Assembly: GCA_002280515.1 (NCBI GenBank) | Contig: NCEA01000003.1 | Coordinates: 177,248-241,247 of the forward strand | Length of the DNA stretch: 64,000 bases | Direction: 5' to 3' | Source: Rhodobacterales bacterium 32-67-9 | GTDB lineage: Bacteria > Pseudomonadota > Alphaproteobacteria > Rhodobacterales > Rhodobacteraceae | In this document: positions 1 to 64,000 of the stretch, piece by piece | Position numbering within the stretch: position 1 is the first letter of the stretch | How the letters are laid out: each line of letters begins with the position of its first letter | The notes under the pieces: model-generated | Seen by the model: the letters and a program-made list of their open reading frames with translations, nothing else | The model's database searches: none | What the model was told of the DNA's origin: nothing | Made by a program: the position numbers and the translations under genes

Positions 1-101
1 TCGGATATCGCCGGCTGCGTCAGGTGCAGCGCGTCCGCCGCACGCGAAAAACCGCCTTCGATGGCGACGTTGTGAAAGGCGCGGAGCTGGACGTATCGCA
101 T
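1..101 (-). CDS. LysR-family transcriptional regulator, N-terminal fragment
   Basis: The gene runs off the left edge; only the first 33 codons are present. Reading right to left from the ATG at 99-101 gives MRYVQLRAFHNVAIEGGFSR followed by AADALHLTQPAIS, which is the canonical winged-helix start of LysR-type regulators (recognition helix TQPAIS). It is divergent from phnW with about 135 bp between them, the usual arrangement for a LysR activator and its target, so it is the likely AEP-responsive activator of the phnWAY operon. The effector-binding domain is outside the window, so target and inducer are inferred from position only. Confidence 0.85.
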   Translation of the reverse strand, partial: MRYVQLRAFHNVAIEGGFSRAADALHLTQPAIS

Positions 102-118
102 CGGTGCCGGGGTTCTGA

Positions 119-141
119 GCTTTGTCGCATCATACGAAAGC
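119..141. promoter_or_regulatory. Candidate LysR operator between lysR and phnW
   Basis: A near-perfect dyad GCTTT(g)TCG - 7 nt - CGAAAGC contains the LysR-type T-N11-A core (T at 125, A at 137). It lies about 20 bp upstream of the regulator start and about 95 bp upstream of phnW, where a recognition site would sit. No Pho box was seen in this intergenic region. Confidence 0.5.
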
Positions 142-236
142 AAAACTTATGGATCAATCTAAAATAACGATTTTACATATGGATTGGCGCGTGGGACATG
201 CAGGCATCCCGTGCATTCCGCCAAGGAGTCCCGACA

Positions 237-1424
237 ATGCAGACCCGAACCGATCCGCTGCCCAAGCCGAAGCTGGGCGAGCCCTATCTTCTGACACCGG
301 GGCCGTTGACGACGGCCTACGAGGTCAAGCAGGCGATGCTGCGGGACTGGGGGTCGTGGGACGCCGATTTCCGCGCGATGACGGCGTCGGTCTGCGATCA
401 GCTCGTGGCCATGGCGGGTGATACGGCCGGCGAATACACCTGCGTCCCGATGCAGGGATCGGGGTCCTTCGCGGTCGAGGCGATGCTCGGCACCTTCGTG
501 CCGAAGGACGGCAAGGTGCTGGTGCTGGCGAACGGCGCCTACGGGCTCCGCGCCGCCGAGACGATGCGCTACCTTGGACGCGCCTACACCCTGATCGACA
601 AGGGCGACTACATGCCGCCGCGCGGCGACGAGGTGGCGGCGGCGCTCGACGCCGACCCGGCCATCACACATGTGATCGCGATCCATTGCGAGACATCGAG
701 CGGTATCCTGAACCCGGTCGCGGAAATATCCGAGGCGGTCTATGCGCGCGGCCGCAAGCTCCTGATCGACTCGATGTCGGCGTTCGGGGCGCTGCCGCTC
801 AACGTCAACGAAATCCGCTACGAGGCGATGGTCTCGTCCGCCAACAAGTGCATCGAGGGCGTGCCGGGCTTCGGTTTCGTCGTCGCGCGGCGGTCGGAAC
901 TGGAGGCGGCGAAGGGGCGGAGCCATTCGCTCGCCCTCGATCTGCACGCCCAGTGGGCCTATCTGCAAAAGACCGGCCAGTGGCGCTATACCCCGCCGAC
1001 CCATGTCGTCGCGGCGTTCCTTGAAGCGCTGCGGATTCATGCGGCGGAAGGCGGCGTCGCGGCGCGTGGCGCGCGCTACACCCGTAACCGCGACGTGATG
1101 GTCGAAGGGATGCGCAGCCTCGGCTTCGAGACGCTTCTGAAGGATCGCTGGCTTTCGCCGATCATCGTGACGTTCTTCTGCCCGGCCGATCCGAACTTCG
1201 TCTTTGCCGACTTCTACGAGCGGATGAAGGCCAAGGGCTTCATCATCTATCCGGGCAAGTTGACGGTCGTGGATTCGTTCCGCATCGGCTGTATCGGGCG
1301 GATGGACGAACATGTCATGCGCAAGGTCGTGCAGGCCGCGAAGGAGGCGCTGGCCGAGATGGGCGTGACCTCCGCCGCGCCGCCCGAAGCGGCGCTGACC
1401 GAGCGTGCGAAACTCGCCGCCTGA
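237..1424 (+). CDS. phnW: 2-aminoethylphosphonate--pyruvate aminotransferase
   Basis: First step of AEP catabolism: transfers the amino group of 2-aminoethylphosphonate to pyruvate, giving phosphonoacetaldehyde and alanine (PLP-dependent, cytosolic). The 395-aa protein has the PhnW opening [10 protein letters not shown] and a conserved [11 protein letters not shown] segment. The PLP lysine is in [15 protein letters not shown] (about K204). The ATG at 237 is chosen over the upstream in-frame ATG at 198 because AAGGAG at 223-228 precedes it at good spacing. It is followed immediately by phnA and phnY, so phosphonoacetaldehyde goes through the oxidative PhnAY branch rather than PhnX. Family and pathway are well established; assignment is by sequence and context. 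Confidence 0.93.
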
Positions 1425-1458
1425 GGCGGCCCCCGAATCTGAGACGAAAGGAATACCA

Positions 1459-2709
1459 ATGACCGCCACCACACACGCGCCTGTCATGGCGAACGACCGC
1501 GCCTATCCCTGGCCGAAGGTGCCCGCCATCGCGATCTGCCTTGACGGCTGCGAGCCGGAATACCTCGATGTCGCCATCGCCGAGGGCCTGATGCCGAACC
1601 TCAAGCGGATGCGCGCGGCTGGGACGGACCGGCTGGCGCATTCGGTCATCCCGAGCTTCACCAACCCCAACAACCTCTCCATCGCCACCGGCCGCCCGCC
1701 GGCGGTGCACGGGATCTGCGGCAACTACCTTTACGAGCCGGAGACCGGGCAGGAAGTGATGATGAACGACGTGCGGTTCCTGCGCGCGCCGACGGTCTTC
1801 AAGCAGTTCTACGATGCCGGGGCGCGGGTCGCCGTCGTCACCGCCAAGGACAAGCTGCGCGCGCTTCTGGGGGCCGGGCTGAAGTTCGACGAGGACCGGG
1901 CGATTGCCTTTTCGTCGGAAAAGTCCGGCACGACGACGAAGGCCGAGCACGGCATCGACAATGCGAGCGAATGGCTCGGCATGCCGGTGCCCGAGGTCTA
2001 TTCGGCGGAGCTCAGCGAATTCGTCTTCGCGGCAGGGGTCAAGCTTCTCAAGGAGTGGAAGCCTGACGTCATGTACCTTTCCACCACCGATTACGTGCAG
2101 CACAAATACGCGCCCGACCAGCAGGGGGCGAAGGACTTCTACGCAATGTTCGACCGCTACCTCGGCCAGCTCGACGCGCTCGGCGCCGCCATCGTGGTGA
2201 CCGCCGACCACGGCATGAAGCCGAAGCACAACGCCGACGGCACGCCGGCGGTCATCTATGTGCAGGACCTGATGGACGAGTGGCTGGGAAAGGACGCGGC
2301 ACGGGTGATCTTGCCGATCACTGATCCCTACGTCGTTCACCACGGCGCGCTCGGTTCTTTCGCCACCGCCTATCTGCCGGCGGGGGCTGACAGAGCCGAC
2401 ATCATGGACCGGCTTTCGGTGCAGGAGGGGATCACGCTGGTCGTCACCCGCGAGGAGGCGGTGAAGCGGTTCGAACTGCCCGCCGACCGGATCGGCGATA
2501 TTGTGATGATTTCCGGCGAGAACACGACCATCGGCACCTCGGCCCACCGCCACGACCTGGCCGCGCTGAAGGAGCCCTTGCGCAGCCACGGCGGCTTGAC
2601 CGAGCAGGAAGTGCCGTTCATCGTCAACCGCAGGATCGACCTGCCGGGGGCGCCGGTCCTGCGTAACTTCGATGCGTTCCTCTATGCCTGCACGGCAGCG
2701 GCGCTCTGA
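1459..2709 (+). CDS. phnA: Phosphonoacetate hydrolase
   Basis: Cleaves the C-P bond of phosphonoacetate to acetate and phosphate; a metal-dependent member of the alkaline phosphatase superfamily. The 416-aa product has the metal-ligand motif [11 protein letters not shown] (D29), the nucleophile threonine in PSFTNPNN (T68) and the metal-binding [12 protein letters not shown]; residues 29 and 68 match the numbering known for the Sinorhizobium enzyme. The start is ATG 1459, preceded by GAAAGGAA. It sits between phnW and phnY, completing the PhnW-PhnY-PhnA route. The gene reads through without lesions. Confidence 0.95.
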
Positions 2710-2726
2710 CCATGAAGGATCAACCG

Positions 2727-4175
2727 ATGACCAAGATCGAGGTCCGCCACGAAGGCATGCGGATCGGTGGCGAGACCGTCTTCACCGACCGGGTGATCGA
2801 GGTCCGCTATCCCTATACGGGCGAAGTGGTCGGCACGGTTCCGGCCGGGACCGCGGAACACGCCCGCAGGGCCTTCGAGATCGCGGCGAGCTACCGCTCG
2901 ACGCTGACGCGGTATGAGCGCAGCCAGATCCTGAAGCGCGCGGGCGAACTGATCGGCGAGCGGCGCGATTACCTGGCGAAATGGCTGGTGCTGGAGCTGG
3001 GCATCTCATGGCAGCACGCGGTCTACGAGACCAAGCGCGCGCAGGATGTCTACACCTTCGCCGCCGCGCAGGCCCTGCAGGACGACGGGCAGATCTTTTC
3101 CTGCGACCTGACGCACAACGGCAAGGACCGCAAGATCTATACCAAGCGCGAGCCGGTGCGGGCGATTTCAGCCATCACGCCCTTCAACCACCCGTTGAAC
3201 ATGGTCAGCCACAAGGTCGCGCCGTCGATTGCCACCAACAACTGCATGGTGGTGAAGCCGACCGAGTTGACGCCGCTGACCGCGCTGACGCTGGCCGATA
3301 TCCTTTACGAGGCCGGGCTGCCGCCGGAGATGCTCCAGGTGGTGACCGGACTGCCCGCCGATATCGGCGACGAGATGATCACCAACCCGAATATCGACAT
3401 CGTGACCTTCACCGGAGGGGTGCCGGTCGGCAAGCTGATCGCGGCAAAGGCGGTTTACAAGCGGCAGGCGCTGGAGCTGGGCGGCAACGATCCGCTGATC
3501 GTGCTCAATGACCTCGACGATGCCGATCTGGAGAAGGCGGCGACCATTGCGGTGGCGGGGGCTACTGGAAACTCCGGCCAGCGCTGCACGGCGGTCAAGC
3601 GCATCCTTGTGCAGGACAGCGTCGCCGACCGGTTCGTGCCGATGGTGCTGGAGAAGGCCAAGGCGCTCAGGTTCGGCGACCCGATGGACCCGGCGACCGA
3701 GCTTGGCTGTGTCATCAGCGCGAAGGCGGCGGAGCTTTTCGAAAAGCGCGTGTACATGGCGGCGGATCAGGGGGCGAAGGTGCTCTACGATCCGGGCCGC
3801 AAGGGCGCGCTTTTGCCGCCGATCGTGGTGGATCATGTGCCGCATGACAGCGAACTGGTCATGGAGGAGACCTTTGGTCCCATCGTCCCCATCGTCCGTG
3901 TGCCCGACGATGATGCCGAGGTGATGCGAATCTCCAACTCCACGCCCTTCGGCCTCTCCTCCGGTGTCTGCACCAACGATTTCAGACGGATGCAGGCCTT
4001 TATCGAGGGGCTGAACGTCGGCACGGTGAACATCTGGGAACAGCCCGGCTACCGGATCGAGACCTCGCCTTTCGGCGGCATCAAGGACAGCGGCAACGGC
4101 GTGAAGGAGGGGGTGACGGAGGCAATGAAGTTCTTCACCAATGTGAAGACCTATTCGCTTCCCTGGCCCCGGTGA
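2727..4175 (+). CDS. phnY: Phosphonoacetaldehyde dehydrogenase
   Basis: NAD(P)+-dependent aldehyde dehydrogenase that oxidises phosphonoacetaldehyde to phosphonoacetate, feeding PhnA. The 482-aa ALDH fold has the nucleotide-binding region around ITPFNHPLN, the glutamate motif LELGGNDP and the catalytic cysteine in [11 protein letters not shown] (about C287). Start: ATG 2727 has AAGGA seven bases upstream; an in-frame ATG at 2712, only 2 bp after the phnA stop, is possible and would add five residues. The operon context with phnW and phnA identifies the substrate, since ALDH sequence alone would be ambiguous. Confidence 0.92.
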
Positions 4176-4190
4176 GCCGGCGGCGGCTGC

Positions 4191-4230
4191 GGGAGCCTCC
4201 GGCGGAGGTATTTGGGGCAAGATGAAAGGG
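4191..4230 (+). repeat. Interspersed repeat copy 1 (GATATTT/GTATTT - GCAAGATGAA family)
   Basis: GCCTCCGGCGG followed by AGGTATTT, four bases, and GCAAGATGAAAGGG. The same module recurs at about 10664, 19127 and 44655, with a variant at 49491. Here it occupies nearly all of the phnY-pbfA gap, and the ATG inside it is the apparent start codon of the downstream gene. Confidence 0.75.
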
Positions 4231-5586
4231 CGGGGGGTGATCACCCATACCGAGGGCGAGTCGAATACTTCAGAGGCGCGGCGGGACTGGGCGGCGCGCC
4301 AACCGGACGCGGCGACGCGTGAGTTGCTTTCGCGGGATGCGGAGGCGTTCCTGCACCAGTCGCTGTCCTCGCCCTGTCTTTCGACCATTGCGAAGGCCGA
4401 GGGGATCTGGATCGAGGATACCGCCGGGCGGCGCTACATGGATTTCCATGGCAATTCGGTGCATCACATCGGCTATGCCCATCCGCGCGTCGTGGCGGCG
4501 ATCAAGGCGCAGCTTGAGGATTTGAGCTTTTCGCCGCGCCGCTTCACCAATGCGGTATCGGTCGAACTGGCGGAGGAACTCGCTCGGATCGCTCCGGGCG
4601 ATCTGGGCAAGGTACTGTTCACTACCGGGGGGTCGGACGCGAACGAGGTGGCACTCAGGCTCGCGCGGGCGGCGACGGGGCGGTTCAAGACGCTGAGTTT
4701 CTGGGACGCATTTCACGGTGCCGGGTTCGGTGCGTCGAGCGTCGGCGGCGAGGCGACGTTCCGGTCGGGCATCGCCGGGCCGCTTCTGCCGGGGGCGGAG
4801 CATGTGGCGCCGTTCAACTGCTATCGCTGCGCCTATGGCCATGCCGGTCCGGAAAGTTGCGGCCTCGCCTGCGCGAAGATGGTCGACTACGTGCTGGAGC
4901 GTGAAGGCGATGTCGCCGCCGTCATCGCCGAGCCGATGCGGGCGGTGCCGGTGGTGCCGCCGCCGGGCTTCTGGAAGGCGGTGCGGGCGGCCTGCGACCG
5001 GCATGGCGCGCTCCTGATCATGGACGAGATTCCGACCGGCCTTGGCAAGACCGGCGCCATGTTCGCCTTCGAGCATGACGGGGTGGTGCCCGACATCGTC
5101 ACGCTCGGCAAGGCGCTCGGGGGCGGCATCCTGCCGATTGCCGCGGTGGTGGCGCGGCGCGACCTCGATGTGGCGGGTGATTTCGCCATCGGCCACTATA
5201 CCCACGAGAAGAACCCGGTGACGGCGCGGGCGGCGCTGGAAACGCTGGCGGTGATCCGCGAGGAGGGGTTGGTGGCGCGGGCGGCGGAGCTTGGGGCACA
5301 TGCATTGGAGCGACTGCGCGCGGCGCTGGGCGATTGCCGGATCGTCGGCGACCTGCGCGGGCGCGGCCTGATGTTCGGCGTCGAGATCGTCGAGGACCGC
5401 GACACCAGGGTGCCGGCGAAGGAGCGGGCGGAGCGGATTTACTACCGCTGCCTTGAGGCGGGGTTGAGTTTCAAGATCAGCGCCGGCTGTGTGCTGACCC
5501 TGTCGCCGCCGCTTGTCATCGACCGCGTGGATCTGGACCGGGCGCTCGACATCGTCGCGGCGGCGATCCTTCCCGAGGCGGCCTAG
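4222..5586 (+). CDS. pbfA: (R)-1-hydroxy-2-aminoethylphosphonate ammonia-lyase-like PLP enzyme (PbfA type)
   Basis: A 454-aa class III aminotransferase-fold protein. It has the conserved DFHGNSVHHIGYAHP segment, the PLP-phosphate region TTGGSDANE, the cofactor aspartate in LIMDEIPTGLGKTG and the PLP lysine in TLGKALGGG (about K297). In this context it best matches PbfA, which eliminates ammonia from 1-hydroxy-AEP to give phosphonoacetaldehyde, widening the PhnWAY pathway to the hydroxylated substrate. A related class III transaminase or lyase cannot be excluded from sequence alone. The start ATG lies inside an interspersed repeat; a GTG at 4237 is an alternative. Its stop shares CTAG with the stop of the convergent deoR gene. 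Confidence 0.75.
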   Translation: MKGRGVITHTEGESNTSEARRDWAARQPDAATRELLSRDAEAFLHQSLSSPCLSTIAKAEGIWIEDTAGRRYMDFHGNSVHHIGYAHPRVVAAIKAQLEDLSFSPRRFTNAVSVELAEELARIAPGDLGKVLFTTGGSDANEVALRLARAATGRFKTLSFWDAFHGAGFGASSVGGEATFRSGIAGPLLPGAEHVAPFNCYRCAYGHAGPESCGLACAKMVDYVLEREGDVAAVIAEPMRAVPVVPPPGFWKAVRAACDRHGALLIMDEIPTGLGKTGAMFAFEHDGVVPDIVTLGKALGGGILPIAAVVARRDLDVAGDFAIGHYTHEKNPVTARAALETLAVIREEGLVARAAELGAHALERLRAALGDCRIVGDLRGRGLMFGVEIVEDRDTRVPAKERAERIYYRCLEAGLSFKISAGCVLTLSPPLVIDRVDLDRALDIVAAAILPEAA

Positions 5587-6338
5587 CCTGCCAGCGTCAG
5601 GATCGCGCCGCCCGCATCGAGGGCGGCGGCGATGTCGGGGGCCGGCGGCCGGTCGGTGACGATTTCGCCGATGCCGTTGAAACCGGCGACGTTGATCAGG
5701 CCGCGGCGGCCGAATTTCGTGTGGTCGGTGACGACCACCCGGCGTTCTCCGCGCGAGAGGACAAGGCGGGCGAATTCGGATTCCTCGAGCGCGTAGTCCA
5801 TCACCCCGCTCGCATCGACGGCACCGGCGGAGATCACCGCGTGGTGCACGGTGAAGCGGGCGATGAAATCGAGCGCGGACTTGCCGAAGGCGGCGCCGGA
5901 ATCGCTCCGCAACTCGCCCCCGGCCATGTAGACACGGTTGCCGTTCACCGTGGCGAGCGTGCGGGCAATGTCGGAGGAGTTGGTGACCACGGTCAGCCGG
6001 CGGTGGCCCATGAGTTCGCGGGCGACGTAGCTTGTCGTCGTTCCGGTGTCGAACATCACCGATTCGCCGTCGCGGATCGACGCTGCGACGGCCTTCGCGA
6101 TTGCCTGCTTTGCGGCGGCATTCTCGCGCATCCGCTTCTGGAACGGCGCCTCTCCGACCTGCCCGGCAAGGCCGACCGCGCCGTGGACGCGCATGACGGC
6201 GCCGGTCTCGCTCAGGGGTTTCACGTCGCGCCGGACGGTTTCGAGCGAGACGCCGAGTTGCCGGGCCAGCGCCGAGATCGTCACGGTTCCCTCGGTCTCG
6301 AGGATCTTCAGGATATCGGAATGGCGTTTGGACAGCAT
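5583..6338 (-). CDS. DeoR/GlpR-family transcriptional regulator
   Basis: 251 aa. The N-terminal DeoR helix-turn-helix is seen in KRHSDILKILETEG and ISALARQLGVSLETVRRDV. The C-terminal DeoRC sensor domain (ISOCOT fold) has the SVMFDTGTTTSYVA segment, TVVTNSSDIA and VVVTDHTKFGRRG. The DeoR-type start at 6338 (MLSKRHSD) is preferred over an upstream extension of 31 codons that has no family character. It is convergent with pbfA and divergent from the ABC importer. DeoR proteins usually repress neighbouring transport or catabolic genes in response to a phosphorylated metabolite; here the ABC importer is the obvious target, by position only. Confidence 0.85.
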   Translation of the reverse strand: MLSKRHSDILKILETEGTVTISALARQLGVSLETVRRDVKPLSETGAVMRVHGAVGLAGQVGEAPFQKRMRENAAAKQAIAKAVAASIRDGESVMFDTGTTTSYVARELMGHRRLTVVTNSSDIARTLATVNGNRVYMAGGELRSDSGAAFGKSALDFIARFTVHHAVISAGAVDASGVMDYALEESEFARLVLSRGERRVVVTDHTKFGRRGLINVAGFNGIGEIVTDRPPAPDIAAALDAGGAILTLAG

Positions 6339-6557
6339 GATTTGGCTCCGACGATGGCGCGATCTTAGGCGAGGCGGCGGTGATACGCAATTATCGGGCG
6401 TGAAACGGGCATCAAAATCACAAAAAACCACAAATGGCGATTGACGGAATCACTTCGCTCGGCCCTACTTGACCTCAGGGACGGGCAGGGCGCGCCGATC
6501 GCGCCCGGGAACGACCGTCCGAAGACCGGCGAAGCCGGCCGAACAGGGGGTTCACCA

Positions 6558-7520
6558 ATGTCCAAGACCAAGACCGTTATCCGGGTTCGCGCGCTGGCCG
6601 TGTCGGCCCTGGCGCTGTGCGCGGGCGCTGCGCTGGCGCAGGAATCGAGCGATCCGATCAAGCTGACGCTGCATGACTGGACCGGCCAGCTGATCACCAC
6701 CCAGCTGATGGGCGATATTCTTCAGCAGGCGGGCTACAACGTCGAATACGTGCAGGCCGACTATCTCGCGCAGTTCGCGGGGCTTGAGACCGGCGACCTG
6801 CATGTCGCGATGGAGATGTGGGAAACCACGGGCCGCGACGCAATGGACGCCGCAACGGCCACCGGCAAGGTCGAGAACATCGGCCCGACCGGCATGAAGG
6901 CCAAGGAAGAGTGGTGGTATCCGACCTACATGAAGGAGAAATGCCCCGGCCTGCCCAACTGGGAGGCGCTGAAGGACGAGGCCTGCGCGGAGGCATTCTC
7001 CACTGCCGAGACCGCACCGAAGGGCCGCTATCTGGGTGGGCCGGTGACCTGGGGCGGCTTCGACGACGAACGGGTCGAGGCGCTGGACCTGCCGTTCGAG
7101 GTGATCCATGCGGGCACCGATGCGGCGCTTTTCGCGGAGCTGGAAAGCGCCTACCAGCGGCAGGCGCCGATCATGCTCTGGATCTACGCGCCGCACTGGG
7201 CGCCGGCCAAGTATGAGGGTGAGTGGGTCGAGTTCCCGGAATACACCGCCGAGTGCTACAACGATCCGGCCTGGGGCTCGAACCCCGACATGGCTTATGA
7301 CTGTGGCAAGCCCTTCGGCGAGATCTGGAAGGTCGGCTGGGCTGGCGTGAAGGACAAGTGGCCGGGCGCCTACAAGGCGATCCAGGCCTTCACCATCGAC
7401 AATGCCGAGATGGGCGCGATGATCACCGAGGTCGATCTGAACGGAAAGACCGTCGAGGCCGTCGCCGACGAATGGATGGCCGCCAACGAGGGCCGCTGGA
7501 AGGGCTGGATCGGTCAGTAG
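6558..7520 (+). CDS. ProU-type ABC importer, periplasmic binding protein (probable AepX-like, AEP)
   Basis: 320 aa with a Sec signal peptide (ALCAGAALAQ, cleavage near residue 26) and the OpuAC/ProX fold typical of quaternary-amine binders such as ProX and TmoX (LHDWTGQLITTQLMGDIL, MWETTGRDAM, IMLWIYAPHWAPAKY). Aromatic residues in MWE, WWYP and WIYAPHW could form a ligand cage. It begins an operon with an ATPase and a double-length permease. Because it follows phnWAY-pbfA, and because AEP importers of the AepXVW class have this architecture (established knowledge), AEP is the most likely ligand; TMAO, glycine betaine or choline remain possible. A 200-bp divergent region with AT-rich CACAAA repeats near 6420 separates it from deoR. 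Confidence 0.8.
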   Translation: MSKTKTVIRVRALAVSALALCAGAALAQESSDPIKLTLHDWTGQLITTQLMGDILQQAGYNVEYVQADYLAQFAGLETGDLHVAMEMWETTGRDAMDAATATGKVENIGPTGMKAKEEWWYPTYMKEKCPGLPNWEALKDEACAEAFSTAETAPKGRYLGGPVTWGGFDDERVEALDLPFEVIHAGTDAALFAELESAYQRQAPIMLWIYAPHWAPAKYEGEWVEFPEYTAECYNDPAWGSNPDMAYDCGKPFGEIWKVGWAGVKDKWPGAYKAIQAFTIDNAEMGAMITEVDLNGKTVEAVADEWMAANEGRWKGWIGQ

Positions 7521-7622
7521 CCGCAGCCGCCGCTGCCTGCCGCCCATCGCCTCCCGCCCATCGCCTCCCGTCCGCGCGGCTCCCGGCGCGGGCGGGTCCA
7601 TATTGCCTTGTCCGGACCAAAG

Positions 7623-8654
7623 ATGACCGACACGTCCATTCTGCCCGCCGACGCCAAGCTGGTCTGCCGAGAGGTCTGGAAACTTTTCGGCGCCCGGGCC
7701 GGCGAGACGTTGCGCGCGCTCGGACCTGAACCGGAGATCGCGCGGATCGTCGACGCCGGGCTGGTGCCGGCGGTGCGCGCGGTGAACCTCGCGGTGCGCG
7801 AGGGCGAGATCTTCGTGATAATGGGGCTCTCGGGGTCGGGCAAGTCGACGCTGGTGCGGCTCATGTCGCGGCTGATCGAGCCGACTGCGGGGGAGATTCT
7901 CTTCAACGGCCGCAATCTTCTGGCCGCCTCGACCGAGGAGATGGTGGAGATCCGGCGCCACAAGATGGGCATGGTGTTCCAGCATTTCGCGCTTTTGCCG
8001 CACCTGTCGGTTCTCGGCAACGTCGCCTTCCCGCTGGAAATCCAGGGCGTCGCGCGCGAGGAGCGCGAGGCGCGGGCGCGCAAGATGATCGCGCTTGTCG
8101 GGCTCGGCGGGCGCGAGGACGCGCTGCCGCGCCAGTTGTCCGGCGGCCAGCAGCAGCGGGTGGGCATTGCCCGGTCGCTTGCGGTCGAACCCGAACTCTG
8201 GTTCCTCGACGAACCCTTCTCCGCGCTCGATCCGCTGATCCGGCGCGAGATGCAGGACGAGTTCATGCGCCTGCAATCGGTGCTGAGGAAGACCATCGTC
8301 TTCATCACCCACGATTTCGACGAGGCGATCCGGCTGGCCGACAGGATCGCGGTGATGAAGGACGGGGCGATCGTCCAGCAGGGCACGCCGGAAGAGATCG
8401 TGCTGAGCCCGGCCACCGATTACGTGCGCGAATTCACCCGGGCGGTGCCGAAGTCCAAGGTCGTGCGGGTGAAAAGTGCGATGCGGCCGGTGGCGGGCGC
8501 GGCCAGCGGCACGGTGTCGGAACGCATGACGGTGGCCGAAGTGGCGCCGATGTTCCTTGACGGGGTCGAGGTTCTGGCCGCGACCGGAGAGGCGGGCAGG
8601 GTGACGGGCCATCTGCACCGCGCCGATGTCGTCAAGCTGATGCTCGGGGGGTAG
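7623..8654 (+). CDS. ProV-type ABC importer ATP-binding subunit
   Basis: 343 aa. It has the ProV-type N-terminal extension with the sequence VWKLFGARAGE, Walker A in GLSGSGKST, Q-loop VFQHFALLPH, signature LSGGQQQRVG, Walker B LWFLDEPFSALD and switch HDFDEA. The C-terminal roughly 70 residues resemble a degenerate CBS-like tail, as in quaternary-amine importers. The ATG at 7623 is preferred to a TTG at 7608. It sits between the binding protein and the permease, three bases from the latter. The gap before it (7521-7622) holds a short tandem duplication of CGCCCATCGCCTCC. Confidence 0.85.
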   Translation: MTDTSILPADAKLVCREVWKLFGARAGETLRALGPEPEIARIVDAGLVPAVRAVNLAVREGEIFVIMGLSGSGKSTLVRLMSRLIEPTAGEILFNGRNLLAASTEEMVEIRRHKMGMVFQHFALLPHLSVLGNVAFPLEIQGVAREEREARARKMIALVGLGGREDALPRQLSGGQQQRVGIARSLAVEPELWFLDEPFSALDPLIRREMQDEFMRLQSVLRKTIVFITHDFDEAIRLADRIAVMKDGAIVQQGTPEEIVLSPATDYVREFTRAVPKSKVVRVKSAMRPVAGAASGTVSERMTVAEVAPMFLDGVEVLAATGEAGRVTGHLHRADVVKLMLGG

Positions 8655-8657
8655 GCG

Positions 8658-10654
8658 ATGGCGGAGACAGCCTTTCCGCACGCCCGGACCTGGCCCCGGT
8701 GGTCTGCCTGGGCGCTGGCGCTCGGTCTTTTCCTGGTGCTCTGGCTCGGGGGGAAGGATGTCGCGCCCTGGGCCTTCGACTGGCCGAAGGCGCAGACACT
8801 GCCGGCCGCGCGCTGGATAACGGCCTTCACCAAGTGGCTCCTGAACGAGGCGAGCTTCGGGCTGTTCACCTTCGCCGAGCTCACGCGCTTCATCGCGGCG
8901 GTCATCGACTTTCCCTACCGGGTCGTGCTGTCGCTGCTCTCGACCGGGTTCCTCAAGGGGCAGGGGTCGGGGGCGGTCGAGATCGTGCCGCCGCTGAGCT
9001 GGATCGCGGTGATCGTGGTCTTTGCGCTCATGGGGGCCTGGCCGGGGGGCGGCGCCTGGCCCTGCTGGTCGCCGCCTGCTTTGTCTTCATCGCGGTCTTC
9101 GGGCAGTGGCAAAGTGCCATGGTGACGCTGGCCTCGATCCTCGTCGCGGTGCCGCTCGGTGTCGTGGGCGGGCTGATGCTCGGCATCCTCGCCTGGCGGA
9201 GCGCGGTTTTCGAGCGGGCGATCCGCCCGGTTCTCGACCTGATGCAGACGATCCCGGTCTTTGCCTATCTGGTGCCGATCCTCTTTCTCTTCGGGTTCGG
9301 GCCGACGGCGGCAGTGGTCGCCACCTTGATCTACGCGATGCCGCCGATGACGCGGGTGACCCAGCTCGCGCTGGCGCGGGTGCCGGGAGAGCTTCAGGAC
9401 CTTGGCCGCATGGTCGGTTGCACGCGGCGGCAGATGCTCTGGCGGGTGATGGTACCCTCGGCGCGCGATGCGCTGATGGTCGGCGTCAACCAGGTGATCA
9501 TGCTCAGCCTCAACATGGTGATCATCGCGTCGATGATCGGCGCGGGCGGGCTTGGCTTCGACGTTCTGGCGGCTTTGCGGCGGCTTGATTTCGGTGCCGG
9601 GCTCGAGGCCGGGTTCGCCATCGTGGCGCTTGCGATCGCGCTCGACCGGCTGAGCCATGCGGTCGCGACGCGGCAGGGTGGGGTGACCGGGGGCGGTTTG
9701 GTCGCGCGGCATCCCTATCTTGTCGCAGCGCTCGCGACGGTGCTGGTCGCCGGCATCCTCGGGCTGGTTGCGCCCTCGGCCCAGACCTATCCGGTCGGGT
9801 GGGAGCTGTCGACCGGCACGTTCTGGAGCCGGGTCGTCGAATGGATCAACGTCAACTTCTTCGACTACCTCGAAGCGATGAAGAACGCGGTCCTGCTGAA
9901 CCTGCTCGTCCCCTTCAAACGCTTCCTTCTCGGCCTGCCCTGGGCCGGGGTTGCGGGGCTTCTGGCCTTCGCCGGCTGGAGGCTCGGCGGCTGGCGGCTC
10001 GCGGCGCTGACCGGGGGACTTGCCCTGCTGATCGCGGTCGCGGGGCTTTGGGAAAAGGCGATGATCACCGTCTATCTCTGCGGCATCTCGTCCGCAATCG
10101 CGATGCTGGTAGGGCTGCCGGTCGGCATCCTCGCGGCGGAGCGCGAGCGTCTCTGGGTCGTAGTCCGCGCTGTCATCGACACGTTGCAGACGCTGCCCTC
10201 CTTCGTCTACCTGATGCCGGCCGTGATGCTCTTCCGGGTCGGCGACTTCACCGCGATGATCGCGGTCGTGGCCTTCGCCGTGGCCCCGGCGATCCGCTAC
10301 ACGGTGCTGGGCCTGCAGGGTGTCGACCCGCGGCTGATCGAGGCGGGCCGGGCGATGGGCTGCACCGAGGGCCAGATCCTGACGCGCATCCGGTTGAGGC
10401 TCGCGCTGCCGGAGATATTGCTGGGCCTCAACCAGACAATCATGTTCGCGCTCTCGATGCTGGTGATCACCGCGCTCGTCGGCACCCGCGACCTCGGGCA
10501 GGAGGTCTATATCGCGCTGACCAAGGCCGATCCGGGGCGCGGACTCGTCGCCGGGCTGGCGGTCGCGTTCATCGCGATCATCGCCGACCGGCTGATCCAG
10601 TCCGGGGCGCGGGCGGCGCGGGCGCGGCTCGGGCTTGGGGAGGGTGCGGCGTGA
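8658..10654 (+). pseudogene. ProW-type ABC permease (double-length), frameshifted
   Basis: The coding sequence of a fused, tandem-duplicated permease (about 665 aa) reads from ATG 8658 to about 9041 in one frame and from about 9042 to the TGA at 10654 in another. Translation in the first frame ends sensibly at SWIAVIVVFALMGAW; the second resumes with AGGRRLALLVAACFVFIAVF. Adding one G at 9041/9042 (a G-rich tract) restores continuity. Both halves contain the ABC permease EAA-type loop (EAGRAMGCTEGQI; DLGRMVGCTRRQM) and about five to six membrane spans each. This is either a real null mutation, which would disable the importer, or a one-base sequence error in a homopolymer-rich stretch; I cannot tell which from the sequence. 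Confidence 0.8.
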
Positions 10655-10663
10655 TGGTGAGGG

Positions 10664-10705
10664 CGGATGCCTCCGGCGGGGATATTTCAGGCAAGATGAA
10701 GGGGC
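10664..10705 (+). repeat. Interspersed repeat copy 2
   Basis: GATGCCTCCGGCGGG, then GATATTT, four bases and GCAAGATGAAGGGG, filling the permease-kinase gap. Same module as at 4191 and 44655. The ATG inside this copy (10695) is out of frame with the following gene and is not used. Confidence 0.75.
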
Positions 10706-10711
10706 GGGCGC

Positions 10712-11599
10712 ATGAGCCTTGAGCGCATCCGGGCGCTGCCCTGCTGGGCGGGGGAGATTTCGGCCGAGCGGCTGAGCGGAGGGCTGTCGAACGAAAGCTG
10801 GACCGTGGCCGACGCGGCCGGGCGCCATGTCGTGCGGTTCGGTGAGGATTTCCCGTTTCACCATGTCACCCGCGCCAACGAGGTGATGGCGGCGCGGGCC
10901 GCCCATGCGGCGGGCGTCGCGCCGGCCGTGGAATATGCCGCGCCCGGCGTCATGGTCTCGGCCTTCGTCGAGGCGCGGACCTGGGGGGAGGCGGACCTCA
11001 GGGCCGATCCGGTTCGGGTCGGGCGGTTCCTGCGCGACTTTCATGCCCGGATGCCCGGCGAAGTGTCGGGGCCGGCGGTGTTTTTCTGGGTCTTCCATGT
11101 GATCCGCGACTATGCCCGGACACTCGCAGCGCACGGCAGCCGCTTCGCCGCAGACCTGCCGGGTCTGGTTGTCATCGCCGAAGCGATGGAGGCGGCGCAG
11201 GTGCCGCTGCCGATCATCTATGGCCATCATGATCTTCTGCCCGCGAATTTCCTTGAGGATGCGTCGGGGCGGCTCTGGCTCATCGACTACGAATATGCCG
11301 GGTTCGGCACCGCGATGTTTGATCTGGCCGGGGCCGCCTCGAACGCCGGCATGGGGGCGGAAGAGGCCGAGGCGCTGCTGGGGGCCTATTTCGACCGCGT
11401 GCCCGATGCCGCGACGCGCCGCGCCTTCGACGCCATGCAATGCGCGAGCCTCGCGCGCGAGGCGATGTGGGCGATGGTGTCGGAGATCTTCCTTGCTGCA
11501 CCTGGCGCCGATTACGACGCCCATGCCCGCGAGTACCTTGGCCGGCTGGATGCCGCGCTTGAACATTACCAGAGCAGATATGGAAAGGTCACGTCATGA
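10712..11599 (+). CDS. Choline-kinase-like phosphotransferase (APH/ChoK fold)
   Basis: 295 aa. It has a LicA/choline-kinase layout: N-terminal SGGLSNESW glycine-rich loop, VVRFGEDF in the ATP-binding lobe, the Brenner catalytic motif GHHDLLPANF (HxDxxxxN) and the metal-binding WLIDYEYAGFG. These are the features of choline/ethanolamine kinases. It overlaps the following oxidoreductase by ATGA, so the two are co-translated and probably act on related amines. In this locus the substrate could be an amino alcohol or an N-methylated amine brought in by the ABC system; whether it phosphorylates a phosphonate-related amine is speculation. No lesion was seen. Confidence 0.8.
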   Translation: MSLERIRALPCWAGEISAERLSGGLSNESWTVADAAGRHVVRFGEDFPFHHVTRANEVMAARAAHAAGVAPAVEYAAPGVMVSAFVEARTWGEADLRADPVRVGRFLRDFHARMPGEVSGPAVFFWVFHVIRDYARTLAAHGSRFAADLPGLVVIAEAMEAAQVPLPIIYGHHDLLPANFLEDASGRLWLIDYEYAGFGTAMFDLAGAASNAGMGAEEAEALLGAYFDRVPDAATRRAFDAMQCASLAREAMWAMVSEIFLAAPGADYDAHAREYLGRLDAALEHYQSRYGKVTS

Positions 11600-14020
11600 C
11601 GCTGCCAAGCCATGCCCGGATCGTTGTCATCGGGGGCGGCATCATCGGCTGTTCCACGGCCTATCACCTCGCCCGCGACCACAAGGCCGAGGTCATTTTG
11701 CTGGAGCAGGGGAGGCTCACTTCCGGCTCCACCTGGCATGCGGCAGGGCTGGTCGGGCAGTTGCGCTCCTCTGCCTCGATCACAAGGGTGCTGAAATACT
11801 CGGTAGAGCTTTACAAGGGGCTGGCGGCGGAGACAGGGTTGGAGACCGGGTGGAAGATGACCGGCTGCCTCAGGCTCGCCACCAACGAGGACCGCTGGAC
11901 CGAATACAAGCGGCTGGCCACCACGGCGCGGAGCTTCGGGATGGAGATGCACCTTGTCTCTCCGGCCGAGGTCAAGCGCATGTGGCCGCTGATGGATGTC
12001 TCCGACCTGGTGGGCGCAAGCTGGCTGCCGACGGACGGGCAGGCCAGCCCCTCCGACATCACCCAGAGCCTTGCCAAGGGCGCGCGGATGCACGGGGCGA
12101 AGATCTTCGAGGGGGTGCGGGTGACGGGCTTCGGTATGGAGGCGGGGCGGATCACCGCCGTCAAGACCTCTGCCGGCGAGATCGCCTGCGAAAAAGTGGT
12201 GAACTGTGCCGGGCAATGGGCGCGGCAGGTCGGCGCGATGGCGGGGATCGAGGTGCCGCTCCAGGCGGTCAGGCATCAGTATATCGTGACCGAGAAGGTG
12301 GCGGGCCTCTCGGCCGACGCGGCCACGATCCGCGACCCCGACCGGCGCACCTATTTCAAGGAAGAGGTCGGCGGCCTCGTGATGGGCGGGTATGAGCCGA
12401 ACCCGCAGCCGCTGCCCACCGGCGACATTCCGAACGACTGGCAGTTCCACCTGTTCGAGGACGACTACGACCATTTCGAGCAGCATCTGGTGCAGGCGAT
12501 GGCCCGGGTGCCGGCGCTCGAAACCGTCGGCGTCAAACAGATGATCAACGGGCCGGAAAGCTTCACGCCGGACGGGAACTTCATCCTCGGCAACGCGCCC
12601 GAGTGTCCGAACATGTTCGTCGGCGCCGGGTTCAACGCCTTCGGCATCGCATCGGGGGGCGGCGCCGGCTGGGTGCTGGCCGACTGGGTGATGACCGGCG
12701 AGGCGCCCTTGGACCTCTGGACCGTGGACATACGCCGCTTCTCGGGCATGCACCGCGACCGGCAATGGGTCAGCGACCGCACCTGCGAGGCCTACGGCAA
12801 GCATTACACCATCGGCTTCCCGCACGAGGAATACACCTCCGGCCGGCCGCGCATTGTGTCGCCGCTTTACGACCGGCTGACGGCGCATCGCGGGGTTTTC
12901 GGATCGAAGCTGGGATGGGAGCGGCCGAACTGGTTCGCGCCCGAGGGGATGGCGGCAGAGGACGTCTATTCGATGGGCCGGCAGAACTGGTTCGCCCCGG
13001 TCGGCGCGGAACATGCCCATGTGCGCGAGGCGGTGGGCATCTTCGACCAGTCGTCCTTCGCGAAATACGAGGTGACCGGGGCCGATGCGGCCCGCGCGCT
13101 CGACCATATCTTCGCCAACCGGGTGGCGAAGGAACCGGGGCGGCTGACCTATACGCAGGCGCTGAACTCGCGCGGCGGGATCGAATGCGACCTGACCGTC
13201 GCGCGGCTGGCCGAGGACCGGTTCTACCTCGTCACCGGGACCGGATTCCGCACCCATGACCTCGCCTGGATCGCCGATCACCTGCCGAAAGGCGATGTGA
13301 CGATCCGGGATATTACCGAGGATTGGGGGGTGCTGTCGCTGATGGGGCCGAAGGCGCGCGACGTGTTGGCCCGGGTGACGGAGGCCGATGTGTCGAATTC
13401 CGGCTTCCCCTTCGGTCATGTGCGCGAGATCGCGATAGCTGGAGCAACCGTGCGGGCGCTGCGCGTCACCTATGTCGGCGAACTGGGTTGGGAGTTGCAT
13501 GTGCCGCTTGCCGCGACGGGCGCGGTCTTCGATGCGCTGATGGCGGCGGGCGCGGGCGAGGGGATCCGGCCGGTCGGCTACCGCGCCATCGAATCGCTGC
13601 GGCTCGAAAAGGGCTACCGCGCCTGGTCGTCCGACATCACCCCGAACGACACGCCGTTCGAGGCGGGACTCGTTGCGCAGCAATGCCGGGTTCATCGGCC
13701 GCGCGGCGCTGGAGGCGGCGCAGGGCAGCCCCCTGAAGAAACGCCTTGTCGGCTTCACCCTCGACGATCCCCGCGCGGTCCTTGTCGGCCGCGAGACGAT
13801 CCTGCGGGACGGTGAGCCGGTCGGCTATCTCACCTCGGGCGGGTTCGGCTATACCGTCGGCAAGAGCATCGGCTACGGCTATGTGCGATACGCAGAAGGC
13901 GTGTCCGACGCGTTCCTGGAGGACGGGCACTACGAGCTTGTCGTCGCGAACGAGGTCTTTCCGGCCCGGATCGGGATGGCGCCTTTCTACGACCCGGAGA
14001 ACCTGCGCATCCGGTCCTGA
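11596..14020 (+). pseudogene. Dimethylglycine/sarcosine dehydrogenase-like FAD oxidoreductase, frameshifted
   Basis: A flavoprotein of about 810 aa split between two frames. The first frame covers the FAD/DAO domain (VVIGGGIIGCSTAYHLA; STWHAAGLVGQLRSS, including the His commonly flavinylated in this family) and the GcvT-like folate domain, as far as TPFEAGL near 13675. The second continues from LRSNAGFIGRAALEA through the GcvT C-terminal barrel to the TGA at 14018. Relatives have a short G-x-A-V-K segment at the junction, which is missing here. A loss of 14 nt would explain both the missing residues and the frame change, and restores a typical family length of about 812 aa. Such a gap is less likely than a 1-nt indel to be a sequencing error. 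Predicted function: oxidative N-demethylation of an N-methylated amine. Confidence 0.82.
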
Positions 14021-14078
14021 GCGATCACGCCGGCGATTGCGGAGATTCGTTTATTTCTAATGCGATGCGTGGCGATGT

Positions 14079-15743
14079 TCAGGTCTTTCCGCGGCTCAGG
14101 CGGCTGCCGAGAAGGTCGCCGGTTTCCGACAGGATCGGGTAGGCGATCATGGTGAAGGCCGAATTCACCTGCTTCAGGGCGCGCAGCGTTTCCTGGTGAA
14201 TGTTCGAGGTCTCGATGCTTTCCGTCAGCCCCTGTTTCAGCCGGTCGAGATGCGAGCGTTGCAGGCGCTGCTCAATGTCACGGACGTGGTCCTTTTCCTC
14301 GACAAGGGCGCGGGCCGCATCAGGGTTGAGCGTCATCAGCACGTTGAGGCCGGCCTGCGCGTTCGACAGGACCCGGTCGTGGAAATCGCGGATCTCGTGC
14401 AGGCCGGTCTCGGAAAAGGCGGCGCCGCTCTGATCGAGGCGACGGGCGAGGCCGAGCATCGTGTCGGCGATGGCATTGCCGGCGCTTTCGAGGTTCACTG
14501 CCATGTCGGCCAGTTCCAGCCCCCGGCGCGTGACATCCTCGTCGTTCGTATTTCGCTGCAACTTCGCCAGGTAAAGCTTTGTTGCGATGTGCATTTTGTC
14601 GAGTTCCGTTTCCTTTGCGCGGATCGCCGCGGCGGCGGTGTCGTTCCAGTCCACGTAAACGCCGATGACCGACCGCAGCATCGCTTCCACGCCTTCGCCC
14701 ATTTGCAGCACCTCGCGCGCCGCGCAGGCAAGCGCGCGGTCGGGCTGGGAAAGCGCCGCTGAATCGAGCGCGCTGATCCGCGACAGGTTCGGGGTTTCGG
14801 CCGGCGGCGTGACCCAGCGCGAGACGAGGCTCAGCACCGGGCCGATTACCGGCAGCGCCAGTATCGCCAGCGCGAGGTTGAAGGCGAGGTGAAGGTTGAT
14901 CACCTGCCGCGCCGGGGTGGCGCCAAGAAGGTCGAAGGGCGGGGTGAAGACCGACAGGACGAACAGCGCCACCGCCGCGCCGCCGCCGCGAAGCGCGAGG
15001 TTGGCGATCACCACCCGCCGCGCCGAAACGGCCGAGCCGAGCGTCAGCACATAGGCGATGATCGCGCCGCCGAGATTGGCGCCGAGCACCATCGCAATGC
15101 CGGCGGTGACCGGCAGGACCCCTTGCGCCGCCAGCGTCACGAAAAGAAGGACGGCGGCCACCGAGGAATGCACCGCCCAGGCGAAGAGGGCGCCGATGAC
15201 GAAAGCGGTGAGCGGATCGCCACCGAGATACGTCATCGCGGCGACAAGCCCGGCGCTGTCGCGCAACGGCTCCGTCGCGGTGCGGATCATCGAGAGTGAC
15301 ACGAAGATCAGCGCCAGGCCGATCAGAACCCGGCCCGCCATCCGGTAATCCCGGCTGTTCGCCTTCAGGAAAAGCGCGACACCCGCCACCAAGAGCACCG
15401 GCACCAGCCAGTCGGCCCGCGCGAGCAGGATCTGCGTCACGATCGCCGAGCCGAGGTCGGCACCAAGCAGGATCGCAAGCCCGGCGATCGCCGCGAGGGT
15501 TCCGGCGGCGACGAAATTCGCCGTCAGGATCGCGACGGCGGTCGAGCTTTGCAGGACGATTGCCGCCCCGGTTCCGGTCAGCGCCGCCAGCAGCCGGTTC
15601 TCGGCCCCGCGCCGCAGGAGCCGGCGAAGCGGTACCGACCAGCCCCGCTCCACGCCGGTCCGCACCAGCCGCACGGCCCAGATCAGAAGCGCGGCAGCCC
15701 CGGCGACATGCAGCAGAAAGAGAAGGGGCGAGGTTTCGGGCAT
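14079..15743 (-). CDS. Na+/phosphate cotransporter family protein (NptA/PhoU-like fusion)
   Basis: 554 aa inner-membrane protein. Residues 1 to about 310 hold the inverted-repeat Na/Pi-II transporter core with the first QSST motif (IVLQSSTAVAIL) intact and a diverged second copy (VHSSVAAVLLF). The C-terminal about 220 residues form a PhoU-like helical domain (MAVNLESAGNAIADTM). Proteins of this family move phosphate with Na+, and some bacterial members protect against excess cytosolic Pi. Located beside a pathway that releases Pi from phosphonates, phosphate balancing is a plausible role (inference). A Pho box lies 31 bp upstream of the start codon. Confidence 0.85.
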   Translation of the reverse strand: MPETSPLLFLLHVAGAAALLIWAVRLVRTGVERGWSVPLRRLLRRGAENRLLAALTGTGAAIVLQSSTAVAILTANFVAAGTLAAIAGLAILLGADLGSAIVTQILLARADWLVPVLLVAGVALFLKANSRDYRMAGRVLIGLALIFVSLSMIRTATEPLRDSAGLVAAMTYLGGDPLTAFVIGALFAWAVHSSVAAVLLFVTLAAQGVLPVTAGIAMVLGANLGGAIIAYVLTLGSAVSARRVVIANLALRGGGAAVALFVLSVFTPPFDLLGATPARQVINLHLAFNLALAILALPVIGPVLSLVSRWVTPPAETPNLSRISALDSAALSQPDRALACAAREVLQMGEGVEAMLRSVIGVYVDWNDTAAAAIRAKETELDKMHIATKLYLAKLQRNTNDEDVTRRGLELADMAVNLESAGNAIADTMLGLARRLDQSGAAFSETGLHEIRDFHDRVLSNAQAGLNVLMTLNPDAARALVEEKDHVRDIEQRLQRSHLDRLKQGLTESIETSNIHQETLRALKQVNSAFTMIAYPILSETGDLLGSRLSRGKT

Positions 15744-15774
15744 TCTTTCTTCCTTGTCGCGGGCCGAGGCCTTG

Positions 15775-15803
15775 CTGTCATAAAACTGTTACATAGCCTT
15801 TAC
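15775..15803 (+). promoter_or_regulatory. Pho box (PhoB-binding site), three 7-mers
   Basis: CTGTCAT - AAAA - CTGTTAC - ATAG - CCTTTAC: direct 7-mers at 11-bp period. The first two units agree closely with the enterobacterial/alphaproteobacterial PhoB consensus. The box lies between the Na/Pi transporter (start 15743, minus strand) and lysR (start 15900, plus strand). Its orientation favours activation rightwards; it could equally block or activate the transporter promoter. Confidence 0.8.
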
Positions 15804-15899
15804 AATCCACCGGCTCCTGTTTCTTTCCCGCCATTCTCGGCTGTTGACTTCGCGCCGCCGTCGCCCAAGCTGGTTGGCGGAGCGCCGGGGGAGGTGCGG

Positions 15900-16802
15900 T
15901 TGGCATTCACCATCAGACAATTGCAATTCTTCGTGGCCGCGGCGGAAAAAGCCAGCATTTCCGGCGCTGCGCGGGCACTTTCGATCTCTCAGAGTTCGGT
16001 CACCGAGGCGATCCAGTCGCTGGAGGACGATCTTGGCGTCATGCTCTTCGAGCGCAGGGCGCGCGGGCTCGACCTGACGCACAAGGGCTCGCTCTTCCTC
16101 AGGCATGCGTCGCAGATCCTTGGCGATGTCTCGAACGCGCGGATGGCGTTTCGCGACGAGGCGGGGCAAATGGCCGGCAAGCTGTCGCTTGGCGTCACCT
16201 CGCTGGTGGCGGGTTATGTGCTGTCCGACATCCTGTCGCGCTTCCGCCGGGCCTGGCCGCAGGTGGAGCTATCGGCAATCGAGGACAATGGCGATTATCT
16301 TCAGCACCTGCTGATCGGCGGCGAGCTTGATGTGGCGGTGATGCTGACCTCGTCGATCCGCGACCGGGCGGCCTTGCATGTCGAATCGCTGCTGGTCTCT
16401 CCCTACCGGCTCTGGTTGCCGCTCGGCCATCCGCTGACCGATGCCGAGGCGATCTCGCTCGACCAGCTCGCCGGGGAACAGCTGATCCTGCTGACCGTCG
16501 ACGAGATCGAGGAGAGTACGCGCAAGCTGATGGCGGCGCTGTCGGTCAAGCCCGACATCGCGTTCCGCACCCGCTCGGTCGAGGCGGTGCGCAGTCTTGT
16601 TGCCACCGGGGCCGGTGTCGCGGTATTGCCCTCGCTCGTCTACCGGCCGTGGTCGCTGGAAGGCGACCGGATCGAGATCCGCGACGTGTCGGGCGACCTG
16701 CCGTCGGTGCAGGTCGGGCTCTGCTGGCGCAAGGGCGCGCCGCTCTCGCCGGTGGCGCGCGCCTTCATCCGGGCGGCGCAGGGGGCGGTTCCGGAGCGCT
16801 GA
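15900..16802 (+). CDS. LysR-family transcriptional regulator
   Basis: 300 aa. N-terminal winged helix FTIRQLQFFVAAAEKASISG with recognition helix ISQSSVTEAIQSLE; the C-terminal type 2 periplasmic-binding fold senses the inducer. A long upstream open frame exists, but the LysR homology begins at FTIRQL. TTG at 15900 follows GGGGGAGG at ideal distance, so I take TTG as the start. It precedes and is co-directional with the ydcSTUV-patD-like operon, 160 bp away, and a dyad with a T-N11-A core lies right after its stop, so it probably controls that operon. Confidence 0.85.
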   Translation: MAFTIRQLQFFVAAAEKASISGAARALSISQSSVTEAIQSLEDDLGVMLFERRARGLDLTHKGSLFLRHASQILGDVSNARMAFRDEAGQMAGKLSLGVTSLVAGYVLSDILSRFRRAWPQVELSAIEDNGDYLQHLLIGGELDVAVMLTSSIRDRAALHVESLLVSPYRLWLPLGHPLTDAEAISLDQLAGEQLILLTVDEIEESTRKLMAALSVKPDIAFRTRSVEAVRSLVATGAGVAVLPSLVYRPWSLEGDRIEIRDVSGDLPSVQVGLCWRKGAPLSPVARAFIRAAQGAVPER

Positions 16803-16805
16803 TGT

Positions 16806-16822
16806 ATCGGTTGCGCCGATAT
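16806..16822. promoter_or_regulatory. Candidate LysR operator upstream of the ydcS-like gene
   Basis: Perfect inverted repeat TATCGG - TTGCG - CCGATA with a T-N11-A core at 808-820, starting 4 bp after the lysR stop and about 140 bp before ydcS. Position and symmetry fit a LysR-type site for the adjacent regulator. Confidence 0.55.
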
Positions 16823-16962
16823 CATGTTTCTTGCTTTTGATATTGCGAACGGAGCGGGCGGGTTTCAGACTACCGTCAAACCCGTTCTGCCCGGCGTCGC
16901 AGCGCCGATTCCATGCGCGTTGCGGGGACAGCCAAGAAAAAACCAACAGGAAGGTGAAACGA

Positions 16963-18114
16963 ATGAAACGGCTCCTTGCGTCCACCACCATTCTGGCGCT
17001 CTCCGCGGCGTCGCTCGCCTCGGCGCAGATGACCTCCGTCGGAGATGGCGAAGGCCAGGTCGATATCGTCGCCTGGCCGGGATATATCGAGCGCGGCGAA
17101 ACCGATGCCGCCTTCGACTGGGTGACCAAGTTCGAGGAAGCGACCGGCTGCAAGGTCAACATCAAGACCGCCAACACTTCGGACGAGATGGTGGCGCTGA
17201 TGAACGAAGGCGGCTTTGACCTTGTGACCGCGTCGGGCGACGCCTCGCTCCGCCTCGTCGCGGGCAAGCGGGTGCAGCCGATCAACACCGACCTCATCCC
17301 GTCGTGGTCGAAGATCGACGACCGACTGAAGGACGCGCCGTGGTTCACCGTGGACGGCACCCATTACGGTGTGCCCTACCAGTGGGGGCCGAACGTGCTG
17401 ATGTACAACACCGAGGTCTTCCCCGAGCCGCCGACCTCGTGGAACGTGGTGTTCGAGCCGATGGACCTGCCGGACGGCAAGCCGAACAAGGGCCGGGTCC
17501 AGGCCTATGACGGGCCGATCCATGTCGCCGACGCGGCGCAGTACCTGATGGCGCACAAGCCTGAACTGGGCATCACCTCGCCCTACGAGCTGAACGAGGA
17601 TCAATACAAGGCCGCCCTCGACCTTCTGCGCCAGCAACGCGAGTTGGTCGGCCGCTACTGGCACGACGCCTTCATCCAGATGGATGATTTCAAGAACGAG
17701 GGCGTCGTCGCCTCCGGGTCCTGGCCGTTCCAGGTGAACCTCCTGAAATCCGAGGGCCTGCCGATTTCCTCTACGATCCCGTCCGAGGGGGCAACGGGCT
17801 GGGCCGACACGACCATGATGCAGGCCGATGCCGCCCATCCGAACTGCGCCTACAAGTGGATGGAGCATACGCTGTCTTCGAACCTGCAATCCGACCTTTC
17901 GGTGTGGTTCGGCTCCAACCCGGTGACGCCGGCCTCCTGCACCGACGGGTCGGGGATGCAGACGGCGGAAGGCTGCACCGCGAACGGCATGGACGATTTC
18001 GACAAGATCCGGTTCTGGACCACGCCGGTCGCCAATTGTGCGCAGGGCGAGGGCGCCTGCGTGCCCTATTACCGCTGGGTCTCCGACTACATCGGGGTGA
18101 TCGGCGGGCGCTGA
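16963..18114 (+). CDS. ydcS: Polyamine-type ABC importer, periplasmic binding protein (YdcS-like)
   Basis: 383 aa with a Sec signal peptide ending near LASAQ. The mature protein shares the PotD/YdcS signature segments (IVAWPGYIERGETD, TSDEMVALMNEGGFDLVTAS, VPYQWGPNVLMYNT, VVASGSWPFQVN). The order binding protein, ATPase, two permeases and an aminobutyraldehyde dehydrogenase mirrors E. coli ydcSTUVW, so polyamines or related diamines are the expected cargo. The C-terminal third is rich in cysteines (about six). ATG 16963 is preceded by CAGGAAGG. Transcription is probably under the upstream LysR regulator, and possibly phosphate-linked through the Pho box at 15775. Confidence 0.85.
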   Translation: MKRLLASTTILALSAASLASAQMTSVGDGEGQVDIVAWPGYIERGETDAAFDWVTKFEEATGCKVNIKTANTSDEMVALMNEGGFDLVTASGDASLRLVAGKRVQPINTDLIPSWSKIDDRLKDAPWFTVDGTHYGVPYQWGPNVLMYNTEVFPEPPTSWNVVFEPMDLPDGKPNKGRVQAYDGPIHVADAAQYLMAHKPELGITSPYELNEDQYKAALDLLRQQRELVGRYWHDAFIQMDDFKNEGVVASGSWPFQVNLLKSEGLPISSTIPSEGATGWADTTMMQADAAHPNCAYKWMEHTLSSNLQSDLSVWFGSNPVTPASCTDGSGMQTAEGCTANGMDDFDKIRFWTTPVANCAQGEGACVPYYRWVSDYIGVIGGR

Positions 18115-18127
18115 CGCCTGACCTCCT

Positions 18128-18149
18128 CCCGGCGCCCTTTGGCGCCGGG
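18128..18149 (+). terminator. Intercistronic stem-loop after ydcS
   Basis: CCCGGCGCC - CTTT - GGCGCCGGG, a perfect 9-bp stem without a T-run, between the binding-protein gene and the ATPase gene. Such hairpins commonly stabilise the 3' end of binding-protein mRNA or attenuate transcription, so that the binding protein is made in excess over the membrane subunits. Confidence 0.6.
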
Positions 18150-18199
18150 ACCGGACTGTTTTGCCCTCGGCCCCGAGGCGGGGGAACGGGGAAGATTTA

Positions 18200-19261
18200 A
18201 TGAACGCAGCCGTCGAATTCCAGTCCGTCTCGCGGCATTACGGGCCGGTGCGGGCCGTGGACGCGGTCGATCTCGTCATCGAGGAGGGATCGTTCTTCGC
18301 CATGCTCGGGCCCTCCGGCTCCGGCAAGACCACCTGCCTCAGGCTGATCTCGGGGTTCGAGAAACCGACCGCCGGGATCGTCCGCATCTTCGGCGAGGAC
18401 ATGGGCGAGGTGCCGCCCAACCGGCGCCATGTGAACACGGTCTTTCAGGACTACGCGCTGTTCCCGCACATGTCGGTGCGCGACAATGTCGCTTACGGGC
18501 TGATGGTCGCGGGGGTCGGCCGCCAAGCCCGCCACGCGCGGGCCGAAGAGATGCTGGCGCTGGTCAAGCTCGACGGGTTCGGCGACCGCAAGCCTGCGCA
18601 ACTGTCCGGCGGCCAACGGCAGCGCGTCGCGTTGGCGCGGGCACTGGTGAACGAGCCGAGGGTGCTCTTGCTCGACGAGCCTTTGGGGGCGCTTGACCTC
18701 AAGCTCCGTGAGGCGATGCAGGACGAGTTGAAGTCCTTGCAGCAGCGGCTTGGAATCACGTTCGTTTTCGTCACCCATGATCAGGGCGAGGCGCTGAGCA
18801 TGGCCGACCGCGTGGCGGTCTTCAACGAGGGGCGCGTGGCGCAGGTCGGCACACCGGCCGAGATCTATGAGCGGCCCGCGACCCGCTTCGTCGCGGATTT
18901 CGTCGGCTCCTCGAACGTGCTGCCGCCGGACCTGACCGCCGCCGTCGGCGGGCCGCGCGCCTGGGCCAGCCTCAGGCCAGAGGCGATCGCGATCGCCCCG
19001 GCCGGACGGCTGGGCGGCGTCGTCACCGGGGCGCGCTATCTTGGTGCCGGCACGCGGCTCAGCGTGCGGGCCGGGGCGCTGCCCGCGTCCAATGGTCATC
19101 GGACCGATGGCGGACCAACGGACGCCCCGAGGTATTTGGAGCAAGGTGAAAGCGAGATCGCGGTTCTGGTTCCCGCGGGCGTCGCGGTGCCGGAGATCGG
19201 GGCCGAGGTCGGGCTCGACTGGGAGGCGGCGGCGCTTCATGTGATGGAGGGCGAGGCGTGA
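18200..19261 (+). CDS. ydcT: Polyamine-type ABC importer ATP-binding protein (YdcT/PotA-like)
   Basis: 353 aa. Walker [11 protein letters not shown]-loop [11 protein letters not shown], signature [10 protein letters not shown], Walker [13 protein letters not shown] and switch HDQGEA, then the PotA-type C-terminal OB/TOBE region ([11 protein letters not shown]). ATG 18200 is chosen because the homology starts there; the TGA overlaps the GTG start of the next gene. The C-terminal domain contains an in-frame stretch of about 20 residues, roughly 300 to 325 ([10 protein letters not shown]...[10 protein letters not shown]), encoded by a copy of the window's interspersed repeat. It makes the protein longer than its usual 335-340 aa relatives and may be a tolerated insertion in a surface loop. 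Confidence 0.88.
19127..19150 (+). repeat. Interspersed repeat copy 3, inside the ydcT-like coding sequence
   Basis: CCGAGGTATTT, then four bases and GCAAGGTGAAAG, matching the intergenic repeats at 4204 and 10681. Here it is read through in frame within the ATPase C-terminal domain. Confidence 0.6.
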
Positions 19262-20193
19262 GCGGGGCCGCGCATCCGGCGCGCGGGGCGGGCGACCGGT
19301 TGACGGCGGTCTTCTGGAGCCGGCCGAAGCTCCTGACCCTGCTTCTGCTGTTGCCGCCGCTTCTCTGGCTTGGCGTGGTCTATATCGGATCTCTGGTGGC
19401 GCTGCTGATCCAGAGCTTCTATTCGATCGACGAGTTCTCCGGCCTCGTGGTTCCGGAGTTCACCCTCAAGACCTATGGCGAGCTGCTGATCCCGTCGAAT
19501 GCCGATGTCATCCTGCGCACAGTGGCGATGGCGGCGGCGGTGACGCTGGCCGCCGTCGTCGTGGCCTTTCCGGTCGCCTTCTTTGCCGCGCGCTATGCCA
19601 AAGGACGCTGGAAGGCGGTCTTCTACCTCGGCATCATGCTGCCCCTTTGGTCGAGCTACCTCGTCAAGGTCTACGCCTGGAAACTGATCCTCGCCAAGGA
19701 GGGGATCATCACCTGGGCGGCCGAGGGCATCGGCGCGGGGAATGTCCTGAACGCGGTCCTCGCCATTCCGGTGATCGGCGGCAATTCGCTTTCCACAAGC
19801 TATATCGGCACCTTCCTCGTCTTTCTTTATGTGTGGCTGCCATACATGATCCTGCCGATGCAGGCGGCGCTGGAGCGGGTGCCGACCTCGATGCTGGAGG
19901 CATCGGCCGATCTTGGCGCCGGCGGCTGGCGCACCTTCCGGAGCGTGATCCTGCCGCTCGCGGCGCCGGGGGTGATCGCGGGGTCGATCTTCACCTTCTC
20001 GCTGACGCTTGGCGACTACATCATTCCGCAGATCGTCGGATCAAGCCGGTTCTTCCTCGGCCAGGCGGTCTATTCGCTGCAAGGCACGGCGGGCAATATC
20101 CCGCTCGCGGCGGCCTTCGCGGTCGTGCCCATCGCCATCATGCTGGTCTACCTGACCGTCGCGCGGAAGATGGGGGCCTTCGATGCGATCTGA
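19258..20193 (+). CDS. ydcU: ABC importer permease (YdcU/PotB-like)
   Basis: 311 aa with about six membrane helices and the EAA loop [22 protein letters not shown], which contacts the ATPase. The GTG start at 19258 overlaps the TGA of the ATPase gene, and its own stop overlaps the next permease by 11 bp, indicating coupled translation. With YdcV it forms the heterodimeric channel. Confidence 0.87.
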
Positions 20194-20992
20194 CGCGCGC
20201 GCGCCCCTCGGCCTCACCATCGGCGCCATTCTGGGGCTGGCCTTCCTGCACCTGCCGATCCTCCTGATCTTTCTCTACGCCTTCACCACCGAGGACCGCA
20301 GCTATCAGTTCCCGCCGCCGGGGCTGACGACGAAATGGTTCGCCGTCGCCTGGAACCGCGCCGATATCTGGCCGCCGCTTTACCTTTCGCTGCGCGTCGC
20401 GGCGATTTCCTCGGCGGTGGCGCTGGTGCTGGGTACGCTTTGTGCCGCGGCGATGGCGCGGGCGAAGTTCTTCGGGCGTGACACCGTCTCGCTTCTCGTG
20501 GTGCTGCCCATCGCGCTTCCGGGCATCATCACCGGCATGTCGCTGCGCTCGGCCTTTGCCATCGGCGACATCCCGTTTTCCACCTTCACCATCGTTCTCG
20601 GCCACGCGACCTTCTGCATCGTCATCGTCTACAACAACGCGGTTGCCCGGTTCCGCCGGCTCGGCGCCTCGATGCTCGAGGCTTCGGCCGATCTCGGGGC
20701 GAACTCGTTCCAGACCTTCTGGCATGTGATCCTGCCCAATCTCGGCTCGGCGCTGCTGGCGGGCGGGATGCTGGCCTTCGCGCTTTCCTTCGACGAGGTG
20801 ATCGTCACGACCTTCACGGCGGGCCAGCAGTCGACCCTGCCGATCTGGATGCTGAACGAGCTTGTGCGGCCGCGTCAGAGGCCGGTGACCAACGTGGTGG
20901 CGATCGTCGTCTTCGTGGCGACGTTCCTGCCGATTCTTGCAGCCTATTACCTGACGCGGGGCGGCGAAGAGACCGCCGGCGGCGGCAAATGA
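20183..20992 (+). CDS. ydcV: ABC importer permease (YdcV/PotC-like)
   Basis: 269 aa, about six membrane helices and an EAA loop [23 protein letters not shown]. Second half of the YdcUV channel. The start ATG lies 8 bp upstream of the ydcU stop. It is followed 13 bp later by the aldehyde dehydrogenase gene. Confidence 0.87.
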
Positions 20993-21005
20993 AAGGGAGA
21001 GCCCG

Positions 21006-22445
21006 ATGACCATCCAGTTCGACACCGGCCTGCTGATCGGCGGCGCCTTCGAGCCCGGGCAGGAACCCGGCGAAACGGTGCTGAACCCGCGCACGGGCGC
21101 CGTGATCCTCGATCTGGCCGAGGCCTCGACCGATCAGGTGGACCGGGCCGTTGCCGCGGCGCGCGCCGCCTTCGACGGATGGTCGCGGACGACGCCGGGG
21201 GAACGGTCGGCCGCACTTCTGGCCATCGCCGACCGGATCGAGACGGAGGCGGACGGATTTGCCGCCCTCGAGGCGCTGAACTGCGGCAAGCCGATCAACG
21301 CGGCGCGGGGCGACGAGATCCCGGCCGTCGTCGATTGCTTCCGCTTCTTCGCCGGTGCCGTGCGCTGCCAGACGGGCGCAATTGCGGGAGAATATCTGGA
21401 GGGCCACACCTCGATGATCCGGCGTGACGCGATCGGGGTCGTCGCCTCGATCGCGCCGTGGAACTATCCCTTGATGATGATGGCGTGGAAGCTCGCCCCC
21501 GCCATCGGCGGCGGCAATACCGTCATCTTCAAGCCTTCCGAACAGACGCCTCTGACGGCGCTGAAGCTGGCCCGCATCCTCGCCGACGTGCTGCCCGCGG
21601 GGGTCGTCAACGTGTTGCCGGGGCGGGGCGAGACGGTGGGCAACTACCTGGTCAACCATCGCGGCATCGACATGATCTCGATCACCGGCGATGTGGCGAC
21701 GGGCCGCAAGATGCTCGATGCGGCGGCGAAGACCGTGAAGCGGACGCATCTGGAGCTTGGTGGCAAGGCGCCGGTCGTGGTCTTCGACGACGCCGATCTT
21801 TCCGAGGTGGTCGAGGGGGTGAGGGCCTTTGGCTACTACAACGCCGGACAGGACTGCACCGCGGCCTGCCGGATCTACGCGGGCCGGAAGATCTATGACA
21901 ACCTCGTGGCCGACCTGACCGCCGCCGTCGCCACGATCCGGCTTGGCAACGAGGACGACGCGACGAACGAGATCGGCCCCTTGATCTCGCTCCGCCAGCG
22001 CGACCGGGTGGCAAGCTTTGTCGAGCGGGCGCGTGAACAGGGCCACATCAGCGTCACCACGGGCGGCGAGGTGATGGGCGACGGCGGCTTCTACTACCGG
22101 CCGACGGTGATCGCCGGCGCCCGGCAGTCCGACGAGATCGTGCGGCGCGAGGTCTTCGGGCCGGTCGTCTCGGTCACGCCGTTCTCGGACGTGGACGAGG
22201 CGGTGGGCTGGGCCAATGACAGCGACTATGGCCTCGCGTCGTCAGTCTGGACGAAGGATGTCGGCCGGGCGATGGCGACGGCGGCAAGGCTCCGCTACGG
22301 CTGCACCTGGATCAACACGCATTTCATGCTGGTCAACGAGATGCCGCACGGCGGCCTGAAGCAGTCGGGCTACGGCAAGGACATGTCGGCCTATGCGCTT
22401 GAGGATTACACCGTCGTGCGTCACGTCATGGTCAAGCACAGCTGA
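21006..22445 (+). CDS. patD: Gamma-aminobutyraldehyde dehydrogenase (PatD/YdcW-like)
   Basis: 479-aa NAD-dependent aldehyde dehydrogenase. Landmarks are [18 protein letters not shown], the proton-relay glutamate in LELGGKAPV and the catalytic cysteine in [11 protein letters not shown] (about C284). The linked YdcSTUV-like importer and the family resemblance point to oxidation of 4-aminobutanal from putrescine breakdown to GABA. Betaine-aldehyde-type activity is the main alternative. GGGAG lies just upstream of ATG 21006. The operon ends 3 bp before the convergent chelatase gene, with no obvious terminator between. Confidence 0.85.
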
Positions 22446-22448
22446 GGC

Positions 22449-23144
22449 TCAGGCCGTCGCGATGGCCTCGGCGATGAGCCGGGGTACGCGGGCGTCGGTG
22501 CCGAGCGGCGGCAGGGTGACGCCCTGAAACCCGGCTGCATGCAGGGCGGCCGGGATATCGTCCTCGACATGACCCCAGCGGGCGACGAAGAGCGGCAGGC
22601 AGAGGGCGCGGGCGCCCGTGCCTTCGGCCACCTCGACGAGTTCGGGCGCCTCCTCGATGAAGCCGAGGCGGCAGTCGGAGAAACCGAGCCGGGCGGTTAT
22701 GGCGGCTTGCAGCGCGCGCGCGGCGGCGGACGGATGCGGGCTCCGCCCCGACCCGTGCGCCGCGAGGACGAGCGTCGTCTGGTCCGGCTGCCAGCCGTGG
22801 ACTGCAAGCGCGTCGGAAAGGATGGTCGCGGCGAGCGCGGCGGTGCCGGGCAAGAGGCCGAAGGGTGTGACGACCCGCGCCTCAGGCGCGCCGGCCTCGG
22901 CCAATCGGCGCGGCAGCAGCGTTCGGATGAACCAGCCGTCGGCCATGAAGAACGGAAAGATCAGCGGGTTTTCAATGGATTGAAGCGCGATCCTCAAGCT
23001 CTCCGGCGCGGCGAGGGTGGCCGAGGCGATCCGCCAGCCGGGAAGCTGCCCGGCGACCTCGCGCGCGAGGGCGGCCATCTCGGCCTCCGGCGGATGAGGG
23101 TCGGAGGGTTGCCCGTGGGCAACGATGAGGGCGCATCTGGTCAT
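22449..23144 (-). CDS. CbiX/SirB-family sirohydrochlorin chelatase-like protein
   Basis: About 231 aa with two tandem chelatase half-domains, each starting with an AHG motif (ALIVAHGQPSDPH and LVLAAHGSGRSPH). Members insert cobalt, nickel or iron into sirohydrochlorin. The usual catalytic His positions are present in the AHG motifs, but I cannot predict the metal. ATG at 23144 is preferred over a TTG at 23153. It lies downstream of modABC on the same strand with a 35-bp gap, so it may be co-transcribed; a link with molybdate is not evident. Confidence 0.7.
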   Translation of the reverse strand: MTRCALIVAHGQPSDPHPPEAEMAALAREVAGQLPGWRIASATLAAPESLRIALQSIENPLIFPFFMADGWFIRTLLPRRLAEAGAPEARVVTPFGLLPGTAALAATILSDALAVHGWQPDQTTLVLAAHGSGRSPHPSAAARALQAAITARLGFSDCRLGFIEEAPELVEVAEGTGARALCLPLFVARWGHVEDDIPAALHAAGFQGVTLPPLGTDARVPRLIAEAIATA

Positions 23145-23179
23145 GCGGGGCAACCTAGCGGAACGGCGGGCGAAGGCAA

Positions 23180-24241
23180 TCAGTCCCGTGCCAGCGCCAC
23201 CGACTTCAGGATCGCATGGCAGGGCACACCCGGCTCAAGGCCGAGTGCGGCCGCCGACCGGCGGGTGATCCGCGCGCGCAAGCCGGTGCCGCCGCAATCG
23301 AGGGCGACATCGGCGGAGGCCGGGCCGGCGTCGGTGATGGAACTGACCACCGCCGGCAGGATGTTCAGCGCGCTCAGCCCCTCGGGCCGCTCGCGGGATA
23401 GCAGCACGTCGCGGGCCCGGACAAAAAGCCGGACACGGGCGCCTGCGGCGCCGAGCCGCTGGGTCGTCAGGATCGTGCCGCCGGGAAAGTCGAGGGCGCA
23501 AAGCCCGTCCTCGGTGATGCCGCTGACGGTCGCGGCGATCAGGCTGCCCGGCTCTTCCCCGCCGAGACCAGGGGCAAGGACGGGGTCGCCGAGGATGTCC
23601 GTGGTCGGGCCGAAGCCGGTAATCCGGCCTCCGGCAAGGGTCAGCATATGGCCGGCGAGCCGCGCGACCTCCGACTGCACATGGCTGACATAGAGGATCG
23701 GAACCTTCGCTTCGTCCCGCAACTCCTCGATATACGGGAATATTTCAAGCCGGCGTGCGTGATCGAGGGCGGAGAGCGGTTCATCCATCAGAATGAGGCG
23801 CGGCGCGGTGAGGAGCGCGCGGGCCAAGGCGACGCGCTGCGCCTCGCCGCCCGACAGGGTGTCCGTCCGGCGCCCGGAAAGCGGGGACAGCCCGAAGCGG
23901 TCGATCATCGCCGGCACCGCCTGCACCTGGCCGGCGCGCCGGGCCGCGTAGGCGAGGTTGCCGCGCACGTCGAGATGACGGAAGAGGCGCGGGTCCTGGA
24001 ACACGGTGGCGATGCGGCGGCGGTGCGGCGGCACGAAGCGCCGCCCGTCCTCCCAGACCTCGTCGCCAAAGGCGACCCGGCCGGCGCCGTGCTCGAACCC
24101 GGCGATCACCCGCAGGAGCGTGCTTTTGCCCGCGCCGCTCGGCCCGAAGAGGGCAGTGAGGCCGGAGAGCGGAATCCTGCGGTCGATTTCCAGTTTGAAA
24201 TCGGAGAGCTGGACCGCGATATCGAGATCGATCGTGGTCAT
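23180..24241 (-). CDS. modC: Molybdate ABC importer ATP-binding protein
   Basis: 353 aa. ATPase domain with Walker A FGPSGAGKST, Q-loop VFQDPRLFRH, signature LSGGEAQRVA and Walker B LILMDEPLSALD. A C-terminal mop/TOBE domain (residues about 290-353, containing LSALNILPAVV) binds molybdate and can give feedback control of import. The start ATG overlaps the modB stop by ATGA. A longer open frame extends upstream across modB, but it is a shadow. Confidence 0.93.
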   Translation of the reverse strand: MTTIDLDIAVQLSDFKLEIDRRIPLSGLTALFGPSGAGKSTLLRVIAGFEHGAGRVAFGDEVWEDGRRFVPPHRRRIATVFQDPRLFRHLDVRGNLAYAARRAGQVQAVPAMIDRFGLSPLSGRRTDTLSGGEAQRVALARALLTAPRLILMDEPLSALDHARRLEIFPYIEELRDEAKVPILYVSHVQSEVARLAGHMLTLAGGRITGFGPTTDILGDPVLAPGLGGEEPGSLIAATVSGITEDGLCALDFPGGTILTTQRLGAAGARVRLFVRARDVLLSRERPEGLSALNILPAVVSSITDAGPASADVALDCGGTGLRARITRRSAAALGLEPGVPCHAILKSVALARD

Positions 24242-24918
24242 CCGAGGCCCCGCATCCGGCCACGGCCGTTGACCGTGTAGAGCGCGAGAAGGATCGCGAA
24301 GGAGAGGCCGAGGAGGAGCCCCGACAAGAGATGTGCGGTGGTGTAGTCGAGAGTCTCGACCTCCTCGTAGATCGCGATGGAAATGACCCGCGTCTCGCCG
24401 GGGATGTTGCCGCCGACCATCAGCACGACGCCGAATTCGCCGAGCGTATGCGCGAAGGTCAGGATCGCGGCCGTCAGGTAGCCGCGCATGGAAAGTGGGG
24501 CGGCAACCGTCAGGAAGGCGTCCAGCGGCCCGGCCCCGACGCTCGCCGCCGCCTCCAGCGGCGCCCGGCCGAGCGAGGTGAAGGCGGCCTGAAGCGGCTG
24601 CACCGTGAACGGCAGCGAGTAGAAGAGCGAGGCGACGACGAGGCCGGCGAAGGAGAAGGTGAGCGTGCCGCCCGTCAGCGACATCCAGAACCCGCCGAGC
24701 GGCGCGGTCGGGTTGAAGGCGAGCAGGAGGTAGAAGCCGAGCACCGTCGGCGGCAGCACGAGCGGCAGGGCGGTCACCGCTTCGACGGCCGGGGCAATCC
24801 GCGACCGGGTGCGCGCCAGCCACCAGGCCAGCGGTGTGCCGAGCACCAGCAGCAGAGCCGTCACGGTTGCGGCGAGCTTCAGCGTCAGCCAGAGCGGGGC
24901 GAGGTCGGCAAGGGTCAT
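24238..24918 (-). CDS. modB: Molybdate ABC importer permease
   Basis: 226 aa with five to six membrane spans and the EAA loop LEAAASVGAGPLDAFLTVAAPL. The motif HTLGEFGVVLMVGGNIPGET is diagnostic of ModB-type permeases. Overlaps modA and modC by four bases each, so modABC is one translationally coupled unit. Confidence 0.93.
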   Translation of the reverse strand: MTLADLAPLWLTLKLAATVTALLLVLGTPLAWWLARTRSRIAPAVEAVTALPLVLPPTVLGFYLLLAFNPTAPLGGFWMSLTGGTLTFSFAGLVVASLFYSLPFTVQPLQAAFTSLGRAPLEAAASVGAGPLDAFLTVAAPLSMRGYLTAAILTFAHTLGEFGVVLMVGGNIPGETRVISIAIYEEVETLDYTTAHLLSGLLLGLSFAILLALYTVNGRGRMRGLG

Positions 24919-25637
24919 GGCTGCGTCCCGTAGCCGAAGCGCCCGATCACGGCGATGGCCGCGTCGGAGCGCAGATAGGCGAGGAAGGCCGTCGCGGCGG
25001 GGTTGCCGGCGCCATGCGTCAGCAGCACCGCATCCTGCCGGATCGGATCGTGATGGTCCGCCGGCACGGTCCAGCCCCGGCCGTCGGTCACCGCAGAGGC
25101 CGCGACGAAGCCAAGCTCCGCCGCGCGCGAAGCGACGAGCGCATAGGCCTGGCCGATGTTCTCGCCGGTGACGAGCCTGTCGGAGATGTCCTGAAGATGC
25201 ATGAACGCGATGGTCTGTGCGGCGGCCTTGCCGTAGGGGGCGATGTCGGGATTGGCGATGGCCACATGGCGCGCGGCCCGAAGCGCCGCCGCCGGATCGC
25301 CGAGGTCGAGGCCCGGATCGGCGGACCAGAGGACGAGCCGGCCGACCGCATAGGTGAAAATGCTGCCGCCGTCCGCGAACCCCTCCCTCACCAGCCGTTC
25401 CGGCGTTGCGGCGTCTGCGGCAAGGAAGACGTCGAACGGCGCGCCGGCCGCGATCTGCGCCGCAAGCTTGCCGGTGGCGGCGGCGCTGATCTCGGCCCGG
25501 TGTCCGGTTTCGGCCGCGAACCCCTCGGCCAGTGCCTCCGCCACGGGGCGAAAATTGGTGGCCACGGCGACCAGCACGGTGTCGGCCCGCGCTGCGCCCG
25601 CGAGGACGAGGAAGATGGCGGCAAGAACACAGCGCAA
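24915..25637 (-). CDS. modA: Molybdate ABC importer periplasmic binding protein
   Basis: 240 aa with a short signal peptide (LVLAGAARA-DT). ModA fold: VAVATNFRPVAEALA, SAAATGKLAAQI, GAPFDVFLAADAATPERL. Start taken as TTG 25637, six bases after GGGAG; no ATG fits the signal peptide better. Transcription would start within the region containing the Mo-box at 25648-25671, directly upstream of this start, consistent with ModE repression when molybdate is plentiful. Confidence 0.92.
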   Translation of the reverse strand: MRCVLAAIFLVLAGAARADTVLVAVATNFRPVAEALAEGFAAETGHRAEISAAATGKLAAQIAAGAPFDVFLAADAATPERLVREGFADGGSIFTYAVGRLVLWSADPGLDLGDPAAALRAARHVAIANPDIAPYGKAAAQTIAFMHLQDISDRLVTGENIGQAYALVASRAAELGFVAASAVTDGRGWTVPADHHDPIRQDAVLLTHGAGNPAATAFLAYLRSDAAIAVIGRFGYGTQP

Positions 25638-25647
25638 GATGGACTCC

Positions 25648-25671
25648 CGTTATGGTCGGTCGGAGATAACG
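25648..25671. promoter_or_regulatory. Mo-box (ModE operator) 1
   Basis: CGTTAT - 12 nt - ATAACG, a perfect dyad with exactly the arms and spacing of the E. coli modA ModE operator. It is 10 bp upstream of the modA start codon. Confidence 0.9.
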
Positions 25672-25693
25672 GCAGCTTTCGCCCTGAGGCAAG

Positions 25694-25717
25694 CGTTATT
25701 TCCGGTCGGGAATAACG
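25694..25717. promoter_or_regulatory. Mo-box (ModE operator) 2, overlapping the modE 3' end
   Basis: Second perfect CGTTAT - 12 nt - ATAACG dyad, 46 bp (about 4.4 turns) from Mo-box 1. It overlaps the stop codon and last seven codons of modE, so the operator is also protein-coding sequence. Confidence 0.88.
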
Positions 25718-26067
25718 GAAAGACCGGCCAGCGCCGCGATTTCCTCCGCAAGGGCCGCGTCCGCCTTGGCCTGCATCGCCCGGTAGAGCGCGAGCACGGT
25801 CTGCCCGGTCTCGGTCAGTTCGGCACCGCCATGTCCGGCGCCGCCACGGGTGGCGCTGACCAGGGGCGCGCGGAACATCGCGTTAAGCACCTCGACAAGG
25901 CCCCAGGCGCGCTTGTAGCTCATCCCCATGCGCTTGCCGGCGGCCGAGATCGAGCCGGTCTCGGCGATCCCGGCAAGCAGGTCGGCCTTGCCCGGCCCGA
26001 GCCAGTCGCCGCCGTCGACGACGAGGCGGAGCTTGAGGCCGGGTCCGGAGTTTGGCACTCGCGTCAT
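25696..26067 (-). CDS. modE: ModE-type molybdate-responsive regulator, DNA-binding domain only
   Basis: 123 aa. The ModE/LysR-like winged helix is clear: LLAGIAETGSISAAGKRMGM, SYKRAWGLVEVLN, GGAGHGGAELTETG. The di-mop (TOBE) molybdate-binding half of full ModE (about 260 aa) is absent, so ligand sensing must come from elsewhere, perhaps ModC or direct dimer effects. It lies immediately upstream of modABC on the same strand, separated by two exact Mo-boxes. ATG 26067 is chosen because the family match starts there; a longer upstream extension has no homology features. Confidence 0.85.
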   Translation of the reverse strand: MTRVPNSGPGLKLRLVVDGGDWLGPGKADLLAGIAETGSISAAGKRMGMSYKRAWGLVEVLNAMFRAPLVSATRGGAGHGGAELTETGQTVLALYRAMQAKADAALAEEIAALAGLSVIPDRK

Positions 26068-26289
26068 ACTGCTTTCGAATCCCACTGCGCTGCGCCATCG
26101 TAGGGGGCCGTGCCCGACAGGAAAAGGCGGGTGAATCCGCCTCCGAAGCCTGCGGTCGCGGCCCCGCATGCCGGGCCTCGCGTAGCGTCCCGGACCAGAC
26201 CGGCCCTTGCAGCCCCCGGTGCGCGACACTAAGACAAGGGTAAGGTTCTGTGCATAAGCATTTCACCCGGGAACAGCGACAGGCGGACG

Positions 26290-26922
26290 ATGATGAAAGA
26301 CCCTTATGATCTCTACATGAACACCCTCGTGCCGATGGTGGTCGAACAGACCTCTCGCGGGGAGCGGGCCTATGACATCTATTCGCGCCTCCTGAAGGAG
26401 CGGATCATCTTCCTTTCCGGCCCCGTCCATGACGGCATGTCGACGCTGATCTGCGCCCAGCTTCTGTTCCTCGAGGCGGAGAATCCGTCGAAGGAAATCG
26501 CGATGTACATCAACTCGCCCGGCGGCGTGGTGACCTCGGGTCTCTCGATCTACGATACGATGCAGTACATCCGGCCGAAGGTCTCGACCCTCGTCATCGG
26601 CCAGGCGGCATCGATGGGCTCGCTCCTCTTGACGGCGGGCGAGAAGGGGATGCGTTTCAGCCTGCCCAACAGCCGGATCATGGTGCACCAGCCCTCGGGC
26701 GGCTACCAGGGCCAGGCGACGGACATCATGATCCACGCGCAGGAAACCCAGAAGCTCAAGGACCGGCTGAACGACATCTACCACAAACACACCGGCCAGC
26801 CGGTCAAGAAGGTCGAAGCGGCGCTGGAGCGCGACAACTTCATGTCGCCCGAGGATGCCAAGGACTGGGGCCTGATCGACGAGATTCTCGCCGCCCGCCC
26901 CGGTGAAGACGCGAAGAAGTGA
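26290..26922 (+). CDS. clpP: ATP-dependent Clp protease proteolytic subunit
   Basis: 210-aa serine peptidase subunit that forms tetradecameric barrels with ClpX/ClpA. Catalytic Ser in GQAASMGS (S108) and His in MVHQPSGG (H133); Asp follows in the DIMIHAQE-to-LND region. The standard ClpP N-terminus ([20 protein letters not shown]) fixes the start at ATG 26290 or the adjacent ATG 26293. It is divergent from modE across 222 bp in which I recognise no specific site, and is followed by clpX after 134 bp. Confidence 0.97.
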
Positions 26923-27056
26923 CCCGGCCGACCCCTATCCGGGATGCGGGGTAGGGTATTTTGGCATTGTGGTGACATGGTGGCTGCCCTAATCTTGTCG
27001 AAAAGGGCAGTCACAAAGATGATGAACGATTTGCGAACAGGCCGCAGAGGGTGACG

Positions 27057-28325
27057 ATGGCGAACAATTCTGGCAGCGACAGCAAGAACACGCTCTACTG
27101 CTCTTTCTGCGGAAAGTCGCAGCATGAGGTGCGCAAGCTGATCGCCGGCCCGACGGTCTTCATCTGCGATGAATGCGTCGAGCTTTGCATGGACATCATC
27201 CGCGAGGAGACGAAGTCCACCGGCCTCAAATCCACCGACGGCGTGCCCACGCCGCGCGACATCTGCAAGGTGCTCGATGACTATGTCATCGGCCAGGTGC
27301 ATGCCAAGCGGGTGCTGTCGGTCGCGGTTCACAACCATTACAAACGCCTGAACCACGCCTCGAAATCTGCCGAGATCGAGCTGGCGAAGTCGAACATCCT
27401 GCTGATCGGCCCCACCGGCTGCGGCAAGACGCTTCTGGCGCAGACGCTGGCGCGGATTCTCGACGTGCCCTTCACCATGGCCGATGCGACGACGCTGACG
27501 GAGGCCGGCTATGTCGGTGAGGATGTCGAGAACATCATCCTGAAGCTCCTGCAGGCCTCGGAATACAATGTCGAGCGCGCCCAGCGCGGCATCGTCTATA
27601 TCGACGAGGTCGACAAGATCACCCGGAAGTCCGACAACCCCTCGATCACCCGCGACGTGAGCGGGGAGGGCGTGCAGCAGGCGCTTCTGAAAATCATGGA
27701 AGGCACCGTGGCCTCCGTGCCGCCACAAGGCGGTCGCAAGCATCCGCAGCAGGAATTCCTGCAGGTGGACACGACCAATATTCTCTTCATCTGCGGCGGC
27801 GCCTTCGCAGGTCTGGAAAAGATCATCGCGATGCGCGGCAAGGGCAGCGCCATCGGCTTCGGCGCCGAGGTCAAGGACCCGGACGCGCGCGGCGTCGGCG
27901 AGCTTTTCACCGAGCTGGAGCCCGAGGACCTCTTGAAATTCGGCCTGATCCCGGAATTCGTCGGCCGCCTGCCGGTGATCGCGACGCTCACCGATCTCGA
28001 CGAGGACGCGCTGGTCACGATCCTGACCGAGCCGAAGAACGCGCTCGTGAAGCAGTATCAGCGGCTTTTCGACATCGAGGGCGTGAAGCTGACCTTCACC
28101 ACCGACGCGCTGACCGCCATCGCCAAGCGCGCGATCAAGCGCAAGACCGGCGCGCGGGGGCTCAGGTCGATCATGGAGGATATCCTCCTCGACACGATGT
28201 TCGAACTGCCGGGCATGACCTCGGTCGAAGAGGTCGTGGTCAACGAGGAAGCCGTGGATTCCGGCGCCAAACCGCTCCTGATCCACGCCGACACCAAGGC
28301 TGAAAAGGCCGCGACGGCGGGGTAA
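27057..28325 (+). CDS. clpX: ATP-dependent Clp protease ATPase subunit ClpX
   Basis: 422-aa AAA+ unfoldase. N-terminal C4 zinc finger (YCSFCGKSQ...[10 protein letters not shown]), Walker A GPTGCGKT, Walker [11 protein letters not shown], the ClpP-docking IGF loop in [12 protein letters not shown] and sensor-2 [13 protein letters not shown] 27057 follows GAGG by six bases; the in-frame GTG at 27051 is less likely. The 134-bp gap from clpP may hold its own promoter. Confidence 0.97.
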
Positions 28326-28502
28326 GTTTCGCAGGTCGCGACTTGACACCGTATTTGAAGCGGGCCGCCTGTGTCCGCCCATTCTTCTGCGCTTGGCAGT
28401 AAATCGCGTGGCGCCGGACAGGCAGTTTTAAGTCCCGCCTATCCTCTGGACCTCGCCATCCCCTGCGCTATAAGGGGGCAGGATTGCCCCGGAGGTTGAC
28501 CC

Positions 28503-28877
28503 ATGAATTTCCTGCTGCGCCTTCTCACCTGGTGGAACGGCCAGACGCTCGGCACCCAGATTTTCACCGCCCGCAATGGGGTGAAGGTGGGCGAGGACGA
28601 TCAGGGCAACGTCTTCTACCAGACCCGCGACGGCAAGCGCCGCTGGGTGATCTACAACGGCGAGAGCGAGGCCTCGCGCGTCAGCCCGGACTGGCACGGC
28701 TGGCTGCACTTCACCTGGAATGAGCCACCGACCCGGGCGGCACTGCCCCACAAGTCCTGGGAAAAGCCGCATCTGGAAAACCTGACCGGAACCACGCTGG
28801 CCTATGCGCCCGCCGGTTCCATCCGCCGCGCCGCGCCGGCCGAACGGCGCGACTACGAGGCGTGGAGCCCGGAATAG
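28503..28877 (+). CDS. NADH:ubiquinone oxidoreductase 17.2-kDa subunit family (NDUFA12)
   Basis: 124 aa. Matches the NDUFA12/B17.2 accessory subunit of complex I found in alphaproteobacteria and mitochondria: [41 protein letters not shown] and [22 protein letters not shown] precedes ATG 28503. It is transcribed with mlaD and the DUF2155 gene, a conserved alphaproteobacterial neighbourhood. The 177-bp gap before it shows a TTGACA hexamer near 28343 but no clear promoter. Confidence 0.93.
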
Positions 28878-28881
28878 ACCT

Positions 28882-29352
28882 ATGGCCGAAAACATCACAG
28901 AGGTTCTGACCGGCGCGGGCGTTCTCGCCGCCGCAGTGGGATTTCTCGTCTTTGCGGGCAACGGCGAGGGGTTCACCCGCGCCACCGACAGCTACGAACT
29001 GACGGCGAGCTTCCGTTCGGTCGAGGGGATCACGGTCGGCACCGACGTCCGGCTGGCCGGTGTCAAGGTCGGCACCGTGACCGAGCTTGCGCTCAACCCG
29101 ACGACGTTTTTCGCCGATGCGACGGTGACGGTCCGCAACGATGTCGCGGTGCCGGATGACAGCACGATCGTCGTCGCCTCCGAAGGGCTTCTCGGCGGGG
29201 CGTTCATCGAGATCCTGCCGGGCGGCAGCCCGATGGACCTGGAGCCGGGGGCGGAGATCGAGGACACGCAAGGCGCGGTCAGCATGATCGCCCTGATGAT
29301 GAAGTTCGTCGGTGCCAAGTCCGGCGAGAATACCGATACGGCGGCGCCATGA
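28882..29352 (+). CDS. mlaD: MlaD-type MCE-domain lipid transport protein
   Basis: 156 aa. One N-terminal membrane helix (GAGVLAAAVGFLVFA) followed by an MCE domain (YELTASFRSVEGITVGTDVRLAGVKVGTV; SEGLLGGAFIEILPGG). In the Mla pathway MlaD is the periplasmic hexameric phospholipid-binding ring attached to MlaFEB. Here it is separate from mlaFEB, as is common in this order. ATG 28882, four bases after the previous stop; ATGA overlap with the next gene. Confidence 0.9.
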   Translation: MAENITEVLTGAGVLAAAVGFLVFAGNGEGFTRATDSYELTASFRSVEGITVGTDVRLAGVKVGTVTELALNPTTFFADATVTVRNDVAVPDDSTIVVASEGLLGGAFIEILPGGSPMDLEPGAEIEDTQGAVSMIALMMKFVGAKSGENTDTAAP

Positions 29353-29708
29353 GGGCTGCCCTGGCGATCGTCCTGGCGCTTTCGGGCGCTGGGGTCGCGT
29401 CGGCGCAGGACGTGGCGAGCGCGCCGGGGGCGATCCTGCGCGGCCTCGACAAGGTGTCCGGCGAAACCGTCGATATCGAGCTCGATTCAGGCCAGACCGC
29501 CGAATTCGGCCGGCTGGCGGTGACGCTTGCCGATTGCCGCTACCCGGTCGAAGACCCGTCGTCGGACGCCTTCGCGCATCTGACCATCGCCGATGCCGCC
29601 ACGGGGACAGCCGTTTTCGACGGCTGGATGATCGCGTCGAGCCCGGCCCTGTCGGCCCTCGACGACCCGCGCTACGACCTCTGGGTCCTGCGCTGCAAGA
29701 GCAGCTGA
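29349..29708 (+). CDS. DUF2155-family exported protein
   Basis: 119 aa with a signal peptide (ALSGAGVASA-QD). The remainder matches DUF2155: RGLDKVSGETVDIELDSGQTAEFGRL, LTLADCRYPV-like segment and a C-terminal YDLWVLRCKSS with two conserved cysteines (DCRYP and LRCK). Function is unknown; the family often sits beside aat and is probably periplasmic. Its last 37 bp overlap the 3' end of the convergent aat gene. Confidence 0.88.
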   Translation: MRAALAIVLALSGAGVASAQDVASAPGAILRGLDKVSGETVDIELDSGQTAEFGRLAVTLADCRYPVEDPSSDAFAHLTIADAATGTAVFDGWMIASSPALSALDDPRYDLWVLRCKSS

Positions 29709-30310
29709 GCCGACGGCGTTTCCGGCAGGGTGAATTCGGCCGTGTGGCGCAGCGCCTCGGCCAGCCGGGTCCGGTAGTCGTGCCGCGGAATCTCCACCGC
29801 GCCGAGCGAGGCGAGATGCGGGGTCAGGAACTGCGTGTCGAACAGGGTGAACCCGGCCTCGGTCAGCCGGTCGACGAGGTAGGCGAGCGCGATCTTGGAG
29901 GCATCGGTCCGGGTCGAGAACATGCTTTCGCCGAAGAACGCTGACCCGAGCGTGATCCCGAAGACGCCGCCGGTCAGCGCGCCGTTCTGCCAGACTTCGA
30001 TCGCATGGGCGTGGCCGATGTCGTGCAGGGCGTCGTAAAGCGCGGTGAGCGGCGCGTTGATCCAGGTCTCGGATCGGGCGGCACAGAGACGAACGACCTC
30101 TGAAAACGCCGAATCTGTTCGAATTTCATAGTTTTCCCGGAGGATTGCCCGGGCAAGAGACCGCGAAATGTGGAAATTATCCAAGGGGAAGATTCCGCGC
30201 ATCCGCGGATCGACCCAGTGCAGTTCGTCATCGTCGCGCCCGGCCGCCATCGGGAAGATCCCGCTCGCATAGGCGTCGAGCAGCAGTTGCACGTCGGTAG
30301 TTCTAGACAT
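29672..30310 (-). CDS. aat: Leucyl/phenylalanyl-tRNA--protein transferase
   Basis: 212 aa. Adds Leu/Phe to N-terminal Arg/Lys/Met, creating N-degrons for ClpAPS. Family motifs: LLDAYASGIFPM, WVDPRMRGIFPLDNFHISRSL, HAIEVWQNGALTGGVFGI, GSAFFGESMFSTRTDASKIAL and FTLFDTQFLTPHLASLGA. ATG at 30310. It converges on the DUF2155 gene with a 37-bp overlap. Confidence 0.95.
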   Translation of the reverse strand: MSRTTDVQLLLDAYASGIFPMAAGRDDDELHWVDPRMRGIFPLDNFHISRSLARAILRENYEIRTDSAFSEVVRLCAARSETWINAPLTALYDALHDIGHAHAIEVWQNGALTGGVFGITLGSAFFGESMFSTRTDASKIALAYLVDRLTEAGFTLFDTQFLTPHLASLGAVEIPRHDYRTRLAEALRHTAEFTLPETPSAQLLLQRRTQRS

Positions 30311-30371
30311 TCGGGGCGGGACTCTTCATGCACGGGGGCGACTGGGGGAGTGTACCTGCATCGGGGCCGGT

Positions 30372-31076
30372 ATGGCGTTTTTTGATTTTCTGACGGCTAT
30401 TGACCGCTACGCCGAGGATGCCCGCTCCGTCGCAAGGCTCAATGAGCGCTACCGGATGCTGATCCGGCCGCTCCGGGCCGAGATCGAGGGGGCACGGGTC
30501 CTGGACCTTGCGGCGCATGACGGACGCTGGGCCTATGCCTTCGCCGCCTCCGGCGCGCGCGAGGTCGTGGGGATCGAGGGTCGCCAGGTCCTGATCGACC
30601 GCTTCGCCGGCTTTCCGGCCGGCCGGCCGCGCGACAAGGTCACACTCAAATGCAATGACATCTTCGAAGGTCTGCGGGCGGAAGTCGCGGCCGGGCAGCG
30701 CTATGACATCGTCGGGGTGCTCGGCATCCTCTACCATGTCATGGACCACTTCCAGCTTTTCCGGCTGATCCGCAAGCTCGGGCCGCGCCTCGTCATCGTC
30801 GACAGCGAATTCGTGATCGGCCCCAACGCCGTGATCCGGGTCATGCGTGAGGAGACCGACAACGATCTGAACGCGATCCCGAACCACGAGGGCTTCGCGC
30901 GCACGCTGATCGGCGTGCCGAGCCGCAAGGCGATGGAGCTGATGGCGGAGGTGCTCGGCTACGATTGCGACTGGCTCGACTGGAACACGGTTCCGCCGGA
31001 TCGCCGCGGGCCGCTGCCCGATTACTACCGGGAAAAGTTCAAGCGCCGCGGCACCTGCCTGTTGCGGCCGCGCTGA
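30372..31076 (+). CDS. Class I SAM-dependent methyltransferase
   Basis: 234 aa. Rossmann methyltransferase motif I is VLDLAAHDGRWAYAFAASGA, motif II VVGIEGRQVLIDRF, and the post-I acidic residues are present; the segment YDIVGVLGILYHVMDHFQLFRLI is like that of tRNA-modifying CmoB/DUF1698 relatives. Substrate unknown. It is divergent from aat (61 bp) and convergent with accC. Confidence 0.75.
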   Translation: MAFFDFLTAIDRYAEDARSVARLNERYRMLIRPLRAEIEGARVLDLAAHDGRWAYAFAASGAREVVGIEGRQVLIDRFAGFPAGRPRDKVTLKCNDIFEGLRAEVAAGQRYDIVGVLGILYHVMDHFQLFRLIRKLGPRLVIVDSEFVIGPNAVIRVMREETDNDLNAIPNHEGFARTLIGVPSRKAMELMAEVLGYDCDWLDWNTVPPDRRGPLPDYYREKFKRRGTCLLRPR

Positions 31077-31102
31077 GACGGCGCGTCCCGGGCCTGCGCC
31101 GC

Positions 31103-32449
31103 TCAGCCGAATTCCTTCGCCAGCCACTTTTCTAGCCAGTGGATCGAATAGTTCCCGGTCTGGATGTCCTCTTCCTGCAAGAGCGCATGGAAGAGCGGGA
31201 TGGTCGTGTCGACGCCGTCGACGATCAGTTCCGACAACGCCCGCTTCAGCCGGGCGAGCGATTCGGGGCGGTCGCGGCCATGGACGATCAGCTTGCCGAT
31301 CAGGCTGTCGTAATAGGGCGGGATCGAATAGCCGTCGTAGAGCGCGGAATCGATCCGCACGCCAAGCCCGCCCGGTGCGTGATACTGGGTGATCTTGCCG
31401 GGGCAGGGCGCGAAGTTCGGCAGTTTCTCGGCGTTGATCCGCACCTCGATGGCGTGGCCGTTCACCTGAAGGTCGTCCTGGGTGAAGGACATCGGCAGGC
31501 CTTCCGCCACGCGGATCTGCTCGCGCACCAGATCGACGCCGAAGATCGCCTCGGTCACCGGGTGTTCGACCTGAAGGCGGGTGTTCATCTCGATGAAGTA
31601 GAACTCGCCGTCCTCGTAGAGGAATTCGATCGTGCCGGCGCCGATATAGTTGATCGCGGCCACGGCATCGGCGCAGGTCTTGCCGATCCGGGCCCGGGTT
31701 TCGGCGTCGATGACCGGGCCGGGAGCCTCTTCGAAGACCTTCTGGTGGCGGCGCTGCAGCGAACAGTCGCGTTCGCCGAGATGCACCGCCTTGCCCTTGC
31801 CGTCGCCAAAGACCTGGATCTCGATGTGCCGGGGGCGTTGCAGGTATTTCTCGATATAGCACTCGTCGTTGCCGAAGGCTGCCTTGGCCTCGGCCCGCGC
31901 AGTGCGGAAGGCGCTTTCCAGCTCGCTCTCGTCACGGGCGACCTTCATGCCGCGCCCGCCGCCGCCGGCGGTGGCCTTGATGATCACCGGATAGCCGATG
32001 TCCGCCGCGACCGTCTTCGCGGTCGCCACGTCCGGCACGCCGCCGTCCGAACCCGGAACGCAAGGCACGCCGAGATTCTTCATCGTGTCCTTGGCGGTGA
32101 TCTTGTCGCCCATGATGCGGATATGTTCCGCGGTCGGGCCGATGAAGGTGATGCCGTGGTCCTCGAGCGCCTGCACGAAGGTCGCGTTCTCGCTGAGGAA
32201 GCCGTAGCCCGGATGGATCGCCTGCGCGCCGGTGATCTCGCAGGCCGAGATGATCGCGGGGATCGAGAGGTAGCTCTGCGACGACGGGTTCGGCCCGATG
32301 CAGACGCTTTCGTCGGCCATCCGCACATGCATCGCGTCAGCGTCGGCGGTGGAATGCACGGCGACGGAGTGGATGCCCATTTCGCGGCAGGCACGGATCA
32401 CCCGCAGCGCGATCTCGCCCCGGTTGGCGATCAGGATTTTCTCGAGCAT
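31103..32449 (-). CDS. accC: Acetyl-CoA carboxylase biotin carboxylase subunit
   Basis: 448 aa. Carboxylates biotin on BCCP, ATP- and bicarbonate-dependent; first half-reaction of malonyl-CoA synthesis. [21 protein letters not shown] start, ATP-grasp loop [13 protein letters not shown], biotin-carboxylase catalytic region [19 protein letters not shown] 32449 is preferred over an upstream extension. It follows accB by 7 bp in one operon. Confidence 0.97.
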
Positions 32450-32456
32450 CAGGCCC

Positions 32457-32948
32457 TCACTCGATGATGAGAAGCGGAGCACCGTATTCGACGGGGCTGC
32501 CATCCTCGACGAGGATGCGCTTCACCGTCCCGGCGCGCGGGGCCGGGATGTGGTTCATGGTCTTCATCGCCTCGATGATCATCACGGTCTGGCCTTCCTT
32601 GACCGCGGCGCCGGTCGTCACAAAGGGATCGGCGCCGGGTTCAGGGGAAAGGTAGATGGTTCCGACCATGGGCGAGGTCACTGCACCCGGGTGGCTGGCA
32701 GGGTCCGCTGCTGCGGCCGCAGCCGGCGCGGCGGCGGGTGCCGCCGGTGCAGAGGCCGCGGCGGCCGCTGCCGGGGCCGGGGCGGCCGGTGCCGCGACCT
32801 GGGCCGCATATTTGGTCACACGGACGTTCAGGCTGTCATGATCGCCGTATTCCCGCTTCACGCTCAACTCGGCAAGGCCATTCTTGTTCAGAAGCTCGGC
32901 GAGCGCCTCGATGAAAGTCACGTCGCTGTCATGGGAGGGTTTTGTCAT
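32457..32948 (-). CDS. accB: Acetyl-CoA carboxylase biotin carboxyl carrier protein
   Basis: 163 aa. The N-terminal helical domain is followed by a long Ala/Pro-rich linker (residues about 50-82) and a biotinyl/lipoyl domain with the biotinylated lysine in IIEAMKTMN (K129). ATG 32948. Co-transcribed with accC. Confidence 0.97.
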
Positions 32949-33091
32949 CGATATCCTCGATCGGTCCTGTACGTCGGCCCGTCATTTCCCGCGGGGCCTT
33001 GCTGTCTGGCCGCTTATACGCGCTTGGCCGGCCGGTGGAAAGCGCGAGTTTCCCCTCGATGCCGCTCCTCTGCGGGGTTGCCCGAGAAAAA

Positions 33092-33107
33092 TTTACCAGT
33101 TGATAAA
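33092..33107. promoter_or_regulatory. Possible RutR-like operator upstream of preT
   Basis: TTTACCA - GT - TGATAAA is an imperfect dyad resembling the RutR consensus (TTGACCA-NN-TGGTCAA) at most positions, 52 bp before preT. It lacks the strict GACC-N4-GGTC core of the three sites near the tetR genes, so the assignment is tentative. Confidence 0.4.
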
Positions 33108-33159
33108 AAAATGATTCGCTGGCAGCCTTTCAGGCAAGAAAAGAACAGGGGAGGTCACA

Positions 33160-34494
33160 TTGACCAGCAATCAGCTCACTCCGGGTATCGTCGCCGGACG
33201 CTTGGGTGCGGCGGAATATGCCCGCAATTTCGCCGACATCGCGCCGCGCCTTGACAGTCACGAGGCACGGGTGGCTGCGGATCGCTGCTATTTCTGCCAT
33301 GACGCGCCCTGCATGACCGCCTGCCCGACGACGATCGACATCCCGCTCTTCATCCGCCAGATCGCGACCGGCACGCCGGAGGCGGCGGCCAGGACGATCT
33401 TTTCGCAGAACATCCTCGGTGGCATGTGCGCCCGCGTCTGTCCGACCGAGCAGCTTTGTGAAGAGGTCTGCGTGCGCAAGGTGGCCGAGGGCAAGCCGGT
33501 CGAGATCGGGCGCTTGCAACGCTTCGCGACTGACAGCCTGATGGGGCAGGGCGTCCACCCCTTCCAGCGTGCAGAACCGACCGGCAAAAGCGTCGCCGTC
33601 GTCGGGGCCGGGCCGGCCGGCCTTTCCGCCGCCCACCGCCTCGCGATCAAGGGCCATGACGTGGTGATCTACGACGCGCGGCCCAAGGCCGGCGGGCTCA
33701 ACGAGTACGGGATCGCCAGCTACAAGGCACCGGACGATTTTGCCCAGGCCGAGGTCGACTGGCTTCTGAAGATCGGCGGCATCGCCGTCCGGAACGGCAA
33801 GTCGCTGGGGAATGGCCTGAGCCTTGAGGGGCTGAGGAAGGATCACGACGCCGTGGTGCTGGCGTTCGGTCTTGCCGGGGTCAACGCGCTCAGGGCCGAG
33901 GGCGAGGCGCTTGGGAATGTCCTCGACGCGGTCGACTTCATCGCCACCCTGCGCCAGCAGCCGGACCGGGCGAAGCTGCCGGTCGGGCGCGATGTCGTCG
34001 TCATCGGCGGCGGCATGACGGCGGTGGACGCCGCCGTGCAGTCGAAGCTTCTCGGGGCCGAGAACGTCACCATCGTCTACCGGCGCGGGCAGGAGAGGAT
34101 GTCCGCCTCAGCCCATGAGCAGGAGCACGCGGCCTCGGTCGGGGTGCGGATCATCCACAATGCGGCCCCGGTGAAGGTCCACGGCAACGGGTCTGCGCGC
34201 GAGGTCGAGTTCGCCTATACCGAGGACGGGCCGGGTGGCCTAACGCTCAAGGGGGAAACCTTCCGGCTGAAGGCGGATCAGGTGATGAAGGCCATCGGCC
34301 AGATCCTGGAGGGCACGCCCGACGGCCTGGAAATCGAGGGCGGCAAGATCGCCGTAACGGGTGCTGGCCGGACGAGCCTGCCGGACGTCTGGGCGGCGGG
34401 CGATTGTGCGTCGGGCGGAGAGGATCTGACCGTCACCGCCGTCGCCGAGGGCCGCGATGCGGCCGAGGACATTCACGCGAGCCTGATGGGCTGA
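33160..34494 (+). CDS. preT: NAD-dependent dihydropyrimidine dehydrogenase, flavoprotein subunit PreT
   Basis: 444 aa. With PreA it reduces uracil and thymine to dihydrouracil/dihydrothymine. N-terminal Fe-S cysteines (CYFCHDAPCMTACPTTIDIP; MCARVCPTEQLCEEVC), then FAD and NAD(P) Rossmann motifs (VAVVGAGPAGLSAAHRLA; VVVIGGGMTAVDAA) and the closing WAAGDCASGGEDL. Start TTG 33160, five bases after GGGGAGG; no in-frame ATG nearby. A REPIN-like palindrome separates it from preA. Confidence 0.93.
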   Translation: MTSNQLTPGIVAGRLGAAEYARNFADIAPRLDSHEARVAADRCYFCHDAPCMTACPTTIDIPLFIRQIATGTPEAAARTIFSQNILGGMCARVCPTEQLCEEVCVRKVAEGKPVEIGRLQRFATDSLMGQGVHPFQRAEPTGKSVAVVGAGPAGLSAAHRLAIKGHDVVIYDARPKAGGLNEYGIASYKAPDDFAQAEVDWLLKIGGIAVRNGKSLGNGLSLEGLRKDHDAVVLAFGLAGVNALRAEGEALGNVLDAVDFIATLRQQPDRAKLPVGRDVVVIGGGMTAVDAAVQSKLLGAENVTIVYRRGQERMSASAHEQEHAASVGVRIIHNAAPVKVHGNGSAREVEFAYTEDGPGGLTLKGETFRLKADQVMKAIGQILEGTPDGLEIEGGKIAVTGAGRTSLPDVWAAGDCASGGEDLTVTAVAEGRDAAEDIHASLMG

Positions 34495-34500
34495 GCACGC

Positions 34501-34570
34501 AACCCGCCCCGGACCTGTTCCGGGGCCTCCAACCATCGCCGGGAGGTCCCGGATCAGGTCCGGGACGCGG
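34501..34570. repeat. REPIN-like inverted palindrome pair, preT-preA gap
   Basis: Two internally palindromic halves face each other: CCCCGGACCTG-TTCCGGGGCCTCC at 34507-34530 and GGAGGTCCCGG-ATCAGGTCCGGGAC at 34541-34565, with an 11-nt spacer. Same architecture as the pairs at 41304 and 41721. The position inside an operon could affect mRNA stability or the PreT:PreA ratio. Confidence 0.75.
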
Positions 34571-34588
34571 CGAAGAGGGAGACGACAC

Positions 34589-35893
34589 ATGGCTGACCTG
34601 ACCACGAATTTCATCGGGATCAAATCCCCCAACCCGTTCTGGCTCGCCTCGGCGCCGCCGACCGACAAGGAGTACAACGTCCGCCGCGCCTTCGAGGCCG
34701 GCTGGGGCGGGGTGGTGTGGAAGACGCTCGGCGCCGAGGGGCCGCCCGTCGTCAACGTGAACGGCCCGCGTTACGGGGCGATCTGGGGGGCGGACCGGCG
34801 GCTTCTGGGGCTGAACAATATCGAGCTGATCACCGACCGGCCGCTTCAGACCAACCTTGACGAGATCCGCCGCGTCAAGCGCGACTGGCCGGACCGGGCG
34901 CTGGTGATCAGCCTTATGGTGCCCTGCGACGAGGAAAGCTGGAAGGACATCCTGCACCGGATCGAGGATACCGGGGCCGACGGGGTCGAACTGAACTTCG
35001 GCTGTCCGCACGGGATGAGCGAGCGCGGCATGGGATCGGCCGTCGGCCAGGTGCCGGAATACATCGAGATGGTGGCGCGCTGGGTGAAGCAGTATAGCCA
35101 CATGCCCTGCATCGTGAAGCTGACCCCCAACATCACCGATATCCGCAAGCCGGCCGAGGCCGCGAAGCGCGGCGGGGCGGATGCGGTGAGCCTGATCAAC
35201 ACCATCAACTCGATCACCAGCGTGAACCTCGACAGTTTCGCACCGGAGCCCACCATCGACGGCAAGGGCGCGCATGGCGGCTATTGCGGCCCGGCGGTGA
35301 AGCCCATCGCCTTGTCGATGGTCTCCGAGATCGCCCGCCACGCCGAGACGCGCGGCCTGCCGATCTCGGGCATCGGCGGGGTGACGACGTGGCGCGATGC
35401 GGCGGAGTTCATGGCGCTCGGAGCTGGCAATGTGCAGGTCTGCACGGCGGCGATGACCTACGGCTTCAAGGTCGTTCAGGAGATGATCTCGGGCCTCTCG
35501 CAATACATGGACGAGAAGGGCATGACCGCGACTTCGGACCTGATCGGCCGCGCGGTGCCGAATGTCACCGACTGGAACCAGTTGAACCTCAACTACGTGA
35601 CCAAGGCCCAGATCGACCAGGATCTCTGCATCAAGTGCGGCCGCTGCTATGCCGCTTGCGAGGACACGTCGCATCAGGCGATCGCGATGTCCGACGACCG
35701 GACCTTCACCGTCAAGGACGAGGAATGTGTCGCCTGCAACCTCTGCATCGACGTCTGCCCGGTCGAGAATTGCATCACCATGCGGCCGCTTGCCAAGGGC
35801 GAGGTCGATCCGCGCACCGGCAAGACGGTGGGCGATTATGCCAACTGGACCACGCATCCCAATAACCCGATGGCGATGAAGGCGGCCGAATAG
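34589..35893 (+). CDS. preA: NAD-dependent dihydropyrimidine dehydrogenase, catalytic subunit PreA
   Basis: 434 aa. FMN-binding dihydroorotate-dehydrogenase-like barrel (FIGIKSPNPFWLASAPPTD, LNFGCPHGMSERGMGSAVGQ, GIGGVTTWRDAAEF), then two C-terminal 4Fe-4S clusters (CIKCGRCYAACEDTSHQ; CVACNLCIDVCPVENC). Acts with PreT in the first step of reductive pyrimidine catabolism. ATG 34589. Confidence 0.95.
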   Translation: MADLTTNFIGIKSPNPFWLASAPPTDKEYNVRRAFEAGWGGVVWKTLGAEGPPVVNVNGPRYGAIWGADRRLLGLNNIELITDRPLQTNLDEIRRVKRDWPDRALVISLMVPCDEESWKDILHRIEDTGADGVELNFGCPHGMSERGMGSAVGQVPEYIEMVARWVKQYSHMPCIVKLTPNITDIRKPAEAAKRGGADAVSLINTINSITSVNLDSFAPEPTIDGKGAHGGYCGPAVKPIALSMVSEIARHAETRGLPISGIGGVTTWRDAAEFMALGAGNVQVCTAAMTYGFKVVQEMISGLSQYMDEKGMTATSDLIGRAVPNVTDWNQLNLNYVTKAQIDQDLCIKCGRCYAACEDTSHQAIAMSDDRTFTVKDEECVACNLCIDVCPVENCITMRPLAKGEVDPRTGKTVGDYANWTTHPNNPMAMKAAE

Positions 35894-35992
35894 GCCGCCT
35901 GCTCACCACATGGTGGTTTGACAGTGCGCGGGCCGGCATGGTCCGCTCTGCGGTGCCGGCCGATCGGGCCGGCCCTGGGGGAGAAACGGACC

Positions 35993-36358
35993 ATGAAACG
36001 CCTCGCCGCGCTCCTCGTCCTCGCTTTCGCGCAGACGGCGCTTGCCGGCGACTGGTCGATGCGGGCCGGGGACGAGCCCTTGTCGGGCGCCGCTCTTGAG
36101 GCGTTGCTCGGCTTGCCCTTGGTGCGCTTTCATGATGGCGGACGCTCGGAATACGGGCCGGGTGACTCCTATGCCTACGTTTATTCGAATGAAGACCGGG
36201 CCGAGGGCCGCTACCGGGTCGAGGCGGACGGCTCGGTCTGCGTCGATTTCGTCAACGGGTTCTCGCGCTGCGATCTTTATGTCCGCAATGGCGGGCGGGT
36301 CCTTCTGATCGACCGGAAGGGCGACCGCTATCCGGTGCGGCAAGACGACCAGGGGTGA
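35993..36358 (+). CDS. Small exported protein of unknown function
   Basis: 121 aa with a clear signal peptide (LAALLVLAFAQTALAG-D). The mature part (about 100 aa) has two cysteines (SVCVDF; SRCDLY), probably disulphide-bonded in the periplasm, and a beta-rich pattern ending VLLIDRKGDRYPVRQ. I do not recognise the family. ATG 35993 is preferred to an upstream extension. It sits between preA and a convergent tetR gene; relation to pyrimidine catabolism unknown. Confidence 0.65.
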   Translation: MKRLAALLVLAFAQTALAGDWSMRAGDEPLSGAALEALLGLPLVRFHDGGRSEYGPGDSYAYVYSNEDRAEGRYRVEADGSVCVDFVNGFSRCDLYVRNGGRVLLIDRKGDRYPVRQDDQG

Positions 36359-36392
36359 CGGTCAGCGAAGGCAGTTTGGGTTTCACCCTGCA

Positions 36393-37016
36393 TCAAGGGG
36401 CGAGAAGCTTGCGAAAGAGCGTGTCGAGAAAGCCGTCCGCCTCTGCGTAAGGGTCATGGCCGGGGCCGAGGACGGCGCGCACCTGGACGTCGAAATCGGC
36501 GTAATGCTGGGTCAGCGCCCAGATCGAGAAGATCAGGTGATGCGGTGGCAGGTCGGCGATGCGGCCCGCCCGCGCCCAGTGGCTGAGGACGGCGGCCTTT
36601 TCGTCGACAAGCGATTTCAGCTCGACCTCCAGCACCTCGGACACCCGCGGCGCGCCTTGCAGGATCTCGTTCGCGAAAAGCCGGCTTTCGCGCGGGTAGT
36701 CGCGGCTGAGTTCCAGCTTGCGGCGGACGTAGTCGAGGATTTCTTCCACCGGGTCGCCTTCGGGATCGAGTGCACGCAGCGGGTCGAGCCAGGTGTCCAT
36801 CAGGGTGGAGAGAAGCTCCACATGGATCGCCTCTTTCGAGGGGAAATAGTAAAGCAGGTTCGGCTTCGACAGCCCCGCCACCTCGGCGATCTGGTCGAGG
36901 GTGGCGCCGCGGAAGCCGTGCTGGGAAAACACCTCCAGCGCCGCGGCGAGGATGGTCTGGCGGTTCTTCTGCTGAATCCGCGTCAGCGGCCGTTCTGCCG
37001 GCGCTTCGTCCTCCAC
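36393..37016 (-). CDS. TetR-family regulator, RutR-like (1)
   Basis: 207 aa. N-terminal HTH (QTILAAALEVFSQHGFRGATLDQIAEVAGLSKPNLLYYFPSKEAIH) and a C-terminal domain like YcdC/RutR (RDYPRESRLFANEILQGAPR; SIWALTQHYADF). RutR proteins bind uracil or thymine and release DNA. The position within a pyrimidine-degradation island, and a GACC-N4-GGTC dyad 43 bp upstream of its start, suggest autoregulated control of this island. It is a paralogue of the TetR gene at 39279. Confidence 0.85.
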   Translation of the reverse strand: MEDEAPAERPLTRIQQKNRQTILAAALEVFSQHGFRGATLDQIAEVAGLSKPNLLYYFPSKEAIHVELLSTLMDTWLDPLRALDPEGDPVEEILDYVRRKLELSRDYPRESRLFANEILQGAPRVSEVLEVELKSLVDEKAAVLSHWARAGRIADLPPHHLIFSIWALTQHYADFDVQVRAVLGPGHDPYAEADGFLDTLFRKLLAP

Positions 37017-37058
37017 GCGATACCTCCTGCCCCCATGCCTTTTTCTGCTAGCCTGTTC

Positions 37059-37078
37059 TCGACCGTTTGGTCAAACGG
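37059..37078. promoter_or_regulatory. RutR-like operator between tetR-1 and the cupin gene
   Basis: TCGACCGTTTGGTCAA contains the GACC-N4-GGTC core shared with the two sites at 39935 and 39969. It overlaps a perfect dyad CCGTTTG-GT-CAAACGG (37063-37078). It lies 43 bp upstream of the tetR start and about 100 bp upstream of the cupin gene, so it may serve both. Confidence 0.7.
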
Positions 37079-37181
37079 CATTTCCGGGTCACGCCCCGCT
37101 TGCCTGTGCCATGAAGCGCGGCTTACTGGAATGAGACGACCAAACGCGGCCCGACCGAAGGCCCCAACCGGCGGAGAGATC

Positions 37182-37466
37182 ATGCGCCCGACCTGCACAG
37201 CCACGCCATCCATCGACGAGCCGCACCTGCGCGCCACACGGTTCGACTTCGCGCCGGGGGCCGAGACCGGCTGGCATGTCCACGGCGCCGACTATGTCAT
37301 CGTCGCCGTCACCGATTGCGAGATGCTGCTTGAAGAGCCCGGCGGCGGGACCCGCCGGGTCACCGTGCCGGCCGGCACCGCCTATGCCCGCAAGGCCGGG
37401 GTGGAGCACAACGTGGTCAATGCCGGCGCCGCGCCGATGACCTTTGTCGAGGTGGAACTGTTGTGA
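37182..37466 (+). CDS. Small cupin-domain protein
   Basis: 94 aa, a single cupin barrel: ETGWHVHGADYVIVAVTDCEM (motif 1, two His) and YARKAGVEHNVVNAGAAPMTFVEVEL (motif 2, His). Cupins of this size bind a metal and small ligands. ATG 37182 follows GGAGAG; a long upstream open frame is antisense to tetR-1 and not real. Divergent from tetR-1 across the RutR-like site, which hints at a link to pyrimidine-derived metabolites. Its last 85 bp overlap the convergent methyltransferase gene. Confidence 0.8.
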   Translation: MRPTCTATPSIDEPHLRATRFDFAPGAETGWHVHGADYVIVAVTDCEMLLEEPGGGTRRVTVPAGTAYARKAGVEHNVVNAGAAPMTFVEVELL

Positions 37467-38320
37467 CGCACGTCCTCCTGCGTCGTTCCCGGCAGGGCCG
37501 GTTTCACTGAGCGGAACATGAGGTAGGCGCGCCGCCCCTCGGCGAAGTCGCGATAGATCCATGATCCGCGCGTGCCGGCCCAGAGACGGGCGAAGCGCCG
37601 GGTGCCGAACGGGAACAGCACCCTGATCCAGTGCCTGCGCCGGTCGTCGTCCCGGTCGAGCCCGCGCAGGATGTCCGCCGTGATGTCGCGCGGGCTCGGA
37701 TCGGAAAACCCCGCCGCCGCGAGATCGGCGCCGAGCCGCAGCCGTTCCGTCGCCGGATCGCAGCGCGGCGGGGTGAAATCGGCGTAAAGGAATTGCCCGC
37801 CCGGCTTCAGCACCCGGAAGACCTCGGCGAAGAAGGCGGCCCGGTCGGGATAGCAATGCGAACTCTCCACATTGAGGACGGCGTCGAACTCCGCCGCCCC
37901 GAAGGGCAGGTCCATCGCGTCGCCGCGCCGGAAGCTCAGCCCCGGACAGCCGGCATGGACCTTGTTGCAAAAGTCGACGGCGCGCTGGGCGAAATCGCAG
38001 CCGACGGTTTCCGCCGGGCCGCGATAGCGGTGCACATAGGAGGCCCCGCCGCCGCGTCCCGACCCGATGTCGAGCACACGGCGCCCGCGCAGGTCGGCCT
38101 GCGCGGCGACGACATGATAAAGCTGGGAGCAGTAGCGCTCCGCCTCGTCCTCGGGCAGGACCGCCGGCGCGTCGGCCGCGTATTCGAAGGCGAAGCCGTA
38201 GTTCATGAAGCGCAGATCGGTCGCGTCGCGGCAGATCCAGCCGATGATCTCGTAAAGGAACCGGGCACGCGAGCCGTGGAAGACCTGCGTCTCGCTGAGT
38301 TTTCCGACATCCAATCGCAA
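37382..38320 (-). CDS. Class I SAM-dependent methyltransferase
   Basis: 312 aa. Methyltransf_11-type motifs: RVLDIGSGRGGGASYVHR (motif I), VGCDFAQRAVDFC, MDLPFGAAEFDAVLNVESSHCYPD and VFRVLKPGGQFLYADF. Overall it resembles lipid/polyketide O-methyltransferases, but the substrate is unknown. The final about 28 residues are encoded antisense to the cupin gene; they look like a read-on tail rather than part of the fold. ATG 38320. The 228 bp upstream (38321-38548) hold nothing I recognise. Confidence 0.75.
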   Translation of the reverse strand: MRLDVGKLSETQVFHGSRARFLYEIIGWICRDATDLRFMNYGFAFEYAADAPAVLPEDEAERYCSQLYHVVAAQADLRGRRVLDIGSGRGGGASYVHRYRGPAETVGCDFAQRAVDFCNKVHAGCPGLSFRRGDAMDLPFGAAEFDAVLNVESSHCYPDRAAFFAEVFRVLKPGGQFLYADFTPPRCDPATERLRLGADLAAAGFSDPSPRDITADILRGLDRDDDRRRHWIRVLFPFGTRRFARLWAGTRGSWIYRDFAEGRRAYLMFRSVKPALPGTTQEDVRHNSSTSTKVIGAAPALTTLCSTPALRA

Positions 38321-38548
38321 GAGTTCACTGTCCGGTTTTCTTCAATTGTCTCACGATTGGGGCAAGCGGACGCGACGTCAACGTGTTCTTTGGTTTGCCT
38401 GCCCCCGTGGGCCGCACTGCGGACGACGCCCCACGAGGGCCACGGCGAACAGGTTTCGGTTGCGTCCGTGGCCATTGCCGCCGCATCCTGACTCGGGTGG
38501 GACCGCGTACGTTGCCGGCTTCAGCGATGGAGGAGGGCCAGGACGACA

Positions 38549-39241
38549 ATGGCAGCGACGATCTTTTCCGGCGCCGCCGTGGCGCTCGTGCTATCGGGCC
38601 TGTCGCTTTGCGGCGCAGCCCGCGCTGAGACCCTCGATTGTGCGGACGGCGTCTTCTCGATCTCGGCCGAAAGCGGAGATGTCGCGGCCGCGACCTGCAC
38701 TGCCGCGACGTCCGCTCTCACGGCGCTGGCCGAATGTGGGCTCGAACCGTCCCGACGGGTGGCGATCTCGGTCGTCGACGTCCCGATGCATCCGCAACTC
38801 GGTGCGTGCCTGGGCTTCTTCGACACGCGCGCCGAGTGCATCGAAGCGGCCGACCCCGGGCACTATGCGGCGCTTCTGGCGGAAGGGGATGCCCGCCACG
38901 ACCTGCCGGTGGACATCGTCTTGCGGGGCGTCGTCGCGCATGAGGTCACTCATGCCCTTGCGGCGCAGAACGCCGATGTCGCGATGATCGCCCCGGCCGA
39001 ACACGAATTCGTCGCCAGTGTTTTCGAGATGAACGCCTACGGGGAAGAGGCGCGGGCCGCGTTGCTGGCCGCCGATCCGGTGCGGCCGAAGGGCTCGCGC
39101 GGCATGGTGAATTCCGGGATCTATGCAATGGCTCCACGGGTCTTCGCCAACAATGCCTGGCAACTTTTTCAGACAGCGGAGGACGGCTGTGCCCTGATCC
39201 GGGATTTCCTTCGCCTCGATGGGCCGCCACCGTCCGAATGA
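38549..39241 (+). CDS. Exported DUF6639-like protein with HExxH motif
   Basis: 230 aa with a signal peptide (SGLSLCGAARA-ET) and about six cysteines in the mature region. A classical zinc-peptidase motif VVAHEVTHALAAQ (H131, E132, H135) is followed by acidic residues in PAEHEFVASVFEMNAYG that could supply the third ligand. This is consistent with a periplasmic gluzincin-like peptidase, although the family is uncharacterised to my knowledge. It lies between the methyltransferase and the second tetR gene. Confidence 0.7.
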   Translation: MAATIFSGAAVALVLSGLSLCGAARAETLDCADGVFSISAESGDVAAATCTAATSALTALAECGLEPSRRVAISVVDVPMHPQLGACLGFFDTRAECIEAADPGHYAALLAEGDARHDLPVDIVLRGVVAHEVTHALAAQNADVAMIAPAEHEFVASVFEMNAYGEEARAALLAADPVRPKGSRGMVNSGIYAMAPRVFANNAWQLFQTAEDGCALIRDFLRLDGPPPSE

Positions 39242-39278
39242 CGGCCGGGCGTGACTGCGCGGTGTCGGATGCCCCGCT

Positions 39279-39917
39279 CTACGCCCGCAGGGCGGCGATG
39301 CCGCGCAGGATGATCGTCTTGACGCTGTCCTTCGCCGCCTTCCATTGCCGGTCGGACAGCGGCTTGCCGCCGTTCAGCGTCTCGATCTGGTGGCCGAAAT
39401 CGGCGTAGTGCTGGGTCGTGGCCCAGAGCATGTACAGGAGGTGTCGCGGATCGACGGGCGCCATCTTGCCCTCGTCGATCCAGCGCTGGATCACCCGCGC
39501 GCGGCCCTCGGTCCAGTCGCGCAGCGTCGTCTCCAGGTAGTCCTGGATCACCGGGGCGCCGTGCATCACCTCGGAGGCCCAGACCTTGGAGCCGAAGGGA
39601 TGCCGGCGCGAGATTTCCATCTTCGCGTCGATATAGGCGCCGATCCCCTCGACCGGGCCGGGGGCGTTGTCGAAGACATCCGCCGCGTGCAGCCAGATCT
39701 CGAAGATCTGCTGGACGACCTTGCGGTAAAGCTCTTCCTTGGTGGCGAAATAGTAATGCAGGTTGGCCTTGGGCAATCCCGCCATGTCGGCGATGAGCTG
39801 CATCGTGGCGCCGCCGAACCCGGCCTCGGCGAACACTTTTTCGGCAGCCTCCAGGATCACCCGCTCATTTTCCCGGCGGATCGCGTTTCGCTTGCTGAGG
39901 CGTTCGGGTGCGGTCAT
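39279..39917 (-). CDS. TetR-family regulator, RutR-like (2)
   Basis: 212 aa. HTH ILEAAEKVFAEAGFGGATMQLIADMAGLPKANLHYYFATKEELY and a YcdC/RutR-type C-terminal domain (HLLYMLWATTQHYADFGHQIE). Divergent from hyuC, with two GACC-N4-GGTC operators in the 124-bp gap, so it most likely represses hyuC-hydA-importer and itself until a pyrimidine or its breakdown product binds. The two TetR proteins are similar throughout, which raises the possibility of cross-talk. Confidence 0.87.
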   Translation of the reverse strand: MTAPERLSKRNAIRRENERVILEAAEKVFAEAGFGGATMQLIADMAGLPKANLHYYFATKEELYRKVVQQIFEIWLHAADVFDNAPGPVEGIGAYIDAKMEISRRHPFGSKVWASEVMHGAPVIQDYLETTLRDWTEGRARVIQRWIDEGKMAPVDPRHLLYMLWATTQHYADFGHQIETLNGGKPLSDRQWKAAKDSVKTIILRGIAALRA

Positions 39918-39934
39918 CGGGCCTTAGATTTTCG

Positions 39935-39950
39935 TTGACCGGTTGGTCAG
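39935..39950. promoter_or_regulatory. RutR-like operator 1, tetR-2/hyuC intergenic
   Basis: TTGACCGGTTGGTCAG, close to the RutR consensus TTGACCA-NN-TGGTCAA and sharing the GACC-N4-GGTC core. It starts 18 bp upstream of the tetR-2 start. Confidence 0.72.
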
Positions 39951-39968
39951 GTTGTGATGCTCTCAACC

Positions 39969-39984
39969 CTGACCATACGGTCAG
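39969..39984. promoter_or_regulatory. RutR-like operator 2, tetR-2/hyuC intergenic
   Basis: CTGACC-ATAC-GGTCAG, perfect 6-bp arms, 34 bp (about three helical turns) from operator 1 and 58 bp upstream of hyuC. Same-face spacing would allow two dimers to bind cooperatively. Confidence 0.72.
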
Positions 39985-40041
39985 AAAACGAGTCGTCGCA
40001 AGGGGCATGAAGACCCCTGACGGGACCGACAGGAGGACAAG

Positions 40042-41292
40042 ATGCCCGCACCCGGAGAGAACCTCAGGATCAATTCCGCGCGCCTTTGGGACACGCTGAT
40101 GGACATGGCGAAGATCGGTCCCGGCGTGGCCGGCGGCAACAACCGCCAGACCCTGACCGATGCCGACGCCGAGGGGCGCAAGCTTTTCCAGTCGTGGTGC
40201 GAGGCGGCCGGGATGACGATGGGCGTCGACGAGATGGGCACCATGTTCGCCATGCGGGCGGGCGAGGATCCGAAGGCGCTGCCGGTCTATATGGGATCGC
40301 ATCTCGATACCCAGCCGACCGGTGGCAAATACGACGGCGTCCTTGGCGTCCTTGGCGCGCTTGAATGCGTGCGCACGATGAACGACCTCGGGGTCAAGAC
40401 CAAGCATCCGATCGTGGTGGTGAACTGGACCAACGAGGAGGGGACGCGCTTCGCCCCGGCGATGCTGGCCTCGGGCGTCTTCGCCGGGGTGATCGAACAG
40501 GACTTCGCCTATGGCCGCAAGGACGCCAAGGGGCTCCGCTTCGGCGACGAGCTTCAGCGGATCGGCTGGAAGGGCGACGAGAAGGTCGGCGCCCGCAAGA
40601 TGCACGCGCTTTTCGAGCTCCATATCGAACAGGGCCCGATCCTCGAGGCCGAGGGTAAGGAGATCGGCGTCGTCACCCACGGCCAGGGCCTCCGCTGGAT
40701 CGAATGCACGCTGGTCGGCAAGGGCCAGCACACCGGCTCCACTCCGATGTATCTCAGGCGCAACGCCGGGCGCGCGCTGGCGCGGCTGACCGAACTGGTG
40801 CACGAGATCGCGATGCAGTACCAGCCGAACGCCGTGGGTGCGATCGGCCATATCGACGTCTATCCCAACAGCCGCAACATCATCCCCGAGAAGATCGTCT
40901 TCACCGTCGATTTCCGCTCCCACGTGCTGGAGACGCTGGAGGCGATGGCCGAGGAGTTCAACGCCACAGCGCCGGGGCTCGCCGCCGAGGTGGGGGTGAA
41001 GTTCTCGTCGGAGCTTTCGGGTTTCTTCGACCCGCCGGCCTTCGACGAGACCTGCGTCAAGGCGGTGCGCGGGGCGGCCGAGCGGCTCGGCTATTCGCAC
41101 ATGAACATCATCTCCGGCGCTGGCCACGACGCCTGCTGGATCAACCGCGTCGCGCCGACCGCGATGATCATGTGCCCCTGCGTGGACGGGCTTTCCCACA
41201 ACGAGGCCGAGGAGATTTCGCCCGAGTGGGCGGCGGCGGGGACGGATGTGCTGCTGCACGCGGTTCTAGAGACGGCGGAGGTTGTGGGGTGA
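40042..41292 (+). CDS. hyuC: Zn-dependent N-carbamoyl-beta-alanine amidohydrolase
   Basis: 416 aa, M20-type amidase. Metal ligands: GSHLDTQPTGGKYDGVLG (His, Asp), NWTNEEGTRF (Glu), HIEQGPILE (His) and the C-terminal SGAGHDACW (His). Hydrolyses N-carbamoyl-beta-alanine to beta-alanine, ammonia and CO2, the last step of reductive uracil degradation. AGGAGG sits five bases before ATG 40042. Followed by a GIY-YIG cassette and then hydA. Confidence 0.92.
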   Translation: MPAPGENLRINSARLWDTLMDMAKIGPGVAGGNNRQTLTDADAEGRKLFQSWCEAAGMTMGVDEMGTMFAMRAGEDPKALPVYMGSHLDTQPTGGKYDGVLGVLGALECVRTMNDLGVKTKHPIVVVNWTNEEGTRFAPAMLASGVFAGVIEQDFAYGRKDAKGLRFGDELQRIGWKGDEKVGARKMHALFELHIEQGPILEAEGKEIGVVTHGQGLRWIECTLVGKGQHTGSTPMYLRRNAGRALARLTELVHEIAMQYQPNAVGAIGHIDVYPNSRNIIPEKIVFTVDFRSHVLETLEAMAEEFNATAPGLAAEVGVKFSSELSGFFDPPAFDETCVKAVRGAAERLGYSHMNIISGAGHDACWINRVAPTAMIMCPCVDGLSHNEAEEISPEWAAAGTDVLLHAVLETAEVVG

Positions 41293-41303
41293 GGGGGGGC
41301 AGA

Positions 41304-41391
41304 AACCCCGTCCCGGGCCTGACCCGGGACCTCTGCCTCGGCTCGCGGGATGGCTGGGCAGGAGGCCCCGGGTCAAGCCCGGGGCGGGGTT
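41304..41391. repeat. REPIN-like inverted palindrome pair, left of the GIY-YIG gene
   Basis: Left arm 41304-41337 (AACCCCGTCCCGGGCCTGAC... to CTCTGCC) and right arm 41357-41391 (GGCAGGAGGCCCCGGGTCAA... to GGGGTT) are inverted copies of a unit of about 34 nt with few mismatches and a 19-nt spacer. Each arm itself contains a CCCGGG-CTTGAC-CCGGG-type palindrome. Starts 11 bp after the hyuC stop. Confidence 0.85.
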
Positions 41392-41427
41392 CACCTTTCG
41401 TTAACTCTGGTGCGCAAGACATGGATC

Positions 41428-41712
41428 ATGGCGCACTACGTCTACATCATGGCCTCCCGCCCTTGCGGCGCGATCTACATCGGTCGCACCGGGAATCTCG
41501 CGGCGCGTGTCGAGGCGCATCGCGCCGGACTGTCCATGCACACCGCGAAGTACAAGATCCGCACTCTGGTCTGGTTCGAAGCGCACGACGACTTTGCCAG
41601 CAGCCTGCAGCGGGAGCGCGCGATCAAGCGCTGGCCGCGCGCCTGGAAGAACGCACTCATCGCCGAGCGCAATCCGGACTGGCAGGATGTGACCGCGCAT
41701 ATTCCGTTCTAG
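41428..41712 (+). CDS. GIY-YIG-family endonuclease-like protein
   Basis: 94 aa, a stand-alone GIY-YIG domain of the UPF0213/YhbQ-like type: HYVYIMASRPCGAIYIGRTG supplies the GIY and YIG strands, then NLAARVEAHRAG, KYKIRTLVWFE and the C-terminal ERAIKRWPRAWKNALI and NPDWQD motif typical of this group. ATG 41428; an upstream in-frame extension runs through the palindrome and is not real. The gene splits hyuC from hydA and is enclosed by two REPIN-like palindrome pairs (37 bp and 9 bp away), suggesting an inserted unit. Biochemical role of these small proteins is poorly known. Confidence 0.87.
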   Translation: MAHYVYIMASRPCGAIYIGRTGNLAARVEAHRAGLSMHTAKYKIRTLVWFEAHDDFASSLQRERAIKRWPRAWKNALIAERNPDWQDVTAHIPF

Positions 41713-41720
41713 GGTCCTCG

Positions 41721-41800
41721 CGTCCCGGGCTTGTCCCGGGAACTCGTTCAACCCGCAGCGCAACGACCAGCCAGAGGTCCCGGGTCAAGCCCGGGACGGG
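41721..41800. repeat. REPIN-like inverted palindrome pair, right of the GIY-YIG gene
   Basis: Left arm 41721-41745 (CGTCCCGGGCTTGTCCCGGG then AACTC) and right arm 41774-41800 (GAGGTCCCGGGTCAAGCCCG then GGACGGG) are inverted copies with a spacer of about 28 nt. Same unit as at 41304, different spacer sequence. Confidence 0.85.
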
Positions 41801-41827
41801 TCTCCCCTCATCCAACAGGAGCCGCAC

Positions 41828-43282
41828 ATGACCACCATCATCAAGAACGGCACCGTCGTGACCGCCGATCTGACCTACAAGGCGGATGTGCTGATCGACG
41901 GCGGGAAAATCGTCGAGATCGGCGAAAACCTGAAGGGCGACACTGTGCTCGACGCCACCGGCTGTTACGTCATGCCGGGCGGGATCGACCCGCACACGCA
42001 TCTGGAGATGCCCTTCATGGGCACCTATTCCACCGATGATTTTGAATCCGGCACGCGAGCAGCACTCGCCGGCGGCACGACGATGGTCGTCGATTTCGTG
42101 CTGCCGTCGCCGGGGCAGGGCCTCCTCGATGCCAAGCAGATGTGGCACAACAAGTCGGGCCGGGCGAATTGCGACTATTCCTACCACATGGCCGTGACCT
42201 GGTGGGGGCAGCAGGTCTTCGACGAGATGAAGACGGTGATCAAGACCGAGGGCATCACCACCTTCAAGCATTTCATGGCCTACAAGGGCGCCCTGATGGT
42301 CAATGACGACGAGATGTACGCCTCGTTCAAGCGGCTGGGGGAGCTTGGCGGGATTGCCCTTGTCCATGCCGAGAATGGCGACGTGGTGGCGGAACTTTCG
42401 GCGAAGCTTCTGGCCGAGGGCAATGTCGGGCCGGAGGCGCACGCCTATTCCCGCCCGCCGCAGGTCGAGGGCGAGGCGACGAACCGCGCCATCATGATCG
42501 CCGATATGGCGGGGGTGCCGCTTTATGTCGTGCATACCAGTTGCGAGGATGCACATGAGGCGATCCGCCGCGCGCGGATGCAGGGCAAGAGGGTCTGGGG
42601 CGAGCCCTTGATCCAGCACCTGACGCTCGATGAGAGCGAGTATTTCAACCAGGACTGGGACCATGCCGCGCGGCGGGTAATGTCGCCGCCCTTCCGCAAC
42701 AAGAAGCATCAGGATTCGCTTTGGGCGGGGCTCCAGTCCGGTTCGCTCTCGGTTGTTGCGACCGATCACTGCGCCTTCACCACCGAGCAGAAGCGCTTCG
42801 GCGTCGGTGATTTCACCAAGATCCCGAACGGGACGGGGGGGCTGGAGGACCGGATGCCGATGCTCTGGACGCATGGGGTGAACACCGGGCGGCTGACGCC
42901 CAACGAATTCGTCGCGGTCACGTCAACTAACATCGCCAAGATATTGAATTGCTATCCGAAAAAGGGCGCGGTTCTGGTCGGCGCGGATGCCGATATCGTG
43001 GTCTGGGATCCGGAGCGGACCAAGACCATCTCGGCCGGGTCGCAGCAATCGGCCATCGACTACAACGTCTTCGAAGGCCAGAAGGTCAAGGGCCTGCCGC
43101 GCTACACGCTGACCCGCGGGATGGTCGCGGTGAACGACGGCAAGGTCGAGACGCACGAGGGCCATGGCGAGTTCGTGGCCCGCAGGGCCGGAAACCCGGT
43201 CAATCGGGCGCTCTCGTCCTGGAAGGAGCTGACCTCGCCCCGGCCGGTGACGCGGACGGGCATTCCGGCGAGCGGGGTGTGA
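41828..43282 (+). CDS. hydA: Dihydropyrimidinase
   Basis: 484 aa, amidohydrolase superfamily. Hydrolyses dihydrouracil/dihydrothymine to N-carbamoyl-beta-amino acids, between PreTA and HyuC. Zn ligands: GIDPHTHLEMPF (HxH), the carboxylated lysine in TFKHFMAYKG, HAENGD and VVHTSCEDAHE histidines and the aspartate in VATDHCAF. ATG 41828. The stop overlaps the next start (TGATG). Confidence 0.93.
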   Translation: MTTIIKNGTVVTADLTYKADVLIDGGKIVEIGENLKGDTVLDATGCYVMPGGIDPHTHLEMPFMGTYSTDDFESGTRAALAGGTTMVVDFVLPSPGQGLLDAKQMWHNKSGRANCDYSYHMAVTWWGQQVFDEMKTVIKTEGITTFKHFMAYKGALMVNDDEMYASFKRLGELGGIALVHAENGDVVAELSAKLLAEGNVGPEAHAYSRPPQVEGEATNRAIMIADMAGVPLYVVHTSCEDAHEAIRRARMQGKRVWGEPLIQHLTLDESEYFNQDWDHAARRVMSPPFRNKKHQDSLWAGLQSGSLSVVATDHCAFTTEQKRFGVGDFTKIPNGTGGLEDRMPMLWTHGVNTGRLTPNEFVAVTSTNIAKILNCYPKKGAVLVGADADIVVWDPERTKTISAGSQQSAIDYNVFEGQKVKGLPRYTLTRGMVAVNDGKVETHEGHGEFVARRAGNPVNRALSSWKELTSPRPVTRTGIPASGV

Positions 43283-43770
43283 TGCAGGCATTTAGGAAGC
43301 GGTGGGGAATGGATGAGCAACTCGTCTGGTTGCTGTTTACTGCCGTTTTCTTCACTAATGTTGGCGTTGCAGTCTTGCTCGGCGTCAAGGCCATGTTCCA
43401 AAGCCCCGGAGAAATTGGAACGATCATGCTTACCGTTCCGTCGGTAGTGTTCTTCGGACTCCTGTCTGATCTTATTCTTGCACTGAAGATGCCCTACTTC
43501 TTCGTCGGGGCAGTGACCTTCTGGAGCGTATGCTTCCGTTTGCTCACGGCGAGCGGCGTGTCGAGACGTCGAGCGGCCCGGATTGCGGCAGCAGTGACCG
43601 GGCTTGGCTTCTTTATCGTGCTTTTCGTCTTAAGCTGGGACGAAGCGTGGAGGCAGGACCTTGGTAATTTCCTTCTTCTCGGGGGAGTTGCGGCCGTTGC
43701 CAGCGGCATGGCGGCGACACTGATCTATCGACGAGAACCGAAATCTGTAGCCGGGCTGGAGCGCGCATGA
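43282..43770 (+). CDS. Small integral membrane protein, atypical composition
   Basis: 162 aa with about four predicted membrane spans (LLFTAVFFTNVGVAVLLGV, VVFFGLLSDLILAL, a third near FFVGAVTFWSV and ITGLGFFIVLFVL-like). No family recognised. Start ATG overlaps the hydA stop, and its own TGA overlaps the ATG of the ABC ATPase, so it is fully embedded in the operon. Its base composition is visibly lower in GC (near 50-55% by eye) with many T-ending and A-ending codons, unlike both neighbours, suggesting a later acquisition. A role in the importer is possible but not shown. Confidence 0.7.
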   Translation: MQAFRKRWGMDEQLVWLLFTAVFFTNVGVAVLLGVKAMFQSPGEIGTIMLTVPSVVFFGLLSDLILALKMPYFFVGAVTFWSVCFRLLTASGVSRRRAARIAAAVTGLGFFIVLFVLSWDEAWRQDLGNFLLLGGVAAVASGMAATLIYRREPKSVAGLERA

Positions 43771-44567
43771 AGGACACCAACGCCACCACCGCGCCGGTGA
43801 TCGAGGCGAAGGGGCTGGGGCTGACCTTCGAGACGAATGACGGCCCGGTCCATGCTTTGAAGGACGTGACCCTGACCGTCGGCAAGGGCGAGTTCGTCAG
43901 CTTCATCGGGCCGTCGGGCTGCGGCAAGACCACGTTCCTGCGCGCCATCGCGGCGCTGGAGTATCCGACGGAAGGGACGCTGACGGTCAACGGGATGAGC
44001 CCGGACGCCGCGCGGCAGGCGCGGGCCTATGGCTATGTCTTCCAGGCGGCGGGGCTTTATCCGTGGCGGACGATTGCCGGGAACATCAAGCTTCCGCTTG
44101 AAATCATGGGATTTTCGAAGGCGGAGCAGGAAGAGCGGGTGGAGCGGGTGCTGGCGCTTGTCGACCTTGACGGATTCGGGCGGAAGTTCCCCTGGCAGTT
44201 GTCGGGCGGCATGCAGCAGCGCGCCTCGATCGCCCGGGCGCTGGCCTTCGACGCCGACATATTGCTGATGGACGAGCCTTTCGGCGCCTTGGACGAGATC
44301 GTGCGCGACCGGCTGAACGAGGAAGTGCTGAAGCTCTGGGCGCGGACAGAAAAGACCATCGGGTTCGTCACCCATTCGATCCCCGAGGCGGTCTATCTTT
44401 CGACCAGGATCGTGGTGATGAGCCCCCGCCCGGGGCGGATCACCGATGTGATCGAGAGCACGTTGCCGAGAGAACGGCCGCTCGATATCCGTGACAGCCC
44501 GGAGTTCATCGCCATCGCGCACCGGGTGCGGGAGGGCCTCAGGGCGGGGCATGGCGATGAGGTCTGA
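43767..44567 (+). CDS. ABC importer ATP-binding protein (SsuB/ThiZ type), pyrimidine island
   Basis: 266 aa. Walker A GPSGCGKTT, Q-loop VFQAAGLYPWRTI, signature LSGGMQQRAS, Walker B ILLMDEPFGALDE, switch HSIPEA. With two permeases and an NMT1/THI5-type binding protein it forms one importer. Its location between hydA and the pathway end suggests a pyrimidine or related nucleobase/hydantoin as cargo (inference). Confidence 0.87.
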   Translation: MKDTNATTAPVIEAKGLGLTFETNDGPVHALKDVTLTVGKGEFVSFIGPSGCGKTTFLRAIAALEYPTEGTLTVNGMSPDAARQARAYGYVFQAAGLYPWRTIAGNIKLPLEIMGFSKAEQEERVERVLALVDLDGFGRKFPWQLSGGMQQRASIARALAFDADILLMDEPFGALDEIVRDRLNEEVLKLWARTEKTIGFVTHSIPEAVYLSTRIVVMSPRPGRITDVIESTLPRERPLDIRDSPEFIAIAHRVREGLRAGHGDEV

Positions 44568-44584
44568 GCGCGCCCCGGTCGGCG

Positions 44585-44690
44585 GTTCCGGCGGGGATGC
44601 GCCGCGCGGGGGGCTGTCTGCCCCCCGGCCCCGGACCGGGTCCGGGGCGCCCCCCGAGGATATTTCCGGCAAGATGAAGGGCAGGGTGGC
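44585..44690 (+). repeat. Interspersed repeat copy 4 with GC-rich hairpins, ATPase-permease gap
   Basis: The 123-bp gap carries GGCGGGGATGC at 44590, a hairpin GGGGGG-CTGTCTG-CCCCCC near 44609, a palindrome CCCCGGAC-CG-GGTCCGGGG near 44629 and then the module GAGGATATTT, four bases, GCAAGATGAAGGG at 44656-44681. It looks like a copy of the 4191/10664 repeat opened by inserted hairpins. Confidence 0.65.
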
Positions 44691-45554
44691 ATGAAGTCCC
44701 TGCTGCCGATCCTGACCGTTCTCGCCGCGATCGTGGCGCTCTGGTATGCGGGGACAGTCTGGCTCAATGCGCAGTGGACCCATGACCAGGCGGCGCGCGC
44801 CGGTGTCGAGGTGACGTTTGCCGAGGTGGTGGCCGACGCGATGGCGCAGGAGCGCCCGGTGCTGCCGGCGCCGCACCAGGTGGCGAGGGGGCTTTGGGAC
44901 GGGGTGACGGGGCACAAGGTGACCTCGAAGCGGAGCCTCGTCTATCACGCGCAGGTGACGCTCTCGGCGACGCTGGTCGGGTTCGTCATCGGCACGCTCG
45001 CCGGGATCCTGCTTGCGGTCGGGATCGTCCACAACCGGGCGATGGACCTCAGCGTCATGCCCTGGGCCATCGCCAGCCAGACCATCCCGATCCTCGCCAT
45101 CGCGCCGATGGTGATCGTGGTGCTGGCCTCGGTCGGGGTGACGGGGCTTTTGCCCAAGGCGGTGATCTCGGCCTATCTCTCGTTCTTCCCGGTCGTCGTC
45201 GGGATGGTGAAGGGGCTGAGGGCGCCCGATCATATGCAGCTCGATCTTCTCAGGACCTATAACGCGGGCCGCTGGGACACGTTCTGGAAGCTGCGGCTGC
45301 CGGCTTCGATGCCCTATCTCTTCGCCTCGCTCAAGGTCTCGGTCGCGGCCTCGCTGGTGGGGGCGATCGTCGGCGAATTGCCGGCGGGGGCCTCGGCGGG
45401 GCTTGGTGCGCGGCTTCTGTCGGGCAGCTATTACGGGCAGACCATCCAGATCTGGGCGGCGCTTTTCGCCGCGGCGATCCTTGCGGCGGGGCTGGTGATG
45501 ATCATCGGCGTGATCGAGCGCGGCACCCTGCGCCGCATGGGGATGGTCCGATGA
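44691..45554 (+). CDS. ABC importer permease (SsuC/ThiX type)
   Basis: 287 aa with an N-terminal anchor helix and a periplasmic stretch of about 70 residues, then five membrane spans and an EAA-like loop (LDLLRTYNAGRWDTFWKLRLPASMPYLFASLKV). Overlaps the next permease by ATGA. One of two non-identical channel subunits. Confidence 0.85.
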   Translation: MKSLLPILTVLAAIVALWYAGTVWLNAQWTHDQAARAGVEVTFAEVVADAMAQERPVLPAPHQVARGLWDGVTGHKVTSKRSLVYHAQVTLSATLVGFVIGTLAGILLAVGIVHNRAMDLSVMPWAIASQTIPILAIAPMVIVVLASVGVTGLLPKAVISAYLSFFPVVVGMVKGLRAPDHMQLDLLRTYNAGRWDTFWKLRLPASMPYLFASLKVSVAASLVGAIVGELPAGASAGLGARLLSGSYYGQTIQIWAALFAAAILAAGLVMIIGVIERGTLRRMGMVR

Positions 45555-46402
45555 GCTGGCTTTGGGGGGCGATCCTCTTCTGGCTCGCGGCCTGGGCGTT
45601 CAACGTCTGGCTCGCCAATCGCGCGGTGGCGCGGCGCCAGGCGGTGCGGCTTTTCATTCCGGCGCTTTTCGGGGTGACGCTGCTGGTCCTCTGGGAGGGG
45701 ACGGTGCGCGGGTTGGGCGTCCCCGGCGTTATCCTGCCCGCACCCTCGGCGATCTGGGCGACGATCCTCGCGTCGCTGCCGATCCTTGCCGGCGATTTCG
45801 TGCAGACGATCCTGAAGGGCGCGCTCTCGGGCTATCTCATCGGTTGCGGGGCGGCGGTCGCGACCGCGATCGCCATCGACCGGTCGCCGTTCCTCAAGGC
45901 GGGGCTCCTGCCGGTCGGCAACTTCGTCGCGGCCCTGCCCATTGTCGGGATCGCGCCGATCCTCGTCATGTGGTTCGGCTTCGACTGGCAGTCGAAGGCG
46001 GCGGTCGTCGTGGTCATGGTGTTCTTCCCGGTCCTCGTGAACACCGTCGCGGGGCTTGGTGCAGCCGAGCGGATGCAGCGCGACCTGATGGCGACCTGGG
46101 GGGCCGGCTATTGGCAGACGCTTTTCAAGCTCAGGCTGCCGGCGGCGATGCCGTTCATCTTCAACGGGCTGAAGATCGCGACGACGCTGGCGCTGATTGG
46201 CGCCATCGTCGCGGAATTTTTCGGCTCTCCCATCCGGGGAATGGGATTTCGCATCTCGACCGCCGTGGGCCAGCTTGCGCTGGACATGGTCTGGGCTGAG
46301 ATTGCCGTGGCGGCGCTGGCCGGTTCGGCATTCTACGGGCTTGTGGCGCTGATCGAGAAGAGCGTCACCTTCTGGCATCCGTCGCAGCGCGCGCGGAGCT
46401 GA
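45551..46402 (+). CDS. ABC importer permease (SsuC/ThiX type)
   Basis: 283 aa, about six membrane spans, EAA-like loop (MQRDLMATWGAGYWQTLFKLRLPAAMPFIFNGLKI). Second channel subunit. Followed 15 bp later by the binding-protein gene, which is last in the operon. Confidence 0.85.
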   Translation: MSWLWGAILFWLAAWAFNVWLANRAVARRQAVRLFIPALFGVTLLVLWEGTVRGLGVPGVILPAPSAIWATILASLPILAGDFVQTILKGALSGYLIGCGAAVATAIAIDRSPFLKAGLLPVGNFVAALPIVGIAPILVMWFGFDWQSKAAVVVVMVFFPVLVNTVAGLGAAERMQRDLMATWGAGYWQTLFKLRLPAAMPFIFNGLKIATTLALIGAIVAEFFGSPIRGMGFRISTAVGQLALDMVWAEIAVAALAGSAFYGLVALIEKSVTFWHPSQRARS

Positions 46403-46417
46403 CAACAGGGGAGAATT

Positions 46418-47404
46418 ATGATGAAGAGACTACTGACTTCGGTTCTGGCCGCGGGGCTTTTCACCACCGCCGCTCAGGCCGCAGACGACGTGACCTTGCA
46501 GCTGAAATGGGTGACGCAGGCCCAGTTCGCCGGCTACTACGTCGCCAAGGACAAGGGTTTTTACGACGAGGAGGGGCTGAACGTCACCATCCTGCCGGGC
46601 GGCCCGGACATCGCGCCGACGCAGGTCGTGGCCGGTGGCGGCGCCGATGTCGTCATCGACTGGATGCCCTCCGCACTCGCCGCGCGGGAAAAGGGCCTGC
46701 CGCTCGTCAACATCGCGCAGCCCTTCAAGTCCTCGGGCATGATGCTGACCTGCCTCAAGGAATCCGGCGTGGCCAGCCCGGATGACTTCAAGGGCAAGAC
46801 GCTCGGCGTCTGGTTCTTCGGCAACGAATATCCGTTCCTGAGCTGGATGGCGACGCTCGGCATTCCGACGACCGGTGGCGCGGACGGGGTGGAGGTGCTG
46901 AAGCAGGGCTTCAACGTCGATCCCTTGCTGCAAAAGCAGGCCGCCTGCATCTCGACCATGACCTACAACGAATACTGGCAGGTGATCGACGCCGGCATCG
47001 CGGCCGACGATCTTGTCACCTTCAAATACGAGGACGAGGGTGTGGCGACGCTGGAGGACGGGCTTTACGTGCTCGAGGACAACCTGAAGGACGCGGCCTT
47101 CGAGGACAAGATGGTGCGCTTCGTCCGCGCCTCGATGAAGGGCTGGAAATGGGCCGAGGAAAACCCCGATGACGCGGCGATGATCGTGCTCGACAATGAC
47201 GAGACCGGGGCCCAGACCGAGACCCACCAGAAGCGGATGATGGGCGAGATCGCCAAGCTGACCGCAGGCTCGAACGGCGCGCTCGACGCGGCCGACTACG
47301 AGCGCACGGTGGCGACGCTTCTGGGCGGCGGCTCGGACCCGGTGATCACCAAGGCGCCGGAAGGGGCCTGGACCCACCAGATCACCGACAAGGCGCTCCA
47401 GTAG
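46418..47404 (+). CDS. ABC importer periplasmic binding protein, NMT1/THI5-like
   Basis: 328 aa with a signal peptide (LAAGLFTTAAQAA-DD). NMT1/THI5-type fold (QLKWVTQAQFAGYYVAKDKGFYDEEGLNVTILPGG), as used for pyrimidine-ring ligands such as hydroxymethylpyrimidine and for riboflavin precursors, taurine and others. In an operon with dihydropyrimidinase, a pyrimidine ligand is the best guess. GGGGAGAA precedes the start. A strong terminator follows. Confidence 0.87.
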   Translation: MMKRLLTSVLAAGLFTTAAQAADDVTLQLKWVTQAQFAGYYVAKDKGFYDEEGLNVTILPGGPDIAPTQVVAGGGADVVIDWMPSALAAREKGLPLVNIAQPFKSSGMMLTCLKESGVASPDDFKGKTLGVWFFGNEYPFLSWMATLGIPTTGGADGVEVLKQGFNVDPLLQKQAACISTMTYNEYWQVIDAGIAADDLVTFKYEDEGVATLEDGLYVLEDNLKDAAFEDKMVRFVRASMKGWKWAEENPDDAAMIVLDNDETGAQTETHQKRMMGEIAKLTAGSNGALDAADYERTVATLLGGGSDPVITKAPEGAWTHQITDKALQ

Positions 47405-47431
47405 GCGCCGACACGGCCTGACCGTGACAGC

Positions 47432-47466
47432 GGCGCGCGGGGCGAGGGCTCCGCGCGCCCTTTTGT
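47432..47466 (+). terminator. Rho-independent terminator after the pyrimidine-island importer
   Basis: GGCGCGCGG - 10 nt - CCGCGCGCC followed by CTTTTGTT: a perfect 9-bp GC stem with a T-rich tail, 28 bp after the binding-protein stop. Marks the end of the operon. Confidence 0.88.
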
Positions 47467-47472
47467 TCGCGC

Positions 47473-47486
47473 TTGATCGGCATCAA
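47473..47486. promoter_or_regulatory. FNR/FnrL box upstream of the small lipoprotein genes
   Basis: TTGAT-CGGC-ATCAA, an exact match to the FNR consensus TTGAT-N4-ATCAA, 123 bp upstream of the first lipoprotein gene and 7 bp after the terminator, so it cannot serve the upstream operon in the forward direction. Confidence 0.8.
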
Positions 47487-47608
47487 GGCGGCGCCGGCGG
47501 GTTCGGCGAGGATGAGAAGGCGGCGGCGGAGGTGTCACCGCAGATCGGTGTCATCAACGACGGGACCGGATGCCCTGTGGGGAGGCCGGCCGGAAGGAGA
47601 GAATGCGC

Positions 47609-47773
47609 ATGACCGACAGATCCAAAGACCGGCGCCCGCATATGGCGGGATGTACCCTGATCCTCGTCCTGGCGCTTGCCGCCTGCGCCGAGCCGCAAAA
47701 GCCGCTCGAGCAATGCGAGGAAGGCGTCGGCGCGCTCAGTGGCAGCACGACGCTGGTGCCGGCGAACTGCTGA
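47609..47773 (+). CDS. Tiny lipoprotein (1 of a pair)
   Basis: 54 aa. Signal peptide type II with lipobox LAAC (ILVLALAAC-AEPQ). The mature part is only about 27 residues: one internal cysteine (LEQCEEG), a segment SGSTTLVPANC and a cysteine as the last residue. AAGGAGAG lies eight bases before ATG 47609. Similar in plan to the product at 47887. No family recognised; an FNR box upstream suggests oxygen-limited expression. Confidence 0.7.
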   Translation: MTDRSKDRRPHMAGCTLILVLALAACAEPQKPLEQCEEGVGALSGSTTLVPANC

Positions 47774-47886
47774 CCGGCGCGCGACGCTGCGGCCCCTCCC
47801 GTTGCCATGGTCCGCGCCTTTTCGCTTGCCCTCGGGGGCGGATCGCGGTCTATCTCGGGACAGCGAAATCTGGCGGGGCGACGGAG

Positions 47887-48060
47887 ATGCAGCGGAAGAA
47901 GGAACGGTTCGGGGTCGGGCGTGGCGCGGCGGCGGCGCTGGTCCTTGCGGGGCTGGCGGCCCTGTCCGGCTGCAATCGCGACGGGCTCAAGCTGACAGAA
48001 TGCGTCGACGGCCGGCCGGCGGTGGAACGCACGCTCGACGTGGCGCCGCCGAATTGCTGA
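47887..48060 (+). CDS. Tiny lipoprotein (2 of a pair)
   Basis: 57 aa. Lipobox LSGC (LAGLAALSGC-NRDG), then an internal cysteine (LTECVDG), a segment VERTLDVAPPNC and a terminal cysteine. Spacing of the three cysteines and the (V)xPxNC ending match the preceding gene, so the two are probably a duplicated pair. GACGGAG is immediately before the ATG, a weak ribosome site. Confidence 0.62.
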   Translation: MQRKKERFGVGRGAAAALVLAGLAALSGCNRDGLKLTECVDGRPAVERTLDVAPPNC

Positions 48061-48168
48061 ACGCGGTGGGACGTCTGTGAAAATCCCGCCACAAGGCTAT
48101 TAAATCGCTTGCTAAACCTGTAAAGTGCCGAGCGGCCGAAGGGTCCGGCCGTCGAGGCAAGGAGCGAT

Positions 48169-49482
48169 ATGGCGCGATCGGCGCTGACAGGAACGCGGGT
48201 GCGCGAGAGGCGCCTCAGGATCGGCATGAAGCAGGCCGATCTGGCGCGCGCCGTGGCGATCTCTCCGGCCTATCTCAATCTCATCGAGCATAATCGTCGC
48301 CGGGTTGGCCCGGAGTTGCTGACGGCGCTCTCCGAGGCACTCGGGGTCGAGGAGACGACGCTGGCGGAGGGCGCGGAAAGCGCGCTCTTCGAGGGCCTGC
48401 GCGAGGCGGCGGCCGGGTCGGCATCGGGGACGCCGGAGGCCGCCGCCGAACTTGACCGGATCGAGGAATTCGTCGGCCGCTTTCCCGGCTGGGCGGGGCT
48501 TCTCGCAGACCGGCAGGCGCGGATCGGCACGCTCGAACGCACGGTCGAAGCACTGAGCGAACGCATGGCGCACGACCCGTTCCTCTCGGCCTCGCTGCAC
48601 GAGGTCGTCTCGGCGGTGACCTCGGTCCGGTCCACCGCCGCGATCCTCGCCGAGAGCGAGGATATCGCGCCGGACTGGCGCGAGAGGTTCCACCGCAATA
48701 TCTTTGCTGACAGCATCCGGCTTTCCGACGCGGCGGCGGCGCTCGTCGCCTATCTCGACGCGAGCCAGGAAAGCGAGACCGGGCTCTCCTCGCCGCAGGA
48801 AGAGGTCGAGGCCTGGCTGGCGCGGACGCATTATCACCTCGCGGGGCTCGAGCGTGCGCATCCGACGCCGGCCGAAAGCCTGGTGAGCGGGGTTGCCGAC
48901 CTCGCGAGCGGTGCCGCGCGGAAACTGGCGCTGGCCCATATCGCGCGCTACCGGGCCGACGCGCTGGCGCTGCCGCTGGAGCCGTTCCTGCGCGCGCTGG
49001 CCGAGGACGGACCGGACCCGGCCGCGCTGGCGCGGCGAACCGGGGTCGGGCTTGCCGCGGTCTTCCGCCGGCTTGCGACGCTGCCCGAGGGCGCCGGCCC
49101 GCCCGTGGGCCTCGTGATCTGCGATGCCTCCGGCACGCTCACCTTCCGCCGCCCGGCGCCGGGCTTCACGCTGCCGCGCCATGGTGCCGCCTGTCCACTC
49201 TGGCCGCTTTACGAGGCGCTGGCCCGCCCGACAGTGCCGATCCGGGCGCCGGTGGAGATGGCCGGACGAGTGCCGGTGCGGTTCCTGACCTATGCCTACA
49301 GCGAACCGCGCCACCCCGGCGGTTTCGACGGGCCGCAGGTGGTCGAGGCGCTGATGCTGATCCTGCCCGCCAGCGGGGCGAGGACCGGCGCCGAACGCCC
49401 GATCGGCTCGTCCTGCCGGATCTGCCCGCGCGGTGCCTGCGTCGCCCGGCGCGAACCCTCGATCCTCGCCGAGAGCGGCTGA
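48169..49482 (+). CDS. XRE-family regulator, ScfR-like, with embedded DHp-like segment
   Basis: 437 aa. Residues 8-65: XRE HTH (VRERRLRIGMKQADLARAVA; SPAYLNLIEHNRRRVG). Residues about 115-200: a coiled-coil and a segment FLSASLHEVVSAVTSVRS, then IFADSIRLSDAAAALVAYL, that aligns along its length with the DHp helix of the symporter kinase encoded at 50399 and keeps its His-Glu pair (H144). Residues about 215-437: ScfR/DUF2083-type domain ending in SCRICPRGACVARREPS with three cysteines. ScfR relatives control short-chain fatty acid metabolism. AAGGAG precedes ATG 48169. Adjacent to a lone receiver domain and a hybrid sensor. Confidence 0.8.
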   Translation: MARSALTGTRVRERRLRIGMKQADLARAVAISPAYLNLIEHNRRRVGPELLTALSEALGVEETTLAEGAESALFEGLREAAAGSASGTPEAAAELDRIEEFVGRFPGWAGLLADRQARIGTLERTVEALSERMAHDPFLSASLHEVVSAVTSVRSTAAILAESEDIAPDWRERFHRNIFADSIRLSDAAAALVAYLDASQESETGLSSPQEEVEAWLARTHYHLAGLERAHPTPAESLVSGVADLASGAARKLALAHIARYRADALALPLEPFLRALAEDGPDPAALARRTGVGLAAVFRRLATLPEGAGPPVGLVICDASGTLTFRRPAPGFTLPRHGAACPLWPLYEALARPTVPIRAPVEMAGRVPVRFLTYAYSEPRHPGGFDGPQVVEALMLILPASGARTGAERPIGSSCRICPRGACVARREPSILAESG

Positions 49483-49497
49483 GCGGGGATGCCTCCG

Positions 49498-49563
49498 GCG
49501 GGGATATTTGTTCCAAGTGGAAGCCGGGGCACCCTCGTTTCCACTTGGATCAAATATCCCCGC
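49498..49563. terminator. Long inverted repeat between the XRE gene and the receiver gene
   Basis: Arms of about 25 nt (49498-49522 and 49538-49563), built from GCGGGGATATTTG and CCAAGTGGAA, pair with a single mismatch around a 15-nt loop. The left arm continues the GATGCCTCCGGCGGGGATATTT repeat family. It can act as a bidirectional terminator or insulator and separates the XRE gene from the next transcription unit. Confidence 0.7.
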
Positions 49564-49681
49564 GGAGCGTCCGACCGCAGGGCCGGGCGCGGCGCTGCCG
49601 GAGACGATACAGGTTTTGACAGGGCCGGGCCGGATCGGTGATAGTCGCGCTTAGAGGGTGGAGGTCAGGGAGCAAGGCGGC

Positions 49682-50050
49682 ATGACGAGACGTGTCCTCC
49701 TCATCGAGGATGAGCCGCATATCGCAGAGGCGATCCGCTATCTCCTTGTCCGCGACGGCTGGGCGGTGGCGAGCCACGGCGAGGGGCGCAGCGCGCTTGA
49801 GGTGATCCGCCGCGAGGCGCCGGACGTCGTCGTGCTCGACGTGATCCTGCCGGGACGGTCCGGCTACGAGATTCTCGAGGAACTGCGCGCCGATCCCGAC
49901 CTCACCAGCCTGCCGGTCCTGGTCCTGTCGGCGCGCGGCCAGAGTTCTGACCGGGCGCTTGCGGAAGGTGCCGGCGCATCGCGCTTTATCGCCAAGCCCT
50001 TCGCCAATGCCGAGATCCTCGCGGCGCTCCGGCAGATGGCGGGCGCATGA
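49682..50050 (+). CDS. Single-domain response regulator (CheY-like receiver)
   Basis: 122 aa. Receiver fold with acidic pair in LLIEDEPH (E9, D10, E11), phospho-acceptor D53 in VVVLDVILPG, Ser at the switch position in VLVLSARG and K105 in FIAKPF. No output domain. ATG 49682. It is followed by a small membrane protein and the symporter-kinase gene, its probable cognate kinase. Confidence 0.9.
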   Translation: MTRRVLLIEDEPHIAEAIRYLLVRDGWAVASHGEGRSALEVIRREAPDVVVLDVILPGRSGYEILEELRADPDLTSLPVLVLSARGQSSDRALAEGAGASRFIAKPFANAEILAALRQMAGA

Positions 50051-50105
50051 GCGCCCTCTGCATGAAGGCCCTGTGCATGACGGCCGGGTGTGGGAGGGGC
50101 GCGGG

Positions 50106-50399
50106 ATGAAGGCGCGGCAGCGGCCGAAGTTCCTCGCGCGTCGATCCTATCGACACAGGCGCATGATCGATGCCGCCCGGCTTCTGCCGGTGCTCGGTCT
50201 CTTCCTCGTCCTGCTGCCGATTCTCTGGCGTCCCGCCGCGACACCCGAGCCGGATACCGCGCGTGGCGGGCTCTATCTTTTCGCGGTCTGGCTTCTGCTG
50301 ATCGCCGCCGCCTTCGTTCTCGCCCGCCGCCTGTCCGAGGCCGGGCGGAACGGCGAAGAGGGCGCAGACGGTCCCGCGCCAGACGGGGAGCCGCGCTGA
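50106..50399 (+). CDS. Small two-helix membrane protein
   Basis: 97 aa. A basic N-terminus (MKARQRPKFLARRSYRHRR) and two membrane spans (LLPVLGLFLVLLPILW; LYLFAVWLLLIAAAFVLA), ending in an acidic tail. Its TGA overlaps the ATG of the following symporter-kinase. Symporters of the SSS family often pair with a small membrane protein, so it may be an accessory subunit (inference). Not matched to a named family. Confidence 0.72.
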   Translation: MKARQRPKFLARRSYRHRRMIDAARLLPVLGLFLVLLPILWRPAATPEPDTARGGLYLFAVWLLLIAAAFVLARRLSEAGRNGEEGADGPAPDGEPR

Positions 50400-53101
50400 T
50401 GGTGCCGTTCAACATCCTTGTTGCGGTCTGCCTGATCTATGTCTGCCTTCTATTCCTCGTCGCCTTCGCGGCGGAGCGGCGGGCCGAACGCGGGCGCGCC
50501 GGATGGCTGCGTTCGCCGATCATCTACACGCTGTCGCTGTCGATCTACTGCACCGCCTGGACCTTCTACGGTGCGGTCGGATATGCGGCGCGCTCGGGGC
50601 TCGAGTTCGTCACCATCTATCTCGGGCCAACGCTGGTTCTGGTCGGCTGGTGGCTCTTGCTGCGAAAGCTGGTCCGCATCGGTCAGGCGCAGCGCGTGAC
50701 CTCGATCGCCGACCTCATCTCCTCGCGTTACGGCAAGTCGAACCTGCTGGGCGTCATCGTGACGGTGATCGCGGTCGTCGGCGCGACGCCCTACATCGCG
50801 CTGCAACTCCAGTCGGTGACGCTGTCCTTCGGCGTCTTCGCCAGCGGCACGCCGGAGGGCTGGGCCTTGCCGGACCAGAGTGCCACGGCGCTCTGGGTCG
50901 CCGGGGGCCTCACGCTTTTCACCATCCTCTTCGGCACCCGCAACCTCGATGCGAACGAACGGCATCACGGCGTGGTCATGGCGATCGCGCTCGAGGCCGT
51001 GGTGAAGCTGGTGGCCCTTCTGGCCGTCGGGGTCTTCGTCGTCTGGGGCGTGGCCGACGGCGTCGGCGACGTGATGGCGCGGATCGACGCCTCGTCCATC
51101 GCCGACTGGCCGCTGGTGCCCGGTCGCTGGATCGGGCTGACCTTCGTCTCGTCGGCGGCGGTCCTGACGCTGCCGCGGATGTTCCAGGTGATGGTCGTCG
51201 AGAATTCGGACGAACGGCATCTCGCCACTGCCTCCTGGGCCTTCCCGCTCTACCTGATGCTGATGAGCCTCTTCGTGCTGCCGATCGCGGTCGTCGGCCT
51301 GTCGGTTCTGCCGGAGGGCGCCAATCCGGACCTCTTCGTTCTCACGCTGCCGCTGGCCGAGGGGCAGGGCAAGCTTGCCATGCTCGCCTTCCTCGGCGGC
51401 TTTTCCTCGGCCACCTCGATGGTCATCGTCGCGGCGATCGCGCTGGCGACGATGGTGTCGAACCACATCGTCACGCCGCTCTGGCTGAGCCTGCGGGCCG
51501 GCGGCGCGCGGGCGCCGGGCGACGTCCGGGGGCTTGTCCTCATGTCGCGGCGGGTGTCGATCGGGGCGATCCTGGCGCTGGGCTACAGCTACTATCACCT
51601 GTCGGGCGGTTCGGCGGCGCTGGCGGCGATCGGGCTGATCTCCTTCGTCGGCGTGGCGCAGATCCTGCCGGCGATGATCGGCGGCATCTTCTGGCGCGGG
51701 GCGACGGCGGTCGGCGCGGCGATGGGCCTCGTGACCGGGTTCCTCGTCTGGCTCTACGCGCTTTACCTTCCCTCGTTCGGCGCCGGCGGTCTCCTCTCCG
51801 AGGCGATTTTGCGCGACGGGCCGGCAGGGATCGGCTGGCTCAGGCCGCAGGCGCTCTTCGGGATCGACAGCCTCGATCCGCTGCTGCATGCGCTCTTCTG
51901 GTCGATTTCGCTGAACACCGGGGTATTCGTCGCCGGCTCGCTCCTGTCCTTCCCGAGCCCGGTCGAGCGGATGCAGGGCCTCGCCTTCGTCAATGCCTTC
52001 GAGCACGACCCCGGCGCGCGCGGCTGGAGCCGGGGTGGCGCCGAGGCCGAGGACCTGCTGACCATGAGCCAGGGCATTCTCGGCGCCGAGGAGGCGCAGC
52101 GCTTCTTCCAGGCCGAGGCGGCGGCGCAGGGTACGGCCGGCTACCTGCCGGAAACCACGCCCGAATTCATCGAGCGGCTGGAACGGCGGCTGGCCGGCGC
52201 GGTCGGCACCGCGACGGCGCATGCGATGATCGCCCAGTTCGCGGTCGGGGCCGCCGTCTCGGCGCAGGACCTGATGGCGGTTGCCTCGGAGGCGCAGCAG
52301 ATCCTCGAATACTCGACCCAGCTCGAGGCGAAGTCTGAGGAACTGGCCCGCACCGCGCGGCAGTTGCAGGAGGCCAACGAGAAGCTGAAGGATCTCTCGG
52401 TGCAGAAGGACACGTTCCTCAGCCAGATCAGCCACGAGCTGCGCACCCCGATGACCTCGATCCGGGCCTTCTCGGAAATCCTGATGGACCCCGACCTGCC
52501 CGGTGCGCTCCAGCAGAAATACGCCGAAGTCATTCATGAGGAGACGATCCGCCTGACCCGGCTGCTCGACGATCTGCTCGATCTTTCGGTGCTCGAGAAC
52601 CGCAAGGTGCAGCTCAGCGTCAAGGTCGCGAACCTGCACGACCTTCTCAACAAGGCGGTGCAGGCGGCGTCGAACACGCGGCCGGAACGCAGCTTTTCCA
52701 TCCGCCGCGAGTTTTCGGCCGAGCATATGCCGGTGATCACCGACACCGACCGGCTGGTGCAGGTCTTCATCAACCTCGTCTCGAACGCGCGCAAATACTG
52801 CGATGCCGAGCGGCCGGAACTGACTATCGCGGCGCGGCGCCGGGGCGGCCGGATCATCGTCGACTTCATCGACAACGGGTCGGGGATTCCGAAGGCGTCG
52901 CAGCGGCTGATCTTTGAGAAGTTCTCGCGCCTGACCGACACGGCGCGGGCTGGGGGGGCCGGGCTCGGCCTCGCCATCTGCCGCGAGATCATGGCCAATC
53001 TCGGCGGCACGATCGCCTATCTTCCGGGGCAGGGAGGGGCTGCGTTCCGCGTCTCGGTGCCGGTGCGGCCCGAGGTCGCGGCCGAGGGCGAGGCCGCCTG
53101 A
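50399..53101 (+). CDS. Na+/solute symporter-histidine kinase fusion (CrbS-like)
   Basis: 900 aa. Residues 1 to about 560: SSS (solute:sodium symporter) domain with about 13 membrane helices (YTLSLSIYCTAWTFYGAVGY start; MVSNHIVTPLWLSLRA). A coiled coil about 640-675, then the DHp box FLSQISHELRTPMTS (phospho-acceptor H679), N-box VSNARKY (about 795), DNGSGIP (about 824) and GAGLGLAI (about 855) of the ATPase domain. This architecture is that of CrbS, which senses flux of acetate-like solutes and drives acs expression via CrbR. Here the receiver gene precedes it but has no DNA-binding domain. All key kinase residues are intact. Confidence 0.88.
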   Translation: MVPFNILVAVCLIYVCLLFLVAFAAERRAERGRAGWLRSPIIYTLSLSIYCTAWTFYGAVGYAARSGLEFVTIYLGPTLVLVGWWLLLRKLVRIGQAQRVTSIADLISSRYGKSNLLGVIVTVIAVVGATPYIALQLQSVTLSFGVFASGTPEGWALPDQSATALWVAGGLTLFTILFGTRNLDANERHHGVVMAIALEAVVKLVALLAVGVFVVWGVADGVGDVMARIDASSIADWPLVPGRWIGLTFVSSAAVLTLPRMFQVMVVENSDERHLATASWAFPLYLMLMSLFVLPIAVVGLSVLPEGANPDLFVLTLPLAEGQGKLAMLAFLGGFSSATSMVIVAAIALATMVSNHIVTPLWLSLRAGGARAPGDVRGLVLMSRRVSIGAILALGYSYYHLSGGSAALAAIGLISFVGVAQILPAMIGGIFWRGATAVGAAMGLVTGFLVWLYALYLPSFGAGGLLSEAILRDGPAGIGWLRPQALFGIDSLDPLLHALFWSISLNTGVFVAGSLLSFPSPVERMQGLAFVNAFEHDPGARGWSRGGAEAEDLLTMSQGILGAEEAQRFFQAEAAAQGTAGYLPETTPEFIERLERRLAGAVGTATAHAMIAQFAVGAAVSAQDLMAVASEAQQILEYSTQLEAKSEELARTARQLQEANEKLKDLSVQKDTFLSQISHELRTPMTSIRAFSEILMDPDLPGALQQKYAEVIHEETIRLTRLLDDLLDLSVLENRKVQLSVKVANLHDLLNKAVQAASNTRPERSFSIRREFSAEHMPVITDTDRLVQVFINLVSNARKYCDAERPELTIAARRRGGRIIVDFIDNGSGIPKASQRLIFEKFSRLTDTARAGGAGLGLAICREIMANLGGTIAYLPGQGGAAFRVSVPVRPEVAAEGEAA

Positions 53102-53190
53102 GGCCGGTGATGCGGCCGCTCTCAACGCTTTGGTAACCCTGATCCGCCTAGTCTTGCACGGACCCGCATCCCGGGGCCGGGGACGGAGGA

Positions 53191-54279
53191 ATGACGGACA
53201 CCGCGCCGCAGACAGTGCTGAAACGCAAGGCGGAAGCCGGACGCGCCCTGTCAGGGGATGCGGCGCGCGCACCTGCGCGCCAGTTCGGGCAGGCGCTCGC
53301 CAAAGCGGCGCAGGACATGCTGAAGCTGCCGCTGACGGTCATCGAGGCGGTCGACCTGCGCGCCTCGCTCGCCGAATTGCCGGAACGGCTGAGCGAGCGG
53401 TCGCTCCTGGCGGTGATGGAGGGGCCGGGCGAGGCGCTCGGCCTCGTGGCACTGTCGCCCGAAACGCTGGCGAGCCTGATCGAGGTCCAGACGACCGGCC
53501 GGATCGGCACGGCGGAGGTGACGGCACGGCGTCCGACGCGCACCGACGCGGCGATGTCGGTGCGGTTCGTCGACCGGGTGATGGCGGAGCTGGAGCTGTC
53601 GCTGGCCGCGGATCCCGCGATCACCTGGGCCGGCGGCTTCCGCTATGCCTCGTTCCTCGACGATCCGCGGCCACTGGGGCTCCTGCTTGAGGATACCGCC
53701 TACCGGGTGATGCGCGTCACGCTCGGATTCGGTGTCGACGGCTTGCGGCGCGGCACGATCCTGATGGCGGTGCCGGCAGAGGGGCGGGGGCGGTCGCCGG
53801 CCCGCTCCGATGGCGCGGTAGGCGCCGATCCCGGTGCGGCGGCGACCACGATTGAATGGAGCGAGCGGATCGAGGCGGCGGTCTACGGCGCGGAGGCGCA
53901 GATCGAGGCGGTTCTCGACCGTGTCAGCCTGCCGCTTTCGGCGCTGCTTGCTCTGAAACCTGGCGCGGTGGTACCGCTCTCGAACTCAGCGCTGACCCGG
54001 GTCCGGGTTGAGGGGCGGGGCCATCGCTTCCTCGCCTGGGGGCGGCTTGGCCAGTGCCAGGGCCACCTCGCGGTGCGGGTGAACCTGACCCCGCCGGAGG
54101 ACGGCGAGGCGCGCGAGGCGTTCGAGCCGGCGGCGGAAACCCTGGCCAGGGCACCGGCAGCCGAACCGTTGCCGGCGCTTGTTCCGGAACCGGTGACGGC
54201 TGCGGCAGGGCAGGGGCCGGAGAACGTGGCGGATGGCGGTGCCGCGCCACAAGGACCGGTCCGGGCACTGACCGGGTGA
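53191..54279 (+). CDS. fliM: Flagellar motor switch protein FliM
   Basis: 362 aa. Central CheC-like FliM middle domain (SLLAVMEGPGEALGLVALSPETLASLIEVQTTGRIG) and a C-terminal SpoA/FliN-like domain (LPLSALLALKPGAVVPL; RVRVEGRGHRFLAWGRLGQ), followed by a Pro/Ala-rich tail of about 60 residues. ATG 53191 with GGAGG just upstream. No other flagellar gene is nearby. Confidence 0.8.
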   Translation: MTDTAPQTVLKRKAEAGRALSGDAARAPARQFGQALAKAAQDMLKLPLTVIEAVDLRASLAELPERLSERSLLAVMEGPGEALGLVALSPETLASLIEVQTTGRIGTAEVTARRPTRTDAAMSVRFVDRVMAELELSLAADPAITWAGGFRYASFLDDPRPLGLLLEDTAYRVMRVTLGFGVDGLRRGTILMAVPAEGRGRSPARSDGAVGADPGAAATTIEWSERIEAAVYGAEAQIEAVLDRVSLPLSALLALKPGAVVPLSNSALTRVRVEGRGHRFLAWGRLGQCQGHLAVRVNLTPPEDGEAREAFEPAAETLARAPAAEPLPALVPEPVTAAAGQGPENVADGGAAPQGPVRALTG

Positions 54280-54372
54280 TGACCTGAGGCGGGCCGATCG
54301 CGTCCCGGCGGGCTCAGCGAGAGGTGCCGAGGTAATCAGGACGCGCGTGGCCCCTTTGGCCGGGGCGCGCGC

Positions 54373-54801
54373 TCAGGTTCGAATGGCGAAGCTCTCGATG
54401 CGCGGGCGGAACGGTTCGAGATTGTAGCCCCATTGCGCCGCCGTCGCGATCAGCGTGTCGGTCGGCATCCGGCCCGCGACGCTCATCGCCCAGACGATGG
54501 AGGAACGGTTGCCGGACGCGCAATAGGCGAAAACCGGGCCGTCGGCACTGTCGATCGCGGCGCGCTGGGCCATGATGTTGTCGTCGCTGATCGCACCGCC
54601 GATGACATGGTTCGCGACGAAGCGCAGCCCCGCCGCCTCGACCGCCGCCCGCATCGCGCCGGTGTGCAGCTCCGGCGGGATCTCGGCGTCCGGCCGGTTG
54701 TCGATGACCGTGGTGAAGCCGGCGGCCTTGATCGCGGCCACATCCTCGGGCGCGATCTGCGGCGAGACGGCATAGCCGTCGGTCAGGTGTCGGATGTCCA
54801 T
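54373..54801 (-). CDS. TIGR01244-family phosphatase-like sulfur transferase
   Basis: 142 aa. A DSP-type phosphatase fold similar to the N-terminal part of Blh proteins; active-site loop FAYCASGNRSSIVW (Cx5R-like), IDNRPDAEIPPE. In this family the cysteine is thought to take part in sulfide/persulfide chemistry. It is the last gene of a three-gene operon with two YeeE-type proteins, a common pairing. ATG 54801. Confidence 0.87.
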   Translation of the reverse strand: MDIRHLTDGYAVSPQIAPEDVAAIKAAGFTTVIDNRPDAEIPPELHTGAMRAAVEAAGLRFVANHVIGGAISDDNIMAQRAAIDSADGPVFAYCASGNRSSIVWAMSVAGRMPTDTLIATAAQWGYNLEPFRPRIESFAIRT

Positions 54802-54810
54802 CGTCTTTCC

Positions 54811-55245
54811 TCAGGCGGCGGCGGGCCGGCCCATCCGGCCCCGGATCGCGGGTGTCGCGACCATACCGGCGATCATCGCGAGAAGGAAGACGATGCCTTG
54901 CCAGCCGCCGAAGCCGAGAACCGCCATCGCCGGTCCGGGGCAAAGCCCCGAGAAGCCCCAGCCCATGCCGAACAGGAGCGAGCCGACGACAAGGTCGGGC
55001 TCGGCCACCGGCTTCGGCAGATCGGGCATCGGGGTGCCCAGCACCGCGCGGTCGCGCCGCCCGGCGAAGACCCAGGCGACGGCCATCGGCAGCACCGCAC
55101 CGCCGAGGACGAAGGCAAGCGTCGGGTCCCAGGCGCCGAACACGTCGAGCCAGCCCTGAACCTTGACCGTATTGGTCATGTCGGAGACCACGAGGCCGAG
55201 GCCGAAGAGGCCGCCGGCGAGGGCGGCAAAGAGATTGCGCCGCAT
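54811..55245 (-). CDS. YeeE/YedE-family (DUF6691) membrane protein, half 2
   Basis: 144 aa, about four membrane helices. The conserved SGLCPGPAMAVLG contains the cysteine typical of YeeE/YedE channels, which move thiosulfate or related sulfur species. Start overlaps the stop of the preceding yeeE gene (TGATG). Together the two half-size proteins make up one transporter equivalent. Confidence 0.85.
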   Translation of the reverse strand: MRRNLFAALAGGLFGLGLVVSDMTNTVKVQGWLDVFGAWDPTLAFVLGGAVLPMAVAWVFAGRRDRAVLGTPMPDLPKPVAEPDLVVGSLLFGMGWGFSGLCPGPAMAVLGFGGWQGIVFLLAMIAGMVATPAIRGRMGRPAAA

Positions 55246-55670
55246 CAGATCAGCCCCAGGAGGTGGCGGAACACGAGAACCACGATCCCTCCGCCGAGAA
55301 GGTAGAAGACCGTCGCCACCATCCCCCGGAATGAGAACCGCGCGATGCCGCAGACGCCATGCCCCGAGGTGCAGCCATTGGCAAGCCGCGTGCCAACTCC
55401 GACCAGAAGCCCCGAGATCAGAAGGACCGCGAGGTTGGAGGTGAGATGGGTGGCGTCGTGCCCGAGAAACGGCGCCGCGACGACCGGCACCGCGACGAGC
55501 CCGGCGATGAAGGACAGACGCTCGGCCGCGACCGTCCGCGCGGTGCCGTCGACCAGCCCGCCGAGGATGCCCGAAGCGCCCATGATGCGCCCGTTCACCA
55601 AAAGATACAAAGCCGCCGCCGAGCCGATGATCAACCCTCCGGCCAGTCCCCAGATCCAGTCCGTCTGCAT
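55245..55670 (-). CDS. YeeE/YedE-family membrane protein, half 1
   Basis: 141 aa with four to five helices. GRIMGASGILGGLVDG and the diagnostic ANGCTSGHGVCGIARFS (two cysteines) are present. ATG 55670 with GGGGGA just before; the ORF upstream extension is not real. Putative sulfur import. Divergent from the dksA-like gene; a candidate SqrR/BigR dyad lies about 80 bp upstream. Confidence 0.87.
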   Translation of the reverse strand: MQTDWIWGLAGGLIIGSAAALYLLVNGRIMGASGILGGLVDGTARTVAAERLSFIAGLVAVPVVAAPFLGHDATHLTSNLAVLLISGLLVGVGTRLANGCTSGHGVCGIARFSFRGMVATVFYLLGGGIVVLVFRHLLGLI

Positions 55671-55751
55671 GTGTCCCCCTGTCCCGGCCGGGCGCAGTCC
55701 CACCCGCCGCCGGTTTCGCGCGTTCGCCTTCAGCTATAGCGCGGGACAGAT

Positions 55752-55771
55752 ACATTGCAAGTTTGGAATGT
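55752..55771. promoter_or_regulatory. Candidate SqrR/BigR-type operator
   Basis: ACATT - 10 nt - AATGT, which contains ATTG-N8-GAAT, one mismatch from the ATTC-N8-GAAT type dyad I recall for SqrR/BigR sulfide sensors. It lies upstream of the YeeE operon, which such repressors commonly control. Confidence 0.45.
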
Positions 55772-55799
55772 GAGCATCGCGCACCAGGAAAATGCAGGA

Positions 55800-55813
55800 T
55801 TGACTTGCATCAA
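55800..55813. promoter_or_regulatory. FNR/FnrL-like box upstream of the dksA-like gene
   Basis: TTGAC-TTGC-ATCAA, one mismatch from the FNR consensus, 56 bp upstream of the DksA/TraR gene. Flanks resemble those of the exact FNR box at 47473 (both continue AAGGC). Confidence 0.65.
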
Positions 55814-55869
55814 GGCTGCCGGGAACACTGGCCGCCTAGAAAGGCAGGGAAGCGGTAAAGGAGAACCCG

Positions 55870-56193
55870 ATGAAATCCGTCGCCGAACGCAAGGCCGCGC
55901 TGGTTGAGCGGCAGGCCGATCTTATAGCCCGCATCGCCGGGATCGGCGCTGAGCTCGACAGTCACGACGCCAAGGACTGGGAGGAGATGGCGACCGAGCG
56001 AGAGGGCGACGAGGTGCTGGAGGATCTCGGTCAGTCGGCGCAGGTAGAACTGCGCATGATCGAGGCGGCGCTGGTCCGGATCGACGAGGGCGAGTACGGA
56101 TTTTGCGTGAAATGCGGCGCCGAGATCGCGGAAGAGCGGCTCGATCTGTTGCCGGCGACGCCCTTCTGCCGCAGTTGCGCGCCATCAAGGTGA
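55870..56193 (+). CDS. TraR/DksA-family zinc-finger protein
   Basis: 107 aa. N-terminal coiled coil (RKAALVERQADLIARIAGIG) with acidic tip region (SHDAKDWEEMA), and a C-terminal C4 zinc finger YGFCVKCGAEI...TPFCRSCAPSR. Proteins of this size reach into the RNA polymerase secondary channel or act as small adaptors. An FNR-like box upstream suggests microaerobic or anaerobic induction. Confidence 0.88.
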   Translation: MKSVAERKAALVERQADLIARIAGIGAELDSHDAKDWEEMATEREGDEVLEDLGQSAQVELRMIEAALVRIDEGEYGFCVKCGAEIAEERLDLLPATPFCRSCAPSR

Positions 56194-56286
56194 CGGTCCG
56201 CCCGGCCCCGACGCGGCGGGGCATTGCCAATACAGGCCGGACCCTTAGAGTGGCCCCGGGGAACACCTAGCCGGGGAGGGCCAGCC

Positions 56287-58383
56287 ATGGCCGATCAGGT
56301 CCGCAGCGCCAGAACCGAGGGGATCGCAACGATCACCCTCGACAACCCGCCGGTGAACGCGCTGGGCGCGGACCTGCGCCGTGGCCTGATGGCCGCGTTC
56401 GACAAGGCGGCGACCGATCCGGAGGTGCGGGTGATCATCCTCGTTGCCGCCGGGCGGACCTGGCCCGCCGGCGCCGACGTGCGCGAATTCGGCAAGCCAC
56501 CAGAGGCGCCGCTGCTGCCCGAATTGTGCGCCGCCATCGCCGGATCCGCCAAGCCCGTCATCGCCGCGCTGCACGGAACCGTGCTGGGCGGCGGGCTGGA
56601 ACTGGCGCTCGCCGCCGGGGTGCGGGTGGCCGCGCCTGGCACGACGCTCGGCCTGCCGGAAGTGTCGCTCGGCATCCTGCCCGGTGCCGGCGGGACCCAG
56701 CGCCTGCCGCGCCTGATCGGCGCCAAGCCGGCGCTCGGCCTGATGCTGAGCGGGTTGCCGATCGCGGCGGCGCGGGCGCTGGACCTCGGTTTGATCGACG
56801 CGGTCAGCGACGGCGGTGCGGCCGAGGCCGCGGGGCGGCTGGCGCGGGCCTACCTTGCCGGTGCGGCCGAGTTGCCGACCGCGGCGGAACGGGCGGCGGG
56901 GCGCAAGCCGGACCCCGAGGCCTGGCTCTCGGCGGTCGCGTCCGCGCGGGCCGGTCTTGGCAATCCGCGCCTGCCGGCGCCGGGCCGGATCATCGATTGC
57001 GTCGAGGCTGCACTTCTGCTGCCCGAGGACGAGGGCTTCGCCTTCGAGCGCACCGCCTTTGTCGAACTGGTCGAAACCCCCGAGGCGGGTGCGCTCCGCC
57101 ATGCCTTCCTGGCCGAGCGGCACGCCATGCGGCAGCCCGACCTCGACGGGGTGCCCGCGCGCGAGATTCACCGCGCCGGCGTCGTCGGCGGCGGTCAGAT
57201 GGGGGCTGGAATCGCCGTGGCGCTGCTTGGTGCCGGCATTGCCGTGACGCTGGTGGAGCGGGACCAGACCGCGCTCGCCGCCGGCCTCGCCCGGGTCGCG
57301 ACGATCCATGAACGCGCGGTCGAGAAGGGCCGGCTGACGCCCGAGGCGCGCGAGGCGGCCTGGGAGCTGGTCTCCGGTGCCACCGTCCTCGATGCGCTGG
57401 AGACGGCCGACCTGATCGTCGAAGCGGTGTCCGAGGACGAGGCGCTGAAGACGCAGGTCTTCGCCGATCTCGGCCGCATCGCGAAGCGCCACGCGGTGCT
57501 CGCAAGCACCTCGTCCTCCGTCGACCTGAACCGGATCGCGGCGGCGACATCGCGGCCCGAGGACGTGATCGGCCTGCATTTCTTCGCCCCCGCCTCGGCG
57601 ATGAAACTTCTCGAGGTGGTGGTCGGGGCCGGGACCGCGCCGGAGGTGGTGGCGACCGGCTTCGCTTTGGCCAAAAGGCTCGGCAAGATCGCGGTGCGGT
57701 CGGGCGTCTGCGACGGGTTCATCGGCAACCGCATCCTGACCGCCTACCGGACGGCGATGGATTTCCTGCTGGAAGACGGCGCGTCGCCTTACGAGATCGA
57801 CGCCGCGATGCGGGACTTCGGCTTCCCGTTCGGCCCCTATCAGGGGCTGGATCTCACCGGGCTCGACATCCCCTGGGCGCGGCGCAGGCGGCTGTCGCTT
57901 CGCCGCGATCCGGCGCGGCGCTATGTGGCGATCGGCGACCGGCTTTGCGAGGCGGGGCGGCTTGGGCAGAAGGCGGGGAAGGGCTATTACCTTTACCCCG
58001 AGGGCGAAAGGAAGGGTGTCGAGGATCCCGATGTGCTGCGGCTCATCGCGGCCGAGCGGCAGGCGCGGGGCGTCGTCGCGCGCAAGGTCGGTGCGGCCGA
58101 GATCCGGCGCCGGGCGCTGGCGGCGATGGCGAACGAGGGCGCGCGGCTCCTTGACGAGGGAATCGCCCGCTGCCCGTCCGACATAGACGTGGCGATGCTG
58201 GCGGGCCAGGCCTTCCCGCGCTGGCGCGGCGGGCCGATGATGGCGGCCGACCAGGCCGGGCTGCTCGAGATCCGCAACGAACTGCGCGATTTCGCCCGCG
58301 AGGAGGAAGCCTTCTGGCGTCCCGCGCTGATCTGGGACGAGCTGATCAAGAACGGCCTGACCTTCGCCGACCTGAACCGGTAG
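56287..58383 (+). CDS. Bifunctional enoyl-CoA hydratase / 3-hydroxyacyl-CoA dehydrogenase (FadB/FadJ-like)
   Basis: 698 aa. N-terminal crotonase domain (GAGADVREFGK-like oxyanion loop; GGGLELALA; LGLPEVSLGILPGAGGTQRLPRL with both catalytic glutamates) joined to a 3-hydroxyacyl-CoA dehydrogenase (GVVGGGQMGAGIAVALLGAG nucleotide-binding; catalytic His in GLHFFAPASAMKLLEVV; CDGFIGNRILTAYR). Catalyses two successive steps of fatty-acid beta-oxidation. No thiolase gene is adjacent. ATG 56287 with the GGGGAGGG-type site upstream. Confidence 0.92.
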   Translation: MADQVRSARTEGIATITLDNPPVNALGADLRRGLMAAFDKAATDPEVRVIILVAAGRTWPAGADVREFGKPPEAPLLPELCAAIAGSAKPVIAALHGTVLGGGLELALAAGVRVAAPGTTLGLPEVSLGILPGAGGTQRLPRLIGAKPALGLMLSGLPIAAARALDLGLIDAVSDGGAAEAAGRLARAYLAGAAELPTAAERAAGRKPDPEAWLSAVASARAGLGNPRLPAPGRIIDCVEAALLLPEDEGFAFERTAFVELVETPEAGALRHAFLAERHAMRQPDLDGVPAREIHRAGVVGGGQMGAGIAVALLGAGIAVTLVERDQTALAAGLARVATIHERAVEKGRLTPEAREAAWELVSGATVLDALETADLIVEAVSEDEALKTQVFADLGRIAKRHAVLASTSSSVDLNRIAAATSRPEDVIGLHFFAPASAMKLLEVVVGAGTAPEVVATGFALAKRLGKIAVRSGVCDGFIGNRILTAYRTAMDFLLEDGASPYEIDAAMRDFGFPFGPYQGLDLTGLDIPWARRRRLSLRRDPARRYVAIGDRLCEAGRLGQKAGKGYYLYPEGERKGVEDPDVLRLIAAERQARGVVARKVGAAEIRRRALAAMANEGARLLDEGIARCPSDIDVAMLAGQAFPRWRGGPMMAADQAGLLEIRNELRDFAREEEAFWRPALIWDELIKNGLTFADLNR

Positions 58384-58432
58384 GGTAAGTTCAAAGCAGG
58401 TGTGCGCCCGGTCTCGCGTGGGGGCAGGGCGA

Positions 58433-58648
58433 TCAGCCGAGCAGGATCCCGGCCACCACCATCATCAGCCCGATCGCCGAGAGGAAGAGCGCCCCGAGAT
58501 TGAGTGCGACGACGCGCTGGAGCCGCGCCCTGAGCTCCGCATCGGGCAGCCCAGCGCGCCGCGCCGCCGCCACCTTCAGGATGCACCAGACAAGCCCCGC
58601 GAGCCCCGCGAGGGTCACCGCCGCCCCTGACCAGATCAACCCGTCCAT
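58433..58648 (-). CDS. Small two-helix membrane protein
   Basis: 71 aa. Two membrane helices (GLIWSGAAVTLAGLAGLVWCIL; LNLGALFLSAIGLMMVVAGILL) with a basic cytoplasmic loop between. ATG 58648. No family name assigned; small proteins of this type are common in Rhodobacteraceae. Confidence 0.7.
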   Translation of the reverse strand: MDGLIWSGAAVTLAGLAGLVWCILKVAAARRAGLPDAELRARLQRVVALNLGALFLSAIGLMMVVAGILLG

Positions 58649-58776
58649 GCCATTTCCCCTCGCCGCCTTCCGCGCCGGACCCGGGTTAGCGCGATGCGGC
58701 CGACACGGCAAGGGCGGGGCTTGAAGGCGCCCTCCCTTGCGTCTAGTCAGGGGCGTCCGCCAGAAGGAGCACTGCG

Positions 58777-59037
58777 ATGAACCAGCCCGTTTCCGATGCC
58801 ACCTACAATGTCGCCGCCGACGAGCTGCGCCAGTTCATCGAACGCTTTGAACATCTGGAGGCGGAGAAGAAGGACATCGCCGAGCAGCAGAAGGAAGTGA
58901 TGGCCGAGGCCAAGGGCCGTGGCTACGACACCAAGGTGCTGCGCAAGGTCATAGCACTCAGGAAGCGCGACAAGGACGATCTGGCCGAGGAAGAGGCGGT
59001 TCTGGAGATGTACAAGGCCGCGCTCGGCATGGTCTGA
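58777..59037 (+). CDS. gapR: GapR-family (DUF2312) nucleoid-associated protein
   Basis: 86 aa. Matches DUF2312/GapR: AADELRQFIERFEHLEAEKKDIAEQQKEV, GYDTKVLRKVIALRKRDKDDLAEEEAVLEMY. In Caulobacter GapR forms a tetrameric clamp on overtwisted DNA ahead of polymerases. Entirely helical with a lysine-rich centre. AGAAGGAG precedes ATG 58777. The triple Pho box follows 4 bp after its stop. Confidence 0.92.
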   Translation: MNQPVSDATYNVAADELRQFIERFEHLEAEKKDIAEQQKEVMAEAKGRGYDTKVLRKVIALRKRDKDDLAEEEAVLEMYKAALGMV

Positions 59038-59041
59038 GGTC

Positions 59042-59070
59042 CTGTCACCGGGCTGTTACCGGACCGTCAT
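59042..59070 (+). promoter_or_regulatory. Triple Pho box upstream of the phoX-family gene
   Basis: CTGTCAC-CGGG-CTGTTAC-CGGA-CCGTCAT: three consecutive 7-mers with 4-bp linkers (11-bp period), the arrangement bound by PhoB dimers in tandem, 64 bp upstream of the PhoX-like gene. Confidence 0.85.
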
Positions 59071-59133
59071 TCAAGTCTCACAGCTTGCGTTCATCACCCG
59101 GGGCGACACCAACTGGTCCCGGAGGACGAATCG

Positions 59134-60564
59134 ATGAAACTGGTAACCACATCCCTACTGGCCGTTCTGGCCGCCATGCCGGCCCTCGCCGGTGATTTCG
59201 GCGCCGAGGTCGATGCGCTGCTCAGCCAGCGTTCGGAGGAGCTTTTCGGGATCGCGGCACCGCTCGGCGCCTCCGCCCAGGCCTCGGCCGAGGAAGGCTA
59301 CCGGACCGAGGCTCAGGAACCCTCCGACCAGGTGGCGCTGGCCGAGAGGCTGAGCGCGGAATACGTCACCCGCAACGTCGCCAATTCCGCCGACATGATG
59401 GCGTTCTTCCCGGCTGAACGCCCGACCCATCTGATCGCCTGCATCGAGGTCGACCGCGAAGAGATCGCGGCCGGCAAGCTCAACCCGTCGGTCCAGGCCA
59501 TATCGCTGGCCGATGGTGCGGTCACGACGCTGGTGCGCGGCATGAAGGGCTGCGACGGCATCCGAACCACGCCCTGGGGCACGATTCTTGCGACCGAAGA
59601 AGAGAATGACGGCGCGGCCTACGAGATCCTCGACCCGCTGGCGGTCGCCTCCGTGACGGTCGATCGCGATGCCGGCACCACCTCGGACCCCGCGCATGTC
59701 GTGCGCCGCACCGCGTTGCCGGTGATGTCATGGGAGGGCCTCACGATCACGAATGAGGGCGTCGTCTATGGCGGCGATGAATTGCGCCCGGGCACCGCGA
59801 ACGGCGATGCCGACGGCGGGTCGATGTTCAAGTTCGTGCCGGCGTCGGCGCACACCGGCGGGATGATCGACAACCTTGACGCCTCGCCTCTCGTGGCCGG
59901 CACGACCTATGCGCTTCAGACCTCGTGCGTTGGCGGCAAGGTGCAGTTCGGCCAGGGTTGCGAGATCGGCAATGGTCGCTGGATCGAGGTCGATCCCGCC
60001 CATGCCCGCGCCGATGCCGACGCGAAGGAGGCCACCGGCTTCTACCGGCCGGAGGATCTTCACGCAGATCCGGCCTATGCCGGCGATGGCATCCGCTTCT
60101 GCTGGACCAATACCGGCAACGAGGATGCGAAGAACTACGCCGAGGTGGTCTGCGCCATCGACACCGCGCCGATGGCCACCCCGGCGCCGGACGCCGATGG
60201 CAAGATCGCGATGACGACCACGATCAACCGGTTTGTCGAAGGCGACGCCGACTTCAATTCCTTTGACAACCTCGCCTTCCAGCCGGGCACCGGCATCCTC
60301 TTCGTGATCGAGGACCACCCGAACGGCGACATCTTCGCCTGTCTGCCGGACGGCGCGGACCGCGACATCAAGACCGATGGTTGCATCAAGGTCTTGTCGG
60401 TGAAGGACAGCTCGGCCGAGCCGACCGGCTTCCTCTTCGCCGACGACGGGATGACGGCATATGTCCATATTCAGCATTCGGACGACACGAACATGCCGAA
60501 GGTCGACGATTTCGGCACCGACGACCTGATCCGCATCACCGGCTTCAGGATGCCGGCGAACTGA
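59134..60564 (+). CDS. PhoX/DUF839-family exported protein
   Basis: 476 aa with a signal peptide (LLAVLAAMPALAG-DF). DUF839/PhoX-type beta-propeller features: MMAFFPAERPTHLIACIEVD, GCDGIRTTPWGTILATEEEN (metal-binding Glu region), WEGLTITNEGVVYGGDE, SFDNLAFQPGTGILFVIEDHPNGDIFACLPDG. True PhoX are Ca2+/Fe3+ alkaline phosphatases exported by Tat; this protein has a Sec-like signal without a twin-arginine motif, so it may be a PhoX-related but distinct phosphohydrolase. A Pho box upstream supports a role in phosphate scavenging. Confidence 0.8.
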   Translation: MKLVTTSLLAVLAAMPALAGDFGAEVDALLSQRSEELFGIAAPLGASAQASAEEGYRTEAQEPSDQVALAERLSAEYVTRNVANSADMMAFFPAERPTHLIACIEVDREEIAAGKLNPSVQAISLADGAVTTLVRGMKGCDGIRTTPWGTILATEEENDGAAYEILDPLAVASVTVDRDAGTTSDPAHVVRRTALPVMSWEGLTITNEGVVYGGDELRPGTANGDADGGSMFKFVPASAHTGGMIDNLDASPLVAGTTYALQTSCVGGKVQFGQGCEIGNGRWIEVDPAHARADADAKEATGFYRPEDLHADPAYAGDGIRFCWTNTGNEDAKNYAEVVCAIDTAPMATPAPDADGKIAMTTTINRFVEGDADFNSFDNLAFQPGTGILFVIEDHPNGDIFACLPDGADRDIKTDGCIKVLSVKDSSAEPTGFLFADDGMTAYVHIQHSDDTNMPKVDDFGTDDLIRITGFRMPAN

Positions 60565-60589
60565 CCCCGGCTGCAGCGACAGGACCGAA

Positions 60590-60617
60590 GGAACGGGCGG
60601 GGCATTCCGCCCGTTCC
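60590..60617 (+). terminator. Stem-loop terminator after the phoX-family gene
   Basis: GGAACGGGCGG - GGCATT - CCGCCCGTTCC, a perfect 11-bp stem, 25 bp downstream of the stop. No T-run follows; likely functions as a terminator or 3' stabiliser. Confidence 0.7.
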
Positions 60618-60698
60618 GCGCATCCGGCGCCATGCCTTGGCGGCGGTCGGGCAGGGCGAAGGGGCTGAGAGCCGGTCCTGCCCCCGCGCGGCTCCCGG

Positions 60699-61574
60699 TC
60701 ACGGCACCAGGAATTCGACCCCCGCCATCGCCTCGATCTCGGCGCAGTCCTCTTCGTAGGCCGCCGTCAGCGCCGCGACAAGCTCGCCGCTCCAGCCCGG
60801 CAGGTTCACCTCCACCTCGATCTCCTCGGGGCGCGCGTATTTCTCCAGGAACGCCGTCGTGGCCCGCCGGCGCTGGTCGACAGTGGCAGGCGGGTGCGCC
60901 TCCAGGTAGGCCTTGAGCTTCACCAACCCGTCTTCCGTCATGATCGTGCCGAGAAGGTCGAAATCGCCGTCGAGCGCCGCGTCGGGGCCAAGTCCGGCCA
61001 CCGCGCGCAATATCTCGGGCCAGAGGAGCGGCGTATCCTCGTTGCACCAGACCGTCAGCGCGACCTCCGGCATGGCGGCAAGGATGCGACGGATCACCGG
61101 CGCCCAGCGCAGGGTGATCGGGCTCTGATCGCCCATCAAGGTCTCGTAGGTGCCGTCGTTCGCGCGCTCGATCAGGGCGGGAACCAGCGTCGCGGGATTG
61201 CGCAAGGCCAGGAAGAATTCCGACTGCGCCTTCGGAAAGAGGTTCGAATAGGCGGCGATACGCTGCGGCGCGGTCGCGTAGAAACCCTGTGAGGAGACCG
61301 TGTTCATCGGGTAGCAGAGCAGATTGTCGTTGCTGAAGACCAGACGCTCGGCCTCGTCCGCCTCCATGACCGCGTCGAGGATCACCTGCTGGGTGTCCGA
61401 ACCCGCCGCCGCCCCGCGCAGCGACTTGGCAACGCGCGGCAAAAGCTGGCGGTAGCTGCGCGGGCTCGGCACGGCGATACCCGCGGAGGCAAGCGTCCCG
61501 CGGTTCTTGAGCAGGGCCCGGATCAGCCGGTCTTCGTCCGTACAATGAGCGCCAAGGTGGTACGCGATCTGCAT
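60699..61574 (-). CDS. Sulfotransferase-like protein with degenerate PAPS site (hypothetical)
   Basis: 291 aa, soluble. The N-terminus (MQIAYHLGAHCTDEDRLIRALLKNRGTLASAGIAVP) follows the layout of bacterial sulfotransferases, but where those have a PKTGTTSLQ phosphosulfate loop this one has AHCTDEDRL. Further on, LALRNPATLVPALIERA resembles the 3'-phosphate site. Thus the fold may be kept while PAPS chemistry is lost. ATG 61574. Divergent from the ABC permease gene, with 84 bp between. Confidence 0.55.
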   Translation of the reverse strand: MQIAYHLGAHCTDEDRLIRALLKNRGTLASAGIAVPSPRSYRQLLPRVAKSLRGAAAGSDTQQVILDAVMEADEAERLVFSNDNLLCYPMNTVSSQGFYATAPQRIAAYSNLFPKAQSEFFLALRNPATLVPALIERANDGTYETLMGDQSPITLRWAPVIRRILAAMPEVALTVWCNEDTPLLWPEILRAVAGLGPDAALDGDFDLLGTIMTEDGLVKLKAYLEAHPPATVDQRRRATTAFLEKYARPEEIEVEVNLPGWSGELVAALTAAYEEDCAEIEAMAGVEFLVP

Positions 61575-61658
61575 GCAAGTAACGTCCTGCCGTTTCCGCC
61601 GCCGACCCTATACGTGCTTGCTGGACAGGAAAACCGCTTTCCTGTAACCGCTTTCCTC

Positions 61659-63350
61659 ATGGCCGAGCAAAACAGTCAAGCAATGAACCTCGGTTCGGGA
61701 CGGGCGCGGTCGCCTGGCGGTCCGGGCGGCGGAGTCTGGTCGGCCGGGGCACTTGTCATCGCGGCGATCGTCGTGCTGCCGATCCTGTCGGTCCTCGTCC
61801 TCGCCTTTCACCCGACCGAGAACATCTGGCCGCATCTGCTGTCGACGACGTTGCCGCGCTATGCCGGCAATACCGCGATCCTGACCTTTGGCACCGGCAC
61901 GCTCGCCGCGGCGATGGGCGCCGGGGCGGCCTGGCTCGTCACCATGTACCGGTTTCCCTTCGTGGGGCTTCTGGAATGGCTCCTGCTCCTGCCGCTCGCC
62001 ATCCCGGCCTATATCGGCGCCTATGCGCTGGTGGATTTCCTCGACTATTCCGGCCCGGTGCAGGTTGCCCTGCGCGAGGCGGCGGGCTGGACCTCGGCCC
62101 GCGACTACTGGTTCCCGCAAGTGCGGTCGCGCACGGCGGCGGTGATCGTCCTTGCCGCGTCGCTCTATCCTTACGTCTACATGATGGCCCGCGCCGCCTT
62201 TCGTGAACAGTCGGCCGGCAGCTACGAGGTCGCGCGGGCGCTCGGGGCGGGGCCTCTCGGGCTTTTCTGGCGGGTCGGCCTGCCGCTCGCCCGGCCCGCC
62301 ATCGCCGCCGGGGCCGCCATCGTGATGATGGAGACGGTGAACGATTTCGGCGTCGTCGATTTCTTCGGGGTCCAAACGCTGACCACCGGCATCTTCACCG
62401 TCTGGCTCGAGACCGGCAACGCCGGGGGAGCGGCGCAGATCGCCTGCGTCATCCTCGTGGTCATCCTCGCGCTGGTGGCGCTCGAGAAGGTCAGCCGGAA
62501 GAATTCGCGCTACTACCATTCGGCGCGCCAGCCCCGGCCGATCGTCCGGATCAGGCTTGCGGGTGCGACGGGCTGGATCGCGGCCGGTCTCTGCGCGGTG
62601 CCGGTGGCCGCCGGCTTCGTGCTGCCCGTCGCCGTCATCGCCAGCCATGTGCTCGACCGGCCGGAAACCTGGGTCAGCGCCGGGCTGGGGCGGGCGTTCC
62701 TGCACACGCTCACGGTGGGCGGCGGCGCGGCGGTGCTGACCGTCGCCGGCGCGCTCTTCATGGTCTACGGCGTGCGCCTGACCGGGCGGAGGTTGCCGCG
62801 CCTCATCCTGCCGGTCACGACGATCGGCTACGCCGCCCCCGGCGCGGTGCTGGCCGTCGGCATCCTGATCCCGGTCGCGGCCTTCGACCATCGGGTGGCG
62901 GACGCGGTCCTGTGGCTGACGGGCCGCGATCCGGGGCTGATCCTGACCGGATCGGCGGCGGCGATCGTGCTGGCCTACACGGTGCGCTTCTTTGCCATCG
63001 CGCAAGGCGCGGCCGATACCGCCTTCGGCCGCGTCTCGCCCTCGCTGCCGATGGCGGCGCGTTCGCTCGGCCGCACGGCAGGCGGCGCGCTGCGCGAGGT
63101 CTACCTGCCGCTGATGCGGGGCTCGGTCGGCACCGCGCTGCTGCTGGTCTTCGTCGACAGCGTCAAGGAACTGCCGGCGACGCTGCTCTTGCGCCCGTTC
63201 AACTACGACACGCTGGCGACCCGGGCGCACGAGAAGGCCAGCCTCGAGAACATAGCCGAGGCAGCGCCCCCCGCGCTTCTCGTCATCGCGGTGGGTCTTG
63301 TCGCGGTGGCTTTCCTGGCGCGGGCGCATCTTTCCGGCGGACGCCGTTAG
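61659..63350 (+). CDS. Iron-type ABC transporter permease (FbpB/ThiP-like)
   Basis: 563 aa, double permease with about 12 membrane helices and two EAA-type loops (YEVARALGAGPLGLFWRVGLPLARP; MAARSLGRTAGGALREVYLPLMRGS). Family members are the channel part of ferric-iron (FbpB/SfuB) or thiamine importers. Binding protein and ATPase are not adjacent in the window, so it is an orphan here. Start at ATG 61659 or 61683; both lack a clear Shine-Dalgarno. Confidence 0.83.
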   Translation: MAEQNSQAMNLGSGRARSPGGPGGGVWSAGALVIAAIVVLPILSVLVLAFHPTENIWPHLLSTTLPRYAGNTAILTFGTGTLAAAMGAGAAWLVTMYRFPFVGLLEWLLLLPLAIPAYIGAYALVDFLDYSGPVQVALREAAGWTSARDYWFPQVRSRTAAVIVLAASLYPYVYMMARAAFREQSAGSYEVARALGAGPLGLFWRVGLPLARPAIAAGAAIVMMETVNDFGVVDFFGVQTLTTGIFTVWLETGNAGGAAQIACVILVVILALVALEKVSRKNSRYYHSARQPRPIVRIRLAGATGWIAAGLCAVPVAAGFVLPVAVIASHVLDRPETWVSAGLGRAFLHTLTVGGGAAVLTVAGALFMVYGVRLTGRRLPRLILPVTTIGYAAPGAVLAVGILIPVAAFDHRVADAVLWLTGRDPGLILTGSAAAIVLAYTVRFFAIAQGAADTAFGRVSPSLPMAARSLGRTAGGALREVYLPLMRGSVGTALLLVFVDSVKELPATLLLRPFNYDTLATRAHEKASLENIAEAAPPALLVIAVGLVAVAFLARAHLSGGRR

Positions 63351-63451
63351 GGCAGGGCGACGGTCACCGGCACCGCCCGCCTCGCACCCGGCCCGCCGAC
63401 CCCGACGCGATACTTGCGCAACCGCGCGCCACGTTCTATTTGCGAAACAGC

Positions 63452-63527
63452 GCCCCTATAGCTCAGCTGGTAGAGCATCTGATTTGTAATCAGAGGGTCG
63501 GCGGTTCAAGTCCGTCTGGGGGCGCCA
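63452..63527 (+). tRNA. tRNA-Thr (anticodon UGU)
   Basis: 76 nt including encoded CCA. Acceptor GCCCCTA pairs with TGGGGGC (one G-T wobble), D-arm GCTCAGCTGGTAGAGC, anticodon arm CTGAT-TTGTAA-ATCAG reading TGT, T-arm GGCGGTTCAAGTCCGTC. Reads threonine ACA codons (and wobble). Confidence 0.96.
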
Positions 63528-63956
63528 AATTAATAATTAAAACAACTGCTTGACAGAATTTCTGGAGGGTGCGTTCCCTTTGGCGTCATGTGTGTCCGCC
63601 CAATGTCCAGATTCCGACTCGCGACCAGGGCCTTTTGTAGGTCGGTCAGTGCGTGCCTCCCGCGCGGGTTTTCATCGTCAGCGTCGGAGTAACAAGATGC
63701 GGTCCCTCTTCCTCCGTGGCGAGATATCGCCTAGCCTCCGACTTCAACGCTGACGGAGATCGCGTTCTCGATCTCTATACGGAGATCGCGTTCTCGATCT
63801 CCGTATAGAGATCGACATCTTGCGAGACGCGCAGGGTTACGGCCAGCGCATAGCGAACCGTCCGCCCCGAACGCTCAAGCGCCCGTTTCTCTTTCCACCA
63901 GGGCGTTGTTGCGAAATTCACGCTCGAGGCGTGCCTTCCCCCTTTCCCCGTTGATG
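63528..63956. other. Gene-free region downstream of tRNA-Thr with nested inverted repeats
   Basis: No convincing coding sequence. The stretch starts AT-rich (63528-63545), then carries paired segments: GTCAGCGTCGGAG (about 63678) against CTCCGACTTCAACGCTGAC (63735-63753), AACAAGATG (about 63690) against CATCTTG (about 63816), and the long hairpin at 63769. The short open frame over 63550-63753 has no recognisable features. It resembles a fragment of a foreign or repeat-derived element next to a tRNA gene. Confidence 0.5.
63769..63814. repeat. 20-bp perfect inverted repeat (hairpin)
   Basis: Left arm 63769-63788 begins CGATCTCTATACGGAGATCG; the right arm 63795-63814 is its exact reverse complement, with a 6-nt loop CGTTCT. 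Immediately upstream (63755-63776) the smaller hairpin GAGATCG-CGTTCT-CGATCTC repeats the same loop, so the unit is duplicated. Confidence 0.85.
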
Positions 63957-64000
63957 TCAGACGACGCGGACGATTTCGGCGGTGCCGAGGGCGTTGAAGC
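63957..64000 (-). CDS. Unidentified protein, C-terminal fragment
   Basis: The last 14 sense codons before a TGA (63957-63959, minus strand) read ...FNALGTAEIVRVV-stop. The gene continues beyond the right edge. The codon composition and clean stop suggest a real C-terminus, but too little is present to name it. Confidence 0.4.
   Translation of the reverse strand, partial: FNALGTAEIVRVV

Follow-up and report, generated by a model that had tools for sequence, protein, structure and literature searches.

Regulators of the ScfR/RamB-PccR-PrpR type combine an XRE HTH, an IrrE-like region, a PF09856 domain, and a [4Fe4S] site, and a C-x2-C-x4-C ligand motif for the latter has been named for the ScfR protein PrpR (PMC6765138). 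The SLC5/STAC histidine kinases (CbrA, CrbS, and RpuS) consist of a symporter-like half fused to HisKA-HATPase, an arrangement shared by the kinase of the cassette described here. However, the partners of CrbS and RpuS are LuxR-type response regulators (PMC9100948), whereas the cassette receiver has no output domain and is encoded beside an XRE regulator bearing a DHp-type segment. A DHp domain that reads a single-domain receiver, as we propose for this regulator, is already described for DivL and DivK, except that DivL keeps its CA domain and has Tyr at the acceptor site (PMC4211667), while the regulator lacks a CA domain and has His at the acceptor position. In another study, phosphoryl groups moved from MrrA, a single-domain receiver, onto PhyK and LovK, neither of which had autokinase activity there (PMC5964349). 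Such transfer from a receiver to the His of a non-autokinase DHp resembles the one we propose, and the same is true of ChpT, whose DHp His accepts from a receiver and has no autokinase role. Spo0B likewise takes its phosphoryl group from a receiver, on the His of a DHp without an autokinase role. PhyK/LovK, ChpT, and Spo0B all hand the phosphoryl group to another receiver, whereas the acceptor in our case would itself be a transcription factor. DivL is not known to be a DNA-binding regulator.

The cassette is located within a window of 64,000 nucleotides (the whole stretch of DNA that was analysed) from Rhodobacterales bacterium 32-67-9. Its features are as follows:
48169..49482, plus strand: XRE/ScfR-family regulator with a DHp-like insert, an ORF of 437 aa
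48199..48357, plus strand: HTH_3 DNA-binding domain, residues 11-63 (Pfam)
48568..48789, plus strand: inserted DHp-like segment, approximately residues 134-207, with predicted helices at 137-162 and 168-205 (insertion and homology evidence)
48598..48600, plus strand: His144 codon CAC, aligned with the phospho-acceptor His of the kinase
49093..49464, plus strand: ScfR C-terminal domain, residues 309-432, with C342 and C416-x2-C419-x4-C424 of the predicted [4Fe4S] site (Pfam, conservation, PrpR alignment)
49682..50050, plus strand: lone receiver, 122 aa from its ATG (Pfam Response_reg)
49838-49840, plus strand: phospho-acceptor Asp codon of the receiver (alignment)
50399..53101, plus strand: SLC5-type symporter-histidine kinase, 900 aa from the chosen ATG, with the open frame extending from 50090 (HisKA, HATPase_c, 10ed_A)
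52403..52600, plus strand: HisKA/DHp domain of the kinase, His codon 52433-52435; the regulator segment profile matches here and just upstream

Judged from its sequence, the regulator is a transcription factor of the ScfR family in which a DHp-type helical segment precedes the SPxEEV motif, at a site where other ScfR proteins have a short loop. Pfam at E≤1 matched HTH_3 at the N terminus (residues 11-63, E 4.3e-10), ScfRs (residues 309-432, 53.1 bits versus a cut-off of 24), and seven weaker HTH-type models. Like its described relatives, the protein has the Cys plus C-x2-C-x4-C motif, and C342, C416, C419, and C424, each kept in 61-62 of 63 aligned sequences, are predicted to be the [4Fe4S] ligands. 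It differs from them in the insert of ~60-70 aa and, for the window protein, in having no Pfam match to the IrrE-like Peptidase_M78, a domain that was matched in 36 of 38 members from outside the family (the distant set, comprising 38 of the 39 regulators found there; the one from genome G261 was left out). Neither HATPase_c nor HisKA was found in the window regulator at E≤1, in agreement with the original prediction that it has no ATPase domain, and the absence of HATPase_c indicates that it is not a histidine kinase. An identity as RamB (NF038139) was rejected as well, since the score was 114.9 bits versus a curated cut-off of 700.

The insert had been predicted to match the DHp helices of the kinase in the same cluster. 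D136, F138-L139, H144-E145, T151-S152-V153-R154, I159-L160, and R184-L185 are all present in the ORF translation where they had been placed, and the first and the last four of these are in register with D, SHELRTP, TSIR, IL, and RL of the kinase. From the window's own sequence, the case for a DHp segment is modest: the CreC model gave E 0.005 at residues 122-193, far under its cut-off, and blastp against the neighbouring kinase gave 30 bits (E 3e-4 for a single comparison) with H144 on the kinase His. Therefore, we gathered 149 orthologues, which are 149 of the 150 rows listed from 198 genomes of the window's family (a contig-edge row in G089 was left out, and one genome contributed two rows). 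A profile of residues 92-214 from these 149 sequences was used to search the whole genome at E≤10 and matched only the regulator itself and the neighbouring kinase, the latter with E 9.4e-7 at C49:229548-229826 (window 52301-52579), which spans the linker and DHp. None of the other 22 HisKA places detected by the Pfam model was matched in this search. No other Pfam family matched as many of the family segments as HisKA, yet its matches at E≤1 numbered just 30 among the 149 (best 1.4e-4) and did not include the segment of the window regulator. In the distant orthologues, HisKA was matched in 15 of 38 at E≤0.01, and in L308 it reached 38.7 bits versus a cut-off of 26.9, positioned between HTH_3 and the IrrE-like Peptidase_M78. 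A wider profile of 63 sequences aligned to 14 unrelated kinases of the window's genome with a probability of 95.5, E 1.6e-8, a score of 45.6, and His on His, whereas the best of 100 column shuffles scored 19.0 (0/100 as good) and six other segments reached at most 11.8. The family-only profile was not significant against the same 14 kinases (score 14.3, with 6/100 column shuffles as good and one control segment at 12.6), and the segment profile yielded 10 weak matches among PDB sequences at E≤10 (best E 0.045), none of which was a histidine kinase. That the insert is a relative of the DHp hairpin is well supported, both as to domain and origin, and the original prediction is borne out more strongly across relatives than from the window's own sequence.

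An AlphaFold model of the full regulator (51-row alignment; pLDDT 87.9, pTM 0.67) has helices at 106-135, 137-162, and 168-205, and a model of the segment alone agrees with the full-length helices. This corresponds to two long helices with a short loop between them, following another long helix, and does not contradict the proposed DHp-like fold. When the segment was submitted to Foldseek, 12 of the first 13 rows were histidine-kinase structures (of LvrB, VC2136, HK853, and DivL) and one was a FAT domain, with all E-values above 0.001 and unrelated helical proteins in later rows. The full model matched PrpR, IrrE, and HTH proteins, with no kinase among the best 50 rows.

The putative acceptor His is highly conserved, as the original prediction would have it. 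In the family set it is His in 148 of 149 rows and Tyr in one, while D136 is invariant. H+1 is Glu in 113 and Asp in 24 of these rows, and H+4 is Ser in 128 and Thr in 15 (Ser/Thr in 143/149). Four positions (D-8, R+10, I+15, and L+16) are common to the insert and the kinase in 88-100% of 109 family pairs. The sole Tyr belongs to L016 (SLYDVVSSVTSIRS), which has receiver and kinase matches in its fetched flank. Among the distant orthologues, 32 of 38 keep the His, with Ser/Thr at H+4 in 34 and Ser/Thr/Asn in 37; the acidic residue at H+1 is mostly gone (R 13, Q 10, A 5, E 3, S 3; n=38). As nearly all of the regulator inserts have also lost the HELRTP Pro and the H+3 Arg, the insert does not have a standard HisKA acceptor site. 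The H-boxes of L308 to L311 are near canonical and resemble the ones in the kinases of these loci. The His is absent from six distant members (L306 and L316; L312, L313, and L315; L314). It is missing in 5 of 8 distant loci without a kinase in the fetched stretch versus 1 of 30 with a kinase (Fisher p 6e-4), a count that reflects only ~3 independent losses as estimated from kinship labels and includes some His-less genomes with a kinase elsewhere. The related distant regulators L312, L313, and L315 have Phe at the acceptor position, and two of these three genomes have no kinase match at E≤1e-6.

To locate the insertion, the genome's other ScfR protein was represented by a profile of 30 of its orthologues, which was aligned to the 38 distant regulators by split-domain alignment, since neither MAFFT with the paralogue included nor a loose hhalign kept the insert in one piece. 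The paralogue profile splits near its position 135 in 27 of the 38, with a net insertion of 57-68 aa; the remaining 11 have no clean split, and L289 and L291 align as one stretch. Against PrpR, the regulator profile matches as far as residue 90 of the deposited chain and resumes at residue 96, which leaves 68 regulator positions opposite 5; the two flanking pieces of this alignment are weak alone (14.6 and -0.3 bits) and the C-terminal piece is strong (88.9 bits). A tree was built from 113 DHp rows, consisting of 63 regulators, 36 of 141 cassette kinases, and 14 other kinases. It places the inserts in one group (100/100) and unites this group with the cassette kinases to the exclusion of the 14 others (98/90), values from a bootstrap that had not settled, and its resolution is weak because the alignment has only 77 columns. 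One kinase (L311) is placed beside the inserts. When 48 inserts were paired with the kinase of their own locus, 45 of them scored better with it than with the best of the 14 unrelated kinases. The simplest reading is a single capture event within the Alphaproteobacteria, in which the DHp was probably taken from the partner kinase into the regulator.

A lone receiver and a complete symporter-kinase do adjoin the regulator, as had been noted from the sequence and is apparent from Pfam and the ORFs. The receiver's acceptor Asp and conserved Lys are present in 146 of 146 best receiver matches. The N-terminal half of the kinase (residues 8-461) matches the PDB chain 10ed_A, described as 'histidine kinase', with E 3e-66, and this chain is probably the structure of CbrA, for which a structure preprint exists; the C-terminal half is HisKA-HATPase_c by Pfam, and no symporter model was matched at E≤1. 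When the flanks of 119 family loci (~5 kb) were surveyed for co-occurrence, 101 had the order regulator, receiver, kinase on one strand, 9 had all three genes otherwise placed (as defined by distance limits), 2 lacked the kinase, and 7 lacked both, with four of these last nine loci having <1.4 kb downstream before the contig end. The order was kept in 23 of the 38 distant loci, where 6 others had the genes otherwise placed, 1 lacked the receiver, 2 the kinase, and 6 both. Covariation was also examined by mutual information over 138 triples: interface pairs among the top 25 numbered 0 for the receiver versus the kinase DHp (3.6 expected) and 1 for the receiver versus the insert (3.4 expected). 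The former comparison was the positive control and did not recover the interface, so that the count for the insert carries no weight in either direction.

How might such a cassette operate? We suggest that, in an alphaproteobacterial ancestor, a ScfR-family regulator took over the DHp hairpin from the symporter-kinase of its own gene cluster. The kinase would sense, and perhaps transport, a solute, autophosphorylate, and phosphorylate the lone receiver. As a relative of the domain on which the receiver docks is present in the regulator, we propose that the receiver binds the regulator too and that phosphoryl exchange with His144 follows (H to D to H). This exchange would change regulator assembly or DNA binding, and could thereby affect transcription, while the ScfR part would add an acyl-CoA/[4Fe4S] input. 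The sequences suggest that the receiver acts as a small messenger protein that talks to both the kinase and the regulator. Since this receiver has no output domain and the neighbouring transcription factor has both a relative of its docking domain and a conserved His, we judge docking of the receiver on the captured DHp with phosphoryl exchange on His144 to be the best explanation, one that we hold to be somewhat better than an even prospect. More tentatively, we entertain the fuller scheme of a phosphorelay that ends on the His of a DNA-binding protein (symporter-kinase His to receiver Asp to His144), in which the transcription factor copied the kinase DHp, one receiver recognises both, and acyl-CoA/Fe-S sensing resides in the same polypeptide.

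Other readings of the same features were weighed against docking with exchange. The most serious of them, though in our estimation an unlikely one, has the phosphorylated receiver bind the captured DHp and change the regulator allosterically with no phosphoryl transfer. DivL, with its Tyr in place of His, binds DivK~P in just this manner (PMC4211667), and the frequent loss of the H+1 acid, the six distant members that retain the segment without the His, and the four positions common to insert and kinase would all be compatible with it; the retention of His in 148/149 family and 32/38 distant sequences is what it leaves unexplained, as docking alone does not need this conservation. DHp domains are also dimerisation domains, and the position H+4 is tied to phosphatase activity in HisKA. 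Both facts lead to further alternatives. The hairpin could be a mere dimerisation or spacing element, with the receiver acting elsewhere, and the ScfR protein PrpR does act as a tetramer (PMC6765138); PrpR, however, assembles without such an insert, and neither the conserved His and kinase-shared positions nor the retention of the cassette would be expected, so that we consider this improbable. Slightly less probable still, the regulator DHp might serve as a phosphatase or phosphate sink that drains the receiver, with output through another partner. LovK drains phosphate from MrrA (PMC5964349), and Ser/Thr (or, in the distant set, Ser/Thr/Asn) is nearly constant at H+4, but a sink does not explain why the domain is placed inside a DNA-binding protein.

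Finally, the likeness could be a chance similarity of a coiled-coil hairpin to DHp helices. The missing HisKA match in the window sequence, the insignificant family-only profile, the Foldseek E-values, and the lack of kinases among the PDB matches would each permit this. The column shuffles, the other segments of the same protein, and the whole-genome search with its single specific kinase match rule it out, as does L308 with HisKA over the cut-off, and we give it practically no credence. The cassette is of broader interest, as two-component outputs normally proceed via the receiver's own effector domain, whereas here a separate metabolic regulator seems to have gained the receiver-docking domain of the partner kinase. 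Capture of a DHp would be an evolutionarily simple way to connect a transcription factor to a pathway already in place, and the cassette lets one ask whether a single-domain receiver phosphorylates a transcription factor or docks only.

The regulator is present in at least 148 of the 198 searched genomes of the window's family. In a class sample of 385 genomes, 53 had a segment-profile match at E≤1e-6; when sorted by family labels and open-frame lengths, these comprised 5 from the window's family, 39 others with a regulator-sized frame, and 9 with a kinase-sized match only. A second match in a kinase-sized frame (894-1011 aa) was found in 34 of the 39 regulator-bearing genomes outside the family. 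In a phylum sample of 398 genomes, the search at E≤1e-7 gave 15 matches beyond the class, each in a frame of 910-935 aa, as judged by frame length alone. The 80 named loci kept from 553 confirmed ones carry the labels Rhodobacteraceae, genera of the Rhodobacteraceae group, or broader bins (Alphaproteobacteria, Proteobacteria). In a record of Paracoccus ferrooxidans, the genes of the same cassette are labelled XRE regulator, response regulator, small hypothetical protein, and sodium:solute symporter. Paracoccus denitrificans Pden_1785, reported as a member of a ScfR similarity network whose own gene clusters with two-component genes, in a paper focused on three other members (PMC10370305), is perhaps an orthologue of the window regulator. 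Among the titles listed from the openly licensed literature, we found no DHp-bearing ScfR/XRE regulator, and the Paracoccus ferrooxidans record names the protein only 'XRE family transcriptional regulator'.

Upstream of the cassette, an ORF cluster with divergent Liv/Urt-type ABC transporter genes was found in 103 of 157 loci (72/119 family and 31/38 distant), a cluster that was formed by single linkage and may mix ABC transporters, with NCBIfam names for four genes or neighbours that were all under cut-off. This transporter is a candidate target of the regulator. The window's own upstream transporter differs from the one found there in many relatives: positions 41828-47404 hold a hydantoinase/dihydropyrimidinase-like gene and, after it, the genes for the ATPase, two permeases, and SsuA-like binding protein of an ABC transporter, names that, apart from the SsuA-like match, come from reading the sequence. 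Between the regulator stop and the receiver gene, there is also an inverted repeat (49498-49563) with 32-nt arms that are 88% complementary and 2 nt apart. Its half-site pattern occurs at four places in the genome, two here and two elsewhere, versus none for the reversed pattern, and the repeat may be a terminator or resemble REP elements. The kinase gene is closely followed, at 53191-54279, by an ORF for a FliM/SctQ-like protein, both matches being under cut-off. Family loci with a same-strand ORF cluster at this place number 72 of 119, and the Paracoccus annotation for it is FliM/FliN family.
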